Source of the DNA: Bacteroidota bacterium
Lineage (GTDB): Bacteria > Bacteroidota > Bacteroidia > Flavobacteriales > Flavobacteriaceae
DNA: 64,000 nucleotides
Assembly: GCA_027621175.1 (NCBI GenBank)
Contig: JAQCCM010000002.1
Span: 124,001 to 188,000, forward strand
Direction of reading: 5' to 3'
The notes beneath the pieces were generated by a model. The model was given only the letters and a program-made list of their open reading frames with translations. It did not search any database and was not told the DNA's origin. Shown here one piece after another: positions 1 through 64,000 of this stretch. Every line of letters starts with the position of its first letter. The stretch's first letter is position 1. Position numbers and translations under genes: made by a program.

Positions 1-666
1 GATGCGGGGAATTTGTTAATCCACCCAGATACGGGTAAAATCATATTAAGTGACGATGTTGGAGCTGAGGATGAACTTATTGGAGATCCAAATGAAGATT
101 TCTACTTTACTAACATAAATACACTGTCCTATAAAAATTTCACTTTTGGAATTCAATGGGAATATACACATGGTGGTGATATTTATTCACTATCTGCCTC
201 TAACCTCTTAAGACGAGGAGTTACAAGAGATACTGAGGATAGAGAAGGTAGCTACATCATCCCCGGTGTTATAGGCGATCCTAACACTGGAGAGGTTGTT
301 CTTGATTCTAACGGCGATAAAATTAAAAACAATATACAGATTGGAGCCAACGATTTATACTTTATAAACTTGATGGATGTAGATGAAAATATTGTTTTTG
401 ATGCTTCTGTATTTAGGGTACGTGACATAAGCTTGTCATATGCATTGCCAAGCAAGGTTCTAGAAAATTTACCAATTGGTAGCGCATTATTCACCTTGCA
501 AGCAAACAACATTTTTTACAATGCACCAAACCTCCCGCAATACATGAATTTGGACCCAGAGGTATTGGGTGCTAATACAGATGGAGCTACTAATAGCAAG
601 GGATTAGATTACCAGAATGACCCATCTTATAAGCAAGTTTCGTTGGGTGTTAAATTAACCTTTTAA
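1..666 (+). CDS. SusC/RagA-type TonB-dependent outer membrane receptor, C-terminal part
   Basis: Only the last ~220 residues are in the window. The frame is open from base 1, so the TTG used by the ORF track at 13 is not the start. The fragment alternates short strands and aromatic-rich turns and ends in the outer-membrane signature SLGVKLTF, with a terminal Phe as expected for a beta barrel inserted by BAM. Segments such as RVRDISLSYALP and the 'ANNIF' strand near the end are typical of SusC barrels. The SusD-like gene starts 10 bases downstream, which fixes the family. The pair imports a nutrient (glycan or peptide) across the outer membrane using TonB; the substrate cannot be read here. 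Confidence 0.93.
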   Translation, partial: DAGNLLIHPDTGKIILSDDVGAEDELIGDPNEDFYFTNINTLSYKNFTFGIQWEYTHGGDIYSLSASNLLRRGVTRDTEDREGSYIIPGVIGDPNTGEVVLDSNGDKIKNNIQIGANDLYFINLMDVDENIVFDASVFRVRDISLSYALPSKVLENLPIGSALFTLQANNIFYNAPNLPQYMNLDPEVLGANTDGATNSKGLDYQNDPSYKQVSLGVKLTF

Positions 667-676
667 TATTATTACT

Positions 677-2281
677 ATGAAAAATCAAATTAAAAAATAT
701 ATTTTCGGTTTCTGCACACTTGCACTAGTAAGTGTTACGTCATGCGAAACCACCGATTTGGACATCAATGATAACCCAAATCAACTTACAACTGAATCAG
801 CTGATCCAAACTATATCTTAAATGGTCTAATGTTTAGCAACGGTATTCAAAACGTACGATTAAGTGGTATAACAAGCGGAGTAGTTCGGCAAATCAATCA
901 GTTTGGTACTTATGCATCATCTGCGGGACAAGAAGCTATGGACGGTGCTTGGTACAATGCATATTCCTTAACTTCTAACTTACAGCTTTTAAAAACCCTT
1001 TCCAAAGAGAAAAATCTTCCAGTTCATGTGGGGATTGGACAAGTTTTGGAAGCCATGGTCTATGTGAATCTTGTTGATTATATAGGGACAGCGGTATACA
1101 GTGAAGCTGTAAATCCAGAATTCACTCAACCCAATTTAGATTCAGGGGTGGATATTTATAAGGCTATGCTTTTACAATTAGATGAAGCTTTAGCAAACTT
1201 AGATAAGGAAGGAAGTATTACTCATGAAGATATCTATTATCAAGATGTAGCTAATTGGAAAAAATTGGCCAATACTTTGAAAATTAAAATGTATGTACAA
1301 ACACGTTTAGCTGGCGATGATTGGGACGGTGATGGAACTAGCAACAAAAGTGCTATTGAAGCCATTGTTACAGGTGGAGACTTTATATCTGAAAATACAG
1401 ATGACTATCAGATATACTTTAACAGTAAAGAAACCAACCCTGACGCACGTCACTACGGTTTCAGCACCAATTATATTGTAGCAGCAGATGATTATATGTC
1501 AAATGATTTTATGAATCGTCTTATTAATGGTAAGTCAATAAATGATCCAAGACTACCTTACTACATTTACAGACAAACACTTGAAGATCCAATGACTATT
1601 GATCCAGACGGTGCTTTACTTCCATGTGATGGAGATTCGGATTTTCAGTACTGTTACTTAGGTGATGGATATTGGGGTAGAGATCATGCAGATGATGAAG
1701 GAATTCCTAATGATGGTGTTTACAGATCTACTTGGGGTATATATCCAGCCGGAGGAGCTTTTGATCAAGGTACTGGTGGGTCAACTTTAGAGTCTGTCAA
1801 TCTTGGTGGAGCCGGAATTCAACCCATCATCCTTGCATCATTTACGCATTTTTGGTTAGCAGAAGCTGTTTTAACCATGGGTGTTAGTGGAGATGCACGT
1901 GCACTACTTAAAAAAGGAATGGAACTTTCTTTTGATAAAGTTGGAACTTTTGCTAGCAAAGAAATTGCTACTGCCGATGTTGATGCTTACGTTAATGAAG
2001 TATTAACCAATTATGACAGCGCTAGCGATGAAGATAAATTAGCCATAGTTATTGAAGAATTTTACATTGCTTCTTTTGGTAATAGTGTAGAGCCTTACAA
2101 TAACTACCGAAGAACTGGCTATCCTGTACTTGGTAATTCGGTTATTGAAAACACTGATTTTCCTAGAAGCTTCTTCTTGCCTTCGTCTGAAATTAATTCT
2201 AATGACAATCCGGCACTTGAACAGAAAAAACTATCTGACCAAGTTTTCTGGGATACGAATCCAGCAGGCTTTATCAATTAA
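677..2281 (+). CDS. SusD/RagB family nutrient-binding lipoprotein
   Basis: 534 residues, with a signal peptide and lipobox (VTSC, Cys at about residue 23) followed by acidic residues, as in surface-exposed Bacteroidota lipoproteins. The body is alpha-helical, with the SusD-like_2 type start (DINDNPNQ) and a late segment (EEFYIASFGN...YRRTGYP) matching the family's C-terminal helices. It would cap the SusC barrel encoded just upstream and bind the substrate. The subfamily resembles the group often seen with peptide or unknown substrates rather than the classical starch SusD; no glycoside hydrolase is nearby in this window to name a substrate. Confidence 0.93.
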   Translation: MKNQIKKYIFGFCTLALVSVTSCETTDLDINDNPNQLTTESADPNYILNGLMFSNGIQNVRLSGITSGVVRQINQFGTYASSAGQEAMDGAWYNAYSLTSNLQLLKTLSKEKNLPVHVGIGQVLEAMVYVNLVDYIGTAVYSEAVNPEFTQPNLDSGVDIYKAMLLQLDEALANLDKEGSITHEDIYYQDVANWKKLANTLKIKMYVQTRLAGDDWDGDGTSNKSAIEAIVTGGDFISENTDDYQIYFNSKETNPDARHYGFSTNYIVAADDYMSNDFMNRLINGKSINDPRLPYYIYRQTLEDPMTIDPDGALLPCDGDSDFQYCYLGDGYWGRDHADDEGIPNDGVYRSTWGIYPAGGAFDQGTGGSTLESVNLGGAGIQPIILASFTHFWLAEAVLTMGVSGDARALLKKGMELSFDKVGTFASKEIATADVDAYVNEVLTNYDSASDEDKLAIVIEEFYIASFGNSVEPYNNYRRTGYPVLGNSVIENTDFPRSFFLPSSEINSNDNPALEQKKLSDQVFWDTNPAGFIN

Positions 2282-2292
2282 TTATAAAACAA

Positions 2293-3222
2293 ATGAAAAA
2301 TTTAAAATACATATATAGTTTATTGGTCGCAATGATTATAGTATCATGTACAGACCAAAGTACATTTAGAAATCCTGCCATTCATGAGCTTGAAAACGGA
2401 GCTATGGTTCGGTTTGAAAGTTTACCACCTACTTCATATGACACAGTTGAAGGATTTGGTATCGCAGGAAAACTTGAAGATGTCAATGGAAATACGTCAA
2501 GTTATTCATTACACCTACAAGCTACAATTGGCGGTGTTCAAATTTCTGCTGAAGATATTTGGTCAACGAATAGTTTTCCTACAGATCTCAACTTAACAGT
2601 AGAGGATTTTGCAGCCGCTCTTGACATAGATGTGACTGATATTAGCATGGGTGACTTTTTTCAATTTTATGGAACAGCAACCAGGAATGACGGAACTGTT
2701 TTTTATGGAACAAAGCCAGATTACGGAAATGATAAAGACAATTCATCTCTTGGTTTTACTGAAGGTAATTTAAATTCAAATGCTTCATACAAGAGTGCAA
2801 TGAGTTTTAATGCCATTTTAGCTTGTCCTATACCATCTAATCTTTATGTTGGTGATTATAAAGTTTCAGGTGATATGTCTACTGGGACATATGGAGAACC
2901 TTTTTCGTTACCTAAAACAGTAACTTTAGAAGAATCATCTGTATATCAAAGAACTTTTCAAATTAACTATTTAGAAGTCTATGGCCTTGGTCAACCTGAT
3001 ATGGATTTTACTATTGATTTCATTTGTGGAAATGCAACAGCAAAAGACAACCTTTCTACTAATCTACTCTGTAACACAGATTTGGTCATAAGTGGTGCAA
3101 CTCCGTTAAGTTACGATGAAAGCGATGACTCCACTCTCACCATTAACTTCACTGACAACGTGTTGGGTGATTGTGGTCAGTCTCCTGTAGTATTAACTAT
3201 TACTCTAACTAAAATTAATTAA
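2293..3222 (+). CDS. lipoprotein of the SusC/D locus, unknown function
   Basis: 309 residues with a lipoprotein signal peptide (IIVSC lipobox, Cys at about 19). The rest looks like two beta-rich domains: an N-terminal region with a VRFESLPPTSYDT segment and a C-terminal region containing several Cys. It lies 11 bases after the SusD gene and one base before the next lipoprotein gene, so it is co-transcribed. Small lipoproteins in this position usually act as extra surface substrate binders or assembly factors. I do not recognise a named family. Confidence 0.8.
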   Translation: MKNLKYIYSLLVAMIIVSCTDQSTFRNPAIHELENGAMVRFESLPPTSYDTVEGFGIAGKLEDVNGNTSSYSLHLQATIGGVQISAEDIWSTNSFPTDLNLTVEDFAAALDIDVTDISMGDFFQFYGTATRNDGTVFYGTKPDYGNDKDNSSLGFTEGNLNSNASYKSAMSFNAILACPIPSNLYVGDYKVSGDMSTGTYGEPFSLPKTVTLEESSVYQRTFQINYLEVYGLGQPDMDFTIDFICGNATAKDNLSTNLLCNTDLVISGATPLSYDESDDSTLTINFTDNVLGDCGQSPVVLTITLTKIN

Positions 3223-3223
3223 G

Positions 3224-4093
3224 ATGAAGAATTTAAAATATTTTTTATTCATTGTAGTTTCGATTTTCATCTCTTGTGAAGACGATAGCTATTCTATAGA
3301 ATATACAGATAATGAAGTAAAGCAAGACCTTAACGTTACGCTAACTTTGGACAGAGAAAGAGTTGCCGCAACTACGAATGTAGGGTTTACCGTGGCTATA
3401 GAAAGTGCTCTTTCAGTAGACGCTACTGTAACCGTAGCTTCTATCAACAAATGTGGAGGGCCACTATCGCATTTGGCTGAAACAACAACTGGAACAGCCC
3501 TTATTAAAGCTGGTAAAACTAGTGGAATGGGAACAATTAATGCTGCTGATTTTAATACTGAACTAGATGAACTAGATTGGGACGGAGCAACAGATTGTTT
3601 TACGTTCGATGTAACTGGAATCGCCCTTGCGGAAGGTGACGATCCTTATGTAGCTTCTGCTTCAACGCCAGCTATACTGACTGCCGTAAATGCAGATTAC
3701 ATGAGTGATGCGGACGATGACGCTGTTATGATTAGTATGGACTGGAAAAATCCTGATGCGAATGACTTTGATATGTATGTAACAAACGCTAATGGGAGTG
3801 TTTTTTACGAAATTGCAGAATCTGGCAGCCGTTTTGAAGGTGACTTTTTTGATAATGATTCAGACGCTTATTACCCAGCCGCAGACGGAGTATATCTTGT
3901 ATGGTGTTATGTATATACACAAGAAGCTGCAGATGTACCATCTGAAATATATTTTACGCACCCAATAACAGGTTTTGTAGATGTAATTGCATTTACTATG
4001 GCAAGCGGTTCTTCTGGTTTCTATCCGGTTGCTACAATTACAAAAACAACTGACGCAGAAGAAAATATGAGTTATGAAATAGCTGCATATTAA
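3224..4093 (+). CDS. surface lipoprotein of the SusC/D locus, unknown function
   Basis: 289 residues. It has a lipoprotein signal (SIFISC) followed directly by EDD, which fits the Bacteroidota lipoprotein export signal for the cell surface. The middle resembles a calcium-dependent adhesin-like domain. The C-terminal third (MDWKNPDANDFDMYV...) resembles beta-sandwich domains of the pre-peptidase C-terminal/DUF2135 type, with the acidic motif typical of calcium sites. It is the last gene of the locus and is followed by a strong intrinsic terminator. It shares its first residues (MKNLKY) with the preceding gene, possibly an old duplication of the signal region. Function is inferred only from position. 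Confidence 0.78.
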   Translation: MKNLKYFLFIVVSIFISCEDDSYSIEYTDNEVKQDLNVTLTLDRERVAATTNVGFTVAIESALSVDATVTVASINKCGGPLSHLAETTTGTALIKAGKTSGMGTINAADFNTELDELDWDGATDCFTFDVTGIALAEGDDPYVASASTPAILTAVNADYMSDADDDAVMISMDWKNPDANDFDMYVTNANGSVFYEIAESGSRFEGDFFDNDSDAYYPAADGVYLVWCYVYTQEAADVPSEIYFTHPITGFVDVIAFTMASGSSGFYPVATITKTTDAEENMSYEIAAY

Positions 4094-4116
4094 CAAACTA
4101 TTTTAATGATTATTTA

Positions 4117-4149
4117 AATCCCTTCTCGATTGAGAAGGGATTTTTTTTT
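4117..4149 (+). terminator. intrinsic terminator of the SusC/D locus
   Basis: A perfect 11-bp stem (AATCCCTTCTC / GAGAAGGGATT) with a GATT loop is followed by an uninterrupted run of T. It sits 24 bases after the last lipoprotein stop. The opposite strand also carries A-rich sequence before the stem, so it could partly serve the convergent gene at 4208-4918. Confidence 0.92.
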
Positions 4150-4207
4150 ACCGCAAAGTCATCTAAATTGTTTTTAAACTCTCTGTAAAAAATGTATGAA
4201 AAGTAAA

Positions 4208-4918
4208 TTATTCAATAACTCTAAATGTTTGTACTTGTGAATGGGAGTTATTACCCTTAGTGTCTTCAGTAAAAACACTCCAGTAGTATATGGTGTTCGG
4301 ATTTAGTTGTACACTTAAATTAGATGCACTTAAATTTATTTGATTTTCTGGTGGGGTTTGCAAACCGTCCACAGTGTCAACATATAATGTGTAGGTCATC
4401 GAGTCTCCATCCGGATCTTCACCAGACCACACTAAATTAAACTTTCCGTCAGTTAACTGAATTGATTTTCCAGGATCTGGCGTGATAAGTTGTGCTGTAA
4501 AAGGAGCGCTATTAGTCTCTCCATCGCCTTGAAGGTAAAAACGCCACGTATCGCTAACAGGCCTTTCTGTTGGAAATTCTTCAGAGGTAGATGTGACAAA
4601 CCAAGAATAGGCATAGCCTTTATCCAAATTTATAACGGCTGATGTTTGAACAATTCCAGCACGTTTGATTTTTTTGTTTGTTTCAATATTTGTGATTTCC
4701 AAAAAATAATTGGTAACATTTGCTGCTGCGTTCCATGAAAACTCCACTGCTGTCTGAGTGGAATTTATTGAAGTACCTGTATTGCAGTTTTCACCATTAT
4801 TTGGGAAAATTAACTGAGCAGAAACAGGGTTTTTTGGCCCATCATCCTTTGAGCAGCTAGATGCGATTATTAAAACAATAAGAGTTAAAAGTCTAGAATT
4901 AAGCATGTATTTATTCAT
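4208..4918 (-). CDS. surface lipoprotein with fibronectin-III-like domains
   Basis: The ORF track starts at a TTG (4927); the first ATG is at 4918 and gives a clean lipoprotein signal (LIIASSC) followed by SKDD, a classic acidic surface-export signal. Two beta-sandwich repeats follow. Each has the FN3-like pattern 'FSWNAA...YFLEI' or 'LVWSGEDPDGDSMTYTLYV' and ends in YYWSV or YSWFV, so the protein is probably a two-domain binding lipoprotein. Its start overlaps the end of the upstream T9SS metalloprotease gene, so the two are translated from one message. It may hold or present the protease at the surface; that is inference. Confidence 0.85.
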   Translation of the reverse strand: MNKYMLNSRLLTLIVLIIASSCSKDDGPKNPVSAQLIFPNNGENCNTGTSINSTQTAVEFSWNAAANVTNYFLEITNIETNKKIKRAGIVQTSAVINLDKGYAYSWFVTSTSEEFPTERPVSDTWRFYLQGDGETNSAPFTAQLITPDPGKSIQLTDGKFNLVWSGEDPDGDSMTYTLYVDTVDGLQTPPENQINLSASNLSVQLNPNTIYYWSVFTEDTKGNNSHSQVQTFRVIE

Positions 4919-7565
4919 TTTTGACAATTTTTAGCGTCTGCATTACTGTGGGAGCACTCACCTCTATAAAATAAACGCCTTTAGCGTTATCTCCTAAATT
5001 AAAATCAACTTTTCTACTTTGTGAAAGAGTTTTAACTGTGTTTTGGATGATACTTCCTCGAATATCCCGAACTATAAATGATACTTCAGCATCATTACCA
5101 CCAACAAACATATGGACTATTCCGTCTGTTGGATTGGGGTAAAAGAAGACATCTTCGCTAATAAAATAAGTTTCTTCGAAAACGCCTTGGCATTCGTAAT
5201 CGGTAAACACTTGAACGGTGTTGATACCTTTATCCAAAGCAACTGTTATTTGATTTGAGGCAACTATTTTACTAACCCCATTGTGAACCATGTAATATGA
5301 TTGAGCACCTGAAAGGTTCAGGTAAAGGGAGTCATCTAAATTGGACTGTATGGCGGCTACAGCAAGTGGTTCTGGTTGTGAAAGAATAACATTATAACAT
5401 TGCTCAAATGTATTTTGTCCGCTTAGCGTAAAACACACAGGGTAAGTCCCTATTTCTAAATTCTCAACGGTTTTGGCATATCCTAAATTCGAATTTAACC
5501 CATACGCTACTCCATCAATGGTTACAAAATAACTCAAAGAAGTGTCTTTTGCAGAAACAGATATCGATCCATCTTGAGTTCCTATACATGAGTTTGAAGT
5601 AACTTTAACCTCAAAATTATCTGCTGCTAAGATAATAACCGTACAACCATATACATCAACATCGTTGCCCTGAGGGGTAGATGGACACTGATCAAGGTCA
5701 TCTGAAACGCCATCATTATCTGTGTCTTTTTGGAAATCTGCACAACCATCGCTGTCAATCTCTGCTCCAAGAGGCGTATCTGGACATAAATCTAAGTAAT
5801 CATTGACTCCGTCATTATCAGAATCTGCGCATCCTGTAGCATCCACTACTGAACCAGAAGGAGTTGAAGGACATTGATCAATATCGTTTGTTACACCATC
5901 ATTATCTGAGTCTAATTCAGAGGCTGCACATCCATTACGGTCAACAGATTCTCCAGCAGGAGTATTATCACAATCATCGAAAATGTCTGTTACACCATCA
6001 CCGTCTGAATCTAGATTAGGATCAATTGAGCTACATTCAGAAACAGAATGAGGGTCAATAACTCCACACATTGATGTTGATATATCTCTTGCAAGAATAA
6101 TTTCAGAACCAGGTAAATATTGATTTATTGAAGAAGTGCCTGGTCCCCTGCCACTATTATAATGCATAAGTGAGCTACTATCGATATTGTGTCCAAAACC
6201 CAGTGCGTGACCTAACTCGTGTTTAGCAGTGGAATTGAAGTCATATTGTGAGTTAGAAACGCTTTCATAACCCCAATCTAGAGCATCATTAAAAATGATA
6301 TCTATTTCACTCCAAGCAAATTGTGCGTCAGTGCCATTGTTAATTATACACCCAGAATACCAAGAATATGTGACACCCAATGCATTCGTTTGAGAAAATG
6401 TAATCACATTTGTATCATCACTAATTGCTGATGATATTTCTGTTACCTCATTAACAATTTCGAAATTTTGACCAGTAGTACACACCCAATCAATAAGTAC
6501 ATCTTCGAATGATTCTCTGGCCGCTGTGTTTTCTTGAAAATCCTTATTTAAAACGAATTGATATGCACCATTAAGTATATTGTCTTGTAATGGAGCATTG
6601 GGATCAGTTACGTTGCTTGACATGCTGCCTGTATGATAAATTGGATATTCAACCTCGTCATCGCTATCTCCACCAATTGAATACCTGTATGTGTTAATAC
6701 TATAGGGAATGGTAAGTAATTGTGAAGATTCAAAATTGGTGTTATCGGCTGTCGTCACACGAAAACTCCCCGAACCACTATCTGAGGGCACTTCTACCTT
6801 AATTTCTGTATCAGACCAACTAACTATTTGAGATTTTAAACAAGATAACCATCTTGATCCTCCAGAATCAGCATCTTTAAATGAAACATATCCGTGATTG
6901 TTGTTAATAATAAAGTCTCCAAAACCTGATCCCGTTATTGTAAGAACTTCCTTATTCCCAGCTACTATATTCGTTGGAGTGGCACTAACGACTTGTACGT
7001 TATGAGAAATATCAAAAGCATTAAATGCGCTTTTTTCTAAATCGAAATTTACATCTTTTGCTTTTTTTTTTGAAATCTGCAATAGCTTTTTTTCAAATTT
7101 CCTTTTAGTAGTCGTTTTGTAATCCGACAACATGACACTATTTGAGAATGAGTCATAATCAAAATAACCAGAAATGTTCTGATAGACTTCCATCAAAGGT
7201 TGGTCATGATCAAAACCAAAAAGCTTGATGCTTCGTGCTTTTTTGAGCATCAAGTAACCTGTTGAATTAACTTGTAATTTTAAACTTGGCTTCACTACAA
7301 CCCCTTCTAATCCAATTGCACCACCCTCAGTCAAGAGATATTGAAACCTACCGCTTTGTCCTTTAAATAATTTGGATACTTCAATTTTGTAAACAGTATA
7401 AATCATTTTACGATCAACATCCCAGTGAGCATTTTTCTCAACCACCCGGCCATTTACAACAATACTTGAAGAATTAAAGGCTTCTTCAATGTCTGTAGCA
7501 CCACCAGATGTTTGTGCAGAAAGAAAGCATGAAACGAATAATAAAGGATATATAAATTTTTTCAT
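4911..7565 (-). CDS. secreted T9SS metalloprotease with TIG and thrombospondin type 3 repeats
   Basis: 884 residues from the ATG at 7565; the ORF-track start at 7583 is a TTG before the signal peptide MKKFIYPLLF...LSAQ. Visible parts in order are: a ~190-residue N-terminal region, an IPT/TIG domain (NIVAGNKEVLTITGSGFG), a matrixin-like zinc protease domain with HELGHALGFGH and a later Met-turn-like SSLMHY, four to five calcium-binding DxDxDGVxDxxDxCPxTPxG repeats, a SprB-like repeat, and a C-terminal type A sorting domain (FYPNPTDGIVHMFV). It should be exported by T9SS and act outside the cell on proteins. The full HExxHxxGxxH zinc site is intact. It is followed by an overlapping surface lipoprotein gene. 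Confidence 0.92.
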   Translation of the reverse strand: MKKFIYPLLFVSCFLSAQTSGGATDIEEAFNSSSIVVNGRVVEKNAHWDVDRKMIYTVYKIEVSKLFKGQSGRFQYLLTEGGAIGLEGVVVKPSLKLQVNSTGYLMLKKARSIKLFGFDHDQPLMEVYQNISGYFDYDSFSNSVMLSDYKTTTKRKFEKKLLQISKKKAKDVNFDLEKSAFNAFDISHNVQVVSATPTNIVAGNKEVLTITGSGFGDFIINNNHGYVSFKDADSGGSRWLSCLKSQIVSWSDTEIKVEVPSDSGSGSFRVTTADNTNFESSQLLTIPYSINTYRYSIGGDSDDEVEYPIYHTGSMSSNVTDPNAPLQDNILNGAYQFVLNKDFQENTAARESFEDVLIDWVCTTGQNFEIVNEVTEISSAISDDTNVITFSQTNALGVTYSWYSGCIINNGTDAQFAWSEIDIIFNDALDWGYESVSNSQYDFNSTAKHELGHALGFGHNIDSSSLMHYNSGRGPGTSSINQYLPGSEIILARDISTSMCGVIDPHSVSECSSIDPNLDSDGDGVTDIFDDCDNTPAGESVDRNGCAASELDSDNDGVTNDIDQCPSTPSGSVVDATGCADSDNDGVNDYLDLCPDTPLGAEIDSDGCADFQKDTDNDGVSDDLDQCPSTPQGNDVDVYGCTVIILAADNFEVKVTSNSCIGTQDGSISVSAKDTSLSYFVTIDGVAYGLNSNLGYAKTVENLEIGTYPVCFTLSGQNTFEQCYNVILSQPEPLAVAAIQSNLDDSLYLNLSGAQSYYMVHNGVSKIVASNQITVALDKGINTVQVFTDYECQGVFEETYFISEDVFFYPNPTDGIVHMFVGGNDAEVSFIVRDIRGSIIQNTVKTLSQSRKVDFNLGDNAKGVYFIEVSAPTVMQTLKIVKNE

Positions 7566-7614
7566 AACAAAATATGTCGTCAATATAGTAATTAATACTT
7601 AAAAATATATTCTT

Positions 7615-7622
7615 TATTTTTG
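7615..7622 (+). promoter_or_regulatory. Bacteroidota -7 box for rlmB
   Basis: TATTTTTG matches the TAnnTTTG consensus and ends 4 bases before the rlmB ATG, so the transcript would have almost no leader. I see no convincing -33 TTG at normal spacing. Confidence 0.55.
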
Positions 7623-7626
7623 ACAT

Positions 7627-8346
7627 ATGCAAAAAGAAAACATTTTCGGAATTAACGCCGTGAGGGAGGCCATACAAGACCCTTCAAGAATTCAAAAAGT
7701 ACTCATAGAAAACGGATTAGAATCACCAACGGCCAAAAAACTAAAGGACGAAGTTATGCGCTCAGGAATATCTATTTCCTTTGTGCCTGAGCAAAAACTC
7801 TACAAACACACCAAAGAAAACCACCAAGGCTTTGTGGCACTCATCGGAGAAATTCAATTTGCCACGCTTGAGGATATCATTGACACCAGTCAACAACAAC
7901 TCTTTTTGCTTTTGGATGGGGTCACCGATGTACGGAATTTTGGCGCCATCATTCGTTCGGCTGTTGGTTTAGGAGCAAGTGGTATTATCATTGGGCAAAC
8001 GGGATCTGCTCCGCTAAACAACATCGCCATTCAAGCCTCTGCGGGCGGTGCCTTTCACATCCCTATCATTCGGGTAAGTCACCTCAAAGATGCCATGTAT
8101 ATGCTACAATCACACGACATAACCCTTATGGGTTGTACCGAAAAGGCAGCACACTTTATCAGCGATACAAACCTTAAAAAATCGGTTGGTATTGTTATGG
8201 GAAATGAAAATAAAGGGATTAGTAAAGGCATCCTCAACCTCTGCGACGAGCAAATTAAAATACCGATTAACGAGACCCTTGATTCATACAATGTTTCTGT
8301 AGCAACTGCGCTGGTATTATACGAATACCACAGGCAAAATAATTAA
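7627..8346 (+). CDS. rlmB: 23S rRNA (guanosine-2'-O-)-methyltransferase, TrmH/RlmB family
   Basis: 239 residues, normal family length. The N-terminal substrate-binding domain (residues 1-75, IFGINAVREAI) is followed by the SpoU-type knotted methyltransferase domain. SpoU motifs are visible: DGVTDVRNFGAIIRSA (motif 1 with the catalytic Arg), VMGNENKGIS (motif 2) and IPINETLDSYNVSVATAL (motif 3). It methylates the 2'-O of a guanosine in 23S rRNA using AdoMet. It is transcribed divergently from the metalloprotease gene. Its stop shares the tetranucleotide TTAA with the stop of the convergent HAD gene. Confidence 0.92.
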   Translation: MQKENIFGINAVREAIQDPSRIQKVLIENGLESPTAKKLKDEVMRSGISISFVPEQKLYKHTKENHQGFVALIGEIQFATLEDIIDTSQQQLFLLLDGVTDVRNFGAIIRSAVGLGASGIIIGQTGSAPLNNIAIQASAGGAFHIPIIRVSHLKDAMYMLQSHDITLMGCTEKAAHFISDTNLKKSVGIVMGNENKGISKGILNLCDEQIKIPINETLDSYNVSVATALVLYEYHRQNN

Positions 8347-9032
8347 AGCAAAAATTTCAGTTCGTGTAGTTTTTCGATTTCGATATAATGCGTTGGATGC
8401 TTTTTTTCCAATGGCATAAAATGCACCGCATGCATGCCTGTTGCCAACGCACCCTCAATATCGGCTTCCAAATTATCACCTATCATTATAGATTCATGAG
8501 CAGAAACGCCACCAATCTTTAGCGCATGCTCAAATATTTTGGGGTCTGGTTTTTTCACTCCCACAGAAGACGAATCTGTCACCGTATCAAAAAACGGCAA
8601 CAATCCTGAATTTCGCATTTTGAAATACTGCACATCCTGAAAGCCATTGGTAATCACATGCAAAGCGTAGTGCTGTTTTAGATCTGTTAATATTTCAATA
8701 GCATCATCAAAAAGCATATTGTATTCTGGTAATGTTTGGATATAGGCATCAGACATATCGTCTATTAAGGAATTCGTTGCTGGAAAGTTAAGCCTATCAA
8801 AAACCGTTTTAAGACGTTCAAACCGCAAGGTTTCTTTGTCTATTTTTCCCTCTCTGTACAACTTCCAATACACATTGTTGTTTGGAATATAAGCAGCTAA
8901 GAATTCGTTTAAATCAAGGTCGATAGAATACTCCTTAAACAACGATTTAAATGCCAAGGCTGAATTCGCTTCAAAATCCCATAGCGTGTGATCCAAATCA
9001 AAATAAAGGGCTTTAATCTGCTGCTTATTCAT
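8343..9032 (-). CDS. HAD-family hydrolase, YjjG-type nucleotidase
   Basis: 229 residues. HAD motif I is FDLDHTLWDF (nucleophile and acid/base Asp), motif II is VITNGF, the motif III Lys lies in VKKPDPKIF, and motif IV is MIGDNLEADIEGA. The order and length fit the YjjG/YfnB group, which dephosphorylates (d)UMP, dTMP and non-canonical pyrimidine nucleotides. It overlaps the upstream DUF7033-like gene by 8 bases, so it is coupled to it. Exact substrate is not determined by sequence. Confidence 0.88.
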   Translation of the reverse strand: MNKQQIKALYFDLDHTLWDFEANSALAFKSLFKEYSIDLDLNEFLAAYIPNNNVYWKLYREGKIDKETLRFERLKTVFDRLNFPATNSLIDDMSDAYIQTLPEYNMLFDDAIEILTDLKQHYALHVITNGFQDVQYFKMRNSGLLPFFDTVTDSSSVGVKKPDPKIFEHALKIGGVSAHESIMIGDNLEADIEGALATGMHAVHFMPLEKKHPTHYIEIEKLHELKFLL

Positions 9033-10317
9033 GTGATAGCATTTTAGTTAGTGTCGACAAGAAAGCTGCATTCTTGGAACGTGAATTAAAACTTTCGTTT
9101 GTTAGTGCTACCACAAAAGGTGCGTGGATTTGATCTAAACGTTCTTGGTATGATAAAAAAAGCTGACGCATCTTTCTAGAAAAACGCTGATTTCGAATAT
9201 GTGCTTCACTTAAGCAAACAGGATGAATCGTCAGCGGAGTTTGTTGCTCGTCACCCAAATCGTAAAAACGAAATGGAAAGGCTGTACTTGCGCGAAATCC
9301 AGGCGCATCTGCATACTGCATGGAATAATCATTTTTAATTCCAAGAGACGAAAACAAGCGATATGTGTGTGGAAATTGCACCATCAATTTGTGTTGTCGA
9401 ATGGATGTAATTGGACGGTGTATTAAGTCCGTAAAACGCGATATATCAACCCCAAGTGAGCTCTTGTCTATAGATGACTCAAATGATGCTAAGGGTGCCG
9501 TTGGTGCGTAATCTGAAATGCTTTTTATTTCTTGTTGATGTGTGACATTAAAAACACTTAAACTTCTGTCATGAATACCTAACTTGGTGAATAGCACAAA
9601 AAAATGGATCGAATCTATCTTTTGCATGAGCACTTCAATCCAATGATTTATGTTCGACAGCGGGTCTTCACGAACACCCAGAAGTACTAAAATTCTATCA
9701 AAAACTGATGCGAAACGGAATTGAAAAAAATCCTGAATCCCTTCCGCAAAAGACCGAAAAAACGATTTGTATTTATAGGCAAATAGTTGTGGAACGTCCA
9801 CTATAAGGGATACACTCGAAACGGAATCTTGCGCATGCGAGGTGTGAAAAAAGGCATCCCAAATAGACACAAAACGCTCAAACCATAAATCCACAAGAGG
9901 TAGATGCAAAAAGTCGTGTTTGCTTGCCAACGATTGCGATGAACCAAATCTTCCCAATGCATCTGCTACATAAGGTTGGTATTCTTCATAGCGAGACATC
10001 AAGTAAAATGCAGCAGCAAAAAAATCAAAAGGCAAAGTACTTTTATTTTGTGTAGCAAAAAAGGCAGGAAGCCCTTCCCAATCAAAAACCTGCAAGTCTA
10101 TAGTCTGAATACCTTGCTCGGTAAGTAAGCCATGCGCAGCAATAAAAAACTCGTTCCCTAGTGGTGTATTGCCATACGACATCTTTGGGCCATTATGCGC
10201 AATAAACGCACTTAAATCAGAAGTAAATGAGAGCTCCTCTCCCATTCTACTCCCAAAAAAATGCTTGAAAATATATCGAATTCGAGGTTTAACAACAGGC
10301 GTATAAACAAGAATCAT
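9025..10317 (-). CDS. polysaccharide deacetylase-like protein with DUF7033-type N-terminus
   Basis: 430 residues, soluble, no signal peptide. The N-terminus (MILVYTPVVKPRIRYIFKHFFG) and the segment PLGNEFFIAAHGLL...DLQVFDWEG match a Bacteroidota family annotated as polysaccharide deacetylase family/DUF7033. The C-terminal half carries PHTYRLFSSLGIKNDYSMQYAD and a PFRFYDLG segment like the C-terminal deacetylase fold of this family, but I do not see the classical HxxxH metal motif clearly. Lies between a TPR gene (2-base gap) and the HAD gene (8-base overlap). Probable role in envelope polysaccharide handling, inferred from family name only. Confidence 0.75.
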   Translation of the reverse strand: MILVYTPVVKPRIRYIFKHFFGSRMGEELSFTSDLSAFIAHNGPKMSYGNTPLGNEFFIAAHGLLTEQGIQTIDLQVFDWEGLPAFFATQNKSTLPFDFFAAAFYLMSRYEEYQPYVADALGRFGSSQSLASKHDFLHLPLVDLWFERFVSIWDAFFHTSHAQDSVSSVSLIVDVPQLFAYKYKSFFRSFAEGIQDFFQFRFASVFDRILVLLGVREDPLSNINHWIEVLMQKIDSIHFFVLFTKLGIHDRSLSVFNVTHQQEIKSISDYAPTAPLASFESSIDKSSLGVDISRFTDLIHRPITSIRQHKLMVQFPHTYRLFSSLGIKNDYSMQYADAPGFRASTAFPFRFYDLGDEQQTPLTIHPVCLSEAHIRNQRFSRKMRQLFLSYQERLDQIHAPFVVALTNESFNSRSKNAAFLSTLTKMLSHE

Positions 10318-10319
10318 CG

Positions 10320-11180
10320 CTACTGCTTAAAATTATTCTGAATCCACGCGCTGAGCTTATCATATTCCATCAAAGTGGACTCCATTTCAGCATCGATATT
10401 TTCTGGATTCGAAATTTTATTCAAATAATGCTGTGCAAAAGATTTGGGATAAGCAGCACCACCGTCATGCTTTTCAATAAATACTGAAAACAAACAGGAT
10501 GCTTTGCTCATGTCTTTTTGTAAATAAAACGCCAGAATACCCAAATGATAATAGGAGTCCTGTAACAAATCAGAAGGGAAATTGCAGGCCTGAATTTCAT
10601 TAATCGCGTTTAAAAACGCAACCAAGGCCTCTTTATTCTTTTTGGTTGAGCGGAAATAATAGCCTTCAGCCAAAAACCCCTCTAAAACAGACAAAGATTT
10701 TACAATTTCTAGTTTCTCCCATGCCTTTTTACTACTCCCCCCTAAAATAAAAGGAAGTTCAGTGTATAATTCTAACAAAACGATTTGAACATCAACTGCC
10801 TCAGGTTTTAAAGTACTTGCAGTTTCAAATGCCGTTTTCATGGCACTGACATAAGGCAACGACTTAACCCGTGGTAATTCTGTAGCCAAGATTCCAGAAA
10901 CACCACCATACAAGAATTGGTAATCAAAATTTTCAGGATATGCTGCGCACAGTTCAGCTAATAGCTCAAAAGCGTTTTCAAAATCTTTTGTGGAAGCATA
11001 AAGCATGGCTAACTCTTCCTGCTGTGCTCTTGTTTTTTCAGTTATGGTATCTAGTTCCTGTATACGCGTTTCTTGTGCAGCAGCAATCTCGATGGGTTCA
11101 AAAAGAGATTGGGGAATGCGTTGTCCAAAAGTAGCTGTCACGCAAAAAAATAAAAAAACTATGCGTTGAGCAAATGCCAT
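10320..11180 (-). CDS. periplasmic TPR-like protein, unknown function
   Basis: 286 residues with a short signal peptide ([20 protein letters not shown]). The rest is helical with TPR-like repeats, e.g. [23 protein letters not shown] near residues 57-79 and [19 protein letters not shown] near 208. It starts inside the last codons of obg (22-base overlap), so it is translationally coupled to that gene. Likely a scaffold in the periplasm; no specific partner can be named. Confidence 0.78.
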
Positions 11181-12157
11181 AGGCTGTCTTTTAATGTAGC
11201 AATGCCGTGTTGCGAAACAGATGAAAACAGAACGAAAGGAATATCTTTAAAAGCTGCTTTACACTCTGATTCAATAGCACTATATAGTTCCTCGTCCAAC
11301 AAATCAGCTTTTGATATACCTACGATAAAATTTTTGTCCAACAACTCGGGATTATACCGTGTTAGTTCATTGTTTAAAATAGTAAATTCTTCTTTAATAT
11401 CTTTCGTATCTGCAGGAATAACGTACAGCAGCACACTATTGCGCTCAATATGTCGCAAAAAATAATGCCCTAGCCCCTTCCCTTCTGCGGCTCCTTCAAT
11501 AATACCGGGGATATCCGCCATTACAAAAGAAGTAAAGTCACGGTGTTGAACAATGCCCAAATTAGGCTTTAGTGTGGTAAACGGATAATCTGCAATTTTG
11601 GGTTTTGCAGACGTTAACGCAGCCAATAAGGTAGATTTTCCAGCGTTGGGAAATCCAACCAACCCCACATCTGCCAATACTTTTAACTCTAATATAATGT
11701 CACGTTCAATGCCCTCTTTTCCTGGTTGTGCATAGCGTGGCGCTTGATTTGTAGGACTTTTAAAATGCCAATTTCCTCTACCGCCCATACCTCCTGGCGC
11801 TACAATAACATCTTCTTCGGATGTGATCTCTGCAATGCGTTCACCCGTGTTGGAATCTAATACGACCGTTCCCAAAGGAACCGGAACAATGAGGTCCTCA
11901 CCATCTGCGCCCGTACTTCTACTTTTACTTCCGTGAAAGCCGTGTTCTGCTTTAAAATGACGCTTAAACTTAAACGTTACAAGCGTCCACAAGTTTTTGT
12001 CGCCGCGAAGAATTACGTGTCCGCCACGACCGCCATCACCGCCGTCTGGGCCGCCTTTTGTAATGTATTTTTCCCGGTGAAAATGTGTAGATCCCTTCCC
12101 CCCATTACCAGAACTAACGTGGATTTTTACATAATCTACAAAATTCCCTTCCGTCAT
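11159..12157 (-). CDS. obg: GTPase Obg/CgtA
   Basis: 332 residues, the short Bacteroidota form. The glycine-rich Obg fold is at residues 1-158 ([26 protein letters not shown]), followed by the G domain with G1 [10 protein letters not shown]3 DIPGIIEGA and an NKxD-like SKAD. It is an essential GTPase of 50S ribosome assembly and stress control. Its ATG overlaps the adk stop by one base (TAATG), giving an adk-obg-TPR-DUF7033-HAD gene string. The variable C-terminal OCT domain is absent, as often in this phylum. Confidence 0.96.
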
Positions 12158-12729
12158 TACAGTTGTTCTACAATGGTGGTAAGTTGCTTGGCAATAGACG
12201 CAATAGAGCCTTCCCCGTTTATGGTATGAAATTTACCTTGTGCGGTGTAATAGTCAATAAGCGGTGCTGTTTTCTTATTGTATTCCGCAAAGCGATTTCT
12301 AATTTTTTCTTCGTCTTGGTCATCAACACGTCCACTGTCTTTTCCCCTATCTAACAGGCGAGCCACCAAAATATCTTCGCTTACATCGAGCGCTAATGTG
12401 GCAGCAATTGCCATATTGTTTTTAGTTAAAAAGGCATCTAAAGCCTCCGCTTGTGAAGTCGTTCGTGGAAATCCATCAAAGATAAATCCAGCAACTTTAG
12501 GATGTTTTAACACCTCATCTTCAAGCATTTGAATGGTTACTTCGTCTGGAACCAATTCGCCCTTATCCATATATCCTTTTGCTAAAACTCCCAAAGAAGT
12601 TTCGTTTTTGATGTTGTACCGAAACACATCTCCCGTAGAAATATGAAAAAGGTTAAACGTGTCTTTTAAAAACGCGGCTTGTGTTCCTTTTCCTGCACCG
12701 GGTTTTCCAAACAAAATGATATTCTTCAT
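12157..12729 (-). CDS. adk: adenylate kinase
   Basis: 190 residues from the ATG at 12729; the longer ORF-track start adds 33 residues with no homology and runs across the promoter. P-loop [10 protein letters not shown], the AMP-binding segment STGDVFR, FDGFPRT, and the [13 protein letters not shown] region give the short-lid form without the zinc domain. It makes 2 ADP from ATP and AMP. It heads the adk-obg string and is divergent from purK. Confidence 0.96.
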
Positions 12730-12745
12730 GCGTAATTTTAAAGGA

Positions 12746-12753
12746 CAAAGATA
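12746..12753 (-). promoter_or_regulatory. -7 box for adk
   Basis: On the minus strand the sequence reads TATCTTTG, an exact TAnnTTTG match, 16 bases before the adk ATG. This supports the short adk start. It faces the purK box at 12804-12811. Confidence 0.65.
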
Positions 12754-12803
12754 TCCTATTTTAAGCAGTACGCCTACTGTGTGAACACATTGCAGAATAT
12801 CCG

Positions 12804-12811
12804 TACCTTTG
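12804..12811 (+). promoter_or_regulatory. -7 box for purK-purE
   Basis: TACCTTTG matches TAnnTTTG and ends 8 bases before the purK ATG at 12820. It lies inside the extended ORF-track version of purK, which is why the GTG start at 12781 was not used. Confidence 0.6.
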
Positions 12812-12819
12812 TGGGGGTT

Positions 12820-13977
12820 ATGAAACACGTTATTTCTTCAGATTTCACCCTCGGTATTTTGGGTGGAGGCCAGCTCGGCAAAATGCTTCTCGATGTTACG
12901 CGCCGGTGGGATATTCGCACACATATTCTCGATCCAAACCCTGAAGCATCTGCTCGGAATAGTTGCCATCATTTTGTTCAGGGAGACTTGATGGACTACG
13001 ACACCGTATTGCATTTTGGAAAAGATGTAGATGTATTGACAATTGAAATTGAGCATGTTAACATAGATGCGCTATACGCATTAGAAAAAAGAGGTGTACG
13101 CGTGTATCCCAAACCTGCAACCTTAGATGTGATTCAAAACAAACGCACGCAAAAAGAATTTTATACCACGCAAAATCTTCCCACGGCGTCCTATGTTGCC
13201 TTTGTAAACAAAGCTGAACTACAAGAATCGGCTGCAAATGGAAAGATCTCATTTCCTTGTATTTGGAAAGCTGCACGTTTTGGCTACGACGGTTTTGGCG
13301 TAAAGAAATGTGATGACATCACTGCCATAGATGCACTGCCAGACAGCGAATGCATCGTGGAGGACCTTGTGCCTATTGCAAAAGAAATTTCAGTTATTGT
13401 GGCGCGTAGTGCCTCTGGCGAAGTAGCGCTTTACCCACCCGTTGGCATGGCGTTTCACCCTACCGCAAATCAAGTGGAATTTGTGTATTACCCAACAGAA
13501 CTAGACCCTTCCATTTTAGAAAAAGCACAAAAGATTGCTGAAGAATTGGTGGCTGCTTGGGAGCATGTTGGTCTTTTGGCGGTGGAGTTTTTTGTTGACG
13601 AAAACAACGCCCTTTGGATTAACGAGGTAGCTCCGCGCCCTCACAACAGCGGTCACCTAAGTATTGAAGGTTGCATCACCTCTCAGTTTGAACAACACCT
13701 TCGCGCAATTTTAGATGCACCCCTAGGTAAAACTGATTTTTACCGGCCTACGATTATGGCCAATGTAGTAGGCCCTGCTGATGTTACTGGAACATTTACA
13801 TATAAGGGTGTTGAAACGGTTTTAAGTACACCACAAGCCAGACTGCACGTCTATGGTAAAAAAACAACAAAGCCGCAACGTAAGATGGGGCATATTACCC
13901 TAACAGGGGATGATTTAAATGGTATTTTTAAACAAATAAAAGAACTCAAAACGGTTCTTCAACTAAAAGCGAAATGA
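12820..13977 (+). CDS. purK: N5-carboxyaminoimidazole ribonucleotide synthase
   Basis: 385 residues from the ATG at 12820 (MKHVISSDFTLGILGGGQLG). It is an ATP-grasp enzyme: an N-terminal Rossmann-like part with GGGQLGKML, a central ATP-grasp domain with GYDGFGVKK, and the late motif EVAPRPHNSGH. It carboxylates AIR to N5-CAIR with ATP and bicarbonate in purine synthesis. purE follows after one base, so both steps are in one operon. Confidence 0.95.
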   Translation: MKHVISSDFTLGILGGGQLGKMLLDVTRRWDIRTHILDPNPEASARNSCHHFVQGDLMDYDTVLHFGKDVDVLTIEIEHVNIDALYALEKRGVRVYPKPATLDVIQNKRTQKEFYTTQNLPTASYVAFVNKAELQESAANGKISFPCIWKAARFGYDGFGVKKCDDITAIDALPDSECIVEDLVPIAKEISVIVARSASGEVALYPPVGMAFHPTANQVEFVYYPTELDPSILEKAQKIAEELVAAWEHVGLLAVEFFVDENNALWINEVAPRPHNSGHLSIEGCITSQFEQHLRAILDAPLGKTDFYRPTIMANVVGPADVTGTFTYKGVETVLSTPQARLHVYGKKTTKPQRKMGHITLTGDDLNGIFKQIKELKTVLQLKAK

Positions 13978-13978
13978 T

Positions 13979-14464
13979 ATGAAAGTAGCTGTTATTATGG
14001 GAAGCAAAAGCGATCTTCCCGTCATGCAAGAAGCCATCGACACCTTAGCATTATTTGAAATAGACACGTTTGTTGATATTGTTTCTGCACACCGAACACC
14101 AGAAAAAATGATGCAATTTGCCACTACGGCACATAATAAGGACATTGATGTCATCATTGCGGGTGCGGGAGGCGCAGCGCATTTGCCCGGAATGGTAGCC
14201 TCTGCAAGTCCGCTTCCAGTGATTGGTGTTCCCGTAAAATCCTCCAACTCCATTGACGGTTGGGACTCTGTGCTTTCTATTTTACAAATGCCTGGCGGAG
14301 TACCTGTAGCTACAGTTGCGCTAAACGGCGCTAAAAATGCTGCACTGCTTGCGTGTCAGATTCTTGGTGTTAAAAACCCCGCACTAAGAGAAGCCATGAT
14401 TGCATACAAAGAATCCTTGGGAGAAAAAGTGCACCAAAGCGCAAAAGAACTCAATCAAAAATAA
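13979..14464 (+). CDS. purE: N5-carboxyaminoimidazole ribonucleotide mutase
   Basis: 161 residues, standard length for class I PurE. Motifs are MGSKSDLPVM near the start, SAHRTP (catalytic His), AGAGGAAHLPGM and the late PGGVPVATVA. It converts N5-CAIR to CAIR, the step after PurK encoded one base upstream. No terminator hairpin of usual type follows; the message would run into the hairpin repeats at 14.5 kb. Confidence 0.96.
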   Translation: MKVAVIMGSKSDLPVMQEAIDTLALFEIDTFVDIVSAHRTPEKMMQFATTAHNKDIDVIIAGAGGAAHLPGMVASASPLPVIGVPVKSSNSIDGWDSVLSILQMPGGVPVATVALNGAKNAALLACQILGVKNPALREAMIAYKESLGEKVHQSAKELNQK

Positions 14465-14519
14465 GCGTATTACTCATCGTTTAGCGAATGACTGAAATGA
14501 TCCTGAATTGAATCTGAAA

Positions 14520-14703
14520 CGAGTTCAGATTGACAAGGAGGTTGACAAACGGGATGACAAAGGATGACAAACGGGATGGACTCTGCCTGCTTGTCACACT
14601 GAACTTGTTTCAGTGTCACACTGATTCCGAAACAAGTTCGGAATGACAAACGGGATGGATTCTGTCTGGCATACTGAACCTGCCTACGGGAGGCAGGCTC
14701 GTT
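14520..14703. repeat. palindromic intergenic repeat block, left of the GIY-YIG gene
   Basis: The block holds several short hairpins: ACACTGAA/TTCAGTGT (14596-14616), ATTCCGAA/TTCGGAAT (14624-14644) and CCTGCCT/AGGCAGG (14679-14697). They are separated by variants of GATGACAAACGGGATG. Two units recur on the other side of the GIY-YIG gene: TGTCACACTGAACTTGTTTC and GGATTCTGTCTGGC followed by a TACTGAACCTGCCT variant. No gene is seen here apart from the last codons of the GIY-YIG ORF, which run up to the block's edge. Confidence 0.85.
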
Positions 14704-15012
14704 TCAGGGTCTCCCTAACGGTTTCCATAAATTATCCCAATTCGGATTACGCGCTTCTATCAAATTAATCTTCCACGCTCTGTGCCAGTTTTTTAATTGT
14801 TTTTCCCGAGCAATGGCATCCAATACATATTGAAATTCTTCAAAATACACCAATTGCTTTACATTGTACTTTGCCGTGAATTTACTGCCCTCGTTTCTCA
14901 TATGACGTTCCATACGATCATCTAGGCCTCCCGTAACGCCAATGTATAATGCACCTCGGGGTTTGTTAGCTAGGATATATACCCAGTAGTTGTGATAGTA
15001 ACGTTTCGCCAT
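14704..15012 (-). CDS. GIY-YIG nuclease family protein
   Basis: 102 residues. The GIY-YIG core is visible: VYILANKPRGALYIGVTG (the two Tyr-containing strands), the catalytic Arg in DDRMERH, and a Glu-bearing helix (AIAREKQLKNW). These single-domain proteins (UPF0213/COG2827 type) are common in Bacteroidota; cellular role is not settled. It is flanked on both sides by related hairpin repeats, and its last codons run into the left repeat block. The start is the ATG at 15012; upstream in-frame extension crosses repeat DNA and is rejected. Confidence 0.88.
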   Translation of the reverse strand: MAKRYYHNYWVYILANKPRGALYIGVTGGLDDRMERHMRNEGSKFTAKYNVKQLVYFEEFQYVLDAIAREKQLKNWHRAWKINLIEARNPNWDNLWKPLGRP

Positions 15013-15059
15013 GGAAGGGATGTTTGGGGTTGATTATAAATATAAGAGTTTTCGGTTTG

Positions 15060-15257
15060 ACGTGGGTGGATGGATTCTGTCTGGCGTACTGAACCTGCCT
15101 GCCATGCCCGTTCGGTTGAGGCGGGCGGCAGGCAGGCTTGTTTCAGTGTCTCGTTGATCCAGCATGTCACACTGAACTTGTTTCAGTGTCTCGTTGATCC
15201 TGAAATAAATTCAGGATGACATAGGATGACATAGGATGACAAGGAGATGACAAAACA
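15060..15257. repeat. palindromic intergenic repeat block, right of the GIY-YIG gene
   Basis: It contains a long perfect hairpin arm pair CCTGCCTGCC (15094-15103) / GGCAGGCAGG (15127-15136) with an inner GCCCG/CGGGC stem. A second copy of TGTCACACTGAACTTGTTTC with its ACACTGAA/TTCAGTGT hairpin lies near 15166-15191, and ATCCTGAA/TTCAGGAT near 15197-15216. A short tandem GGATGACATA (two copies plus degenerate ends) finishes the block. Units match the block left of the gene. Confidence 0.85.
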
Positions 15258-15289
15258 GGAGAAAACAAGTTTTTTCATATTAGTATTAT

Positions 15290-15808
15290 TTATTCCTTAT
15301 CTAAAAATTTATAGTTTAAAAGGTTTCGTGTAAAGCGTTTACCCATAACTTCAACACTTAGGATATACTCTCCCTGAGCTAGGGTCCTTAACTCTATTCG
15401 TTGTTTTTGTTTAGCGTCATAAATTTGCTGCACTATCAGGCGACCGCTAACGTCATGAAGGTTAAACTCTAAATCACCAGAAACATTGGCGCTAAAAGAC
15501 AGCTCTAGGTAGTCCACAAAAGGGTTGGGATAAACCAGCAAATCGAAGTCCGTTACATTTGCTTCGTTAGTTAAGGCATTCTGAGGGAGTAGAAACCCTC
15601 GCAACACTGCGTGATTTTGTTGGTTAATAGGTCCTGTAATGCCCATTTGACCAATACTCTGCTGTACTTTAAAATTGCCTACTTGTATATTATGTGCATC
15701 TCGAACTGAAGAAGAAAGGGAAGCGCGAAGGACTTTGACCTGGGCAACAGAAAACCCAGTGTAAAGCAAGAAAAATAAGGCTAAGTATTTTGGGTAAATT
15801 TGTTTCAA
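15290..15808 (-). CDS. small T9SS-secreted protein, unknown function
   Basis: 172 residues starting at TTG (15808); no in-frame ATG precedes the signal peptide (ALFFLLYTGFSVAQ), so the TTG is the best start. After a short ~75-residue region with QQSIGQMGITG and LRGFLLPQ comes a type A sorting domain (LLVYPNPFVDYLELSF...LAQGEYILSVEV). Proteins of this layout, a short head with a sorting tail, are common in Flavobacteriia next to larger secreted proteins. Here no partner is adjacent, and the function is unknown. Confidence 0.82.
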   Translation of the reverse strand: MKQIYPKYLALFFLLYTGFSVAQVKVLRASLSSSVRDAHNIQVGNFKVQQSIGQMGITGPINQQNHAVLRGFLLPQNALTNEANVTDFDLLVYPNPFVDYLELSFSANVSGDLEFNLHDVSGRLIVQQIYDAKQKQRIELRTLAQGEYILSVEVMGKRFTRNLLNYKFLDKE

Positions 15809-15872
15809 ATTAGTTAAATTGGTTTTTTACAGGACGATATTTTTAGAATACCTTTCTTAAAATTATTTGATA

Positions 15873-15880
15873 CAAATGTA
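15873..15880 (-). promoter_or_regulatory. -7 box for the small T9SS gene
   Basis: The minus strand reads TACATTTG, a TAnnTTTG match, 65 bases before the TTG start. Confidence 0.4.
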
Positions 15881-16048
15881 TTTTAGGGGTGTACCTGATT
15901 GGCGTTGAGAAGGATTTGCAAGGGGAAATAAGTGGTGAAACTACGTTGAAAGGGGGTGAACAGACATTAAAAGTCTGGATTTTCACTTGTAAGAAAAATC
16001 TTACTTTTGATGGTTTAATTATTAATTTTCATAAAAAAAGTAGTCATA

Positions 16049-16079
16049 TTGTAGAACTACACACAAAAATGTATATTTG
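16049..16079 (+). promoter_or_regulatory. rplS promoter
   Basis: TTG (16049-16051), a 20-base spacer, then TATATTTG (16072-16079) is a full match to the Bacteroidota housekeeping promoter. Transcription would start near 16085, giving a leader of about 60 bases before the rplS ATG. Confidence 0.8.
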
Positions 16080-16145
16080 CCACCCGCTAAGAAACCGCTG
16101 GCGAAGTACGTGTATGTTTCTTTGCGATAATTTAAACCATATACA

Positions 16146-16499
16146 ATGGAGGCCTTACTACAATATGTACAGGACGAGTTTGTTCCCAAAAATGAATTTC
16201 CAAGCTTTCAGGCTGGAGATACCATCACTGTTTATTACGAAATTCGCGAAGGCGAGAAAGTAAGAACTCAGTTTTTCAAAGGAGTTGTTATTCAAATTAA
16301 AGGAAGCGGCGCAACCAAAACCTTTACCATCCGCAAAATGTCGGGTACGGTGGGTGTAGAGCGTATTTTCCCTTTGAATCTTCCGGGAATTCAAAAAATT
16401 GAGGTGAATAGCCGAGGAAAAGTACGTCGTTCGCGCATTTACTACTTCCGCAACCTTACAGGTAAAAAAGCACGTATCAAGGAACGTCAGTTTAAATAG
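16146..16499 (+). CDS. rplS: 50S ribosomal protein L19
   Basis: 117 residues, normal length. The L19 core is plain: PSFQAGDTITVYYEIREGEK, FKGVVIQIKGSG, FTIRKMSGTVGVERIFP, and the basic end RSRIYYFRNLTGKKARIKERQFK. It sits at the 30S/50S interface. It stands alone behind its own promoter. Its last 67 bases are repeated 176 bases downstream as a broken fragment. Confidence 0.97.
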   Translation: MEALLQYVQDEFVPKNEFPSFQAGDTITVYYEIREGEKVRTQFFKGVVIQIKGSGATKTFTIRKMSGTVGVERIFPLNLPGIQKIEVNSRGKVRRSRIYYFRNLTGKKARIKERQFK

Positions 16500-16520
16500 T
16501 AGCTTACGCTCGTTTAACGC

Positions 16521-16547
16521 CGTTTACTTATTTAAATAAACGTTTTT
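16521..16547 (+). terminator. probable rplS terminator
   Basis: A CGTTTACTT / AAATAAACG stem (one mismatch, ATTT loop) is followed by five T. It begins 22 bases after the rplS stop and is weaker than the terminator at 4117. Confidence 0.55.
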
Positions 16548-16593
16548 GGGGTTTCTCCTAACTTTTTGGAGACTGTCTCAAAAGACGTAGTAT

Positions 16594-16675
16594 TTTAGTT
16601 CGTCATTAGCGCATTTACTACTTCCGCAACCTTACAGGTAAAAAAGCACGTTTCATGGAACGTCAGTTTAAATAG
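16594..16675 (+). pseudogene. partial duplicate of the rplS 3' end
   Basis: Bases 16609-16675 match 16433-16499 (end of rplS) at 65 of 67 positions, including the TAG stop. Upstream of that the match fades but continues at lower identity (GTTCGTCATTAG against GTACGTCGTTCG), now with an in-frame TAG. In frame the fragment would read RIYYFRNLTGKKARFMERQFK. There is no start codon, so it cannot make protein. It is a leftover of duplication or of recombination with a second rplS allele. Confidence 0.85.
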
Positions 16676-16851
16676 CCTCCAGAGCTTATTTAATGTTCAT
16701 GGTTATTTAAGATCTAAAAAAAATAGGTCTTTGTCGTCAATGCTTTGAGGTTCTATACCTATTCACTATTGCCTATTGCCTATTTTTTGTTACTAACAAA
16801 CAGCGCAGTTCAAAATTTAAGTTGTCGTTTTTTTATAACCGCATCGGGGTG

Positions 16852-16859
16852 TATATTTG
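16852..16859 (+). promoter_or_regulatory. -7 box for icd
   Basis: TATATTTG, an exact consensus match, lies 21 bases before the icd ATG. A TTG at 16822-16824 is somewhat too far upstream (27-base spacer). Confidence 0.6.
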
Positions 16860-16880
16860 CACCCAATTTAATCAAAAACC

Positions 16881-18110
16881 ATGGCCAAAATCCACGTTGC
16901 TAATCCCGTTGTAGAGATGGATGGAGACGAAATGACACGTATCATTTGGGACTTTATTAAACAACAACTTATCCTTCCTTATTTAGACGTAGAGCTTCTT
17001 TACTACGACCTCAGTGTTACTTCACGAGATGAAACCAACGACCAAATTACCATTGATGCCGCAGAAGCGATCAAAAAATATAATGTTGGAATCAAATGTG
17101 CTACCATCACACCCGATGAAAACCGAGTAGAAGAATTTAAGCTAAAAGAAATGTGGCGCTCTCCTAACGGTACCATCCGTAATATAGTAGGCGGAACCGT
17201 ATTCCGCGAACCTATTATCATGAGCAATGTGCCACGATATGTACAGGGTTGGACAAAACCGATATGTATTGGACGTCATGCGTTTGGGGATCAATACCGT
17301 GCTACGGATACTGTAATCAAAGGAAAAGGGAAACTCACCATGACCTTTACACCCGAAGATGGTGGCGAAGCCAAAACATGGGAGGTGTATAATTTCCAAG
17401 AAGGTGGTGTAGCCATGAGCATGTACAACATTGATTCCTCTATATATGGATTTGCACGTTCGTGTATGAACAGAGCCATCAGCAAAAAATGGCCGTTGTA
17501 TCTTTCAACAAAAAACACCATCATGAAGGCATATGATGGACGCTTTAAAGATATTTTCCAAGAAGTATTCGAAAATGAATTTGCTGATCAATTTGAAGCA
17601 TTGGGTATCACTTATGAGCACCGACTGATTGACGACATGGTGGCTGCTGCCATGAAATGGAGTGGCGGATTTGTATGGGCATGTAAAAACTATGATGGTG
17701 ATGTACAGTCTGATACTGTGGCACAAGGGTTTGGCTCGCTAGGGTTAATGACTTCTACATTGGTTACGCCAGACGGAAAAACCTTAGAAGCTGAAGCTGC
17801 GCACGGTACCGTAACACGTCATTACCGCCAGCACCAACAAGGAAAAGAAACTTCAACCAATCCCATTGCATCCATTTTTGCTTGGACACGTGGATTAGCA
17901 CACCGTGCTAAACTAGATAACAACCGTGATTTGGCTGAGTTCTGTACTACTTTGGAAGAAGTGTGTATCCAAACGGTTGAGGGAGGTCAAATGACCAAAG
18001 ACTTGGCGATGCTTATTCACAAAGAAGAAATGACGCGTGAAAATTACCTGACCACACAAGAATTTCTTGCTGCCATTAAAGAAAATTTAGACAAGTCTTT
18101 ATCTGCATAA
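16881..18110 (+). CDS. icd: NADP-dependent isocitrate dehydrogenase, eukaryotic-like dimeric type
   Basis: 409 residues, the length of the short eukaryote-like (type II) enzyme rather than the E. coli type. Motifs include [36 protein letters not shown] (substrate Ser and Arg), the Asp metal site in [11 protein letters not shown], and [13 protein letters not shown] near the coenzyme site. It oxidises isocitrate to 2-oxoglutarate in the TCA cycle. It has its own promoter. The TonB receptor gene follows after only 16 bases. Confidence 0.96.
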
Positions 18111-18126
18111 ATTTGGATGCGTATCT

Positions 18127-20487
18127 TTGCAAAAAATTGCTTTGCTACGCTATCTATTATTTATTTTAATAAGTGTGGGATTCGCTTCCTATGCGCAATC
18201 CTATACACTTAGCGGCTCCATTACAGCTGCCGACACACAAGAAACCTTACTGGGTGTGACCGTTTATGCGCAATCCACAACCTCAGGAACGGTTACCAAT
18301 AATTATGGGGTGTATTCACTTACACTGCCAAAAGGGAATTACCGCATTGTATTTAAAAATCTTGGCTTTAAAACGAATATCCTTGAGGTTTCTTTAGACC
18401 GTGATCAAGTGCTCAATGTTTCGCTGGAACCACAATCGGAGGAACTGGACGAAGTAGTGGTAACTGAAGACGTGGAGCGCATTCGACTGCGCGCACCCGA
18501 AATGAGTGTGAATCGACTTTCATCCAACAGCATCAAACAAACTCCCGTAGTTCTGGGCGAATCCGATATCCTTAAAGTGATTCAACTTTTGCCTGGCGTT
18601 ACGAGCGCTGGCGAAGGGGCATCGGGCTTTAATGTACGTGGTGGTGGCGCAGACCAAAACCTAATCCTGTTAGACGAAGCAACTGTTTTTAACTCCTCGC
18701 ACCTGTTTGGGTTTTTCTCTATTTTTAATACAGACGCCATAAAAGATGTACAACTTTACAAGGGAGGCATACCTGCCTCTTACGGAGGAAGAACTGCTTC
18801 TGTTTTACGCATAGATCAAAAAGAAGGCACAAAAGACCGTGTGCGTTTTAACGGTGGCGTTGGTGTGGTTTCAAGTCGTGGGCTTCTTGAAGGACCACTT
18901 GGAAAAGGGTCGTTTTTAGTGGCGGGCCGAGGCACTTACGCCCATCTGTTTTTAAACGCATTTGATATATCAAACATTGCCTATTTCTACGACCTGAATA
19001 CGAAAATAACACTTCCTATAAATGACAAAAACCGCCTATTGCTATCGGGTTATTTTGGCAGAGACGTGGTAGCCTTTGACAATACTTTCGAAAACACCTA
19101 CGGTAACACGGTGGTTAATGTACGCTGGAATACGTTATTCTCAAATCGAGTGTTTGGAAATTTATCTCTTATTTATAGCGATTACTACTACGGGTTGGCA
19201 TTGGATTTTGTTGGATTTGATTGGGATTCCGGAATTCAAAACCTCAACTTAAAATACGATTTAAGCTACAATGTTTCTGAGAAACTATCTCTCGAGACTG
19301 GGATTCAAACCACATACTACAATTTCAATCCGGGCTTTATTAGACCCCTTACTGAAAGCTCGGGCTTTAATGACAAGCAGCTTCAACAAAAATTTGCAGC
19401 GGAAACGGCTATTTATGTAGGCGCGGAGCATGAGCTATCGCCAGCACTAGCACTACGCTACGGATTGCGTTTAAATCAATTTAACCGATTAGCGCAATCG
19501 GGACTGGAGCGTTATGCCAACGATCAACCCATCACATACAACAGCACACTCGGGATTTATCAAGAAGCAACGCCTATTGGCACCTATTCCAATGCAGAAA
19601 GCACCGCGTCGTTTACAAACATAGAACCTAGGTTTACGCTTGCCTATCGCACCAAAAAAAGTGCGTGGAAAGCAAGTTATCAGCGCATACATCAGTACTT
19701 ACATCTAATTTCAAACACTTCCTCACCTACTCCACTTGACGTATGGACCACAAGTGGCAAGTACCTAAAACCACAGCGTGGAGACCAATGGGCGGTTGGC
19801 TATGCCACCGAGCGTGATAATGGCAATTCGTTTGAAGTGGAAAGTTTTTATAAAATCACCCAAAACCGCTACGACTATATTGACGGTGCAGAACTGGTAG
19901 CCAACAAAGCCTTAGAACGGATTTTATTGGCTGGAAAAGGACGCGCATACGGGCTCGAAGTACTCTTCAAAAAAACACAAGGCCAGCTTACTGGGCTTGT
20001 GGCTTACACCCTATCCAAAGCAGAACAACAAACCAAAGGTTTTGGTCAGAACGATCCCGGTATCAATAACGGAGATTGGTATAATGCGCCCTATGACAAA
20101 ACCCACGATTTGAGTATGAGTGTGACCTATACACCTTCAAAACAGTGGCAATGGAACGCCAATTTTGTAGCACAAACAGGGCAACCTGTAACCTATCCTA
20201 TTGGACAGTATGAATTTATGGGAACCCGTGTGCCAAACTATGGAAAACGGAATGCGCAACGCCTACCCTTTTATCATCGGTTGGATATTGCTGCCACATT
20301 AACACCCAAAAAGAACAGCGTAAGAAAATTACAAGGAAGCTGGGTGTTTGGTATTTACAACATTTATAATCGCAGAAATGCTGCCACTATAAGTTTTAAG
20401 CAAGACCGTGAAACGGGAAACAATCAAGCGTATAGGCTTTCCATATTTGGTATTGTCCCTTCTGTAACATATAATATTCAATTCTAA
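18127..20487 (+). CDS. TonB-dependent receptor with carboxypeptidase-like N-terminal domain
   Basis: About 786 residues: signal peptide (YLLFILISVGFASYAQ), a CarboxypepD_reg-like domain (YTLSGSITAADTQETLLGVTV...LSLEPQ), a plug domain (TPVVLGESDILKVIQLLPGV...GFNVRGGGADQNLILLDEA) and a beta barrel ending in PSVTYNIQF. There is no ATG in the 5' part: the track uses TTG at 18127, and another TTG is at 18142. The TAnnTTTG-like box TATCTTTG (18122-18129) overlaps the first TTG, so a start at 18142 or coupling to icd are both possible. The DUF4249 lipoprotein gene overlaps its stop by one base; that pair is a common outer-membrane uptake or export unit of unknown substrate. Confidence 0.9.
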   Translation: MQKIALLRYLLFILISVGFASYAQSYTLSGSITAADTQETLLGVTVYAQSTTSGTVTNNYGVYSLTLPKGNYRIVFKNLGFKTNILEVSLDRDQVLNVSLEPQSEELDEVVVTEDVERIRLRAPEMSVNRLSSNSIKQTPVVLGESDILKVIQLLPGVTSAGEGASGFNVRGGGADQNLILLDEATVFNSSHLFGFFSIFNTDAIKDVQLYKGGIPASYGGRTASVLRIDQKEGTKDRVRFNGGVGVVSSRGLLEGPLGKGSFLVAGRGTYAHLFLNAFDISNIAYFYDLNTKITLPINDKNRLLLSGYFGRDVVAFDNTFENTYGNTVVNVRWNTLFSNRVFGNLSLIYSDYYYGLALDFVGFDWDSGIQNLNLKYDLSYNVSEKLSLETGIQTTYYNFNPGFIRPLTESSGFNDKQLQQKFAAETAIYVGAEHELSPALALRYGLRLNQFNRLAQSGLERYANDQPITYNSTLGIYQEATPIGTYSNAESTASFTNIEPRFTLAYRTKKSAWKASYQRIHQYLHLISNTSSPTPLDVWTTSGKYLKPQRGDQWAVGYATERDNGNSFEVESFYKITQNRYDYIDGAELVANKALERILLAGKGRAYGLEVLFKKTQGQLTGLVAYTLSKAEQQTKGFGQNDPGINNGDWYNAPYDKTHDLSMSVTYTPSKQWQWNANFVAQTGQPVTYPIGQYEFMGTRVPNYGKRNAQRLPFYHRLDIAATLTPKKNSVRKLQGSWVFGIYNIYNRRNAATISFKQDRETGNNQAYRLSIFGIVPSVTYNIQF

Positions 20488-21287
20488 TGAAAAAGTTAAT
20501 TTTTGTTTTTGGTCTATTCTTGATTTGGAGTTGCGAAGATCCTATTGATGTTAAACTCCCCAATACCGAGCAAAACGTGGTAATCGATGCCATGCTTTGG
20601 CGACCTGTTGCAGGCACGCAAGGCACACTAGAAGTTGTATTGACTAAAACTGCAGCCTTTTATTCAAATACAATTTCGCATATTTCAGGAGCAGATGTTT
20701 CGCTACACTATGGTAACACCAGCGTTCAAGCGGTTGAGGGCGATACTGGACGCTACAGTGCTGAAAACATACAAGTGTCTGAAAGTGATGTGTTTACAAT
20801 AAAAGTGGTGATTGATGATGTGGTTTATACCGCCACGGAAAAGCTTGTACTATCTACCACAATCGACAACATAACACAAGGACAGAATACCGTGTTTTCA
20901 GATGAGGAAGTAGAAGCTATTGTACAGTTTACAGACAGACCTGAGTTAGGGAATTATTACATTATGGATTTTGGCTATAATAATTTGTTTGTAACAAGAG
21001 ATGTGTTCTACAATGGGAATCAGCTCACATTTTCATTCTATTATGATGAGTTTTTTCCAAAAAACACCCCTACACCAGTGTATTTAATGGGTGTAGATAA
21101 AGATTTTTATACGTATATGCAGGTGCTTATTTCCCATGCAGGACAAGATGGTGGTGGTCCTTTTGCTACGGCAAAATCTACGTTGCGTGGAAACATCCAA
21201 AACACCGCTGACCCAGATGCATTTCCATTGGGCTATTTTAGGGTTGTTGAACGAGATAGCTTTATATTTACCGCAACAGAAAACTGA
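20487..21287 (+). CDS. DUF4249 family lipoprotein, partner of the TonB receptor
   Basis: 266 residues with a lipoprotein signal peptide (LFLIWSC, then EDP). The features ECxDPI-like start, VVIDAMLW and LTKTAAFYSN fit the DUF4249 family, which is found next to TonB receptors with a carboxypeptidase-like N-terminal domain throughout Bacteroidota. The ATG overlaps the receptor stop (TAATG), so they are coupled. It is shorter than many family members (usually 270-400). Presumed outer-membrane partner of the receptor; substrate unknown. Confidence 0.87.
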   Translation: MKKLIFVFGLFLIWSCEDPIDVKLPNTEQNVVIDAMLWRPVAGTQGTLEVVLTKTAAFYSNTISHISGADVSLHYGNTSVQAVEGDTGRYSAENIQVSESDVFTIKVVIDDVVYTATEKLVLSTTIDNITQGQNTVFSDEEVEAIVQFTDRPELGNYYIMDFGYNNLFVTRDVFYNGNQLTFSFYYDEFFPKNTPTPVYLMGVDKDFYTYMQVLISHAGQDGGGPFATAKSTLRGNIQNTADPDAFPLGYFRVVERDSFIFTATEN

Positions 21288-21505
21288 TGAACAAACGAAA
21301 TCTGTTTCGAGGACTACGTGCCATGGCTTATGCTATTGTGCTGGCTTTTATTGGGCCAACCGTATTAACCTCTGCGTTTAAAAATCAAGATCATCCGCTC
21401 TATATTCCTGTTTTGGGTGTAGCCATTTTGATGTGTGCTGCAGCCATTGCGCTAGGTTTTTGGGGGATTAAGCTCATGGTAAAAGGGCTGTTTAATGAAG
21501 AGTAA
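21287..21505 (+). CDS. small membrane protein, DUF6095-like
   Basis: 72 residues with two predicted membrane helices (YAIVLAFIGPTVLTSAF and IPVLGVAILMCAAAIALGFWGIKLMV) joined by the short FKNQDHPLY turn. This layout matches a small Flavobacteriia family that I recall as DUF6095. It starts at the last base of the DUF4249 stop and precedes thrS, where family members are often found. Function unknown. Confidence 0.8.
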   Translation: MNKRNLFRGLRAMAYAIVLAFIGPTVLTSAFKNQDHPLYIPVLGVAILMCAAAIALGFWGIKLMVKGLFNEE

Positions 21506-21536
21506 TCCTATTTAACGATTATCCTTTAAAAAGTTC

Positions 21537-21566
21537 TTGAACACTTACACAATCCGCTTATCTTTG
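21537..21566 (+). promoter_or_regulatory. thrS promoter
   Basis: TTG (21537-21539), a 19-base spacer and TATCTTTG (21559-21566) match the Bacteroidota consensus fully, 8 bases before the thrS ATG. Confidence 0.8.
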
Positions 21567-21574
21567 CCAACTAT

Positions 21575-23533
21575 ATGAGTTCAGTAATTGACATTCGTTT
21601 ACCCGACGGCGCCGTAAAGCAAATGCCCAGCGGCAGCACTCCTTTCGATGTAGCTAAAGCCATTAGCGAGGGATTGGCACGTGCTATCGTTTCAGCAGCT
21701 TACAACGGAGTGGTGGTTGAAACAAAAACACCCCTAACTGCAAACGGTGACTTGGTGCTTTATACCTTTAACGACGCAGCAGGAAGACAAGCCTTTTGGC
21801 ATTCTAGCGCGCACCTATTAGCGCAAGCCCTAGAACAACTTTACCCAGGAATAAAACTCACCATTGGTCCAGCTATTGACAGTGGTTTTTATTACGACGT
21901 AGACGCTGGGGAACACACCATTACGGAAAAAGAGTTGGGAGCTATTGAAAAACGTATGTTGGAACTTGCACGTGGCAAACACGAGTTTAAGATGCGCTCA
22001 TCTTCTAAAGCGGAAGCCCTAGCATTTTATAAAGAAGCAGGAAACGAGTACAAAACCGAACTGATAGAAGCCTTAGAAGACGGCACCATCACGTTTTGTG
22101 ATCATGATGATTTTACCGATTTGTGTCGTGGTGGACACATTCCAAACACAGGAATTGTAAAAGCCGTTAAGCTGACCAATATCGCAGGGGCATATTGGCG
22201 TGGCGATGAGAACAACAAACAACTCACCCGCATTTACGGGGTATCCTTTCCCAAACAAAAATTACTTACTGAGCATCTTGAACTTTTAGAAGAAGCTAAA
22301 AAACGTGATCACAGAAAATTAGGAGCGGAATTAGGTCTTTTTACGTTTTCACAAAAAGTAGGTCAGGGCTTGCCGCTTTGGCTGCCCAAAGGGGCAGCAC
22401 TGCGCGAGCGACTCGAGCAGTTTTTGCGCAAAGCGCAAAACAAAGCGGGATACGATCAGGTTGTTACCCCGCATATTGGACAAAAAGAACTTTATGTCAC
22501 TTCTGGACATTACGAAAAATATGGAGCTGATAGCTTTCAACCCATTCAAACACCTGCCGAAGGCGAAGAGTTTTTACTTAAACCCATGAACTGTCCGCAT
22601 CACTGCGAAATCTATAACGCTTCCCCTTGGAGCTATCGTGATCTACCCATACGTTTGGCAGAATTTGGTACCGTATATCGTTATGAACAAAGTGGTGAGT
22701 TACATGGACTAACGCGTGTTCGTGGATTCACTCAAGACGATGCACATATTTTCTGCACCCCCGAACAACTCAACGATGAGTTTATGGGTGTTATTGATTT
22801 GGTGCTTTATGTATTCAACGCGCTCGGATTTAAAGATTTTAAAACGCAAGTTTCTATACGTGACCCCGAAAAACCAGAAAAGTATATTGGCGATACCGCA
22901 CTTTGGGAAAAAGCAGAGCAAGCCATCATTGACGCTGCCGAGCAGAAAGGACTTGACTATGTTGTTGAAACTGGCGAAGCCGCATTTTATGGTCCTAAGC
23001 TTGACTTTATGGTTAAAGATGCATTAGGTAGAAGCTGGCAGTTAGGAACCATTCAAGTAGATTACAACTTACCTGAACGTTTTGACCTTAGTTATAAAGG
23101 AAGTGATAACGAAATGCATCGCCCGGTGATGATTCACAGAGCCCCATTTGGGAGTATGGAACGATTTGTAGCCATTTTAATTGAACATACAGGCGGAAAT
23201 TTCCCCTTATGGCTGACGCCCACACAGGTACAATTGCTCTGTGTGAGTGAAAAGCATGAAAAATACACTAAAAAAGTTTCAGAATTCTTAGAAAATAACG
23301 AAATTCGCGCCCTCGTGGATGATAGAAATGAGACTATTGGTAAAAAAATCCGCGAAGCTGAAATGAGCAAGGTGCCCTATATGGTCATCATAGGCGAACA
23401 AGAAGCTGCGCAAGAAACCGTCTCAGTTCGACAACACGGAGGAAACGACCTAGGGGTTATGCCACTAGATACTTTTGCAACACTGATTAAAAATAGAGCT
23501 GCAAAAGAAATTGAAATATTTACAACCAACTAA
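21575..23533 (+). CDS. thrS: threonyl-tRNA synthetase
   Basis: 652 residues, full length: TGS domain (1-62), editing domain with HxxxH ([17 protein letters not shown]) and the zinc/editing Cys in [14 protein letters not shown], the class II catalytic core ([10 protein letters not shown] with the zinc Cys, [34 protein letters not shown]) and an anticodon domain from about 545. It charges tRNA-Thr. It is the first gene of a translation cluster thrS-infC-rpmI-rplT. Confidence 0.98.
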
Positions 23534-23544
23534 ATTCTTTTGTT

Positions 23545-24096
23545 ATAGCAATAAGAAGAAGAAGAAGCAGAGGCCCTGCTCGAATCATAAAAGAAGATAA
23601 ACACCGAATCAATCAAAAGATTCGGGTGCCTGAAGTACGTTTGGTTGGTGACAACGTTGAAATGGGTGTATATCCATTGCAAAAAGCCCTGCAAAAAGCA
23701 GGTGAGTTGGAGTTAGACTTGGTTGAAATTTCACCAAACGCTGCTCCACCGGTGTGTAAAATCATCGACTATAAAAAGTTCCTTTACGAGCAAAAAAAGC
23801 GCGAAAAGGTAATGAAAGCAAACGCCTCTAAGGTGGTGCTGAAAGAAATAAGGTTTGGACCACAAACCGACGAGCATGATTACGAGTTTAAAAAGAAGCA
23901 CGCAATCAAGTTTTTAGAAGAGGGCGCAAAGCTAAAAGCATTTGTGTTTTTTAAAGGACGCTCGATTATTTTTAAAGAACAAGGCCAAATCTTGTTGCTG
24001 CGATTGGCGCAAGACTTGGAGGATTATGGCAAAGTAGAACAGTTGCCTAAGTTAGAAGGAAAGCGGATGATTATGTTAATCAATCCGAAAAAATAA
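23545..24096 (+). CDS. infC: translation initiation factor IF-3, apparently with an AUA start
   Basis: The ORF track starts at GTG 23626 and loses the N-terminus. In the same frame, reading back from there gives [19 protein letters not shown], a normal IF-3 N-terminus, and before it an arginine run. No ATG, GTG, TTG or CTG occurs in frame between the thrS stop (23531-23533) and 23626. The best start is ATA at 23545 (codons ATA GCA ATA AGA AGA AGA AGA, i.e. an MAIRRRR-type start), giving 183 residues. infC in E. coli starts at AUU, which lets IF-3 repress its own synthesis; an AUA start here would serve the same purpose. C-domain motifs ([25 protein letters not shown]) are intact. Confidence 0.93.
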
Positions 24097-24109
24097 AAAA
24101 GGAAGTAGT

Positions 24110-24307
24110 ATGCCTAAGATGAAAACCAAGTCGAGTGCCAAAAAACGCTTTAAGCTAACAGGTACAGGGAAAATCAAACGCAAGCATGCGTTTAAGAGTC
24201 ATATTTTGACAAAAAAATCTAAGAAGCGTAAGCTTAAACTAACCCAAAGTGGTTTGGTTCACGAAAGCGACGCTGACAATATCAAGGAACAACTTCGTTT
24301 AAAATAA
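24110..24307 (+). CDS. rpmI: 50S ribosomal protein L35
   Basis: 65 residues, highly basic. The family start [31 protein letters not shown] is intact. It lies 13 bases after infC and 60 before rplT, the usual infC-rpmI-rplT order. Confidence 0.97.
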
Positions 24308-24367
24308 TAATAACCTGAAGTCGGCTTTAAAAGTGAGTTACTCCGCCTGCTTCACAATTTGTAAATC

Positions 24368-24712
24368 ATGCCAAGATCAGTAAACTCTGTAGCTTCTAGA
24401 GCAAGAAGAAAGAAAATTTTAAAACTAGCCAAAGGATACTTTGGTAGAAGAAAAAACGTGTGGACGGTTGCTAAAAACGCCGTTGAAAAAGCTCTACTTT
24501 ACGCATACCGCGACCGTAGAAATAAAAAACGTAGTTTCCGCGCATTATGGATTACACGTATCAATGCTGGTGCGCGTCTTTATGGTATGTCATACTCACA
24601 ATTTATGGGTAAAGTGAATGCCAATAACATTGCACTAAACCGTAAAGTATTGGCTGACTTAGCCATGAACCACCCAGAGGCATTTAAGGCGGTGGTTGAT
24701 AAAGTAAAATAA
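24368..24712 (+). CDS. rplT: 50S ribosomal protein L20
   Basis: 114 residues, normal length: [35 protein letters not shown] and the later [22 protein letters not shown] are standard L20. It is an early assembly protein of the 50S subunit and ends the cluster, 4 bases before the convergent dnaB stop; no terminator fits between them. Confidence 0.97.
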
Positions 24713-24716
24713 GAAA

Positions 24717-26231
24717 CTAGAACGGCATATCGTCGTCTGACGAAGAATCAAACGCATCGTTTGGATCTATGCGAGGCGTTTGAAACGATTCATCCGAGTT
24801 TATCTTGGACTGGAACTCTGTTGGTGCGTCAAACGAATCCAAGTTATCAAACTTACCTAATGCTCCGATAAATTTCAATCGGATACTATCCAAACCACCA
24901 TTTCGGTGTTTAGCAATAATAAATTCTGCCTGTCCGGCAGCAGGCGTACGTTCCTCGTCGTCCCACTCATCAATTTTGTAATATTCAGGACGATAAATAA
25001 ATGTTACCAAATCGGCATCTTGCTCAATGGCTCCTGATTCACGCAAATCTGAAATTTGCGGACGCTTACTGCCACCCCTCGTTTCAACAGCACGAGAAAG
25101 TTGCGAAAGCGCAATTACAGGAATTTCCAATTCTTTTGCCAAGGCTTTAAGATTCCGAGAGATCGTGGAGATTTCTTGCTCACGATTTCCTGCTTTACTA
25201 CTTCCCCCTGGCGTCATAAGCTGCAAGTAATCGATCATAATCATTCGAATACCAAACTGTGACGATAAACGTCGTGCTTTAGCGCGAAGGTCAAATATAG
25301 ATAACGAAGGAGTGTCATCAATATATAAAGGGGCATTTTCTAAAGCAGACACCTTTACATTGAGCTGCTTCCATTCGTGATCTTCTAATTTTCCGGTACG
25401 CAGTTTTTCAGATGAAAGACCCGTTTCAGATGAAATTAATCTCGTAATCAATTGTACGGATGACATTTCCAAAGAGAAAAAGGCAACCGGAATGTTTTGT
25501 TCAACGGCAATATTCCGTGCCATAGATAAGGTAAACGCTGTTTTACCCATACCTGGGCGAGCTGCGACAATAATCAAATCACTATTTTGCCACCCCGAAG
25601 TAAGTTTGTCCACCCCAAAAAAACCAGATGGCACCCCACTCATTCCTTCCTGATTAGCAATTTCTTCAATTTTTTTCTTGGCCTGAATCACAAGATTTTG
25701 CGCCGTTGTCGTTGACGACTTTAAATTCCCCTGCGAGACTTCGTAAAGTTTTGATTCTGCTTTGTCAAGCATGTCAAAAACATCTTTGGTTTCATCGTAG
25801 GCCTCCTCAATAATTTCACTTGAAATTTTAATCAAACTGCGCTGAATGTATTTCTGAAGAATGATACGCGCATGATATTCAATATGCGCCGAGGAAGATA
25901 CTTTTTTGGAAAGCTGAATCAAATAAAAATCACCACCAACTTGATTCAATTTAGCATCTTTTTTAAGCTGTGCTGAAACAGTTAACAAGTCAATTGGTTC
26001 TGAATTTTCGAACAACTTGACCATAGCGGTAAAAATAATTTGATGCGCTTCGCGATAAAATGCATCCGGAAGTAAAATATCAATTACCCCATCCACCCCT
26101 TTTTTATCTATCATCATGGCGCCAAGCACCACTTCTTCAAAATCGATTACTTGTGGTGGCAGCTTTCCGCGCTCCATAGGTACTACTGTTGCAGGAGAAA
26201 CTACAGACGGATTAGGATTCATTTTTTCCAT
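24717..26231 (-). CDS. dnaB: replicative DNA helicase DnaB
   Basis: 504 residues. The N-terminal domain (PPQVIDFEEVVLGAMMIDKKGVDGVIDIL...FYREAHQIIF) is followed by a RecA-like helicase core with Walker A ARPGMGKTAF, Walker B MIMIDYLQLM, the Gln/Arg segment ALSQLSRAVETRGG...SDLRESGAIEQDAD, and the late FIIAKHRNGG. The acidic tail ends DDDMPF, like SSB-style tails. It unwinds DNA at the replication fork. No intein is inserted at the P-loop. Confidence 0.97.
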   Translation of the reverse strand: MEKMNPNPSVVSPATVVPMERGKLPPQVIDFEEVVLGAMMIDKKGVDGVIDILLPDAFYREAHQIIFTAMVKLFENSEPIDLLTVSAQLKKDAKLNQVGGDFYLIQLSKKVSSSAHIEYHARIILQKYIQRSLIKISSEIIEEAYDETKDVFDMLDKAESKLYEVSQGNLKSSTTTAQNLVIQAKKKIEEIANQEGMSGVPSGFFGVDKLTSGWQNSDLIIVAARPGMGKTAFTLSMARNIAVEQNIPVAFFSLEMSSVQLITRLISSETGLSSEKLRTGKLEDHEWKQLNVKVSALENAPLYIDDTPSLSIFDLRAKARRLSSQFGIRMIMIDYLQLMTPGGSSKAGNREQEISTISRNLKALAKELEIPVIALSQLSRAVETRGGSKRPQISDLRESGAIEQDADLVTFIYRPEYYKIDEWDDEERTPAAGQAEFIIAKHRNGGLDSIRLKFIGALGKFDNLDSFDAPTEFQSKINSDESFQTPRIDPNDAFDSSSDDDMPF

Positions 26232-26336
26232 GACACTAAACTACATGAATTGTATTATATAGAACGGGGAAATCGCAAAAACTAACGAACAAAAAAGCGG
26301 TTAATAACACAAACAAAATTGTTCATAAGCCAAACA

Positions 26337-27290
26337 TTACTCGTCATAAACTCCCATAGCAAAAAACTTTTCCATACGCTCTTGCACCAGGTCTTTTGTA
26401 GGTTTGTCTTTAAGCTCCGCAAAGGTTTTGCAAATGGTTTTTCGAACGGTCTCGAACATGGCATCGCGATTTGTGTGTGCTCCGCCTAAGGGTTCTTTAA
26501 CAATTGAGTCAATCAATTTTTGACGCTTCATATCTTTGGCCGTAAGTTTTAAGGCTTCAGCTGCTTGCTCTTTGTATTCCCAACTGCGCCATAAAATAGA
26601 AGAACAAGATTCGGGGGAAATTACGGAATACCACGTGTTTTCGAGCATAAACACACGGTCACCAACGCCTATTCCAAGTGCACCCCCAGAAGCACCTTCG
26701 CCAATAATGACGACAATAATAGGTACTTTAAGTCGGGACATTTCAAGAATATTACGCGCAATGGCTTCACCCTGCCCACGTTCCTCAGCCTCCAATCCTG
26801 GATATGCTCCCGGTGTATCTACAAAACACACAACAGGAAGGTTGAATTTTTCAGCAGACTTCATTAAGCGTAGCGCCTTACGGTACCCCTCTGGATTCGC
26901 CATACCGAAATTTCGGTATTGTCGGGTTTTGGTATTGTACCCTTTTTGCTGACCTATAAACATAAAGCTTTGATCCCCAATTTTTCCCAAACCACCAATC
27001 ATAGCCTTATCGTCCTTAACCGTTCTGTCTCCGTGAAGTTCCAAGAAACTGCCTTTTGTTAGGGCATTTATGTAATCTAAGGTATAGGGCCTGGATGGGT
27101 GTCGTGAAACTTGTACACGCTGCCATGCGGTAAGGTTGCCGTAAATTTCTTTTTTTAAATCAACAAGACGTTCCGAGATTTTTGCACAGGTATCCGTAAC
27201 GTCTACATCGCTTTCGTCTCCAATGAGCTCGCATTTCTGTAGTTGATCTTCTAACTCTTTAATAGGTTGCTCAAAGTCCAAATACTCCAT
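26337..27290 (-). CDS. accA: acetyl-CoA carboxylase carboxyltransferase subunit alpha
   Basis: 317 residues from the ATG at 27290 ([14 protein letters not shown]); the track start adds six residues upstream. Motifs include [19 protein letters not shown], the crotonase-like core [36 protein letters not shown] and [13 protein letters not shown]. With AccD (not in this window) it moves the carboxyl group from carboxybiotin to acetyl-CoA, starting fatty acid synthesis. It appears to have its own promoter at 27311. Confidence 0.97.
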
Positions 27291-27310
27291 AGTGTGGTTG
27301 TTATACATAG

Positions 27311-27318
27311 CAAATATA
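27311..27318 (-). promoter_or_regulatory. -7 box for accA
   Basis: The minus strand reads TATATTTG, an exact consensus, 21 bases before the accA ATG and directly after the end of the EamA gene. Confidence 0.65.
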
Positions 27319-27319
27319 C

Positions 27320-28231
27320 TTAAATTGATATCTGACTACCTACTTGTTTTGCTTTTTTTGTCCGTCTTAGCTTGAGAATTCCATTTGCAATCACAGCAGA
27401 TAAAATACATAAAACGCCTATGTAGAAAGGAGTTGACATGGCTTCTTTTTCACCAAAAACCACATAAGCCAAAGTAATCCCGTATACAGGCTCCATGTTT
27501 ATACCAAGCATGATAGAATAAGGTGTAAGATGCCGCATCACCACAATGGAAACTACAAAAGCGTACGAAGTACAAACAAATGCAAGCAGTGATAACCAAA
27601 AGAAATCTTGAGGGGAAATATCAAAAAAAGCGGGGGTAAATGCCCCTTGTGTAGCCAAAAGAACGCTAACGACTAATGCACCAACCAGAAGCTCATAAAA
27701 AGACAACACATAAGGATTTGTCTTGCTTACAAATTTGCCATTCACCAACGTAAACACCACAGCTAAAACAGTGGATATTCCAGCATACATAAACCCTTTT
27801 AGATGTACACCATCAGCGCCCAAAACCAATACCAATCCAATAATAACGAGTAAGCCAAATAAGACTTCGTAACCTATGACTTTTCGTTTGTAAAAAATGG
27901 GTTCCAACAACGAAGTAAGAAATGCACCAGAAGAAAGTACAGAAAGCGTAACAGAAACATTTGAAACTTTAACCGCTCCGAAAAATGTAATCCAGTGAAA
28001 GGCAATAAGAATACCACTAACAATGGCAACCCAAGCAATGGTTTTTGAAACTCGAAACGAATGCTTGCGCATCCATAAAAAAACACCCAAACCAATAGTA
28101 GCAAGTGTCATGCGATACCAGACCAATGGAATAGCAGAAATGCTAATAAGCGCACCCAATACCGCCGTGAATCCAAAAATGATGACAATAAAATGAAAGT
28201 GTATTGTACTTAAGAATTTATCTTTTTGCAT
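27320..28231 (-). CDS. EamA/DMT-superfamily transporter
   Basis: About 303 residues from the internal Met ([16 protein letters not shown]) by ORF-track arithmetic; the track start adds 13 more. Ten hydrophobic helices in two EamA halves: [25 protein letters not shown]...[15 protein letters not shown] in the first and [20 protein letters not shown]...[14 protein letters not shown] in the second. Drug/metabolite efflux by family; substrate unknown. It overlaps the end of the LptG-type gene and is the last of a tgt-LptG-EamA string. Confidence 0.9.
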
Positions 28232-29294
28232 AACGAAGCAAATAAACTGATAAAATAGCAAATATGGCATTTGGGGTCCAAGCCGCTATCCATGGAGTGA
28301 AGTTTGATTTTTCTACCATTACCTCAAAAATTTTATCGAAAAAGATGTAAAGGAACGCTAAAATGATTCCCAAAGCAAGGTTGATTCCCATACCTCCACG
28401 TTTTTTAAAAGAAGCCACAGCAACCGCAATAAGTGTTAGAATAAAAGCGGAAATAGGAATCGTCCATCGCTTATGACGAACTAGCAAGTGATGGTTGATA
28501 AGCGGACTGCCGTTCTCTTTTTCTACTTTAATGTAATCGTTCAATTCGAAAAAGTTAAGGGTTTGTGCTTTGTAGGTAATAGGAACCAATTCATCCAAAT
28601 CAAAATTAAAAAGAGTATCCAAACGAGATTCCTTTCGAATGATTTCAGTATCATCAACAATACTGCGTTGAAAAAACTGCGATAGTCTGTACAAGCTATC
28701 CTGTTCTACCCATCTAATATTTTGCGCTTTGATTTTGTATTGTAGCTCATCGCCATCAAAATGCTCCCAAGTGAAATTATATCCAATTTTTCTATTCGCG
28801 TTATAATTACTCAAATAAATAAAATCATTTTTACTCAGTTGTTTATAAATATTCTCTGTAAGACGAACTTTTGAACCTTTATTAATATACAAGTATTTAA
28901 AATCATTGTAACGTTCACTTGCATTAGGCAACCAGAACATACTTGCTCCAAACGCTAAGACCGCAATAAAAGCAGCAGCAAGGACAAAGGGACGCAAATA
29001 GCGATAAAACGACACACCAGATGAAAGAATAGCAATGACCTCTGTATTACTTGCTAGTTTTGAGGTAAACCAAATGACGGACAAGAATAAAAATATGGGA
29101 AAAAGCATATAGCCAAACACCCAAATAAAGTCGTAGTAATGCGATAAAATCTGAGATTGTGTGAGTTCGTTCTCCTTGAATTTGTCAATTTTTTGAGACA
29201 AGTCAACCAATACACTTATGGGAATAAACATACCCAACATGACAACAAAAGTGCTCAAGTATTTAATTACAATGTAGCGGTCTAATAACTTCAT
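28218..29294 (-). CDS. LptF/LptG family LPS export permease
   Basis: 358 residues from the ATG at 29294 (MKLLDRYIVIKYLSTF), 2 bases after the tgt stop; the longer track start lies inside tgt and is rejected. Six membrane helices in two groups of three flank a ~130-residue periplasmic beta-jellyroll region (NDFIYLSNYNANRKIGYNFTWEHF...). The YjgP/YjgQ signatures MFIPISVLVDLSQKI and PISAFILTLIAVAVASFKKRGGMGINLALGI are clear. It works with LptB to pull lipopolysaccharide out of the inner membrane. Confidence 0.93.
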   Translation of the reverse strand: MKLLDRYIVIKYLSTFVVMLGMFIPISVLVDLSQKIDKFKENELTQSQILSHYYDFIWVFGYMLFPIFLFLSVIWFTSKLASNTEVIAILSSGVSFYRYLRPFVLAAAFIAVLAFGASMFWLPNASERYNDFKYLYINKGSKVRLTENIYKQLSKNDFIYLSNYNANRKIGYNFTWEHFDGDELQYKIKAQNIRWVEQDSLYRLSQFFQRSIVDDTEIIRKESRLDTLFNFDLDELVPITYKAQTLNFFELNDYIKVEKENGSPLINHHLLVRHKRWTIPISAFILTLIAVAVASFKKRGGMGINLALGIILAFLYIFFDKIFEVMVEKSNFTPWIAAWTPNAIFAILSVYLLRYAKR

Positions 29295-29296
29295 GG

Positions 29297-30427
29297 TCAG
29301 AGACGATTGTCCATTTGGTGCACCATGGTATTTTTCCACGATGCAAAATCACCCGCTAAAATATGTTTTCTAGCCTCACGAACCAACCATAAATAAAAGG
29401 ACAAATTATGTAGGGTTGCCAATTGTTTTCCAAGTAATTCGTTTGCAGCAAATAGGTGACGCAGATAGGCTTTGCTGTAAGCCGTGTCTACAAAGCTTGC
29501 GCCGTTTGGGTCGATGGGCGAAAAGTCATTTTCCCATTTTTTGTTTTTGATATTTATGGTACCCTCGGAGGTAAAAAGCATGCCGTTGCGGGCATTACGA
29601 GACGGCATTACGCAATCAAACATATCAACTCCCAATGCAATATTTTCCAAAATATTAATAGGGGTTCCAACACCCATCAGATACCGTGGCTTTTCTTCCG
29701 GTAAAATGGCACAAACCGCATCTACCATAGCGTACATTTCCTCCGCTGGCTCTCCTACAGACAAGCCACCAATGGCGTTCCCAGGAGCATTCGTATTGGC
29801 TATAAATTCCGCAGATTGTTCACGTAAATCGGTATAAACACTTCCCTGGACTATGGGAAAAAGCGTTTGCTCATATCCATATTTGGGTTGCGTTTTGGCA
29901 AAATGCTCCTGGCAACGTACCAGCCACCTATGTGTTAAATGCATAGAGTTTTTGGCATAGTCATACGGACATGGGTAGGGCGTACATTCATCAAATGCCA
30001 TGATGATATCTGCTCCAATAGTACGCTGAATATCAATCGCATACTCGGGAGTAAACACATGTTTTGAACCGTCAATATGCGATTTAAACGTAACCCCTTC
30101 TTCCGTAATTTTTCTGTTTTCTGACAAGGAATACACCTGATAACCTCCGCTATCTGTAAGTACGGGCCTGTCCCAGTGCATGAACGAATGAATGCCCCCA
30201 GCCTGCTCCAAAATTGAAGTGGTAGGTCGTAAATACAAATGATACGTATTGGCTAAAATGATATCCGGATTCACGTCTTGCGCCAAGTCCTGCTGATGCA
30301 CCCCTTTTACCGTCGCCGCAGTACCAACCGGCATAAAAATGGGCGTTTCGATGGTTCCGTGGTCAGTGATAAGTACCCCTGCCCTAGCCTTTGAGCCTAC
30401 ATCAGTTTTTTCTAAAGAAAATTTCAC
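29297..30427 (-). CDS. tgt: queuine tRNA-ribosyltransferase
   Basis: 376 residues. Tgt motifs include FMPVGTAATVKGV, ANTYHLYLRP, LTDSGGYQVYSL (nucleophile region), IMAFDECTPYP (catalytic Asp), GGLSVGEP and DMFDCVMPSRNARNGMLFT. It exchanges the wobble guanine of Asn, Asp, His and Tyr tRNAs for a queuosine precursor or queuine. It leads the tgt-LptG-EamA operon. Zinc-ligand region near the C-terminus is short; typical zinc Cys residues are not obvious in this sequence, as in some Bacteroidota enzymes. Confidence 0.95.
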   Translation of the reverse strand: MKFSLEKTDVGSKARAGVLITDHGTIETPIFMPVGTAATVKGVHQQDLAQDVNPDIILANTYHLYLRPTTSILEQAGGIHSFMHWDRPVLTDSGGYQVYSLSENRKITEEGVTFKSHIDGSKHVFTPEYAIDIQRTIGADIIMAFDECTPYPCPYDYAKNSMHLTHRWLVRCQEHFAKTQPKYGYEQTLFPIVQGSVYTDLREQSAEFIANTNAPGNAIGGLSVGEPAEEMYAMVDAVCAILPEEKPRYLMGVGTPINILENIALGVDMFDCVMPSRNARNGMLFTSEGTINIKNKKWENDFSPIDPNGASFVDTAYSKAYLRHLFAANELLGKQLATLHNLSFYLWLVREARKHILAGDFASWKNTMVHQMDNRL

Positions 30428-30431
30428 GTGC

Positions 30432-30439
30432 CAAATATA
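30432..30439 (-). promoter_or_regulatory. -7 box for the tgt operon
   Basis: The minus strand reads TATATTTG ending 5 bases before the tgt ATG at 30427, implying a very short leader. Confidence 0.6.
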
Positions 30440-30530
30440 CGCAACCCTTTGCGGTTAGAACTAGCACATTTTTTTGATTATTGATTCGTAATTAATTTAA
30501 TTTTATAATGATTGCTTGGCTACAATCGTA

Positions 30531-30538
30531 TATTTTTG
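30531..30538 (+). promoter_or_regulatory. -7 box for the transketolase genes
   Basis: TATTTTTG, 15 bases before the ATG at 30554; TTG at 30512-30514 lies 16 bases upstream of it. The box lies inside the extended ORF-track version, supporting the later start. Confidence 0.6.
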
Positions 30539-30553
30539 TGCAAAATTATTCCA

Positions 30554-31399
30554 ATGGCATCATTAGAGACGCTTCAACAACTTGTTCCACAAGTTCGCCG
30601 CGACATTTTACGTATGGTTCATCAAGTTAATTCGGGTCACCCTGGCGGTTCTTTAGGCTGTGCAGAGTTTTTTGTGACACTCTATAACCATGTCATGGAA
30701 TATTCCACAGATTTTAATATGGACGGTAAAAATGAAGACCTCTTCTTTTTATCAAATGGACATATATCGCCTGTTTTTTATAGCACGCTAGCACGAAGTG
30801 GTTTCTTCCCTGTTGCTGAGCTTGCCACATTCAGAAAATTAAATTCAAGACTACAAGGACATCCCACTACACACGAAGGTCTTCCGGGAGTGCGTATAGC
30901 TTCTGGATCACTAGGTCAGGGCATGTCTGTCGCCATTGGTGCTGCTGAAACAAAAAAGTTGAATGGAGATGCGCATACCGTTTACAGCCTACACGGAGAT
31001 GGCGAACTACAAGAAGGGCAAAATTGGGAAGCAATTATGTATGCAGGATCGAAAGGGATTGATAATCTTATCTCTACAATAGATTACAACAAACAACAAA
31101 TTGACGGAAGTACTGACGATGTACTACCACTAGGCGACTTACGCTCAAAACTTGAAACGTTTGGTTGGATTGTTCTTGAAGTGGAAAAAGGAAATGACCT
31201 TGAATCCATCATAGAAGGAATGGAAGCTGCCAAAGCGGCCAGTGGAAAGCAAAAACCTGTAGCCATACTGTTGCATACTGTGATGGGGAATGGTGTAGAT
31301 TTTATGATGCACACACACGCATGGCACGGCAAAGCGCCAAACGACGAACAATTAGCAACAGGGCTTGCACAAAACGAAGAAACTTTAGGGGATTATTAA
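30554..31399 (+). CDS. transketolase, N-terminal subunit
   Basis: 281 residues from the ATG at 30554. The thiamine-diphosphate half of a split transketolase: the conserved His in VNSGHPGGSLGCAEFF, GSLGQGMSVAIGAA, and the TPP motif GDGELQEGQNWEA. Its partner subunit starts one base after the stop. Together they move two-carbon units in the non-oxidative pentose phosphate pathway. The two-gene form is usual in many Bacteroidota. Confidence 0.95.
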   Translation: MASLETLQQLVPQVRRDILRMVHQVNSGHPGGSLGCAEFFVTLYNHVMEYSTDFNMDGKNEDLFFLSNGHISPVFYSTLARSGFFPVAELATFRKLNSRLQGHPTTHEGLPGVRIASGSLGQGMSVAIGAAETKKLNGDAHTVYSLHGDGELQEGQNWEAIMYAGSKGIDNLISTIDYNKQQIDGSTDDVLPLGDLRSKLETFGWIVLEVEKGNDLESIIEGMEAAKAASGKQKPVAILLHTVMGNGVDFMMHTHAWHGKAPNDEQLATGLAQNEETLGDY

Positions 31400-31400
31400 G

Positions 31401-32360
31401 ATGGGATTAAAAGAATATACATTTACAGAAAAAATTGACACACGTTCTGGATTCGGTGTTGGACTTGCTGAGTTAGGTAAAACAAATCCAGATGTGGTTG
31501 CACTTTGTGCAGACCTTACCGGTTCCCTAAAAATGAATGCATTTAAAGATGCGCATCCTGAACGCTTTTTTCAAATTGGAATTGCAGAAGCCAATATGAT
31601 GGGGATTGCTGCAGGTATGACGATTGGCGGAAAAATTCCATTTACAGGAACGTTTGCCAACTTCTCAACGGGACGCGTGTATGACCAAATTCGTCAATCG
31701 ATAGCATATTCGCACAAAAACGTGAAAATATGTGCTTCTCACGCTGGAGTTACCTTGGGTGAGGATGGTGCTACACACCAAATCCTAGAAGACCTTGGCT
31801 TAATGAAAATGCTTCCAGGCATGACCGTAATTAACACCTGTGACTTTGAGCAAACACGCAAAGCCACTCACGCTATTGCGGCACATAACGGACCTGTGTA
31901 TTTACGTTTTGGACGTCCTGCGGTCCCAAATTTCACGAGCGATCTACCTTTTGAAATTGGAAAAGGAATCCTACTACAAGAGGGTACTGACGTAACTCTA
32001 GTGGCAACAGGCCATTTGGTTTGGGAAGCCTTAGAAGCAGCTAAAATTCTACACGATCAGGGCATCAGCGCTGAAGTGATCAACATACACACCATCAAGC
32101 CATTAGATGATGCCTTGATATTAAAATCGGCTAGAAAAACGGGCGCTGTAGTAAGTTGTGAAGAACATAATTACCTCGGTGGACTTGGCGAAAGTATAGC
32201 TCGTGTTTTTACTACCCAACATCCTACTCCTCAAGAGTTTGTTGCTACGCAAGATACGTTTGGTGAGTCTGGAACACCAGCACAATTGATGGAAAAATAT
32301 GGACTAAACACAGCCTCAATTGTAAAAAAATCAAAAGAAGTAATGAGCAGAAAAGCTTAA
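31401..32360 (+). CDS. transketolase, C-terminal subunit
   Basis: 319 residues holding the pyrimidine-binding and C-terminal domains: ALCADLTGSLKMNAF, FFQIGIAEANMMGIAAGM (catalytic Glu), FTGTFANFSTGR, and the late VSCEEHNYLGGLGES. Coupled to the N-terminal subunit upstream. Its stop shares the tetranucleotide TTAA with the stop of the convergent FKBP gene. Confidence 0.95.
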   Translation: MGLKEYTFTEKIDTRSGFGVGLAELGKTNPDVVALCADLTGSLKMNAFKDAHPERFFQIGIAEANMMGIAAGMTIGGKIPFTGTFANFSTGRVYDQIRQSIAYSHKNVKICASHAGVTLGEDGATHQILEDLGLMKMLPGMTVINTCDFEQTRKATHAIAAHNGPVYLRFGRPAVPNFTSDLPFEIGKGILLQEGTDVTLVATGHLVWEALEAAKILHDQGISAEVINIHTIKPLDDALILKSARKTGAVVSCEEHNYLGGLGESIARVFTTQHPTPQEFVATQDTFGESGTPAQLMEKYGLNTASIVKKSKEVMSRKA

Positions 32361-33250
32361 TTGTCTTTATCTAAATAGTCAGGAGTACCGTCGTTATCAG
32401 TATCGTCAGGTGTTCCGTCGTTATTTTTATCATACTCATTACGCGTCAGAACTTTGTCGTTGTCGTCATCCACATCGCGATAGTTAGGAACACCGTCGCT
32501 GTCTGTATCGTCATCAAAGTATCCATCTCTATTTAAATCTTCTAAGTATGTTGGAACTGAATCGCCGTCGTGATCTGTGGTGTTGTAGGTGTATAAATCT
32601 ACAGCGAAAATCAAGGGGGAATACTGTGGAATAGAAGCTGTTTGTGAACTGTTATAATACCCGAGAGCAGAAGGCATAAAAACCGCTGCAGAACCAAAAC
32701 CATCAAAAGAGTAGGTGCCATCGGGATTTACTGTAGGCGCTGATGCCTTTTTTATATAAGGCATTAGAGCACTAAAGCCCCTAACCACGCTCAGAGATTC
32801 AAACCACAAGGGAGAAGTTCGCTCATCAAATTTTTTCAAATTCAACAACATGCCTTTATAAGTTACAAAAATGCTGTCTGCTGCGGTTGGAGATGTACCC
32901 ACACCCTCTCTTAATGGAAGAATATAGGCCGTATGATCGTAATATACATCATCGCTGTCTTTTACTTGCACTATTATTTCTTCTACTTGGTCAATTAGAG
33001 GGATTTTATTTGCATTTGTACCTTTAATGGTGTCAATTGTAAAGGTTACCAATTCGTTAGTCGCCGCAGTTTGATACGCTTCGTAATTGTAAAAGCGATT
33101 TTTTAGAAAGGTTAGAAGCGAATCGTTATCTACGGCTCTTTGGTCTAGATAATCTCTAGCAGGTACATTTATTCCTCTTTGGTCAGGTTCACACGAAGTT
33201 AAACCAATGATAATTATAAAAATTCCTGAAAAAAGCGTTAGTTTGTTCAT
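32357..33250 (-). CDS. FKBP-type prolyl isomerase lipoprotein with calcium-repeat tail
   Basis: 297 residues with a lipoprotein signal (FIIIIGLTSC, then EPD). The middle (TSPTAADSIFVTYKGMLLNLKKFDERTSPLWFES...VRGFSALMPYIKK...VFMPSALGYYNSS) is the FKBP domain, with the family order but diverged active site. From about 225 on it carries an acidic run of thrombospondin-type-3-like repeats (DHDGDSVPTYLED...DTDSDGVPNYRDVDDDND), ending at DYLDKDN. It likely sits on the outer membrane or periplasmic face and may aid folding of exported proteins; the acidic tail should bind calcium. Confidence 0.88.
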   Translation of the reverse strand: MNKLTLFSGIFIIIIGLTSCEPDQRGINVPARDYLDQRAVDNDSLLTFLKNRFYNYEAYQTAATNELVTFTIDTIKGTNANKIPLIDQVEEIIVQVKDSDDVYYDHTAYILPLREGVGTSPTAADSIFVTYKGMLLNLKKFDERTSPLWFESLSVVRGFSALMPYIKKASAPTVNPDGTYSFDGFGSAAVFMPSALGYYNSSQTASIPQYSPLIFAVDLYTYNTTDHDGDSVPTYLEDLNRDGYFDDDTDSDGVPNYRDVDDDNDKVLTRNEYDKNNDGTPDDTDNDGTPDYLDKDN

Positions 33251-33311
33251 CGATAAGATTTAAGGTGCAAGATACAATTTTCGTGCATTTTTCAATGTCA
33301 AACCATAAACT

Positions 33312-33683
33312 ATGCGAATAGATAAATATCTGTGGGCAGTACGGCTTTACAAATCGAGGAGTTCGGCAAGCATTGCCTGTAAAAAAGGCTATGTCCAAGT
33401 GCAAGGTCAAAACGCAAAACCCTCTAGAGAGATTTATATCTCAGATAAAATTTCCATACGTAAGAACCAACTTGTAAAACAGATTTATGTGCTAGATTTA
33501 CCCAAAAGTCGTGTGGGGCCAAAATTAGTTTCTCAATATAGCAAAGACATCACCGATGAAGAAACCATTGCCTTGCATGAAGCTATTGCTGAAAATCAAC
33601 GCCTATCCAGGATAAAAGGTACTGGCCGGCCCAGCAAAAAAGACCGTAGAGATTTGGAAGACTTTTTGGATGAGGATGCCTAA
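33312..33683 (+). CDS. S4-domain RNA-binding protein, Hsp15-like
   Basis: 123 residues. The S4 domain is at 1-60 (MRIDKYLWAVRLYKSRSSASIACKKGYVQVQGQNAKPS), followed by a basic region and an acidic end (RRDLEDFLDEDA). Hsp15 relatives bind stalled 50S subunits that carry peptidyl-tRNA. Stands alone, upstream of a phosphoribosyltransferase gene 23 bases away. Confidence 0.9.
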   Translation: MRIDKYLWAVRLYKSRSSASIACKKGYVQVQGQNAKPSREIYISDKISIRKNQLVKQIYVLDLPKSRVGPKLVSQYSKDITDEETIALHEAIAENQRLSRIKGTGRPSKKDRRDLEDFLDEDA

Positions 33684-33694
33684 TAGATAATGCG

Positions 33695-33702
33695 TATTTT
33701 TG
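33695..33702 (+). promoter_or_regulatory. -7 box for the phosphoribosyltransferase gene
   Basis: TATTTTTG ends 4 bases before the ATG at 33707. Confidence 0.5.
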
Positions 33703-33706
33703 TAGT

Positions 33707-34201
33707 ATGAGTGACGTGATTTTAACTGCTGAACAGATTGAGCAAAAACTTGAACGCATTGCGTATCAAATTTTAGAAGCCAATAGCGCAAACAACACCA
33801 TAGTGATTGCGGGAATTATGAAAAATGGCTATGCTGTAGCGGAGCGTATTTCAGACTTTCTAGAGCAAATTTCCTCCAAAAAAATAGTGCGCTGCCAAAT
33901 TACAATTGACAAAAAAAATCCATTGATGCCCGTAATAACCTCGCTACATGAAAATGAATATGCGAACGAATCGGTAACCATAGTCGATGACGTGCTCCAC
34001 TCTGGAACCACGTTAATATATGCGGTACGTCACTTTTTGAATGTTCCATTAAAACAATGTAAAACAGCTGTTTTAGTTGATCGGAACCACAAGAAATTTC
34101 CTGTAAAAGCGGATTTTAAAGGCGTATCTCTTTCGACTTCAATCAACGAAAACATAGTGGTTAAGGTAACAAACGGAACGTTTACAGCATCACTAATATA
34201 A
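33707..34201 (+). CDS. phosphoribosyltransferase family protein
   Basis: 164 residues. The PRPP loop is TIVDDVLHSGTTLIYAV, and the order of elements resembles PyrR-type or xanthine/hypoxanthine PRTases. A short N-terminal helix precedes IVIAGIMKNGYAVAERISDFL. PyrR homologues in this group are often annotated simply as PRTase; specificity cannot be assigned. Tail-to-tail with aroK, overlapping by 9 bases. Confidence 0.88.
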   Translation: MSDVILTAEQIEQKLERIAYQILEANSANNTIVIAGIMKNGYAVAERISDFLEQISSKKIVRCQITIDKKNPLMPVITSLHENEYANESVTIVDDVLHSGTTLIYAVRHFLNVPLKQCKTAVLVDRNHKKFPVKADFKGVSLSTSINENIVVKVTNGTFTASLI

Positions 34202-34732
34202 GCTTGCGATAGCATCAACAACCTCTTGAATCGAGGTGTTGTCAACGGAAATGCGTTGGTTTGCCTGCCTGTAATAATACTGCCGCTCAAAGAGATGTTT
34301 GGCAATAAATTCTTTTAACTCGCTTTCCGTTTCAGTATGCGCAATTAAAGGACGGGTTTCACGTTGTGGAAAAAGACGCGCAGCTAAAGAAACAGCTGTC
34401 GCTTCAAGATAAAAAACATGTGGTGTAGCAGTATTAATACGATTCATATTGTCGTGATAACATGGCGTTCCGCCACCCAAAGAAAGTATTCTTTTCGTCG
34501 GATTGCTTAAAGTTTTTAGTAACATTTGATGTTCAATTTCCCTAAATCCTTTAGCCCCTTTTTTTTGAAATAGTTCAGCGATAGAGGACTTATATGTCGA
34601 TGTGATTTGATCGTCCAAATCCTCAAAAGGCATCTGAAGTTGCTTGGCAAGGGCAGCGCCCACAGTAGATTTTCCGCAGCCCATATAACCTAACAATATG
34701 ATACTCTTTTGGTTCGTAAAATCGTTTTGCAT
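34193..34732 (-). CDS. aroK: shikimate kinase
   Basis: 179 residues. Walker A is GYMGCGKSTVGAAL, DLDDQI (Asp ligands) and FREIEHQ follow, the substrate loop is LGGGTPCY, and the lid is around RETRPLI. It phosphorylates shikimate in aromatic amino acid synthesis. Convergent with the PRTase gene; its own promoter box lies at 34753-34760, near the tRNA genes. Confidence 0.95.
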   Translation of the reverse strand: MQNDFTNQKSIILLGYMGCGKSTVGAALAKQLQMPFEDLDDQITSTYKSSIAELFQKKGAKGFREIEHQMLLKTLSNPTKRILSLGGGTPCYHDNMNRINTATPHVFYLEATAVSLAARLFPQRETRPLIAHTETESELKEFIAKHLFERQYYYRQANQRISVDNTSIQEVVDAIASLY

Positions 34733-34752
34733 CTAACAATAATTATGTCTTG

Positions 34753-34760
34753 CAAATTTA
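34753..34760 (-). promoter_or_regulatory. -7 box for aroK
   Basis: The minus strand reads TAAATTTG, a TAnnTTTG match, 20 bases before the aroK ATG. Confidence 0.5.
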
Positions 34761-34774
34761 GCGGAATTTAATCT

Positions 34775-34805
34775 TTGAATAATAGTCAAAATGCGCCTAT
34801 ATTTG
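34775..34805 (+). promoter_or_regulatory. promoter of the tRNA-Lys/tRNA-Leu pair
   Basis: TTG (34775-34777), a 20-base spacer and TATATTTG (34798-34805) form a complete consensus promoter 14 bases before the tRNA-Lys 5' end. Confidence 0.82.
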
Positions 34806-34819
34806 CACCTCCAAAAAAT

Positions 34820-34892
34820 GACTTGGTAGCTCAGCTGGTAGAGCATCTCCCTTTTAAGGAGAGGGTCCTGGGTTCGAACCCCAGCCAAGTCA
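34820..34892 (+). tRNA. tRNA-Lys (anticodon TTT)
   Basis: 73 bases. Acceptor stem GACTTGG/CCAAGTC, D arm AGCTCAGCTGGTAGAGC, anticodon arm TCTCC-CTTTTAA-GGAGA with anticodon TTT, T arm with GGTTCGAACCCC, discriminator A. CCA is not encoded. Confidence 0.97.
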
Positions 34893-34905
34893 CTTCTTTC
34901 CAAAA

Positions 34906-34991
34906 GCGCACGTGGCGGAACTGGTAGACGCGCTAGGTTGAGGGCCTAGTGGGAGTTATATCCCGTGGAGGTTCGATTCCTCTCGTGCGCA
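34906..34991 (+). tRNA. tRNA-Leu (anticodon GAG)
   Basis: 86 bases, with the long class II variable arm (GGGAGTTATATCCC). Acceptor GCGCACG/CGTGCGC, anticodon arm CTAGG-TTGAGGG-CCTAG with GAG, T arm GGTTCGATTCC. It follows the tRNA-Lys gene by 13 bases and is likely on the same transcript. Confidence 0.96.
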
Positions 34992-35034
34992 CGTTATTTG
35001 CAACATTTTCAATGTTTTATAAATAATTTTTTTA

Positions 35035-35072
35035 TAACTTTGTTTAAAATTGTTAAAAAAATATTAAACAAA
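35035..35072 (+). promoter_or_regulatory. promoter with operator-like dyad of the LitR/CarH gene
   Basis: The -7 box TAACTTTG (35035-35042) overlaps the left arm of the inverted repeat TTTGTTTAA (35039-35047) and TTAAACAAA (35064-35072), separated by 16 bases. The right arm ends on the A of the ATG at 35072, so a protein bound here would block both promoter and start. The same arms with the same 16-base spacing occur at 43816-43849 before the photolyase operon. Confidence 0.75.
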
Positions 35073-35977
35073 TGAATCGCGTAAAAAATAGTTTCGCCAT
35101 AAAAAACCTTGAGCATCTCTCTGGTATAAAGTCACACACGATTCGCATTTGGGAAAAGCGGTACAACCTCTTTGAGCCTGAGCGTACTGATACCAACATC
35201 AGGATGTATGACTTAGAAAATCTTCAAAAACTTCTAAACGTTACACTGCTTTACAACAACGGTTATAAGATTTCTAAAATCGCACGACTATCGCCACAAG
35301 AAGTAGCCGAAAACGTACACAACCTAACAATTAACAAATCTGCAGACGATTGGTCGATTGGTTTATTTAAGCTTGCGATGATAAACTTTGATCAGCGATT
35401 GTTTACCAAAACATTCAACGAACTTCTTGAACAATTTTCGTTTAGAGAAATCTTCAAAAATGTGTTTGTTCCTCTAATGAACGAACTTGGTGTCTTGTGG
35501 CAAACGAATTCCATCAGCCCATCGCATGAGCATTTTATCACTAGTTTGGTAAAGCAAAAAATTCACTCGATGTGTGAAGAACTTCAATTGCAAGACACCA
35601 AAAGAAAAGACAGACGTTTTGTTTTGTATTTGCCAGACAACGAAATTCACGAACTTGGTTTGTTGTACCTTCAATACGAAGTACTTAACAACGGTTTTCA
35701 ATGTGTTTTCTTAGGTCAGTCCGTTCCACTTGAAAGCCTGAAAAACCTTGTAGATATTGGAGAGCCTATTACGTTTTTATCCTATTTTACGGTTGAACCA
35801 GGTCAAGATAAAATTAATGCGTATTTAAATACTTTTTCATCTGAAATCATTGAAAACATTGAATGTGATTTATGGGTTTTAGGATATCAAGTTCAGTTTA
35901 TCAAGGGAGAGCTGCCAAACAAAATACGGACTTTCAACTCCATAGATGATGTAATTAAAATGTTGAGTTTTATTTAA
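35072..35977 (+). CDS. LitR/CarH-type MerR regulator with B12-binding domain
   Basis: 301 residues. The N-terminal MerR helix-turn-helix (FAIKNLEHLSGIKSHTIRIWEKRYNLFEPERT) is followed by a helical B12-cap domain with the light-sensor signature W-x9-EH (W143, E153, H154) and a cobalamin-binding Rossmann domain with ExHxxG (H193 as probable lower ligand). These residues define CarH and LitR proteins, where adenosylcobalamin keeps a tetramer on DNA and light releases it. Downstream are crtB and crtZ, as in known CarH loci. An inverted repeat covers its own promoter, so it probably represses itself in the dark. Confidence 0.92.
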   Translation: MNRVKNSFAIKNLEHLSGIKSHTIRIWEKRYNLFEPERTDTNIRMYDLENLQKLLNVTLLYNNGYKISKIARLSPQEVAENVHNLTINKSADDWSIGLFKLAMINFDQRLFTKTFNELLEQFSFREIFKNVFVPLMNELGVLWQTNSISPSHEHFITSLVKQKIHSMCEELQLQDTKRKDRRFVLYLPDNEIHELGLLYLQYEVLNNGFQCVFLGQSVPLESLKNLVDIGEPITFLSYFTVEPGQDKINAYLNTFSSEIIENIECDLWVLGYQVQFIKGELPNKIRTFNSIDDVIKMLSFI

Positions 35978-35996
35978 AAAAAATTAAACGTTTTTT

Positions 35997-36045
35997 TTAA
36001 GTGTCAACAGTAAGTATATATATTTTCTGTTATATTTACACTTAA
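35997..36045 (+). promoter_or_regulatory. inverted repeat at the crtB promoter
   Basis: TTAAGTGT (35997-36004) pairs with ACACTTAA (36038-36045) over 33 bases, with a nested TGTTA (36028-36032) / TAACA (36043-36047). TATATTTA at 36031-36038 would be the -7 box with one mismatch to TAnnTTTG. Arms differ from the 9-base dyad of the regulator gene, though the TTAA and ACA/TGT elements are shared. Weaker evidence than the other two dyads. Confidence 0.45.
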
Positions 36046-36058
36046 CAAAATTTTTCAA

Positions 36059-36898
36059 ATGAAAACGCTTTTTGATCAGGTGTCCCACCAATGTAGCAAA
36101 CTTGTTACAGAGTCATATAGCACATCATTTTCCCTGGCTACTCGTATGCTATCTAACGAAATACGGCAAGATATTTATAATATTTATGGATTTGTACGCT
36201 TTGCCGATGAAATCGTCGATACATTTCACCAATACGACAAACCTGTTTTGTTTGAGCGTTTTGAGCAAGATTTAGAACATGCGCTTCAAGATAAAATCAG
36301 TTTAAACCCTATCCTTAATAGCTTTCAAGAAACTGTGCATAAATACAATTTAGATCGTGAGCACATAAATGCTTTTATGCAGAGCATGAAATGGGATCTA
36401 TCTAAAAAAGTCTACAACTCTGAAAAAGATTACAAACAATACATTTACGGCTCTGCTGATGTGGTTGGCTTGATGTGTTTAAAGGTTTTTGTCAAAGGAG
36501 ATGAATTGCTCTTTGACACACTTAAAGAATCTGCCATGGCACTTGGGTCTGCCTTTCAAAAGGTTAATTTTTTACGTGACTTAAAGGACGATTTCGATCA
36601 CCTTGAGCGTACATATTTCCCAAATGTTGACATGAATTGTTTTGATGAAAATTCAAAGCAACTTATTATTGCAGAAATAGAAGCGGATTTCAAAAATGGC
36701 CTTTCTGGTATTTTTAGGCTCCCCGATGATGCAAAATTTGGCGTATATACCGCCTACAAATACTATATGCGTCTGCTTAAAAAACTTAAAAGAGTTCCTT
36801 CGACTCAAATAAAATCAAAGCGTATAAGAGTACCTAACTACCAAAAAGCAGATGTGCTTGCACGTTCGTTTATTCGTTATCAATTTAATGTCCTCTAA
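36059..36898 (+). CDS. crtB: phytoene synthase
   Basis: 279 residues, squalene/phytoene synthase family. Both aspartate-rich motifs are present: FVRFADEIVDTF near residue 50 and LRDLKDDFDHLERTYFP near 180. It joins two geranylgeranyl diphosphates to phytoene, the first carotenoid step. It lies between the B12-binding regulator and crtZ (9-base gap to crtZ). The usual neighbours crtI (phytoene desaturase) and crtY (lycopene cyclase) are not in this cluster. Squalene synthase is the alternative, but context favours CrtB. Confidence 0.92.
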   Translation: MKTLFDQVSHQCSKLVTESYSTSFSLATRMLSNEIRQDIYNIYGFVRFADEIVDTFHQYDKPVLFERFEQDLEHALQDKISLNPILNSFQETVHKYNLDREHINAFMQSMKWDLSKKVYNSEKDYKQYIYGSADVVGLMCLKVFVKGDELLFDTLKESAMALGSAFQKVNFLRDLKDDFDHLERTYFPNVDMNCFDENSKQLIIAEIEADFKNGLSGIFRLPDDAKFGVYTAYKYYMRLLKKLKRVPSTQIKSKRIRVPNYQKADVLARSFIRYQFNVL

Positions 36899-36907
36899 AA
36901 AACATAC

Positions 36908-37354
36908 ATGAGTATTGTTGCCCAAATTTTTGTGTTCTTCTCTACATTTTTTGCAATGGAATTTATGGCATGGTTTACACACAAGTACGTCATGCACGGT
37001 TTTCTTTGGTCATTACATAAAGACCACCACCATAAAAACCATGATTCTTGGTTTGAACGCAACGATTTATTTTTTATTTTCTATGCTGTAGTCAGTGCTG
37101 GATGTGTCATTCTTTGGGGCGAATATAACTTTGCACCAGGGCTTGCCATTGGAATTGGAATATTCGCATATGGTCTCGCCTATTTTTTTGTGCATGATAT
37201 TTTTATTCATCAACGATTTAAAATTTGGCGCAATGCGAACAACCGCTATGCGCGAGGCGTACGCCGTGCGCACAAAATCCATCACAAACATCTTGGTAAA
37301 GAAAAAGGCGAGTGCTTTGGTATGTTGTGGGTACCCGTAAAGTATTTTAAATAG
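36908..37354 (+). CDS. crtZ: beta-carotene hydroxylase, CrtZ type
   Basis: 148 residues, membrane protein of the fatty acid hydroxylase superfamily with four histidine clusters: HKYVMHG, HKDHHHKNH, HDIFIHQRF and RAHKIHHKHLGK. These bind the di-iron centre that hydroxylates beta-ionone rings, giving zeaxanthin. Co-transcribed with crtB. Its end overlaps the convergent ribH gene by 8 bases. Confidence 0.93.
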   Translation: MSIVAQIFVFFSTFFAMEFMAWFTHKYVMHGFLWSLHKDHHHKNHDSWFERNDLFFIFYAVVSAGCVILWGEYNFAPGLAIGIGIFAYGLAYFFVHDIFIHQRFKIWRNANNRYARGVRRAHKIHHKHLGKEKGECFGMLWVPVKYFK

Positions 37355-37814
37355 AAAGATGCGCCATTTCGATGGCAGCAGCAGCAGCCTCAGCGCCTTT
37401 GTTTCCTAATACACCTCCACTCCTAGCCTGAGCTTGTTCAATAGTATCGTCGGTTAAAACTCCAAAAATTACAGGCGAAATACCCAAAAGATTTAAGTCT
37501 TTTATTCCATTAGAAACGGCCTGACACATATAATCAAAATGCGCTGTTTCCCCTCTAATCACACTTCCCAGTGCAACAACAGCATCAAAACCTCCATGTA
37601 CCGCTTTTTTACACCCGTAAATCAACTCAAAACTTCCTGGAACGTCAATACGATGCACTTTGGTACATCCTTTTTGCGCTAACACATGAAGAGCACCTTG
37701 ATAGAGATTTTCAGTGATAGACGCATTCCAGCCTGAAACAACCACAGCAACACGAAGTTTTTTCGCACTCGGAAGGGATTCCAAATTTAATGTGCCATGC
37801 TGTGCAGTAGCCAT
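37347..37814 (-). CDS. ribH: 6,7-dimethyl-8-ribityllumazine synthase
   Basis: 155 residues, normal length. Motifs are VVVSGWNASITENLYQGAL near the N-terminus, VPGSFELIYG, ALGSVIRGETAHFDYM and the late GVLTDDTIEQAQAR. It is the second-last step of riboflavin synthesis; riboflavin gives FAD, the photolyase cofactor, though it is not in the photolyase operon. It lies 3 bases after the TPR gene. Confidence 0.96.
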   Translation of the reverse strand: MATAQHGTLNLESLPSAKKLRVAVVVSGWNASITENLYQGALHVLAQKGCTKVHRIDVPGSFELIYGCKKAVHGGFDAVVALGSVIRGETAHFDYMCQAVSNGIKDLNLLGISPVIFGVLTDDTIEQAQARSGGVLGNKGAEAAAAAIEMAHLSI

Positions 37815-37817
37815 ATA

Positions 37818-38570
37818 TTAATTTTTTGCTTGTGCTGACAGAACAGCTACCTTCGACGCCTCTGGTGCGGAAGCGTAATTTTCTTTGAGATTTTCTAAAA
37901 GATCTAGGGCTACACTATTTTTGTCAACTGCCAAAGCCACCTGTGCGCCTTTCAATAAAAAGCGGGGTGTGGTTAAATTATTTTCAGCAAAAGAAGCCGC
38001 TTTTTGATAGTAGCCTAGCGCGTCTTCTAGTTGATTTAGCTCTGTAAAAGCATCTCCAATACCACCCAACGCAAGTGCGCCAAGAAGAGGGTCGGCAGTA
38101 GAAAAATTGTCCAAATAAGCAATAGCTTGATCAAAATCGCCTTGCTGTAAAGAAATCATACCCGCATTGTATGTTGCCAATTGACCTGCATCTGAACGAC
38201 CATAATTTTCAATAATTTCAACAAAGCCAGGTGCCACTCCATCACCCTCAAGTGCAAGTACAAAAAGTGAATCTTGAACTGTAGGGTCTTGCATTCCTTG
38301 TTTGAAGTAAGACTGCGCCTGCGCCATTGCATTTGTAGATTCCTCATTAAGAGGTTTTAAAACAAAGCTCATGTACGCCAAATAAGCGAGTACAATAACC
38401 ACAATAGCGCCTATACCTGTTAGGATGTAATTTTGATATCGTGCAACCCATGCCTCTGCACGTCCTGCAGAAGTATCAAGAGTTGTGAACACTTCAGCTG
38501 TGACACTGTCTTGTTCTGGGGCTTGTTGTGCCGATTTGTTTTTACCTCCGCGTTTTTTGTACGTCGCCAT
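37818..38570 (-). CDS. membrane-anchored TPR protein, YfgM-like
   Basis: 250 residues: a basic N-terminus (KKRGGKNKSAQQ), one membrane helix (NYILTGIGAIVVIVLAYLAYMSFV, about 47-70), then TPR repeats (TYNAGMISLQQGDFDQAIAYLDNF, GDAFTELNQLEDALGYYQKAASFAE). The layout matches YfgM/tetratricopeptide proteins that hold the Sec/periplasmic chaperone system in other phyla. Precedes ribH by 3 bases. Confidence 0.85.
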   Translation of the reverse strand: MATYKKRGGKNKSAQQAPEQDSVTAEVFTTLDTSAGRAEAWVARYQNYILTGIGAIVVIVLAYLAYMSFVLKPLNEESTNAMAQAQSYFKQGMQDPTVQDSLFVLALEGDGVAPGFVEIIENYGRSDAGQLATYNAGMISLQQGDFDQAIAYLDNFSTADPLLGALALGGIGDAFTELNQLEDALGYYQKAASFAENNLTTPRFLLKGAQVALAVDKNSVALDLLENLKENYASAPEASKVAVLSAQAKN

Positions 38571-38589
38571 GTTTCAAAAGTTATGAAGG

Positions 38590-38597
38590 CAAAAATA
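38590..38597 (-). promoter_or_regulatory. -7 box for the TPR-ribH pair
   Basis: The minus strand reads TATTTTTG, 19 bases before the ATG at 38570. Confidence 0.5.
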
Positions 38598-38669
38598 AAA
38601 TTTTTATTCAATTCACCCTGCCACTAAATTGTTTATTTTGGTAGCTATATTCGCATCTTTCTTTTTGGC

Positions 38670-39758
38670 ATGAATAGTTTACGGCTAAACGCCCTCCATA
38701 TTACCCATTATAAAAACGTATCCGCTGCGGAATACCAGTTTGAAAAACCCATTCATTGCTTTGTTGGAAACAATGGAAAAGGTAAAACTAACACCTTAGA
38801 TGCCATTTATCATTTGGCTATGGGCAGGAGCTATTTTTCTTCCATAAATGCGCATACCATTAATCATGATGAAGATTTTATGCGCATTGAAGGACACTTT
38901 GTTCGTGAAAACAACAGCGAGCGCATTGAATGCCAGCTAAAGCGTGAAGCATCAAAAGTATTTATTCGGAATGGAAAAAAATACAACCGTCTTTCAGAGC
39001 ACATCGGCTTACTGCCAACAGTTATGATTTCACCCGCTGACGTGGATTTAATAAACGAAGGTAGCCAAACACGAAGAATTTTTATTGATAGACTCATTGG
39101 ACAAGCAGATAAAACATACTTGCAGCAGCTTATTCAATATCAAAAAATACTACAACAAAGAAACGCACTGTTAAAACAAATGGGGCGGTTTGCTCATGAT
39201 GCACAGGAAACGCTTAGCATTTATAACGATCAGTTGGTCCAGCTTGGCACACCTATCCACCATGCACGAATTGATTATTTAACCGCTTTCGAACCGCTTT
39301 TTCAAAAACGATACGCCACGATTAGTCGAGGAAATGAAAGCGCTACATTGGTTTATGAAAGCCAGTTAAAAGATGGTGATTTTAATGCACTGCTAAAAGC
39401 TGCTGCCACTAAAGATCAACAAGCGCAATTCTCTACCGTAGGTATTCATAAAGATGACTTAGCTTTTGAAATTGATGGCTATCCTATTAAAAGATTTGGT
39501 AGCCAAGGGCAACGAAAATCCTTTCTCATTGCACTTAAATTAGCTCAGTTTGATATGTTAAAAAAATCAACTGCCGTAACACCGCTGTTACTTTTAGACG
39601 ATATTTTTGACAAGCTTGACGAACAACGCGTTGCCGAAATCATTAACTTGGTTCACGAATCATCCTTTGGGCAATTGTTTATTACAGATACCCACCCGGA
39701 ACGAACTGCAAATGTCATCAAACAGACAAAACAACCCTTTGAACTTCATCAGTTATGA
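38670..39758 (+). CDS. recF: DNA replication and repair protein RecF
   Basis: 362 residues. Walker A is FVGNNGKGKTNTLDAI, the RecF signature LLLLDDIFDKLDEQR serves as Walker B with the conserved Asp, and FGSQGQRKSF is the ABC signature. It loads RecA at gaps. The lipoprotein gene and the DUF721 gene follow with 4-base ATGA overlaps. Confidence 0.96.
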   Translation: MNSLRLNALHITHYKNVSAAEYQFEKPIHCFVGNNGKGKTNTLDAIYHLAMGRSYFSSINAHTINHDEDFMRIEGHFVRENNSERIECQLKREASKVFIRNGKKYNRLSEHIGLLPTVMISPADVDLINEGSQTRRIFIDRLIGQADKTYLQQLIQYQKILQQRNALLKQMGRFAHDAQETLSIYNDQLVQLGTPIHHARIDYLTAFEPLFQKRYATISRGNESATLVYESQLKDGDFNALLKAAATKDQQAQFSTVGIHKDDLAFEIDGYPIKRFGSQGQRKSFLIALKLAQFDMLKKSTAVTPLLLLDDIFDKLDEQRVAEIINLVHESSFGQLFITDTHPERTANVIKQTKQPFELHQL

Positions 39759-40156
39759 AAATCTATTATTTTATTGTTTTTGCGTTGCTTTTGGGATGCG
39801 CACCCAAAGTGACCAAAGAAAGTTTGGATTTTCTCAACGGATATTGGGTTATTAATGAAGCAAAAGCACCAAACGGTGAAAGCAGACCTTATATAGGTGC
39901 GGTAGAAGTAGATTTTTTTGAATTAAATGAACAAAAGGGATCTAGGAAAAAATTAAAACCACTACCCAACAATCAATTCAACAAAACCAACGACAAAGTT
40001 AATTTCACCATTTCATTTGAAGAAAAAGTATGTATCATTACTTATTTTCGTAAAGAGCACAGTTGGCAAGAAGAAGTTGTACAGCTAAACGAAAACGAAC
40101 TACAACTGAAAGATGGTAGAGGTGTTGTTTTTCACTACAGAAGATTTGAGCCATGA
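39755..40156 (+). CDS. small lipoprotein, unknown function
   Basis: 133 residues with a lipoprotein signal (YFIVFALLLGCAPK). The rest is a small beta-rich domain (LNGYWVINEAKAPNGE... ITYFRKEHSWQEEVVQL) of a size and pattern like lipocalin or DUF4488-like folds; the family is not certain. It is coupled by 4-base overlaps to recF and the DUF721 gene, an odd place for a lipoprotein. Confidence 0.8.
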   Translation: MKIYYFIVFALLLGCAPKVTKESLDFLNGYWVINEAKAPNGESRPYIGAVEVDFFELNEQKGSRKKLKPLPNNQFNKTNDKVNFTISFEEKVCIITYFRKEHSWQEEVVQLNENELQLKDGRGVVFHYRRFEP

Positions 40157-40449
40157 ACACTAGAAAAGACGAACCGCAAGGAATTGGAGAAGTGTTACAA
40201 CAGTTTACCAAAGCGAATAAACTAGAATCGGGCTTAGATAACGCAAAACTTGAAACCCTTTGGGCAGAGCTTTTAGGTTCTGGTGTACAAGCTTACACCG
40301 AATCGATACGCCTATCTGGCGATATACTCTATGTGGGACTTACCTCATCGGTTCTTCGGGAAGAACTCAGTTATGGCAAAGACAATATTATTGCCATGCT
40401 AAACGAAGGACTTCAAAAAAATTGCATTAAAAAACTGGTATTGCGCTAA
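40153..40449 (+). CDS. DUF721 (DciA-like) protein
   Basis: 98 residues. DUF721 features include [29 protein letters not shown] near the N-terminus and the basic, beta-rich rest ([36 protein letters not shown]). DUF721 domains form the core of DciA, the DnaB loader of bacteria that lack DnaC. Its place behind recF fits a replication role. Its stop overlaps the ndk stop (CTAA). Confidence 0.85.
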
Positions 40450-40865
40450 AACTGCTCTCTCCCCGAAAAGTGAAAGGCGATTTCAATAGCTGCATTTTCG
40501 TCGCTATCTGAGCCATGCACAGCATTCTCTCCCATAGAAGTAGCATAAAGCTTACGAATCGTACCCTCTGCAGCTTCTGCAGGATTTGTAGCTCCTATCA
40601 GTGTACGAAAATCGTTTACTGCATTTTCTTTTTCAAGAACGGCAGCAACAATGGGCCCACTTGTCATAAAAGAAACAAGCTCTCCAAAAAACGGTCTTTC
40701 ATTGTGAACTGCATAGAAAGCTTCTGCATCAGCTATTGTTAATTGTGTCATTTTCAGGGCAGAAATACGAAAGCCAGCAGCTGTTATTTTGTTTAAAATT
40801 GCACCGATGTGGCCGTTAGCAACCCCATCTGGTTTGATCATCGTAAACGTCTGGTTTGTTTTCAT
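40446..40865 (-). CDS. ndk: nucleoside diphosphate kinase
   Basis: 139 residues from the ATG at 40865 ([14 protein letters not shown]); the track start adds six residues. The active-site [13 protein letters not shown] (catalytic His) and the N-terminal [11 protein letters not shown] are intact. It makes NTPs and dNTPs from diphosphates. Confidence 0.95.
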
Positions 40866-40880
40866 AAGCATAATTTTGTG

Positions 40881-40888
40881 CAAACCTA
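40881..40888 (-). promoter_or_regulatory. -7 box for ndk
   Basis: The minus strand reads TAGGTTTG, a TAnnTTTG match, 15 bases before the ndk ATG. Confidence 0.45.
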
Positions 40889-40929
40889 ATGAAATTACAG
40901 CAACGCACGTTTAAGTATTTACTTATTTG

Positions 40930-40937
40930 TAATTTTG
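40930..40937 (+). promoter_or_regulatory. -7 box for the DUF2520-KdsC-Maf operon
   Basis: TAATTTTG ends 4 bases before the ATG at 40942, so the transcript is nearly leaderless. Confidence 0.55.
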
Positions 40938-40941
40938 ACCC

Positions 40942-41694
40942 ATGATGCGAATAGCACTTATCGGCACGGGAAACCTTGCTATTCATTTGGTTCATGCTCT
41001 AACTAAGTGCAGCACTACTGAACTCGTGCAATGGGTTGGCAGAAAAAGCACACCTCCAAAACCAAGTTTAAACATACCCTATTACACAGAATACCAACAA
41101 CATATAGAAGCCGATTTGTGCCTTATTGCAATCTCCGATGATGCGATTTCAACTGTGGCACAACAACTCAAAAACATTGATGTGCTTGTAGCGCATACCG
41201 CTGGTGCGGTGTCTGTAGATGAATTAAATCCTATAAAACGTAAAGGCGTTTTTTATCCATTGCAAAGCTTTAAAGAGTCCATTACTGTGAATTGGAGTAC
41301 TATTCCCATTTGCATTGAAACAACGAACATAGAAGATATAGAAATCCTCGAAAAACTGGCATCTCAACTAAGCGAAAGCGTATATCAAATCAATGAAAAC
41401 CAACGATTACAACTGCATACAGCTGCGGTATTTGCCAATAATTTCTGTAATCACCTGATAAGGGTAAGTCAAAACATTACAGCAAAAGCCGCACTCCCTT
41501 TTTCTATACTGCAGCCACTCATACGAGAAACCTTTGAACGAAGCTTTTCAAATCTAGCAACAACCTTACAAACTGGTCCAGCCAAACGAAATGATGCCAT
41601 TACGCAACAAAAACATCTTTCTATTTTGCAAAAAGAAGACGCTGAACTCTATCGTATTTTAAGTCAATCTATTTTTAACACACATAACACATGA
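40942..41694 (+). CDS. Rossmann-like and DUF2520 domain protein
   Basis: 250 residues. N-terminal Rossmann-like NAD(P)-binding fold (MRIALIGTGNLAIHLVHAL) and a C-terminal helical domain with the LQLHTAAVFANNFCNHLI segment typical of DUF2520. Relatives resemble ketopantoate reductases, but the reaction is unknown. It overlaps the KdsC-like gene by 4 bases. Confidence 0.9.
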   Translation: MMRIALIGTGNLAIHLVHALTKCSTTELVQWVGRKSTPPKPSLNIPYYTEYQQHIEADLCLIAISDDAISTVAQQLKNIDVLVAHTAGAVSVDELNPIKRKGVFYPLQSFKESITVNWSTIPICIETTNIEDIEILEKLASQLSESVYQINENQRLQLHTAAVFANNFCNHLIRVSQNITAKAALPFSILQPLIRETFERSFSNLATTLQTGPAKRNDAITQQKHLSILQKEDAELYRILSQSIFNTHNT

Positions 41695-42218
41695 GCTATA
41701 AAAAAGAATTTCGTCACATTACCACTTTTGTTTTCGATGTTGATGGCGTATTTACCGACGGCGGAATAACGATTCTACCTGATGGAGAAATGTTACGTAC
41801 TATGAACACCAAAGACGGATATGCCGTAAAAGCAGCACTACACGCAGGCTTTCGTGTTGCTATAATTTCTGGTGGTACTAACGAAGCTGTTCGACTTCGA
41901 CTGCAACAGCTTGGCGTAGGTGATGTGTATTTGGGAGCACATCAAAAAGGCCCTGTATTGACAGAATATGCCGAGAAGCACAACATCTCATATGATGAAA
42001 TACTTTTTATGGGCGATGATATTCCTGATATTGCTGCGATGAATTTGGCGCGCATGGGATGTTGTCCAAACGATGCCGTCCCAGAAGTTTTGGATGCAGC
42101 AGATTATGTTTCACACAAAAATGGCGGCAAAGGCTGTGTGCGCGATGTCATCGAACAAGTGTTAAAAGTACAAGGGAAATGGGGAACACTTACAAACGCA
42201 CGCAACGATAGCAAATGA
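41691..42218 (+). CDS. KdsC-like HAD phosphatase (KDO-8-phosphate phosphatase type)
   Basis: 175 residues, cap-less HAD fold: motif I FDVDGVFTDGG, motif II IISGG, the Lys after LGAHQKGP, and motif IV FMGDDIPDIAAM. The size and the cap-less layout match KdsC, which removes the phosphate from KDO-8-phosphate in lipopolysaccharide core synthesis. Coupled on both sides by ATGA overlaps to the DUF2520 and Maf genes. Confidence 0.9.
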   Translation: MSYKKEFRHITTFVFDVDGVFTDGGITILPDGEMLRTMNTKDGYAVKAALHAGFRVAIISGGTNEAVRLRLQQLGVGDVYLGAHQKGPVLTEYAEKHNISYDEILFMGDDIPDIAAMNLARMGCCPNDAVPEVLDAADYVSHKNGGKGCVRDVIEQVLKVQGKWGTLTNARNDSK

Positions 42219-42787
42219 CCCAAAAACTGTATTTAGGTTCTGGATCGCCAAGGCGTGTGGAATTACTCAGACAGATGAATATTCCATTTGAACAACGTGT
42301 ACTTGATGTTGATGAAGTGTATTCTCAAGATTTGAAAGGAGCAGCCATCACTGATTTTTTGGCAAAACTGAAAGGTGAAGCGCAACAAAAAATATTATTG
42401 CCTAACGAATTTGTGCTAACAGCTGACACCATTGTTTGGCACAACGGCATGGCACTTGGAAAACCAAAAAACGAACATGATGCCATGCAAATGCTCTCAT
42501 CACTTTCGGGGAGAACGCATGAAGTTATCAGCTCGGTATGTTTGAGTGGTATAGATAGCCAAAAATGCACCAACGACACTACAAAAGTAAGCATGCGCAA
42601 ACTCACTACAGAAGAAATTGAACATTACGTGCACACCTATAAACCACTTGATAAAGCTGGCGCTTACGGCATTCAAGAGTGGATTGGACTTGTTGGTGTT
42701 GCAAAAATTGAAGGATCTTACACCAACGTTGTAGGCTTACCCACACACAAAACCTTTGAATTGCTTTCTACCACCCAAATAATATAA
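42215..42787 (+). CDS. maf: Maf family nucleotide pyrophosphatase
   Basis: 190 residues. Maf motifs are LGSGSPRRVELLRQM, LTADTIVWHNGMALGKP and the late DKAGAYGIQEWIGLVGVAKIEGSYTNVVGLP. Maf proteins hydrolyse non-canonical nucleoside triphosphates and slow septation. End of the DUF2520-KdsC-Maf operon. Confidence 0.95.
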   Translation: MTQKLYLGSGSPRRVELLRQMNIPFEQRVLDVDEVYSQDLKGAAITDFLAKLKGEAQQKILLPNEFVLTADTIVWHNGMALGKPKNEHDAMQMLSSLSGRTHEVISSVCLSGIDSQKCTNDTTKVSMRKLTTEEIEHYVHTYKPLDKAGAYGIQEWIGLVGVAKIEGSYTNVVGLPTHKTFELLSTTQII

Positions 42788-42810
42788 CATTAAGCTAAAC
42801 TGTAATGCGC

Positions 42811-42818
42811 TAATTTTG
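42811..42818 (+). promoter_or_regulatory. -7 box for the aquaporin gene
   Basis: TAATTTTG ends 4 bases before the ATG at 42823. Confidence 0.55.
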
Positions 42819-42822
42819 TGAA

Positions 42823-43482
42823 ATGCAAAAATTCACAGCTCTTTATGCTGAATTTATTGGAACGTTTGCCATGGTATTTTGTGGTACTGCCGCCATGACG
42901 GTAAACGAAACCACAGGAGCTGTTGCTCACGAGGGCGTTGCTATCACTTGGGGGCTTATTGTTATGGTTATGATTTATGCGTTTAGCGAGCAGTCTGGTG
43001 CGCACTTCAACCCTGCGGTTACTGTTTCTTTTGCTCTTGCAAAACGCTTTGAATGGAAAAAAGTACCTAGTTATATCATCACCCAGGCATTGGGTGCGAT
43101 TGCAGCAAGTATTGCAGTAAAAGCGCTACTTCCTGAAAGTGAACTAATAGGTGCTACCATACCCTCTATTCCACATGTGAGTGCCTTTTGGTTAGAACTA
43201 CTGTTGTCTTTTTTCTTAATGCTCGTGATTTTACACATCAGCACCGGGAGCAAAGAAATTGGACCTGTCGCTGGAGTTGCAGTGGGTAGTGTCATTTTAT
43301 TAGAAGCCATGTTTGCTGGGCCGCTAACCAACGCCTCCATGAACCCTGTGAGGTCATTAGGCCCTGCGCTTATTGGAAACCATTGGGAACCCATGTGGCT
43401 ATACCTTACAGCTCCTTTTGTAGGAATGGCACTTGCCGTTGCAGTATTTAAGGTTTTTGTACCTTCACAAAATGGACATTAA
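42823..43482 (+). CDS. aquaporin family (MIP) protein
   Basis: 219 residues with six membrane helices. The first NPA box is intact (SGAHFNPAVTVSFALAKR); the second is NPV (SMNPVRSLGPAL) instead of NPA, with the selectivity Arg next to it kept. Water or small-solute channel. The SdpI gene starts 11 bases before its stop. Confidence 0.9.
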   Translation: MQKFTALYAEFIGTFAMVFCGTAAMTVNETTGAVAHEGVAITWGLIVMVMIYAFSEQSGAHFNPAVTVSFALAKRFEWKKVPSYIITQALGAIAASIAVKALLPESELIGATIPSIPHVSAFWLELLLSFFLMLVILHISTGSKEIGPVAGVAVGSVILLEAMFAGPLTNASMNPVRSLGPALIGNHWEPMWLYLTAPFVGMALAVAVFKVFVPSQNGH

Positions 43483-43813
43483 TCCCGCCACCCTTGTTTG
43501 TTTTCTTTGTGGTGTTATATATATCATCACAGCTTGGTTAATGCAGCGGTTTCCACCGAAAAAAATCAATGATTTTTACGGATACAGAACGAGTCTTTCT
43601 AAAAAAAGTCAAAAGCATTGGGATTATGCGCAAGTTGAATCAGCCAAATACATGAAACAGGTGGGGTATTACAGTTTGTTGTCCTGCGCACCATTTATCT
43701 TAATATCTCCTGAAAATTGGCATGTATGGGCGGCTATAATCATTGTTACCCTATTGCCTTTTGTTGCCCTTATCCAAACCGAAAAAGCATTAAAAAAAAG
43801 GTTTAAAGACTAA
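43472..43813 (+). CDS. SdpI family membrane protein
   Basis: 113 residues from the ATG at 43472. The SdpI-like signature NDFYGYRTSLSKKSQKHWDYAQ lies between membrane helices (FLCGVIYIITAWLM; YSLLSCAPFILI; AAIIIVTLLPFVALI). In Bacillus SdpI gives immunity to a killing toxin; here no toxin gene is adjacent, and the function is unknown. It overlaps the aquaporin gene by 11 bases and is co-transcribed with it. Confidence 0.85.
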   Translation: MDINPATLVCFLCGVIYIITAWLMQRFPPKKINDFYGYRTSLSKKSQKHWDYAQVESAKYMKQVGYYSLLSCAPFILISPENWHVWAAIIIVTLLPFVALIQTEKALKKRFKD

Positions 43814-43814
43814 A

Positions 43815-43862
43815 TTTTGTTTAACTTTTGTGCTACAAGCTTAAACAAAAAAGGTATATTTG
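43815..43862 (+). promoter_or_regulatory. operator-like dyad and promoter of the photolyase operon
   Basis: TTTTGTTTAA (43815-43824) and TTAAACAAAA (43841-43850) form a perfect inverted repeat with a 16-base spacer. The central TTTGTTTAA/TTAAACAAA arms and the spacing are identical to the dyad over the LitR/CarH gene promoter (35039-35072). The -7 box TATATTTG lies right after it at 43855-43862, so bound regulator would cover the -33 region. Confidence 0.78.
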
Positions 43863-43876
43863 CGTAAAACAACGCT

Positions 43877-44335
43877 ATGTACCAATACACCTCCAGACAA
43901 GAATTGTCCACCACCATGACACAAGCGTGGACGTTTCTATCTGACCCTAAAAACTTAAAACGCATTACCCCAGATTATATGGGGTTTGACATTATTTCTG
44001 GCGCAGAACGCAAGATGTTCCCGGGTCAAATTATCCAATATCGTCTTACGCCACTTTTGGGAATTCCTTTTAGGTGGGTAACTGAAATAACACATGTAGA
44101 AGAGGGTGCGTATTTTGTAGATGAGCAACGATTTGGTCCATATACTTTTTGGCATCATAAGCATTTTATTAAAAAAACGGAAAGCGGTGTTGTGATGGAA
44201 GATATCGTAGATTATAAGCTACCCCTTGGTCCATTGGGTTGGTTGGCGCATGTGCTTTTTGTGCGCGCAAAGGTCAAGCATATTTTTGATTACAGAGAAA
44301 AAGCACTTAACGAAATTTTTAATTCAACATCATGA
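43877..44335 (+). CDS. SRPBCC family protein
   Basis: 152 residues of a START-like helix-grip fold (MYQYTSRQELSTTMTQAWTFLSDPKNLKRITPDYMGF... VMEDIVDYKLPLGPLGWLAHVLFV). This CoxG-like/ligand-binding group is seen in photolyase gene clusters of other bacteria. First gene of the operon behind the dyad promoter, with a 4-base overlap to the SDR gene. Ligand unknown. Confidence 0.88.
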   Translation: MYQYTSRQELSTTMTQAWTFLSDPKNLKRITPDYMGFDIISGAERKMFPGQIIQYRLTPLLGIPFRWVTEITHVEEGAYFVDEQRFGPYTFWHHKHFIKKTESGVVMEDIVDYKLPLGPLGWLAHVLFVRAKVKHIFDYREKALNEIFNSTS

Positions 44336-45033
44336 GTAAAACATTTTTATTGATTGGCGGAAGCTATGGTATTGGCAGCCAAATTATTGACGAACTTCCT
44401 GCAGATGCAACCATTATTGTAGCATCTAGAACAAACGAAGGCTTGGCTGGAAAAAACGTGACACACATTCCTTTTGATGTGCTTCAAGACACCTTACCTT
44501 TAGACCAACTTCCTGCCGTAATAGACGGATTTGCATACTGCCCTGGCAGTATCAATTTGCGTCCATTCAAAGGATTAAAGCCAGAAGCATTTACAGATGA
44601 CTTTTCCATCAATGTAATGGGGGCAGTAAAAACATTACAGCAATTACAACCGCTATTGGCTGCAAGTGAGCAAGCAAGTGTGGTGCTTTTTAGCACTGTT
44701 GCTGTACAAACAGGTATGCCCTTTCACGCAAGTGTAGCGGCTTCAAAAGGAGCTATAGAGGGTCTTGGACGTTCCTTGGCAGCAGAATGGGCGCCCAAAG
44801 TTCGAGTGAATGTTATTGCACCATCTATAACAGAAACGCCTTTGGCAAATCGGTTTTTAAATAACGATGCAAAAAAGGAAAAAGCAGCACTAAGACATCC
44901 GCTAAAACGCATTGGAACCACACAAGATGTGGCACAATTGGCAGCGTTTTTATTGTCAGATAAAAGCAGCTGGATGACAGGGCAAGTATTAGGTTTGGAC
45001 GGCGGTATGTCATCTTTAAATGTAAATGGATGA
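44332..45033 (+). CDS. SDR family oxidoreductase
   Basis: 233 residues, classical short-chain dehydrogenase fold: cofactor motif GGSYGIGSQI, active-site VVLFSTVAVQTGMPFHASVAASKGAIEG (Ser...Tyr is replaced: the usual YxxxK reads HASVAASK), and C-terminal LSDKSSWMTGQVLGLDGGM. The catalytic Tyr position appears to be His, so its activity may differ from standard SDRs. Coupled on both sides by 4-base overlaps. A member of the light-linked gene set seen with LitR regulators. Confidence 0.87.
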   Translation: MSKTFLLIGGSYGIGSQIIDELPADATIIVASRTNEGLAGKNVTHIPFDVLQDTLPLDQLPAVIDGFAYCPGSINLRPFKGLKPEAFTDDFSINVMGAVKTLQQLQPLLAASEQASVVLFSTVAVQTGMPFHASVAASKGAIEGLGRSLAAEWAPKVRVNVIAPSITETPLANRFLNNDAKKEKAALRHPLKRIGTTQDVAQLAAFLLSDKSSWMTGQVLGLDGGMSSLNVNG

Positions 45034-46322
45034 TATTATTTTGGTTTCGTCGCGATTTACGTGAAGCCGATAACGCAGGGTTATTTTATGCACTTTCAGA
45101 TGCAAATGAGGTACTACCCGCATTTGTTTTTGATGAAAACATCATCGACAAGCTCCCCAAAAACGATGCACGTGTAAGTTTTATCCATGAACACATCTCG
45201 AAGTTAGACCGTGTTTTCAGAGCACATGGTAGCGGAATGCTTGTCAAAAAAGGAAATCCTTCAGATTGTATTTCAGCGTGGTGTGAAGCGCATAACATTA
45301 CTGCTGTTTACACCAACGAAGATTATGAGCCATACGCGAGAGAACGAGACGCCGAAATACAACGCAAACTAGCAGCAATTGGAGTTACGTTCAAGACCTT
45401 TAAGGACCAAGTTCTTTTTGCACCCCACGAAGTACTCAAAAAAGATGGGACACCGTATAAAGTTTATACCCCTTATTCTCGAATATGGCTAGCTCAAATG
45501 GAAGAAATGGGCGTGCCAAATTTTCCTTCTGAAACTTTGCTTGACAATCTTTTTAAGTTTGAATTTGAGGATATTCCTTCTTTGAAAGAACTCGGATTTT
45601 TTAAAGGACAACATGAAATCCCAACTTCGAACGAATCCAAAAGCATGATGGATGCTTATGACGACACACGAAACTTTCCCTCCATGGATAGCACAAGTAA
45701 ATTGGGAGTCTATTTGCGTTTTGGCGCAGTGTCTATTCGAAAAGTTATTGAAAAAGCCCGTAAAAGCACGCAGCCTACTTTTTTAAAAGAATTGGTATGG
45801 CGAGAATTTTTTATGCAGATTTTATGGCATTATCCGCATACAACACAATCGAGTTTTAAACCGCAGTATGACCGGATTGAATGGCGGAATAACGAAGAAG
45901 ATTTTAAAAAATGGTGCGAGGGAAAAACAGGGTATCCGCTTGTAGATGCGGGGATGCGTGAGCTTAACCAAACGGGCTTTATGCACAATCGCGTCCGCAT
46001 GCTTGTAGGTAGTTTTTTATGCAAACATTTGCTTATTGATTGGCGCTGGGGCGAAGCCTATTTTGCTGAAAAACTTCTTGATTATGAGCAAGCCAGTAAT
46101 GTAGGGAATTGGCAATGGGTAGCTGGTAGCGGCGTAGACGCAGCTCCCTATTTCCGCGTATTCAATCCTACAGAGCAAGTAAAAAAGTTTGACAAAGACC
46201 ACAAATACATTCAAAAATGGGTGCCAGAGTATCAATCCTTGACTTATCCAAATCAAATGGTGGAGCATAAAATGGCCAGAGAACGCTGTTTGCAAACCTA
46301 CAAAGCTGGGTTAGTAACATGA
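45030..46322 (+). CDS. class I photolyase, CPD-type
   Basis: 430 residues. An N-terminal Rossmann-like antenna domain ([18 protein letters not shown]) and a helical FAD domain ([32 protein letters not shown]...[45 protein letters not shown]). The run ASNVGNWQW resembles E. coli CPD photolyase, including the Asn near N5 of FAD, so direct repair of cyclobutane dimers is likely. Stop overlaps the DUF2256 gene start (ATGA). Confidence 0.93.
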
Positions 46323-46465
46323 AAGGCGTAAAAAAGGAACACTTGCCCCAAAAAATTTGTGTGGTATGCAAGCTTCCTTTTGTATGGCGTAAGAAATGGA
46401 GTAAGAATTGGGAACACGTAAAATATTGTAGCGAAAGATGCAGAAGGCAAAAACAACAGCAATAG
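46319..46465 (+). CDS. DUF2256 small zinc-ribbon-like protein, missed by the ORF track
   Basis: 48 residues, below the ORF-track cutoff. It starts at the ATG that overlaps the photolyase stop (ATGA) and ends with TAG at 46463-46465, inside the DASH cryptochrome reading region (28-base overlap). It has two Cys pairs, ICVVCK and KYCSERCRR, and the family hallmark [14 protein letters not shown]2256 genes are found beside photolyase and cryptochrome genes in many bacteria; the four Cys could bind zinc. Function unknown. Confidence 0.9.
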
Positions 46466-47736
46466 TTTGGTTTAGGAACGATTTACGTATCCGAGATCAA
46501 CAAGCACTTACACAAGCCACCTCGAAACATAATCATGTAATTGGATTCTATCATATTCCAGAAATATGGTTAAAGGAAACGCCATGGGGTTTCAAAAAAA
46601 TGGAAGCCTTTAGAGCGCAATTTCTGCTACAAACATTAGCCCAACTGCAAATAGATTTGAGGAAGCTTAACATCACGTTATGGGTTTCCGTTGGAAATTT
46701 GAAACAAACTTTACAACAGCTTCAAGAACAATATCAGGTCACAGACTTATACGGACAGCGGGAATGGACACAAGAAGAAATAAATGATGTAGCACAAATC
46801 CCTAATAACATCAAAGCGCACTGGAATTACGATCAGTTTTTATTTCATCCTGACGATATTCCTATGGAAGTTTCCAATATTCCAGAGGTGTTTACCGTCT
46901 TTAGAAAAAAATGTGAAAAACAAAGTCACGTTAGACCTCCGATAGGGATTCCTGATCCCATGCCAACTGAAAATCTTATACAGGAAAGTCCTGAGTTGCC
47001 TACCCTAGAAAAATTAGGCTATCAAAACCCCAGCAAAGACGCAAGAACTGCCATTCCATTTTCAGGAGGGGAAACGGAAGCGTGGGCACGTATCCAAGAA
47101 TATTTTTGGGACACCAAGCAATTGTCTTTCTATAAAAAAACACGAAACGGTTTATTGGGAAAAAAATACAGCTCTAAGCTGTCACTTTGGATGGCGTTTG
47201 GGTCTATATCGCCAAGATCGATTTATGCAGAAGTAAAAAAATACGAGAAAACAATTGCAAAAAACGAGTCCACCTATTGGCTGATATTTGAGCTTATATG
47301 GCGTGATTATTTTAAATACATCTCTTTAAAACACGGAGATAAAATTTTTAAAATAGGAGGAATTTTAGATAAATCTTACGATTGGAAAACGGATATAAGA
47401 CGTGTACAAAAATGGATTGAGGGTAACACACCCGAACCTTTTGTCAATGCAAACATGCGCGAATTGGCTTGCACAGGTTTTATGAGCAATCGCGGACGAC
47501 AAAACGTAGCGAGTTTTTTCAGTAAAGAATGGTATTTGGATTGGCGTATTGGCGCGGCCTATTTTGAAGCGATGCTCATTGATTATGATGTGCATAGTAA
47601 TTATGGAAACTGGATGTATAATGCAGGTGTGGGCAATGACCCAAGAGACAGGAAATTCCATATTTCGTGGCAAGCAGAACGTTACGACCCCAACAATACC
47701 TACCAAAAAACCTGGCTACAAACAACACTTTTCTAA
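46438..47736 (+). CDS. cryptochrome DASH
   Basis: 432 residues. N-terminal [15 protein letters not shown]-type antenna domain and FAD domain with the DASH marker [24 protein letters not shown] and [25 protein letters not shown] proteins repair dimers in single-stranded DNA and may sense light; they bind FAD and a folate antenna. Its stop overlaps the next gene by one base (TAATG). Confidence 0.94.
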
Positions 47737-49262
47737 TGGAAGTACGACTCATACTTGGCGATCAACTCAACAAAGAACACAGCTGGTTTATGGAACCCAA
47801 TAATCAGGTGTGCTATGTGATGTTTGAAATGCGTCAAGAAACAGATTATGTCCGTCATCATGTGCAAAAAGTTGTTGCCTTTTTTGCCGCCATGCGCCAA
47901 TTTGCACGAAAGCTGGAGGAAGACGGACATACCGTTATCTACTACACCATTGATGACCCCAACAACTTCCAAAACTTGACAAAAAACATCGAGAAAGTGC
48001 TTAAATTACTCCAAGCAACTTCTTTCGCCTACCAACTACCAGATGAATTTCGATTAGACGCACAACTCAAAAAATTTGGAAAATCACTAGATATCAAAGT
48101 AAAAACTTGCGATACAGAACATTTTTTGACGACTCGAACCGAGTTAGCCGAATTCTATGAAGGCAAAAAAGGGTTGGTTATGGAGTTTTTTTATCGCTAT
48201 ATGCGAAAAAAACACCAATATCTCATGGTGGACGGACAACCCGAAGGCGGCAGCTGGAACTACGATAAATTCAATCGAAATACGTGGAAAGGCGGCACCA
48301 TACCTCCGCCCTATCAGCCTGATATGACTTTGGCTAAAGAAATTTACAATCAAGTAGTTGCAGCAAAAATAGACACCATTGGAACATTTGATCCGACATC
48401 TTTTCTATTTGCGGTATCACGCGAAGAATCACTACATCAATTAGACTATTTCTGCGACCATTTGCTACAAGATTTTGGCACCTATCAAGATGCTATGCAT
48501 CAAGATGAAACGAATTTATTCCACGCCCGGATTTCTTTTAGTCTAAACATAAAACTCATCAGCCCCGATGAAGTAATTGAGCGCGCCATTGCCGCTTACC
48601 GAAATAATGAAGCGATAAGTCTTTCGCAAATTGAGGGTTTTGTACGTCAAATTTTAGGTTGGCGCGAATATATCAGAGGCTTGTATTGGAAAGAAATGCC
48701 GGAGTACAAACAAAAAAATGAGTTGAATAATTTTGGAAAACTTCCTGATTTCTATTGGACGGGAAAGACCAAAATGAATTGTCTTAAAACCAGTATCACC
48801 AATAGTTTGGAAAACGCTTATGCACACCACATTCAACGCTTGATGATTACGGGAAACTTTGCGCTGCTATTGCAAACCCATCCCGATGAAGTAGATGACT
48901 GGTATTTGGGCATTTATGCAGATGCTGTTGAATGGGTACAATTACCCAACACGCGCGGCATGAGTCAGTATGCCGATGGTGGCATAGTGGCAACTAAACC
49001 CTATGTCTCGTCGGGATCTTATGTCAATAAAATGAGTAATTACTGCAGCAATTGTAGTTATGACAAAAAGAAGCGCACGGGTGAAAATGCCTGTCCATTT
49101 AATAGCCTATACTGGAACTTCTTGGATGATAAAAAAGAAGAATTAAAAGGGAATCACAGGATGGGGATGATGTTCAACTTACTAGGGAAAATCAAACCTG
49201 AAGAATTGGCAGAAATTAAGGCACGTGCCTATGAAATTATAGAAAACCCAGATGCATTCTAA
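47736..49262 (+). CDS. iron-sulfur bacterial photolyase/cryptochrome ((6-4)-type, FeS-BCP)
   Basis: 508 residues from the ATG at 47736; the track start lies 23 codons inside the DASH gene. The N-terminal part is the DPRP domain (VRLILGDQLNKEHSWF). The C-terminal half keeps the paired His (AHHIQRLM, H364-H365) and all four Cys that hold the [4Fe-4S] cluster in Agrobacterium PhrB: here C349, C437, C440 and C453, one off from PhrB numbering. Known members repair (6-4) photoproducts using DMRL antenna and FAD; ribH, which makes DMRL (6,7-dimethyl-8-ribityllumazine), is 10 kb upstream. It overlaps the next gene by 11 bases. Confidence 0.94.
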   Translation: MEVRLILGDQLNKEHSWFMEPNNQVCYVMFEMRQETDYVRHHVQKVVAFFAAMRQFARKLEEDGHTVIYYTIDDPNNFQNLTKNIEKVLKLLQATSFAYQLPDEFRLDAQLKKFGKSLDIKVKTCDTEHFLTTRTELAEFYEGKKGLVMEFFYRYMRKKHQYLMVDGQPEGGSWNYDKFNRNTWKGGTIPPPYQPDMTLAKEIYNQVVAAKIDTIGTFDPTSFLFAVSREESLHQLDYFCDHLLQDFGTYQDAMHQDETNLFHARISFSLNIKLISPDEVIERAIAAYRNNEAISLSQIEGFVRQILGWREYIRGLYWKEMPEYKQKNELNNFGKLPDFYWTGKTKMNCLKTSITNSLENAYAHHIQRLMITGNFALLLQTHPDEVDDWYLGIYADAVEWVQLPNTRGMSQYADGGIVATKPYVSSGSYVNKMSNYCSNCSYDKKKRTGENACPFNSLYWNFLDDKKEELKGNHRMGMMFNLLGKIKPEELAEIKARAYEIIENPDAF

Positions 49263-50724
49263 ACCAACAATACATGTTTTTTGGTTTAAGCGTGACTTGC
49301 GTATCCTAGATAATGAAGGGCTTCAAAATGCTATTGAATCCAACACTCCCCTCCTCTTACTTTATATTTTTGAGCCCAGCTTGGAGAAGAACCCGCACTA
49401 TCACAAACGGCATTGGAACTTTATTGCGCAATCCATTGAAAATCTAAATCAAGAATTAAATCCATACAAAACCAAAATACATTGTGTTCGTGGTGAAGCT
49501 ACTGAGGTATTGGAGGAATTAGGCAAGACCTGGCATATAAAAACGCTTTTTTCGATGCAAGAAACAGGCTTAAATTGTACTTATGATAGAGATAAAAAAG
49601 TAAAAAAATGGTGTGATTCAAAAAAAGTACATTGGGTAGAGCACATCAATAATGGGGTCTTTCGTGGATTGGCAAACAGAGCACATTGGCGGGACTACTG
49701 GACAAACTATATGATGCAATCCATAAAACCATTTACGGCTACTGAAAACGATTTTGTGCCTATTGAGGATATACAACTTAAAGAGCAGGCGCTCCAACCC
49801 AAAAAAATAGCGGGTATTCAAGAAGGAGGAACTAAAAAAGGGATAGCCTACTTGGAAAGCTTCTTAAAAACACGTCATAAAAAATACCAACAGTCGATTT
49901 CAAAACCGGAGGCAGCGCGGTTACATTGCGGGCGTGTGTCGCCCTATTTGGCATGGGGAAATCTTTCTGTACGCTATGTATGGCAACGGGCAAAACAAGC
50001 AAAAACCCTAGGAGCAAGTGCCTTCCAAATCAATGCGTTTACGTCAAGACTGCGCTGGCAAGCACATTTTATTCAAAAATTTGAAATGGAAACTCAAATG
50101 GAGTTTAGAAGCGTAAATAAAGGGTATCACAACATAAACAAATCCATAAACACAAACTTTATCGACGCATGGAAACAAGGCAAAACCGGCTATCCATTAG
50201 TGGATGCGTGTATGCGTTGTGTGGTAGAGACGGGATATTTAAATTTTAGAATGCGTGCCATGGTGGTATCGTTTTTCACCCATCATTTATGGCAACCTTG
50301 GCAAGCGGGCGCACAATTCTTAGGGCGTCAGTTTTTAGATTTTGAACCCGGTATCCATTACCCACAATTTCAAATGCAAGCAGGAGAAACAGGCATTAAT
50401 ATGGTGCGAATTTACAACCCTACAAAAAATGCCTTAGAACACGATCCTGATGGAAATTTTGTTCGAAAATGGGTTCCTGAATTAGCAGAATTGCCCACGG
50501 CATTTGTACTTGAACCGTGGACCATGACCGAAATTGAACTACAGGGCTATGGCTTTGTTTTAGGGGAAAATTACCCAAAACCAATCATAGACATTAAAAA
50601 AACCTACAAGTATGCCTCAAACGTTTTATGGCAAATGCGACGCAATGCCATTGTCCGCCATGAAAGTAGGCGTATTGTGGCAACACATACGTTGCCTGAC
50701 AGAGAAAATATTATGGACGCATGA
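49252..50724 (+). CDS. fourth photolyase/cryptochrome family protein, subclass unclear
   Basis: 490 residues. N-terminal antenna domain (HVFWFKRDLRILDNEGLQNAI) and FAD domain ([36 protein letters not shown]...GRQFLDFEPGIHYPQFQMQAGETGINMVRIYNP, then a distinctive end with HDPDGNFVRKWVPELAELP). It lacks the GNWQW and GNWMYNAG runs of the CPD and DASH types, so it is a separate subclass with possible sensor or repair function. Starts inside the end of the FeS gene; 4-base ATGA overlap with the TIGR03643 gene. Confidence 0.9.
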   Translation: MHSKPTIHVFWFKRDLRILDNEGLQNAIESNTPLLLLYIFEPSLEKNPHYHKRHWNFIAQSIENLNQELNPYKTKIHCVRGEATEVLEELGKTWHIKTLFSMQETGLNCTYDRDKKVKKWCDSKKVHWVEHINNGVFRGLANRAHWRDYWTNYMMQSIKPFTATENDFVPIEDIQLKEQALQPKKIAGIQEGGTKKGIAYLESFLKTRHKKYQQSISKPEAARLHCGRVSPYLAWGNLSVRYVWQRAKQAKTLGASAFQINAFTSRLRWQAHFIQKFEMETQMEFRSVNKGYHNINKSINTNFIDAWKQGKTGYPLVDACMRCVVETGYLNFRMRAMVVSFFTHHLWQPWQAGAQFLGRQFLDFEPGIHYPQFQMQAGETGINMVRIYNPTKNALEHDPDGNFVRKWVPELAELPTAFVLEPWTMTEIELQGYGFVLGENYPKPIIDIKKTYKYASNVLWQMRRNAIVRHESRRIVATHTLPDRENIMDA

Positions 50725-50999
50725 AAAGAAAACTCACAGAAATAGAAATTGATAGGATTATTGAAATGGGTTGGGAAGATCGTACCCCGTTTGATGCCAT
50801 AAAAATGCAATTTGGACTAAAGGAACAAGAGGTGATAACCATTATGCGACGTAACATGAAACCAAATAGTTTTAAGTTATGGCGAAAAAGAGTTCAAGGA
50901 AGAAAAACCAAACATTTAAAAAAGCGAACAGACGAAGTTGGACGATTTAAATGTTCCCGTCAAAAAGGTATTAGCAACAATAAGGTTTCTAAACGCTAG
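50721..50999 (+). CDS. TIGR03643 family protein
   Basis: 92 residues: the first half (LTEIEIDRIIEMGWEDRTPFDAIKMQFGLKEQEVITIMRRNMKPNSFKLWRKRVQGR) matches TIGR03643 with a helix-turn-helix-like layout, and the tail is strongly basic (KTKHLKKRTDE...KVSKR). Genes of this family sit beside DUF2256 and photolyase genes. Last of the operon; it could bind nucleic acid, but nothing is proven. Convergent with murA, 2 bases between the stops. Confidence 0.88.
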   Translation: MKRKLTEIEIDRIIEMGWEDRTPFDAIKMQFGLKEQEVITIMRRNMKPNSFKLWRKRVQGRKTKHLKKRTDEVGRFKCSRQKGISNNKVSKR

Positions 51000-51001
51000 C
51001 T

Positions 51002-52312
51002 TTATGAAATTCGCTCTATCTGAGCACCCAAAGCACGAAGTCGTGTGTCTATATTTTGATACCCCCTATCTATTTGTTCTATATTGAAGATGGTACTTGT
51101 GCCTTTGGCAGAAAGGGCTGCTATAAGTAAGGAAATACCAGCACGAATATCGGGAGAGGTCATTGTTGTTGCTTTAAGCGATGACTTAAAATCATGCCCA
51201 ATTACGTTAGCCCGGTGTGGGTCACAAAGAATAATTTTCGCCCCCATATCAATGAGTTTATCCACAAAGAATAAGCGACTCTCAAACATTTTTTGATGCA
51301 CCAACACACTACCACGTGCTTGTGTAGCTACTACGAGCACAATACTCAAAAGGTCAGGTGTAAAACCTGGCCAGGGTGCATCAGAAATAGTCATCACAGA
51401 ACCATCGATATAGCTTTGAATTTCAAAACCATCGGTGTGTGCGGGGATAAACATATCGTCACCTTTTTGCTCAATTGTAATGCCCAAACGACGAAATACA
51501 TCTGGGATTTGACCCAAATATTCCCAATGTACATTTTTTATGGTAAGTGCACTTTGCGTTAGTGCTGCAAGTCCAATCCAACTGCCAATTTCAATCATAT
51601 CGGGTAAAATACGATGTTCTGTTCCGCCAAGTTTTTCAACCCCCTCAATCGTAAGTAAATTAGAACCTATACCCGAAATGTTGGCTCCCATACGCACCAG
51701 CATATTGCAAAGCTGTTGTAAGTAAGGCTCGCAAGCAGCATTATAAATGGTGGTGGTTCCTTTGGCAAGTACAGCGGCCATCACAATATTTGCCGTCCCC
51801 GTAACAGAGGCTTCGTCCAACAACATATACGTGCCTCGAAGTTCATCGGCTTCTACGCCATAAAAATATTCCTCCTTGTTGTAACGAAATGTTGCGCCAA
51901 GTTTTATAAATCCTTGAAAGTGCGTATCTAATCTGCGACGACCAATTTTATCTCCACCAGGTTTGGGAATAAATCCTTTTCCAAAACGAGCCAGTAAAGG
52001 CCCAACAATCATAATGGATCCGCGTAATCCACGACCAGCAATTTTAAAATCGTCAGATTGAAGGTAGTCAATATCTACATGGTCAGCTTGAAATGTATAG
52101 GTGTCTGCATTGTGCTTTTCAACCTTAACACCTAATTGAATGAGTATATCAATAAGCTTATTGACATCAATAATATCTGGAATGTTGCTTATGGTTACAG
52201 GCGCTGGAGTAAGTAAAACAGCACATAAAATCTGAAGTGCCTCATTTTTAGCTCCTTGTGGTTGAATAGCTCCCGAAAGAGGTACACCGCCCGTAATCTT
52301 AAAAGCTCCCAT
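51002..52312 (-). CDS. murA: UDP-N-acetylglucosamine 1-carboxyvinyltransferase
   Basis: 436 residues, normal length; EPSP-synthase-like fold. It transfers enolpyruvate to UDP-GlcNAc at the first step of peptidoglycan synthesis. Active-site loop reads KPGGDKIGRRRLDTHF: the catalytic-site Cys of the E. coli GGCxIG motif is Asp at residue 121. The neighbouring Lys and Arg residues (AKNEALQIL near the start, GRGLRGSIM) remain. Operon with DUF4290 downstream on the same strand (52313-52969 precedes it in transcription, no gap). Confidence 0.96.
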   Translation of the reverse strand: MGAFKITGGVPLSGAIQPQGAKNEALQILCAVLLTPAPVTISNIPDIIDVNKLIDILIQLGVKVEKHNADTYTFQADHVDIDYLQSDDFKIAGRGLRGSIMIVGPLLARFGKGFIPKPGGDKIGRRRLDTHFQGFIKLGATFRYNKEEYFYGVEADELRGTYMLLDEASVTGTANIVMAAVLAKGTTTIYNAACEPYLQQLCNMLVRMGANISGIGSNLLTIEGVEKLGGTEHRILPDMIEIGSWIGLAALTQSALTIKNVHWEYLGQIPDVFRRLGITIEQKGDDMFIPAHTDGFEIQSYIDGSVMTISDAPWPGFTPDLLSIVLVVATQARGSVLVHQKMFESRLFFVDKLIDMGAKIILCDPHRANVIGHDFKSSLKATTMTSPDIRAGISLLIAALSAKGTSTIFNIEQIDRGYQNIDTRLRALGAQIERIS

Positions 52313-52969
52313 TTATTTACGACGTTGTTGCTTAGGATTTCGGTAATTTTTGTGCTTACTTCGTATACCACCTCCGCCTTTACCAAATCGTTTGTTTGTC
52401 AAGCGAATGAGGTTTTCAGAGTCGGTAAGGGTTACATGTTCACTGCTAAGCACTAATTTTCCTCCTGAAAGCTCGGCTAAATGGTTAAAAATAACATGGT
52501 CCTCAACCGTATCTTTATTATAATTCAAAAAACATTTTTTCATGTGATTGGCAATCACATAAACCAAGGCTTCTTTAAGATCGCCTTCTTCCCAGTCTAC
52601 AACAACATCAATCATTCCCTTAATATTATTGCCGTAAAAACGGTATTTCGGATAGGATTGTGGATAGTCTAGCGGGGCCGGAGGTGCAGCCAATACTTCT
52701 GCGCTTGGCTTTGGGAAAGGTGCATCTACATCCAACTCAAAGTCAGACATAATGAATAATTGATCCCAAAGTTTATGCTGAAAATCAGCAACATCACGTA
52801 AGTGTGGGTTTAGATTTCCCATTATACCAATAATGGCTTGGGCTTGTTTGTTTCGTTGCTCTTTATCGTCTTCAGCCATTACTTGCTGAATCATTTTATG
52901 AATGTGACGACCGTATTCTGGAATCGCTAAATCTGAGCGTTCGTTATTGTATTGGAGATTTTCTATCAA
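52313..52969 (-). CDS. DUF4290 family protein
   Basis: 218 residues, starting at TTG (52969); no in-frame ATG precedes it. The features YNNERSDLAIPEYGRHIHKMIQQVM and PHLRDVADFQHKLWDQLFIMSDFELDVDAP match the Bacteroidota-only DUF4290 family, ending in a basic tail (RKHKNYRNPKQQRRK type). It is soluble and of unknown role; in this phylum it is almost always upstream of murA, as here with immediate junction. Confidence 0.9.
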   Translation of the reverse strand: MIENLQYNNERSDLAIPEYGRHIHKMIQQVMAEDDKEQRNKQAQAIIGIMGNLNPHLRDVADFQHKLWDQLFIMSDFELDVDAPFPKPSAEVLAAPPAPLDYPQSYPKYRFYGNNIKGMIDVVVDWEEGDLKEALVYVIANHMKKCFLNYNKDTVEDHVIFNHLAELSGGKLVLSSEHVTLTDSENLIRLTNKRFGKGGGGIRSKHKNYRNPKQQRRK

Positions 52970-53007
52970 GTGAAGAATATTTATGAGGTAAAACTACTAA
53001 AAAAAGA

Positions 53008-53298
53008 TTAGAGCTGAATGATATTTGGAATTTTAGCTGCTTGCTTGTACTTATCGATAATTACAGCTGGGTTTTCGAAAGTCCCTTGAACGGAAATGCT
53101 GTTGTATGTGCCTTTGCTTGAAACGCGAACACTTATTTTGACAACATCCTTGGAAAATAAATCTTCAAGAATTTTTTGAGCATTACCGGAGGCTGGCACA
53201 ATAAACTTAAACACATACACGCTTGGCCATGAACTTGTATCTAAAAGTTGTTGGTGAAACCGTTCGTAAAAAGACTGGTCTTTAGCAGGTTGTTGCAT
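53008..53298 (-). CDS. DUF493 family protein
   Basis: 96 residues. DUF493 features: SFYERFHQQLLDTSSWPSVYVFKFIVPASG and VSSKGTYNSISVQGTF. YbeD-like small alpha/beta fold, possibly with a regulatory role in lipoate metabolism in other bacteria; unproven here. A -7 box lies 5 bases upstream of its ATG (53303-53310). Confidence 0.9.
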   Translation of the reverse strand: MQQPAKDQSFYERFHQQLLDTSSWPSVYVFKFIVPASGNAQKILEDLFSKDVVKISVRVSSKGTYNSISVQGTFENPAVIIDKYKQAAKIPNIIQL

Positions 53299-53302
53299 CT
53301 TG

Positions 53303-53310
53303 CAAAGATA
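53303..53310 (-). promoter_or_regulatory. -7 box for the DUF493 gene
   Basis: The minus strand reads TATCTTTG, exact consensus, ending 5 bases before the ATG at 53298. Confidence 0.6.
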
Positions 53311-53347
53311 CAGTTTTGCAAACGGTTACAAATCCCGACATTTGTAT

Positions 53348-53878
53348 ATGTTTGAAAAACAAAAAGTAGTCTTTACCGGTTCGCCCGCAAGTGGAAAAAC
53401 CACACTACTTAACTGTGTAAATCACCCTGAAATAGCGTGCTACGAGGAGGTTTCAAGGGCTGTCATTTCAGCATCTCAAGCCAATGGAACCCAGCGTCCT
53501 TTTTTGGAAAATCCATTGGCTTTTAGCGAGACTATTTTTGAAAACAGGCTTCATGATTATTTTAAAGTAAGTAACACACCTGTGCAACTGTATGACCGTG
53601 GAATACACGACGTAGTGGCGTATTTACATGAATTAGGCGACGATGTGCCTTGTGGTATGGAGGAAGATTGTAAGAATTTTACCTACGACAAGGTATTCAT
53701 TTTCCCGCCTTGGGAGGCTATTTTTGAGCAAGATGAACAACGGGAAGAAGACTTTAACGAAGCTAAAAAACTTCATATTGCTTTAGTAGAAACCTATACT
53801 ACCTTTGGCATGAAATGCATTGAAGTGCCTCTTGTAAGTGTTGCCCAGCGCCTAGCGTTTATTTTAAAAAATCTATGA
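53348..53878 (+). CDS. AAA-type ATPase / nucleotide kinase-like protein
   Basis: 176 residues from the ATG at 53348; upstream codons lie over the DUF493 promoter. P-loop FTGSPASGKTTLLN, the region CYEEVSRAVI, LYDRGIHDVVAYL (DRG motif as in nucleoside kinases) and YDKVFIFPPWEAIF match the AAA_28 group (NadR/Ttd14-like). Substrate unknown. Coupled to recQ by 4 bases overlap. Confidence 0.87.
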   Translation: MFEKQKVVFTGSPASGKTTLLNCVNHPEIACYEEVSRAVISASQANGTQRPFLENPLAFSETIFENRLHDYFKVSNTPVQLYDRGIHDVVAYLHELGDDVPCGMEEDCKNFTYDKVFIFPPWEAIFEQDEQREEDFNEAKKLHIALVETYTTFGMKCIEVPLVSVAQRLAFILKNL

Positions 53879-55728
53879 CTGTAACTGTAAAAAACACGCT
53901 TAAAACATATTGGGGTGCTTCCGATTTTCGGACGGGACAGTATGAAGCTGTTTCAGCAGTTCTGGATAGACGCGACTGTTTGGTAGTATTGCCAACCGGT
54001 GGAGGAAAAAGCCTTTGTTATCAATTACCAGCGTTGGTATTACCCGGGGTTTGCGTGGTGATTAGTCCACTGATTGCGTTAATGAGCGACCAAGTAGAGG
54101 GGCTTCAAAAGAAAGGCATTCGTGCCATGCATTTATCGGGGCCTATGCAAGAGGATGACCTTGTAAGGGCGTTAGACAATTGTAAGTTTGGAAATTTTAA
54201 ATTTCTATACCTATCGCCGGAACGAGCGCAGCACCCCTTGGTTCAAGCCCATTTATCTCAAATGCAACTTTCGCTACTTGCCATTGACGAAGCGCATTGC
54301 ATTTCGGAATGGGGGCACGATTTTAGACCTGCCTACCGCGAAATCATCTCCCTAAAAAATCTACTAACAGATATTCCAACCATTGCGGTTACAGCAACTG
54401 CAACTGCAGACGTAAGGGAAGACATCTGTAAAACCCTTGAACTACAAGCGCCAGAAAAAATTATTGGTTCGTTTGATAGACCAAATATTGAATTGCGTGT
54501 AGCGTCTAATTCAAATAAACTGGATGCTATTTCCGCAGCTTTAGAACCCAAAGGACTGCCAAGTATTGTTTATGTAGGCACGCGGAAAAGTGCTGAGTTG
54601 CTGAGCAATCACCTGAATAATATGGGGCATAAATCGGCTTTTTTTCATGGAGGTGCTACTGAAAAAGAATGGCGAATTGCCAACTGGATGCAAGAAAAAA
54701 CACCTGTAATGGTTGCCACTACGGCATTTGGTATGGGTATAGACAAGGCAAACGTAAAACGAGTAGTGCACGCCACTTTACCATTTAGCATGGAGCAATA
54801 TTATCAAGAAGTGGGACGGTGTGGCAGAGACGGAAATACTTCAACAGCTACGCTTTTTGTAGGACCTGAAGACCAAAGAAAACTTTGGGATAGACTCATG
54901 GCTAGTGTTCCACCGAGGGATGCCATCCAAAAAACATACAAGTATTTATGCCTGTATTTTGATATCGCCTATGGCGAATTACCGCAAGAATTGTTGGAGT
55001 TTAATTTAAATCTGTTTTGCAAGCGATATGATGTAAACCCAAAAACAACCTTTCATGTGTTAGAACTTTTACAGCGCGGACAGGTGCTATCGCTCACGCA
55101 ATACAACACACCAAAAACTTCACTTAAACTTGAAATAAACAGCAATCCAAAAAGTAATATTTTAATTGATTATTTACTTCGAAATATTGGCGGAATCACA
55201 GAGAGCATGCAATCTGTAAACTTATATGATGCTGCCAAGAAATGTAATTTGCCTTTGCAGCAGTGCATTGCGTTGTTGAAAAAGATGGAGCAAAATGGAA
55301 CGGCAAACATTCAGCAGCTGCATGTTGATAGCGCCATTCAGTTTCTTTCGCCAAGAGAGGATAACATAACCCTGCGAAATGTGCTCAAGCAAATGGATAC
55401 TTTTAAACGGGAAAAAAAGCGATTAGCAGATTCGGTTTGGGAATACTGTACCACGACTAAATGCCATCGGAAAAAACTCTTAAATTACTTTGGCGAAAAA
55501 ACAAAAAATAGATGTGAATCCTGCTCGAATTGCATGAAAAACAACACCTCAATTCGTGAAGTAATTCAGGAGTTAAAAAAAATACTTACCAATGGAGAAA
55601 CGGTATCTTTGAATCAACTGGTCATAGAATCAAAATTCGGCAGAGAACACGTTATTGATGGGCTTGGATTTTTAGTAGATGAGGAAATTATTGTGCAAGA
55701 AAAAATAAATTTTTACAGATTAAAATGA
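53875..55728 (+). CDS. recQ: ATP-dependent DNA helicase RecQ
   Basis: 617 residues. Helicase motifs include motif I LPTGGGKSLCYQLP, motif II AIDEAHCISEWGHDFRP, motif III VTATATADV, motif V GMGIDKANVKRVVH and motif VI QEVGRCGRDG. The RecQ-C zinc region CHRKKLLNYFGEK...CESCSNC is present, but the segment after it is short, and a full HRDC domain is not seen. It unwinds DNA in recombinational repair. Confidence 0.94.
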   Translation: MTVTVKNTLKTYWGASDFRTGQYEAVSAVLDRRDCLVVLPTGGGKSLCYQLPALVLPGVCVVISPLIALMSDQVEGLQKKGIRAMHLSGPMQEDDLVRALDNCKFGNFKFLYLSPERAQHPLVQAHLSQMQLSLLAIDEAHCISEWGHDFRPAYREIISLKNLLTDIPTIAVTATATADVREDICKTLELQAPEKIIGSFDRPNIELRVASNSNKLDAISAALEPKGLPSIVYVGTRKSAELLSNHLNNMGHKSAFFHGGATEKEWRIANWMQEKTPVMVATTAFGMGIDKANVKRVVHATLPFSMEQYYQEVGRCGRDGNTSTATLFVGPEDQRKLWDRLMASVPPRDAIQKTYKYLCLYFDIAYGELPQELLEFNLNLFCKRYDVNPKTTFHVLELLQRGQVLSLTQYNTPKTSLKLEINSNPKSNILIDYLLRNIGGITESMQSVNLYDAAKKCNLPLQQCIALLKKMEQNGTANIQQLHVDSAIQFLSPREDNITLRNVLKQMDTFKREKKRLADSVWEYCTTTKCHRKKLLNYFGEKTKNRCESCSNCMKNNTSIREVIQELKKILTNGETVSLNQLVIESKFGREHVIDGLGFLVDEEIIVQEKINFYRLK

Positions 55729-56675
55729 ACAAATCATTACGAGTGATTTTTATGGGAACACCCGCTTTTGCAGTAGCTGGGTTACGTGGTATTATTGAAA
55801 GCCATCATGATGTTGTGGCGGTGGTTACAACCCCTGATCGTCCTGCTGGACGCGGTAAAAAATTACGTTTTTCGGCTGTTAAGGAAGAGGCCTTGGCGCA
55901 AGGTATCCCATTACTTCAACCCGAAAAATTGAATGACACAAATACGATTGAGCAGCTAAAAGCATTCAAAGCGGATGTCTTTGTTGTGGTTGCATTTAGA
56001 ATGCTGCCAAAAGTGATTTGGAAAATTCCGCAACTTGGCACTTTTAACCTTCATGCATCTTTATTGCCACACTATCGGGGTGCTGCACCCATTCACTGGG
56101 CTATTATACATGGAGAAAAAGAATCTGGATTAACTACTTTTTTGATTGACGAAAAAATTGATACGGGTGCTGTTTTGTTACAAGAAAGCATGCGTATTAA
56201 ACCAGAAGAAACAATGGGGGAATTGAGTCAGCGCATGCAAGAAAAGTCAGGAGGAATGATTGTAAAGACGTTGGATGTTTTAGCTACGGGAACTGTTGAA
56301 GCAATACCACAACCTATGGCTAAAAATCTAATTCCTGCACCAAAACTAACAAAAGAAAACACGCGAGTAGACTGGAGTAAAAACGGTCAAGAAATTGTAA
56401 ATCACATCCACGGATTGAATCCTTTCCCTACTGCATGGAGCGTATTAGCATTTCCCAATGAGGAACTATATGTTAAACTGAAACGAGCACGTTTTATGAC
56501 AAGTACTCCGGTACATCCGCCAGGCATTATCACTATTGAAGACAGGCAACTTTATGTGTCCGTAATCGACGGCTATGTGTATTTAGATGAACTTCAACTG
56601 CCAAATAAGAAAAGTATGGATACTGCTGCTTTGCTCAATGGGTATAGCTTTCCAGAAAAATGTAGATTTGTGTGA
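55725..56675 (+). CDS. fmt: methionyl-tRNA formyltransferase
   Basis: 316 residues. N-terminal formyltransferase fold with FMGTPAFAVAGLRG, TTPDRPAGRGKK and the catalytic-site run GTFNLHASLLPHYRGAAPIHWAI plus GLTTFLIDEKIDTG; C-terminal OB-like domain from about 205. It formylates Met-tRNAi. It shares 4 bases with recQ. Confidence 0.97.
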   Translation: MNKSLRVIFMGTPAFAVAGLRGIIESHHDVVAVVTTPDRPAGRGKKLRFSAVKEEALAQGIPLLQPEKLNDTNTIEQLKAFKADVFVVVAFRMLPKVIWKIPQLGTFNLHASLLPHYRGAAPIHWAIIHGEKESGLTTFLIDEKIDTGAVLLQESMRIKPEETMGELSQRMQEKSGGMIVKTLDVLATGTVEAIPQPMAKNLIPAPKLTKENTRVDWSKNGQEIVNHIHGLNPFPTAWSVLAFPNEELYVKLKRARFMTSTPVHPPGIITIEDRQLYVSVIDGYVYLDELQLPNKKSMDTAALLNGYSFPEKCRFV

Positions 56676-57205
56676 TGACAGGTAAACTTCTAGTGGCACA
56701 TCCTTCCATTCTTGGCGACCAATCTTTTGGGCGCAGCGTGGTGCTTATGACGGAACACAACGATGAAAGTTCTATGGGTTTCGTTGTAAATCAACATACA
56801 CATTACAACCTAAGCGATTTACTACCTGAACTAGGTGTTGACGCTCCTGTTTTTCAGGGCGGTCCCGTAGATGACGATACATTGTTTTACGTCCACACCA
56901 AACAAGATGTTGCAGATGCAAAACCACTTGGCAATGGTCTTTTTTGGGGAGGCGATTTAGATGACATAAAATTAGCTTTGCTATCCAATACGCTACCCAC
57001 TAATGAAATTAAGTTTTTACTCGGCTATGCTGGTTGGAATGCAGGGCAATTGACAGAAGAGGTCAAAACAAATGCGTGGATACTGGTTAAAAACAACTTC
57101 AACCTTTTTGAAAATGAGGAGCAACTCTGGGGAAGTGTTCTTAGAGGGTTGGGTGGCGAGCTTTCGCTATATGCCTATGCACCTACTTTTCCTGGACTGA
57201 ACTGA
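56675..57205 (+). CDS. YqgE/AlgH family protein
   Basis: 176 residues. Family motifs are KLLVAHPSILGDQSFGRSVVLMTEHNDESSMGFVVN, VFQGGPVDDDTLFYVH and FLGYAGWNAGQLTEEV. Function is unclear despite the AlgH name. The ATG at 56675 overlaps the fmt stop (TGATG); the track's GTG at 56672 is not needed. Tail overlaps the aminotransferase gene by 23 bases. Confidence 0.93.
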   Translation: MTGKLLVAHPSILGDQSFGRSVVLMTEHNDESSMGFVVNQHTHYNLSDLLPELGVDAPVFQGGPVDDDTLFYVHTKQDVADAKPLGNGLFWGGDLDDIKLALLSNTLPTNEIKFLLGYAGWNAGQLTEEVKTNAWILVKNNFNLFENEEQLWGSVLRGLGGELSLYAYAPTFPGLN

Positions 57206-58031
57206 CCGATTCATTTAATGCGTGTTGTAATTGAAGCGTAATTGTATTTTGATAGTCGGTTCTTCGATAAGAAGAAACGGGTTGAATTCCAGTAATAGCA
57301 TTGGTCATAAAAACCTCTTGAACTTGTTGCAAATCAAAAGGAGATATTTTTTCTTCAACACAGGAAATGTTTTGCTTTTTAGCCAATCGCATTACTTGCT
57401 TGCGCATGATACCGTCCAAGCATCCGGAAGTCAAAGGGGGTGTGCGAAGCATAGCTCCATCAACAACAAAAAGATTTCCGTTCAGAAATTCCACAATTTC
57501 CTTATCGTCATTAACCAAAATACCGTTATCAAAACCCTGTTCTTGCATAAAAATACTACCAATAACCTGTAGGGCTTTGTTATTTGATTTTAGATTTGAC
57601 AACATGCTTTTTTGCACGTAATAGTCTTTAAACAATTCTACGTTGTAGCTTTCTTTTGAAGTATATGTTTCTTCTTTGATAGGCTTGGCTTCTATGACAT
57701 AACTCACATCACGTGATGTAGGTAAATACACGCCGCCATCATTTCTAAAAACCGATAATCGAATGCGCCATGAAGGCGATGCAATACTTTGGGCCTCTAC
57801 CACACGTAAACATTCTTGTTCAAGAAATTCGGGAGTAAAAGTCATAGGGATATGCATGCGAAAGACACGCATGGCAGCCATAAGTCTAAAATAATGGTCT
57901 TCCCAAAAATGGAGGTGGTTTTGGCTGTAACGAAGGGTTTCAAAAACAGCATCTCCGTATAAAAAACCACGATTATGAACTGAAAAAGGTGGCGAAGTTG
58001 CAGATTGCAGTGCGCCGTTTAGGTTTATCAT
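57183..58031 (-). CDS. class IV aminotransferase
   Basis: 282 residues, PLP fold type IV. Motifs are LNGALQSATSPPFSVHNRGFLYGDAVFETLR, a probable PLP Lys in MLSNLKSNNKALQV, and FLNGNLFVVDGAMLRTPPLTSGCLDGIMR. The family covers branched-chain and D-amino acid aminotransferases and aminodeoxychorismate lyase (PabC); the YGDAVFETLR start and lack of neighbours leave the choice open. Confidence 0.88.
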   Translation of the reverse strand: MINLNGALQSATSPPFSVHNRGFLYGDAVFETLRYSQNHLHFWEDHYFRLMAAMRVFRMHIPMTFTPEFLEQECLRVVEAQSIASPSWRIRLSVFRNDGGVYLPTSRDVSYVIEAKPIKEETYTSKESYNVELFKDYYVQKSMLSNLKSNNKALQVIGSIFMQEQGFDNGILVNDDKEIVEFLNGNLFVVDGAMLRTPPLTSGCLDGIMRKQVMRLAKKQNISCVEEKISPFDLQQVQEVFMTNAITGIQPVSSYRRTDYQNTITLQLQHALNESVSSVQEK

Positions 58032-58035
58032 ATAC

Positions 58036-58425
58036 TTATGCCGAGCCTAAAACTTGCTTTAAATCTCCAATCTGACTTTCCCAAAGCATTTTGGTCTCAT
58101 CGACTTCGTCTTCGTCAGCAAAGTCGGTTACCACAACAGAAACGTCTTTGGTAATCTCATCCACAACAATGCGCATTTCAAAGTAACAGTCGTCTTGATC
58201 GTCATCTCCGTTAAGCCAACGAAAGCGGACAAATTCATTTGCTTTTTTACGTAATAAAAGTGCTTCTTCTTCTGAGTCATCCCAAAAGAAAGAATATTTT
58301 TCGGTGCGTGCATTGACATTATCGGCAAACCATTCTGAAAGCCCAGAAGGAGTGTGCATGTATTGGTACAGTAGCTGAGGCGATGCTTGAATAATAAATT
58401 CAAGCTCTATTTTTGTTTTTGACAT
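58036..58425 (-). CDS. START-like (AHSA1-like) domain protein
   Basis: 129 residues from the ATG at 58425 (MSKTKIELEFIIQASPQLLYQYMHTPSGLSEWFADNV). The pattern of helix-grip START-like domains found across Bacteroidota is clear. No partner known. It is upstream of the aminotransferase gene by 4 bases, likely same transcript. Confidence 0.88.
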   Translation of the reverse strand: MSKTKIELEFIIQASPQLLYQYMHTPSGLSEWFADNVNARTEKYSFFWDDSEEEALLLRKKANEFVRFRWLNGDDDQDDCYFEMRIVVDEITKDVSVVVTDFADEDEVDETKMLWESQIGDLKQVLGSA

Positions 58426-58512
58426 ATAAAATAAAAAGTCCAATATATAGATTAAAAACGACCTTTAAAAGAAAAGGCAAAAAAACAGCGACAAAAAGGA
58501 AAAACAAATTGT

Positions 58513-58520
58513 TATATTTG
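58513..58520 (+). promoter_or_regulatory. -7 box for tRNA-Met
   Basis: TATATTTG, exact consensus, 9 bases before the tRNA 5' end. Confidence 0.65.
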
Positions 58521-58529
58521 CGCCGCTTT

Positions 58530-58603
58530 GGCGAGGTAGCTCAGCCGGTTAGAGCGTCGGATTCATAACCCGGAGGTCGGGAGTTCAAGTCTCCCTCTCG
58601 CTA
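58530..58603 (+). tRNA. tRNA-Met (anticodon CAT, elongator type)
   Basis: 74 bases. Acceptor GGCGAGG/TCTCGCT (G-U at both ends), D arm GCTCAGCCGGTTAGAGC, anticodon loop TTCATAA giving CAT, variable AGGTC, T arm GGGAG-TTCAAGT-CTCCC. The G-U acceptor end and GTTAGAGC D arm suit an elongator tRNA-Met rather than the initiator; CAT tRNA-Ile (lysidine) is the alternative. Confidence 0.93.
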
Positions 58604-58608
58604 CAATC

Positions 58609-58638
58609 GAGTCATCAGAAATGGTGACTCTTTTTTTT
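58609..58638 (+). terminator. terminator of tRNA-Met
   Basis: Stem GAGTCATCA / TGGTGACTC (one G-U) with a GAAA loop, then eight T. Begins six bases after the tRNA. Confidence 0.9.
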
Positions 58639-58942
58639 GCTTTAAACTCAAGTATATCAGGTGTTTAAGGAAAATTTAACAACATCAAAAGCACCATAAA
58701 TAGTTAATTATTTACAATAATTACTACCAAGGTTAAGTGTCAAATATACATAAAACTGGCAGTAAAAACACACTAAACTGACAGTAAAACTGACAGTAAA
58801 AACCCAAAAAAAATCCAGGAAAAGCAAATTAAACTATCCACCCCTATTGATTTTAAGATTGTTTTCAGTTTCGAGAGTTAGTTGACATTTAGACATATAA
58901 ACCAATCTATCTAGGCTTTAAACATGATGAAAGACACACATA
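58639..58942. other. 304-base AT-rich intergenic region with a short direct repeat
   Basis: No gene. It contains three near-identical units of AAACTGACAGTAAAA (58753-58802; the first reads AAACTGGCAGTAAAAA), and otherwise AT-rich sequence. No terminator for the convergent T9SS gene is obvious. Its place between a tRNA gene and secreted-protein genes is of interest (see findings). Confidence 0.6.
58753..58802. repeat. triple AAACTGACAGTAAAA direct repeat
   Basis: Copies begin near 58753, 58775 and 58787; the last two abut, the first differs by one base. The CTGRCAG core is partly palindromic. It lies 150 bases after the tRNA-Met. Confidence 0.7.
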
Positions 58943-61045
58943 TTACTTCACCATTTTCACATAGGTTTCTAAGCCTTGGTATTCTATTTTAAATATGTAA
59001 ACACCTTGCTTTAGTGACGTGGTGTTTAAAACGCTAATAGACTTCTCTTTGAGTACTTGACTACCAAGGATATTGTATACACTTACATCAACTAAACTCT
59101 CAGAGGATATGATGACTTTTTCTGAGAATGGATTTGGATAGACTTGAATCGAATCAGTAAAGTCTTTGACTGACAAAGACTGTACGACACTAATTTTACC
59201 AGATGTTAACGTTTCACTTGAAACATCTTGATTGTTTTGGTCTGAAATAACAACATTGGAATATGTTAAAGTATAGTCATTGTATGATGTGTCATTATTA
59301 ACTGAAAAAGGAAGTTCAAAAAGCACTTCACTTCCTGCACTAATGGATTCTCCTGAGGTGTTATAGATAATTATTCTTCTATTACCATTGGATAAGCTAG
59401 AACTCGAAATGGAAAAATTTGTTGTAGAGCTTGACATTACCATGTTAGAAAAGTCAAAAGAGAACCCCTGCGGAAAATCAATATCAACTTGAACACCTTT
59501 AACAGAGTTATAATTGTGCAGTCTAAATAATAGATTATAAGATTCTCCATTTAAAACCTTTATATCATCAATTGAAAGATAATTAGGAGAAAAAACATCT
59601 GCAGTTACATTGATGATATTCTGCTCAGTAGACCCATTGTGTCTAATTGATATATCTTGATCTACATCTCCATTTGAAGAGGGTGTAAAGGTTAGTGTTA
59701 TGTCTTTGTGTGCTCCTTGAGAAATAGTGAACGGAGTTGCAGTATCGATATCAAACAAAGAAACATCTTTAACAATACCGCTAATGTTAAGCGCTGCAGA
59801 TCCGTTATTAGTAAGCCTTATAACCTGCTGTCTTGTTTCGGTAATGGGAACCCTTCCAAATGATATTGAACTTGGGTTGGTAACCAGGTTTGGAGCATTT
59901 ATCTGAACAGATCCATTGTAACTGTCCGACTCTATATCTCCAAGGGTTATATTTGAGATAATTGGATTGGAAATAATTAAGTTGTAATTCCCAGAGCTTA
60001 CTTCTGGTTTTAATTTAAGGATCATAACCTCACCATCTGACCCGCTGAATTCAGCATTAGTATTTGAGTATGCAATCACTCTAAGGGTGTTTGCATTTAT
60101 CAGACTTCCACTTACGGAGTGGTCACTCTTTCGAGTGCTCAGCACTACTGAATTTTCAACATAATTGATGTCTTGTGGAAGGGTTAGATCAAACTGAAAG
60201 CCACTAAAGGGTTCCATGTTATTGATTGAAACTGGGATACTAATATCAGTGTGGATCTCTCCAGAACCTGACCCAATGTGTATCTCATTCACGGCATATA
60301 CATTTGCACTAACAGTTGTTTTTTGAAGTTGCCGTAATCCGTCATTATCATTAGTTGTAAAGGACACCTCAGATGATGCATCATACTTTTCACTAGAATC
60401 AAGTGCAATTGAAACACTTTGACTCCCGCCAGGAGTTATTGTCAAGGGAAACGTTGAAGTTAAACTTAGTGGACTTGAAAGGTTAACCGCTGAAATAGTA
60501 AGGTTTTCATTTCCGTTATTTGAAATTGATATCGAGCGCTGCTCATTATTTCCAATAGGCACCCTTCCAAAATTTACACTAGTTGTGTTTACATTCAAGT
60601 GCGCACCTCTAACAGAGACAGTGCCATTAGACGAACTACTACTTAGCTCAGTTCCTGTAGCGTCTGATAGCACCACATTTGAAATCGAAAAGGGGTAATC
60701 ATTTGGAAGTGTTTTAGAACTTAAGTCCAACTTTAGGATGGCACCAGATCCAACTTCAATAACACCACCAGATGATGAATACATCACAACCCTCATAATG
60801 TTATCAGAGGGGTTACTTGATGATACAGTAAAACCAGAAGCCCTAGTGGTCAATGTATGGTTACTTCCATAAGTAAACGCATCTTGATTTATATCTATGT
60901 CAAATTGAAGTGCAGATACAGCAGAATCATTATCAAGCCCTATCTCATACTCAAAAGAGGTGTTTTCATTTACGTTAAGACTACCACCCGATAATGTGTT
61001 CTGACTAAAAACAAAGAATGGGAGTAGTAAAAGAACTACTCTCAT
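58943..61045 (-). CDS. T9SS-secreted protein with three cohesin-like modules
   Basis: 700 residues: signal peptide (MRVVLLLLPFFVFSQ), cohesin-like module 1 (about 20-147, ...SALQFDIDINQDAF...ILKLDLSS), choice-of-anchor-D-like module 1 (about 150-248, VNFGRVPIGNNEQRSISISN), cohesin-like 2 (250-378, FSGFQFDLTLPQDINY...), anchor-D-like 2 (380-485, ISFGRVPITETRQQVIRLTN), cohesin-like 3 (488-620, VKGVQVDIDFPQGF...) and a type A sorting tail (VYPNPFSEKVIISS). Cohesins bind dockerins, and the gene just upstream on the same strand (overlap ATGA) encodes a dockerin. The regular alternation suggests a small scaffold outside the cell. Assignment is by pattern, not by search. Confidence 0.82.
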   Translation of the reverse strand: MRVVLLLLPFFVFSQNTLSGGSLNVNENTSFEYEIGLDNDSAVSALQFDIDINQDAFTYGSNHTLTTRASGFTVSSSNPSDNIMRVVMYSSSGGVIEVGSGAILKLDLSSKTLPNDYPFSISNVVLSDATGTELSSSSSNGTVSVRGAHLNVNTTSVNFGRVPIGNNEQRSISISNNGNENLTISAVNLSSPLSLTSTFPLTITPGGSQSVSIALDSSEKYDASSEVSFTTNDNDGLRQLQKTTVSANVYAVNEIHIGSGSGEIHTDISIPVSINNMEPFSGFQFDLTLPQDINYVENSVVLSTRKSDHSVSGSLINANTLRVIAYSNTNAEFSGSDGEVMILKLKPEVSSGNYNLIISNPIISNITLGDIESDSYNGSVQINAPNLVTNPSSISFGRVPITETRQQVIRLTNNGSAALNISGIVKDVSLFDIDTATPFTISQGAHKDITLTFTPSSNGDVDQDISIRHNGSTEQNIINVTADVFSPNYLSIDDIKVLNGESYNLLFRLHNYNSVKGVQVDIDFPQGFSFDFSNMVMSSSTTNFSISSSSLSNGNRRIIIYNTSGESISAGSEVLFELPFSVNNDTSYNDYTLTYSNVVISDQNNQDVSSETLTSGKISVVQSLSVKDFTDSIQVYPNPFSEKVIISSESLVDVSVYNILGSQVLKEKSISVLNTTSLKQGVYIFKIEYQGLETYVKMVK

Positions 61046-64000
61046 TCAATAACGATTTTAGTTGTGTGATTAAATTTAGTCTCTCCACTTCTATTGGCAT
61101 TAATCATCATGATGTAAGTGCCTGTACTGAGTTTTTGCAAGTCAAGTGATGCTCTTGCATGTCCTTTTGTGTTTTTAAAACTGCCACTGTTCCACATCAG
61201 CCTTCCGCTTAGGTCAAACACCCCAACACTTAGGTTGTCCATCTGCTCTGGAAGGTAGTAGTGAAGCTTTATGAGTCCATTACTTGGATTAGGCGATACA
61301 GATAACACCTCTAACTTGTCCGTTTGAAGTGGTGCATCTATGTGAGAGATAGCACCTTGGTTGTAAAGAACAAAAATACTCTCTCCATAGCTTGTTGCCA
61401 TAGCTCCAGCAGTAACATCTAGTGGTTTGTTGCTAGTGGACAATAGTTTGTGTGTACCAGGCGTGATCTGGAAGCCATCAAAGCTGTACGCCATCACAAC
61501 TCTTTTATCATCTATCATAAAGTTATTCAGCTCATATCCCTCTAACAGCTCAGAAGCAGTAAAGGATAAATCTCCATCAAACGAAAGCTGTAATCCTGAG
61601 ATAGGTTTGTCTGTTTTAACATAAAGGTCGTTATCCCTCCAAAACAGTTCAGCCTCTCCCACGGGAGCATTAGAGACGTAATTAATAGGCTCTCCATTTA
61701 ATCTAACAGAACTTGTTGTTGGGTTTAGTATCATATCCACAATACCCACCACATCCAGCACATTCACTGAAGAGTCATTGTTCACATCCGTAGCATAATC
61801 AACAAATGGAGTGGGATTGTTTCCAAGGATATAGTCAACAGTATTTACAACATCCATAAGGTTTACACTGCTATCACCGTTACTATCCCCTAGAGCGGCA
61901 GTGAGTAGCTGAGAAGAGACTGCATTTGAATAATCTGTTTCTTCAAAGCTTGTTCTAAGGATCTTGTACTTATAAAAATACTGGGTGTCACGTGCTACAT
62001 CATAGTCTTTAAACGTGATATCCGCAATAAGTGATTCATTGATTTTTACTGGGTCTGTAAACGTTCCGTCTTCATTAGCGGTGTATCTATACATATTATA
62101 CCCTAGTACATCATTCAAATCAGACTCCGAAGGTGGAGTCCAATTCAAGGTAATCTCACCCAAACCAGCTGTTGCCATAAAACCAGTAGAAGCCGATCCA
62201 GCGGATTGAACAAGCATGTTGAACCTATAATCCTCAACAGGGATCTCAAAATAATCAAGGTCTCTTGCATCTTGAACACGGATTCGGTTTATCCCATCAG
62301 CTGCACCAATGTTTACATCGTGGGTGACTGTGTAGATTTTTCCGTCTGTAGACCAAGTCCCCTGCTCTGAAATAATCTTTTGATTGTAAGGCTCCCGAAC
62401 ACCATATGAAATCTGAGGATCAACACTTGTGTCCATCTCACGATTGAAATAAACTTTAAACTCATGGGTGCCTACACCAATGGGATCCATCTCATCATAT
62501 TCATCTTGAGCGTCCTTACCGTTAACAAGAACTTTCCAAACAATACCATGTGAGCCTTCGTGCGGTAGTTTTGAGATGTCTTTTCGCTCAATTAAACCTG
62601 TCCTACCCTCAGTTAATAGATCTGAAATATTTGAATTTATTATATCATCATTAGCACTGCCTAAATAGATGTTAAATCCTGTGGTTACTCCATTTTGAGT
62701 GCTATTACTTGTTACTATACTTTGACTTAAATTACCATTAGAATTAAAGTTATTAATTAAGTTTGTTGAAATGTTATTATAGAAAGATCTACCATCTGAA
62801 GTTGCAGAAATTGCACCAATACCAAAAGATCCACTATTGTTAATAATATTAATATCCTTCATATATTCGGATAATAAATTTCTATCGTCTGTTATCATAG
62901 AACCCATATAGTTTTCAACTAAATTTACCCTATTGTATGTAGGTTTAGATGTTGAGTTATAATTAACAGAACTTACATCTCCATTAAAGCCATAGTATGC
63001 TCTAGAATTTCTGATAATAACATCTTCATAAATAGCTAATTGACCAGTTGGACAAGGAAAGAAAGATTGACATGAAGAATCAAAGCCCCCTATATTTTCA
63101 AATATCACATATTTAAATTCTGAAATTGAATTAGTATTAAGACTAAAAGATTTCCACTCATTATCTTCAGCTGTGAATGTGATAAAATCATTTTTATTTC
63201 CAATAGCCAATAATTTAGCATTCTCTATGACGTTAAATGTTTTATTATCTGCGATTTTTAATATTACACCTGGGTTTATTTTTAATATTGAAGAGCCTCT
63301 CATAACTAAATTATCACTTACTAAATACTCTTTATCTTTTTCCAATGTTAAATCAGTATCATAAATACCAAACAGTAATATTGAATTTTTAACATTCACA
63401 ACAATTTTCTGTGACGACAAATAGTCTTGATTATCTCCAGACCAAACACTTACTTTAAATTGGATATTTACATTGTTTGCAATGTTATCAGCTAGTTTAA
63501 TTTTGAGTGACTGATCAAGTTTTTGAAGATTGGCATAAGCAGAAATTGAGCCAATTGCAATCTCACTCTCTAAAATCTCTGCCTTAGACGTATCTTCAAA
63601 CTCCCAAAATTCAATCCCTACCCGAACATCATCTGTTGGTCCCCAATAGTTTTTAATCATCGGAAACAACTCTAATGTTTCCCCTGGTTCCCAAAAACCA
63701 TTATTGTTCTGATCGTTAATCTCATCTTTTATGTCTGCACTTAAAACTTTAAGCACAGGAGTTGGTACTACATCAATAGCTGCTTTGATATCTACATTTT
63801 GACCACTTGTGTTAATTAGATTTCCAAAAATCAGCTCTTTAGAGTCATCAGGTTTTTGTTGCATGTACAGTGCCATTGCTCCTGCAACAAGTGGCGTTGC
63901 CATAGATGTTCCTGTAAGCGCTCTATATCCTCCATTAGGAACTGTATTCATAATGCCAGATCCTGGTGCTTTAACCTCGTAGTTTAAAAAGTTTGAATAC
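61042..64000 (-). CDS. T9SS-secreted subtilase (S8) with dockerin, N-terminus outside the window
   Basis: The frame is open to the window edge (codons continue upstream of the track Met at 63951), so the N-terminal catalytic part is missing. The visible 985 residues include: the catalytic Ser loop (YRALTGTSMATPLVAGAMALYM), a CARDB-like domain, a beta-helix-like region of ~280 residues rich in Asn, an Ig-like domain (GTHEFKVYFNREMD), a fibronectin III domain (GEITLNWTPPSESD...), a type I dockerin (two DxNxDxxVNxxDVV repeats with C-terminal hydrophobic helices), a beta-sandwich domain resembling a cohesin fold (ISGLQLSFDG), and a type A sorting tail (VSPNPSNGLIKLHYYL). It is a large exported protease; the dockerin would anchor it to a cohesin such as those of the next gene. 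Confidence 0.9.
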   Translation of the reverse strand, partial: YSNFLNYEVKAPGSGIMNTVPNGGYRALTGTSMATPLVAGAMALYMQQKPDDSKELIFGNLINTSGQNVDIKAAIDVVPTPVLKVLSADIKDEINDQNNNGFWEPGETLELFPMIKNYWGPTDDVRVGIEFWEFEDTSKAEILESEIAIGSISAYANLQKLDQSLKIKLADNIANNVNIQFKVSVWSGDNQDYLSSQKIVVNVKNSILLFGIYDTDLTLEKDKEYLVSDNLVMRGSSILKINPGVILKIADNKTFNVIENAKLLAIGNKNDFITFTAEDNEWKSFSLNTNSISEFKYVIFENIGGFDSSCQSFFPCPTGQLAIYEDVIIRNSRAYYGFNGDVSSVNYNSTSKPTYNRVNLVENYMGSMITDDRNLLSEYMKDINIINNSGSFGIGAISATSDGRSFYNNISTNLINNFNSNGNLSQSIVTSNSTQNGVTTGFNIYLGSANDDIINSNISDLLTEGRTGLIERKDISKLPHEGSHGIVWKVLVNGKDAQDEYDEMDPIGVGTHEFKVYFNREMDTSVDPQISYGVREPYNQKIISEQGTWSTDGKIYTVTHDVNIGAADGINRIRVQDARDLDYFEIPVEDYRFNMLVQSAGSASTGFMATAGLGEITLNWTPPSESDLNDVLGYNMYRYTANEDGTFTDPVKINESLIADITFKDYDVARDTQYFYKYKILRTSFEETDYSNAVSSQLLTAALGDSNGDSSVNLMDVVNTVDYILGNNPTPFVDYATDVNNDSSVNVLDVVGIVDMILNPTTSSVRLNGEPINYVSNAPVGEAELFWRDNDLYVKTDKPISGLQLSFDGDLSFTASELLEGYELNNFMIDDKRVVMAYSFDGFQITPGTHKLLSTSNKPLDVTAGAMATSYGESIFVLYNQGAISHIDAPLQTDKLEVLSVSPNPSNGLIKLHYYLPEQMDNLSVGVFDLSGRLMWNSGSFKNTKGHARASLDLQKLSTGTYIMMINANRSGETKFNHTTKIVIE

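Follow-up and report, generated by a model that had tools for sequence, protein, structure and literature searches.

The window, that is, the whole stretch of 64,000 nucleotides analysed here, contains a short gene for a stand-alone GIY-YIG nuclease lodged among hairpin repeats of matching sequence, which raises the question of whether this enzyme moves the hairpins that surround it. The question bears on the superfamily of CGTC-tagged REPs, which includes dRS3 of Neisseria and RPE-4 and RPE-6 of Rickettsia and whose members 'apparently lack a dedicated transposase' (Di Nocera et al., 2013; PMC3733652). How these REPs spread was unresolved in 2013, and a conserved partner gene makes the question testable at the bench. 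CGTC-tagged REPs are abundant in alpha-Proteobacteria, Neisseria, Rickettsia and Wolbachia, to which the present analysis adds Bacteroidota and other phyla; a meningococcal genome alone holds approximately 700 dRS3 (PMC3898611).

Hairpin repeats and nuclease gene of the window

The repeats on either side of the gene comprised a matched pair of 63 nt with 83% identity (family D2; copies at 14586..14648 and 15159..15221, both on the + strand), a second pair of 33 nt with 97% identity (14653/15068) and a third of 27 nt with 89% identity (14687/15126). Five intact hairpins shared a single architecture, namely an unpaired TGTC tag, an 8-bp stem opening with A-T and a 5-nt loop. They were arranged as two inverted dimers plus a further hairpin, TGTCAATCTGAACTCGTTTCAGATT, at 14511..14534 (-). 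The left dimer consisted of TGTCACACTGAACTTGTTTCAGTGT (14593..14616, +) and TGTCATTCCGAACTTGTTTCGGAAT (14624..14647, -), and the right dimer of TGTCACACTGAACTTGTTTCAGTGT (15166..15189, +) and TGTCATCCTGAATTTATTTCAGGAT (15197..15220, -). The first halves of both dimers were supported by repeat comparison and folding, and TGTCAATCTGAACTCGTTTCAGATT and TGTCATCCTGAATTTATTTCAGGAT by folding. When folded as single-stranded DNA, the five single hairpins had z values of -2.3 to -3.9, and the left dimer (14586-14650) had a z value of -5.2.

Two further REPs were degenerate, and each carried a CCTGCCT...AGGCAGG palindrome within its loop. The left one (14671..14710, +) had lost its tag, enclosed the palindrome CCTGCCTACGGGAGGCAGG (14679..14697) and overlapped the last codons at the 3' end of the GIY-YIG gene. 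The one upstream of the gene (15086..15149, +; z -5.0) enclosed a long nested palindrome, CCTGCCTGCC...GGCAGGCAGG, at 15094..15136. An earlier note on this DNA had described repeats of the same sequence on both sides of the gene, a left block touching its last codons, and CCTGCCT hairpins. Each of these descriptions was borne out, the last of them in the loops of the two degenerate REPs, and the coordinates given were correct to within a few bases.

A search of the window for CTGAAACAAGTTCAG with up to three mismatches returned 8 matches versus 2.6 expected, a number that none of 100 shuffles reached, and all matches with two or fewer mismatches fell at the GIY-YIG locus. Further, the pattern CCTGCCTN{2,30}GGCAGG matched 5 times versus 0.02 expected. 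A chance origin of the repeats was ruled out by the shuffles together with the tag specificity described below. The second palindrome (CCTGCCT...AGGCAGG and variants) was also inserted in several unrelated repeats, including a tRNA fragment. Apart from the two window sites (14679-14697 and 15094-15136), palindromes of this type were located at L003 1883-1902 and L045 1448-1474, and a variant lay near 1374 of L001, where it was present in one flank and absent from the copy in the other flank.

Published CGTC-tagged REPs have a stem of 8-9 bp with A-T first and a loop of 4-5 nt, and the window hairpins fit their description in all but the CCA tail. The unpaired TGTC tag, the stem of 8 and the loop of 5 were present in 5/5 intact hairpins, and the inverted dimers are likewise a feature of CGTC REPs. 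The tails were not CCA but C plus ACA, AGT, TCG, AAC or AAT; a CCA tail, which many hairpins of the relatives possess, is no absolute criterion because 'most' of the published repeats fit it (PMC3733652). The window copies further differ from these REPs in being of a CTGAA-stem type, which is common in Bacteroidota, and in having a GIY-YIG gene as a consistent partner, whereas the published survey reports no associated transposase.

The 300-bp GIY-YIG gene (14704..15012, -) encodes a single-domain protein of 102 aa (PF01541, E=4.6e-16) containing the motifs of the superfamily with the catalytic Tyr, Tyr, Arg and Glu. Its active-site residues Y12, Y23, R33, H37, E70 and N89 were intact, and these columns were invariant in alignment A1 and at least 98% conserved across 79 related loci. 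Such conservation of the catalytic positions among the 79 relatives indicates that an enzyme of the window type is probably active; activity on the hairpins is an inference. The best named relatives of the protein were from Flavobacteriaceae, from which the genome is inferred to be of Bacteroidota, and the nearest solved structures by profile were UPF0213 proteins. Like UPF0213/COG2827 proteins (YhbQ and YazA; PDB 1ZG2 and 1YWL), the window protein is a small, single-domain GIY-YIG protein, but tagged hairpins were absent from the flanks of E. coli yhbQ. It shares its catalytic domain and the character of a stand-alone mobile gene with free-standing GIY-YIG homing endonucleases of the I-TevI/Seg type, from which it differs in the lack of an intron and of phage matches, in being bounded by REPs and in having no separate DNA-binding domain within its 102 aa. 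Searches found no phage match and no defence-system or PHROG match. A phage origin of the GIY-YIG unit was rejected for want of a phage match.

Recurrence of the gene and hairpin pairing

Profile A1, built from 15 proteins, yielded 80 related loci, for each of which up to 10 kb was taken on either side. These loci were the top-scoring relatives for a single profile, and copies related to one another do not count as independent. A relaxed detector found a GTC-tagged hairpin within 300 bp of the gene in 78/80 loci and on both sides in 68/80, whereas hairpins flanked control positions 4-7 kb away on both sides in only 8-14 of 64-70. The background of this detector is higher than that of the strict one, which requires an A-T first pair and found hairpins in 66/80 loci (both sides in 50); the 14/80 loci missed by the strict detector carried GTC-tagged hairpins with a mismatched first pair. 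The hairpins nearest to the gene were mostly inverted with their tags outward (left, + 63 and - 24; right, - 74 and + 35).

The density of perfect GTCA-tagged hairpins fell approximately 100-fold, from 5.1/kb within 150 bp of the gene to 0.05/kb at 7-10 kb, and when only non-coding DNA was considered it was 7.0/kb near the gene versus 0.48/kb far from it (approximately 15-fold). Ten other three-letter tags remained at or below 0.8/kb in every distance bin, without a peak. These densities bear on a purely structural role, in which the hairpins would act as ordinary intrinsic terminators or stabilise mRNA, would collect near small intergenic genes of any kind, and would have no relation to the nuclease, itself a host repair enzyme. 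The hairpins are indeed intergenic and plausibly transcribed, but the GTC tag alone was enriched and the ten other tags were not, even in non-coding DNA only. Further, no such hairpins were detected at 15 UvrC or long GIY-YIG loci of the genus, barring three chance matches at one position, or in the flanks of yhbQ, and the distribution of the GIY-YIG gene, which is multicopy with up to at least 12 copies per genome, is patchy. A structural role is therefore hardly credible.

The loci came from Bacteroidota, alpha- and gamma-Proteobacteria, Patescibacteria, Chloroflexi, a Leptospiraceae bacterium and Ignavibacteria. The pairing was also seen in Neisseria gonorrhoeae, where a GIY-YIG gene sits among nine CGTCATTCCC(N)GGGAAT hairpins, most of which match the dRS3 pattern ATTCCC(N8)GGGAAT (pattern from PMC3898611). 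The recurrence of gene and hairpins together in many phyla suggests that this GIY-YIG nuclease is the missing enzyme that spreads CGTC-tagged REPs.

The type of hairpin varied with the lineage of the protein. Hairpin class changed 14 times on the protein tree, versus a mean of 30.3 and a minimum of 22 in 300 within-taxon label shuffles, and in Bacteroidota only it changed 5 times versus a shuffled mean of 11.1 (minimum 7). Mantel r between protein and hairpin distances was 0.32 overall, 0.39 in Bacteroidota and 0.26 in alpha-Proteobacteria (p<=0.002), and 0.185 between phylum groups (p 0.001). This covariation, a comparison of sequences alone, supports recognition of the hairpin by the enzyme. 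It is not proof, because the protein tree (93 columns) is poorly resolved and the signal owes part of its size to orthologous copies.

A further group of small GIY-YIG genes (L001, L019 and L020) was accompanied by different matched hairpins (TTCTCGATAC...; TGTCACTTCGAG...CTCGAGAAGT; GTCATTTCGAGCG...), several of which again carried the GTCA tag.

Distribution of REPs across genomes

The genome of the window was searched over 1.73 Mb in 42 contigs. The core hairpin pattern (up to two mismatches) matched 13 times and the reversed pattern 0 times. Twelve of the matches look genuine, and 5/12 were within 1 kb of the window GIY-YIG gene, versus 0.016 expected. According to the earlier note, its reading would have been refuted by repeats spread everywhere without relation to GIY-YIG genes, and the outcome was the opposite. 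The remaining genuine hairpins formed dispersed dimers of approximately 80 bp on contigs C9, C28 (twice) and C41, with no adjoining GIY-YIG gene, and these correspond to a REPIN-like form. One dispersed dimer lay upstream of a umuD-like gene. Among the REP matches listed for seven genomes, 18/65 were within 1 kb of a listed GIY-YIG gene, versus 0.07 expected; as these are only 18 of 65, REPs are for the most part dispersed, with the gene as a focus.

The exact CTGAA-type REP was present in 69/396 genomes of the phylum at 1-175 copies, and the reversed control gave 0 in all of them. A related (P0001-like) GIY-YIG gene was found in 63/69 genomes with the exact CTGAA-type REP versus 173/327 without it (Fisher p 3e-10), in a test that ignores phylogeny and other stem types. 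REPs were present and the P0001-like gene was absent in G208, G059, G142, G274 and G123. Genome G346 (2.3 Mb, same phylum) harbored 175 exact CTGAA-type REPs in alternating arrays (loci L183-L212), and a search of this genome found no small GIY-YIG gene, only UvrC and DnaQ-type GIY-YIG. Its REPs without the gene fit a loss of the enzyme or an assembly gap at repeats, and they could also depend on another enzyme.

Another possibility is that a RAYT or another transposase moves the hairpins in trans, the GIY-YIG gene being cargo between two REPs. G346 does possess one weak Y1 match, approximately 5 kb from the closest of the REPs listed for its contig. However, no match to a Y1 transposase (PF01797) was found in the genome of the window, and G208 has none either. 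Further, transposases beside CGTC REPs were sought previously and only fortuitous cases were reported (Di Nocera et al., 2013; PMC3733652), and it is unlikely that the same cargo would be carried at almost every locus in so many phyla. We regard mobilisation in trans as very improbable; a RAYT acting in this way was rejected, there being no Y1 gene in the window's genome.

Empty sites, deleted derivatives and the proposed mobile unit

In the family of G288, the purK-purE junction was empty (14-121 bp, no REP) in six species, contained REP remnants or an inverted REP pair without the gene in two (G415 and G417), and contained REP-gene-REP in three (G288, G414 and G418). The simplest form was that of G418, which spans approximately 400 bp from REP to inverted REP and begins just past the purK stop codon. 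With inverted ends and presence/absence at one site, the unit fulfils one criterion for a transposable element. A target-site duplication was unreadable at the filled/empty pairs, the empty-site relatives being too diverged. At the site of the window, the closest sister (PurE 98%) lacked the whole 1.5 kb purE-to-rplS region, including a T9SS-type gene, and the boundary could not be read because the block was missing together with this neighbouring gene. Cassettes of GIY-YIG gene and REPs adjoined purE twice, at 14464-14704 of the window (after purE) and at L069 1336-1957 (purK-purE, distant family).

At L130, an intact REP-gene-REP unit came first and then a copy that shared its REP ends but had lost the middle of the gene; as judged from its sequence, this is an autonomous element beside its own deleted derivative. 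Gene fragments lay between REPs at L076/L045 and L131, and L080 contained a full tandem unit. An autonomous unit, inverted ends and internally deleted derivatives are also features of IS elements with MITEs, from which the present unit differs in that its ends are REP hairpins, its length is approximately 400 bp, it has no transposase and no target duplication was read.

These structures also bear on the possibility that a free-standing GIY-YIG homing endonuclease invaded existing REPs, which would serve as its target and safe haven and provide homology for repair, the REPs themselves being spread otherwise. In the window, and often at related loci, the gene is found within a REP dimer or between two such dimers, and some genomes are rich in REPs but lack the gene. 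Other GIY-YIG clades in the same genus adjoin duplicated pieces of tRNA, which have the typical look of target duplication, and the covariation of hairpin and protein would fit a recognised target equally well. However, most purK-purE relatives are without any REP, the cassette comes and goes with its own REP ends, and internally deleted units retain both of these ends. Further, no other enzyme is known for CGTC REPs (PMC3733652). Homing into existing REPs is thus possible but unlikely.

The reading that we consider likely is that the locus is a REPtron-like mobile unit, the GIY-YIG enzyme of which recognises and moves its terminal REPs; the association and the derivative structure were observed directly, whereas enzymatic mobilisation is inferred. 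The locus resembles REP-RAYT (REPtron, TnpA-REP) in three respects: inverted tagged hairpins lie on either side of a small enzyme gene, non-autonomous dimers are dispersed elsewhere, and the enzymes are repeat-specific. It differs in its tag, which is GTC only and not that of GTAG-tagged REPs/REPINs, in its enzyme, which is GIY-YIG (PF01541) and not an HUH/Y1 tyrosine transposase, and in that the gene is often multicopy and not single-copy. The differences in enzyme and tag place the locus outside REP-RAYT, although it looks as if it works in the same way. The earlier note had proposed exactly such an arrangement with GIY-YIG in place of the Y1 transposase, and the proposal gained support from the pairing at 78/80 loci, its tag specificity and its covariation with the protein. 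The gene unit, gene-less derivative and empty site, and the lack of a Y1 match in the window's genome, supported it further.

In the proposed mechanism, the autonomous cassette would be a REP, the GIY-YIG gene and an inverted REP. The nuclease would recognise the GTC-tagged REP hairpin as a structure plus tag, the hairpin probably being extruded on single-stranded or cruciform DNA, and would cut there, after which the REP-bounded DNA would be copied into new sites. Internal deletion would then yield solo REPs and inverted REP dimers as non-autonomous derivatives. To our knowledge, GIY-YIG enzymes are hydrolytic nucleases without strand-transfer chemistry, and movement would therefore need cutting followed by host repair or recombination, with no strand transfer of the transposase type. 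Neither cutting nor movement was observed. Hairpin recognition, cutting and copying by host repair are inferred from the conserved catalysis, the likeness to UPF0213 and a grouping that places YhbQ of E. coli and YazA of B. subtilis with Slx1, a structure-selective nuclease (PMC7017083).

A wider reading, for and against which we see even chances, is that the whole GTC/CGTC-tagged REP superfamily, Neisseria dRS3 included, has stand-alone GIY-YIG nucleases as its dedicated mobilising enzymes. The unit of approximately 400 bp would then be among the smallest autonomous mobile elements in cells, and the partnership of REP and enzyme would have been invented a second time, with a different chemistry. 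GIY-YIG nucleases have until now been associated with homing, repair, restriction and Penelope-like elements; a GIY-YIG nuclease would join the enzymes that spread small hairpin repeats. Two unrelated nuclease folds are thereby seen to share one arrangement with tagged hairpins. No literature linking GIY-YIG to REP, dRS3 or CGTC repeats was found among open-licence PMC papers, and earlier reports elsewhere are possible.

Duplicated gene ends were seen at two places. At L155 (G000:C28, approximately 216300-217600), the 3' end of a flavin-reductase-like gene recurred after each of two REP dimers, as if a block of gene end and REP dimer had been tandemly duplicated. In the window, the 3' end of a ribosomal protein L19-like gene was duplicated 176 bp downstream (16421-16499 and 16597-16675; 79 nt, 94%). 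Other small GIY-YIG genes (L016, L017, L021, L032 and L003; genus genomes, G000:C28:52885) adjoined tRNA-Met, tRNA-Ala or tRNA-Arg, with partial tRNA copies on the opposite side, and at L017 and L032 the GIY-YIG stop codon lay inside the 5' end of the tRNA. These arrangements look like insertions into tRNA genes with regeneration of the tRNA.
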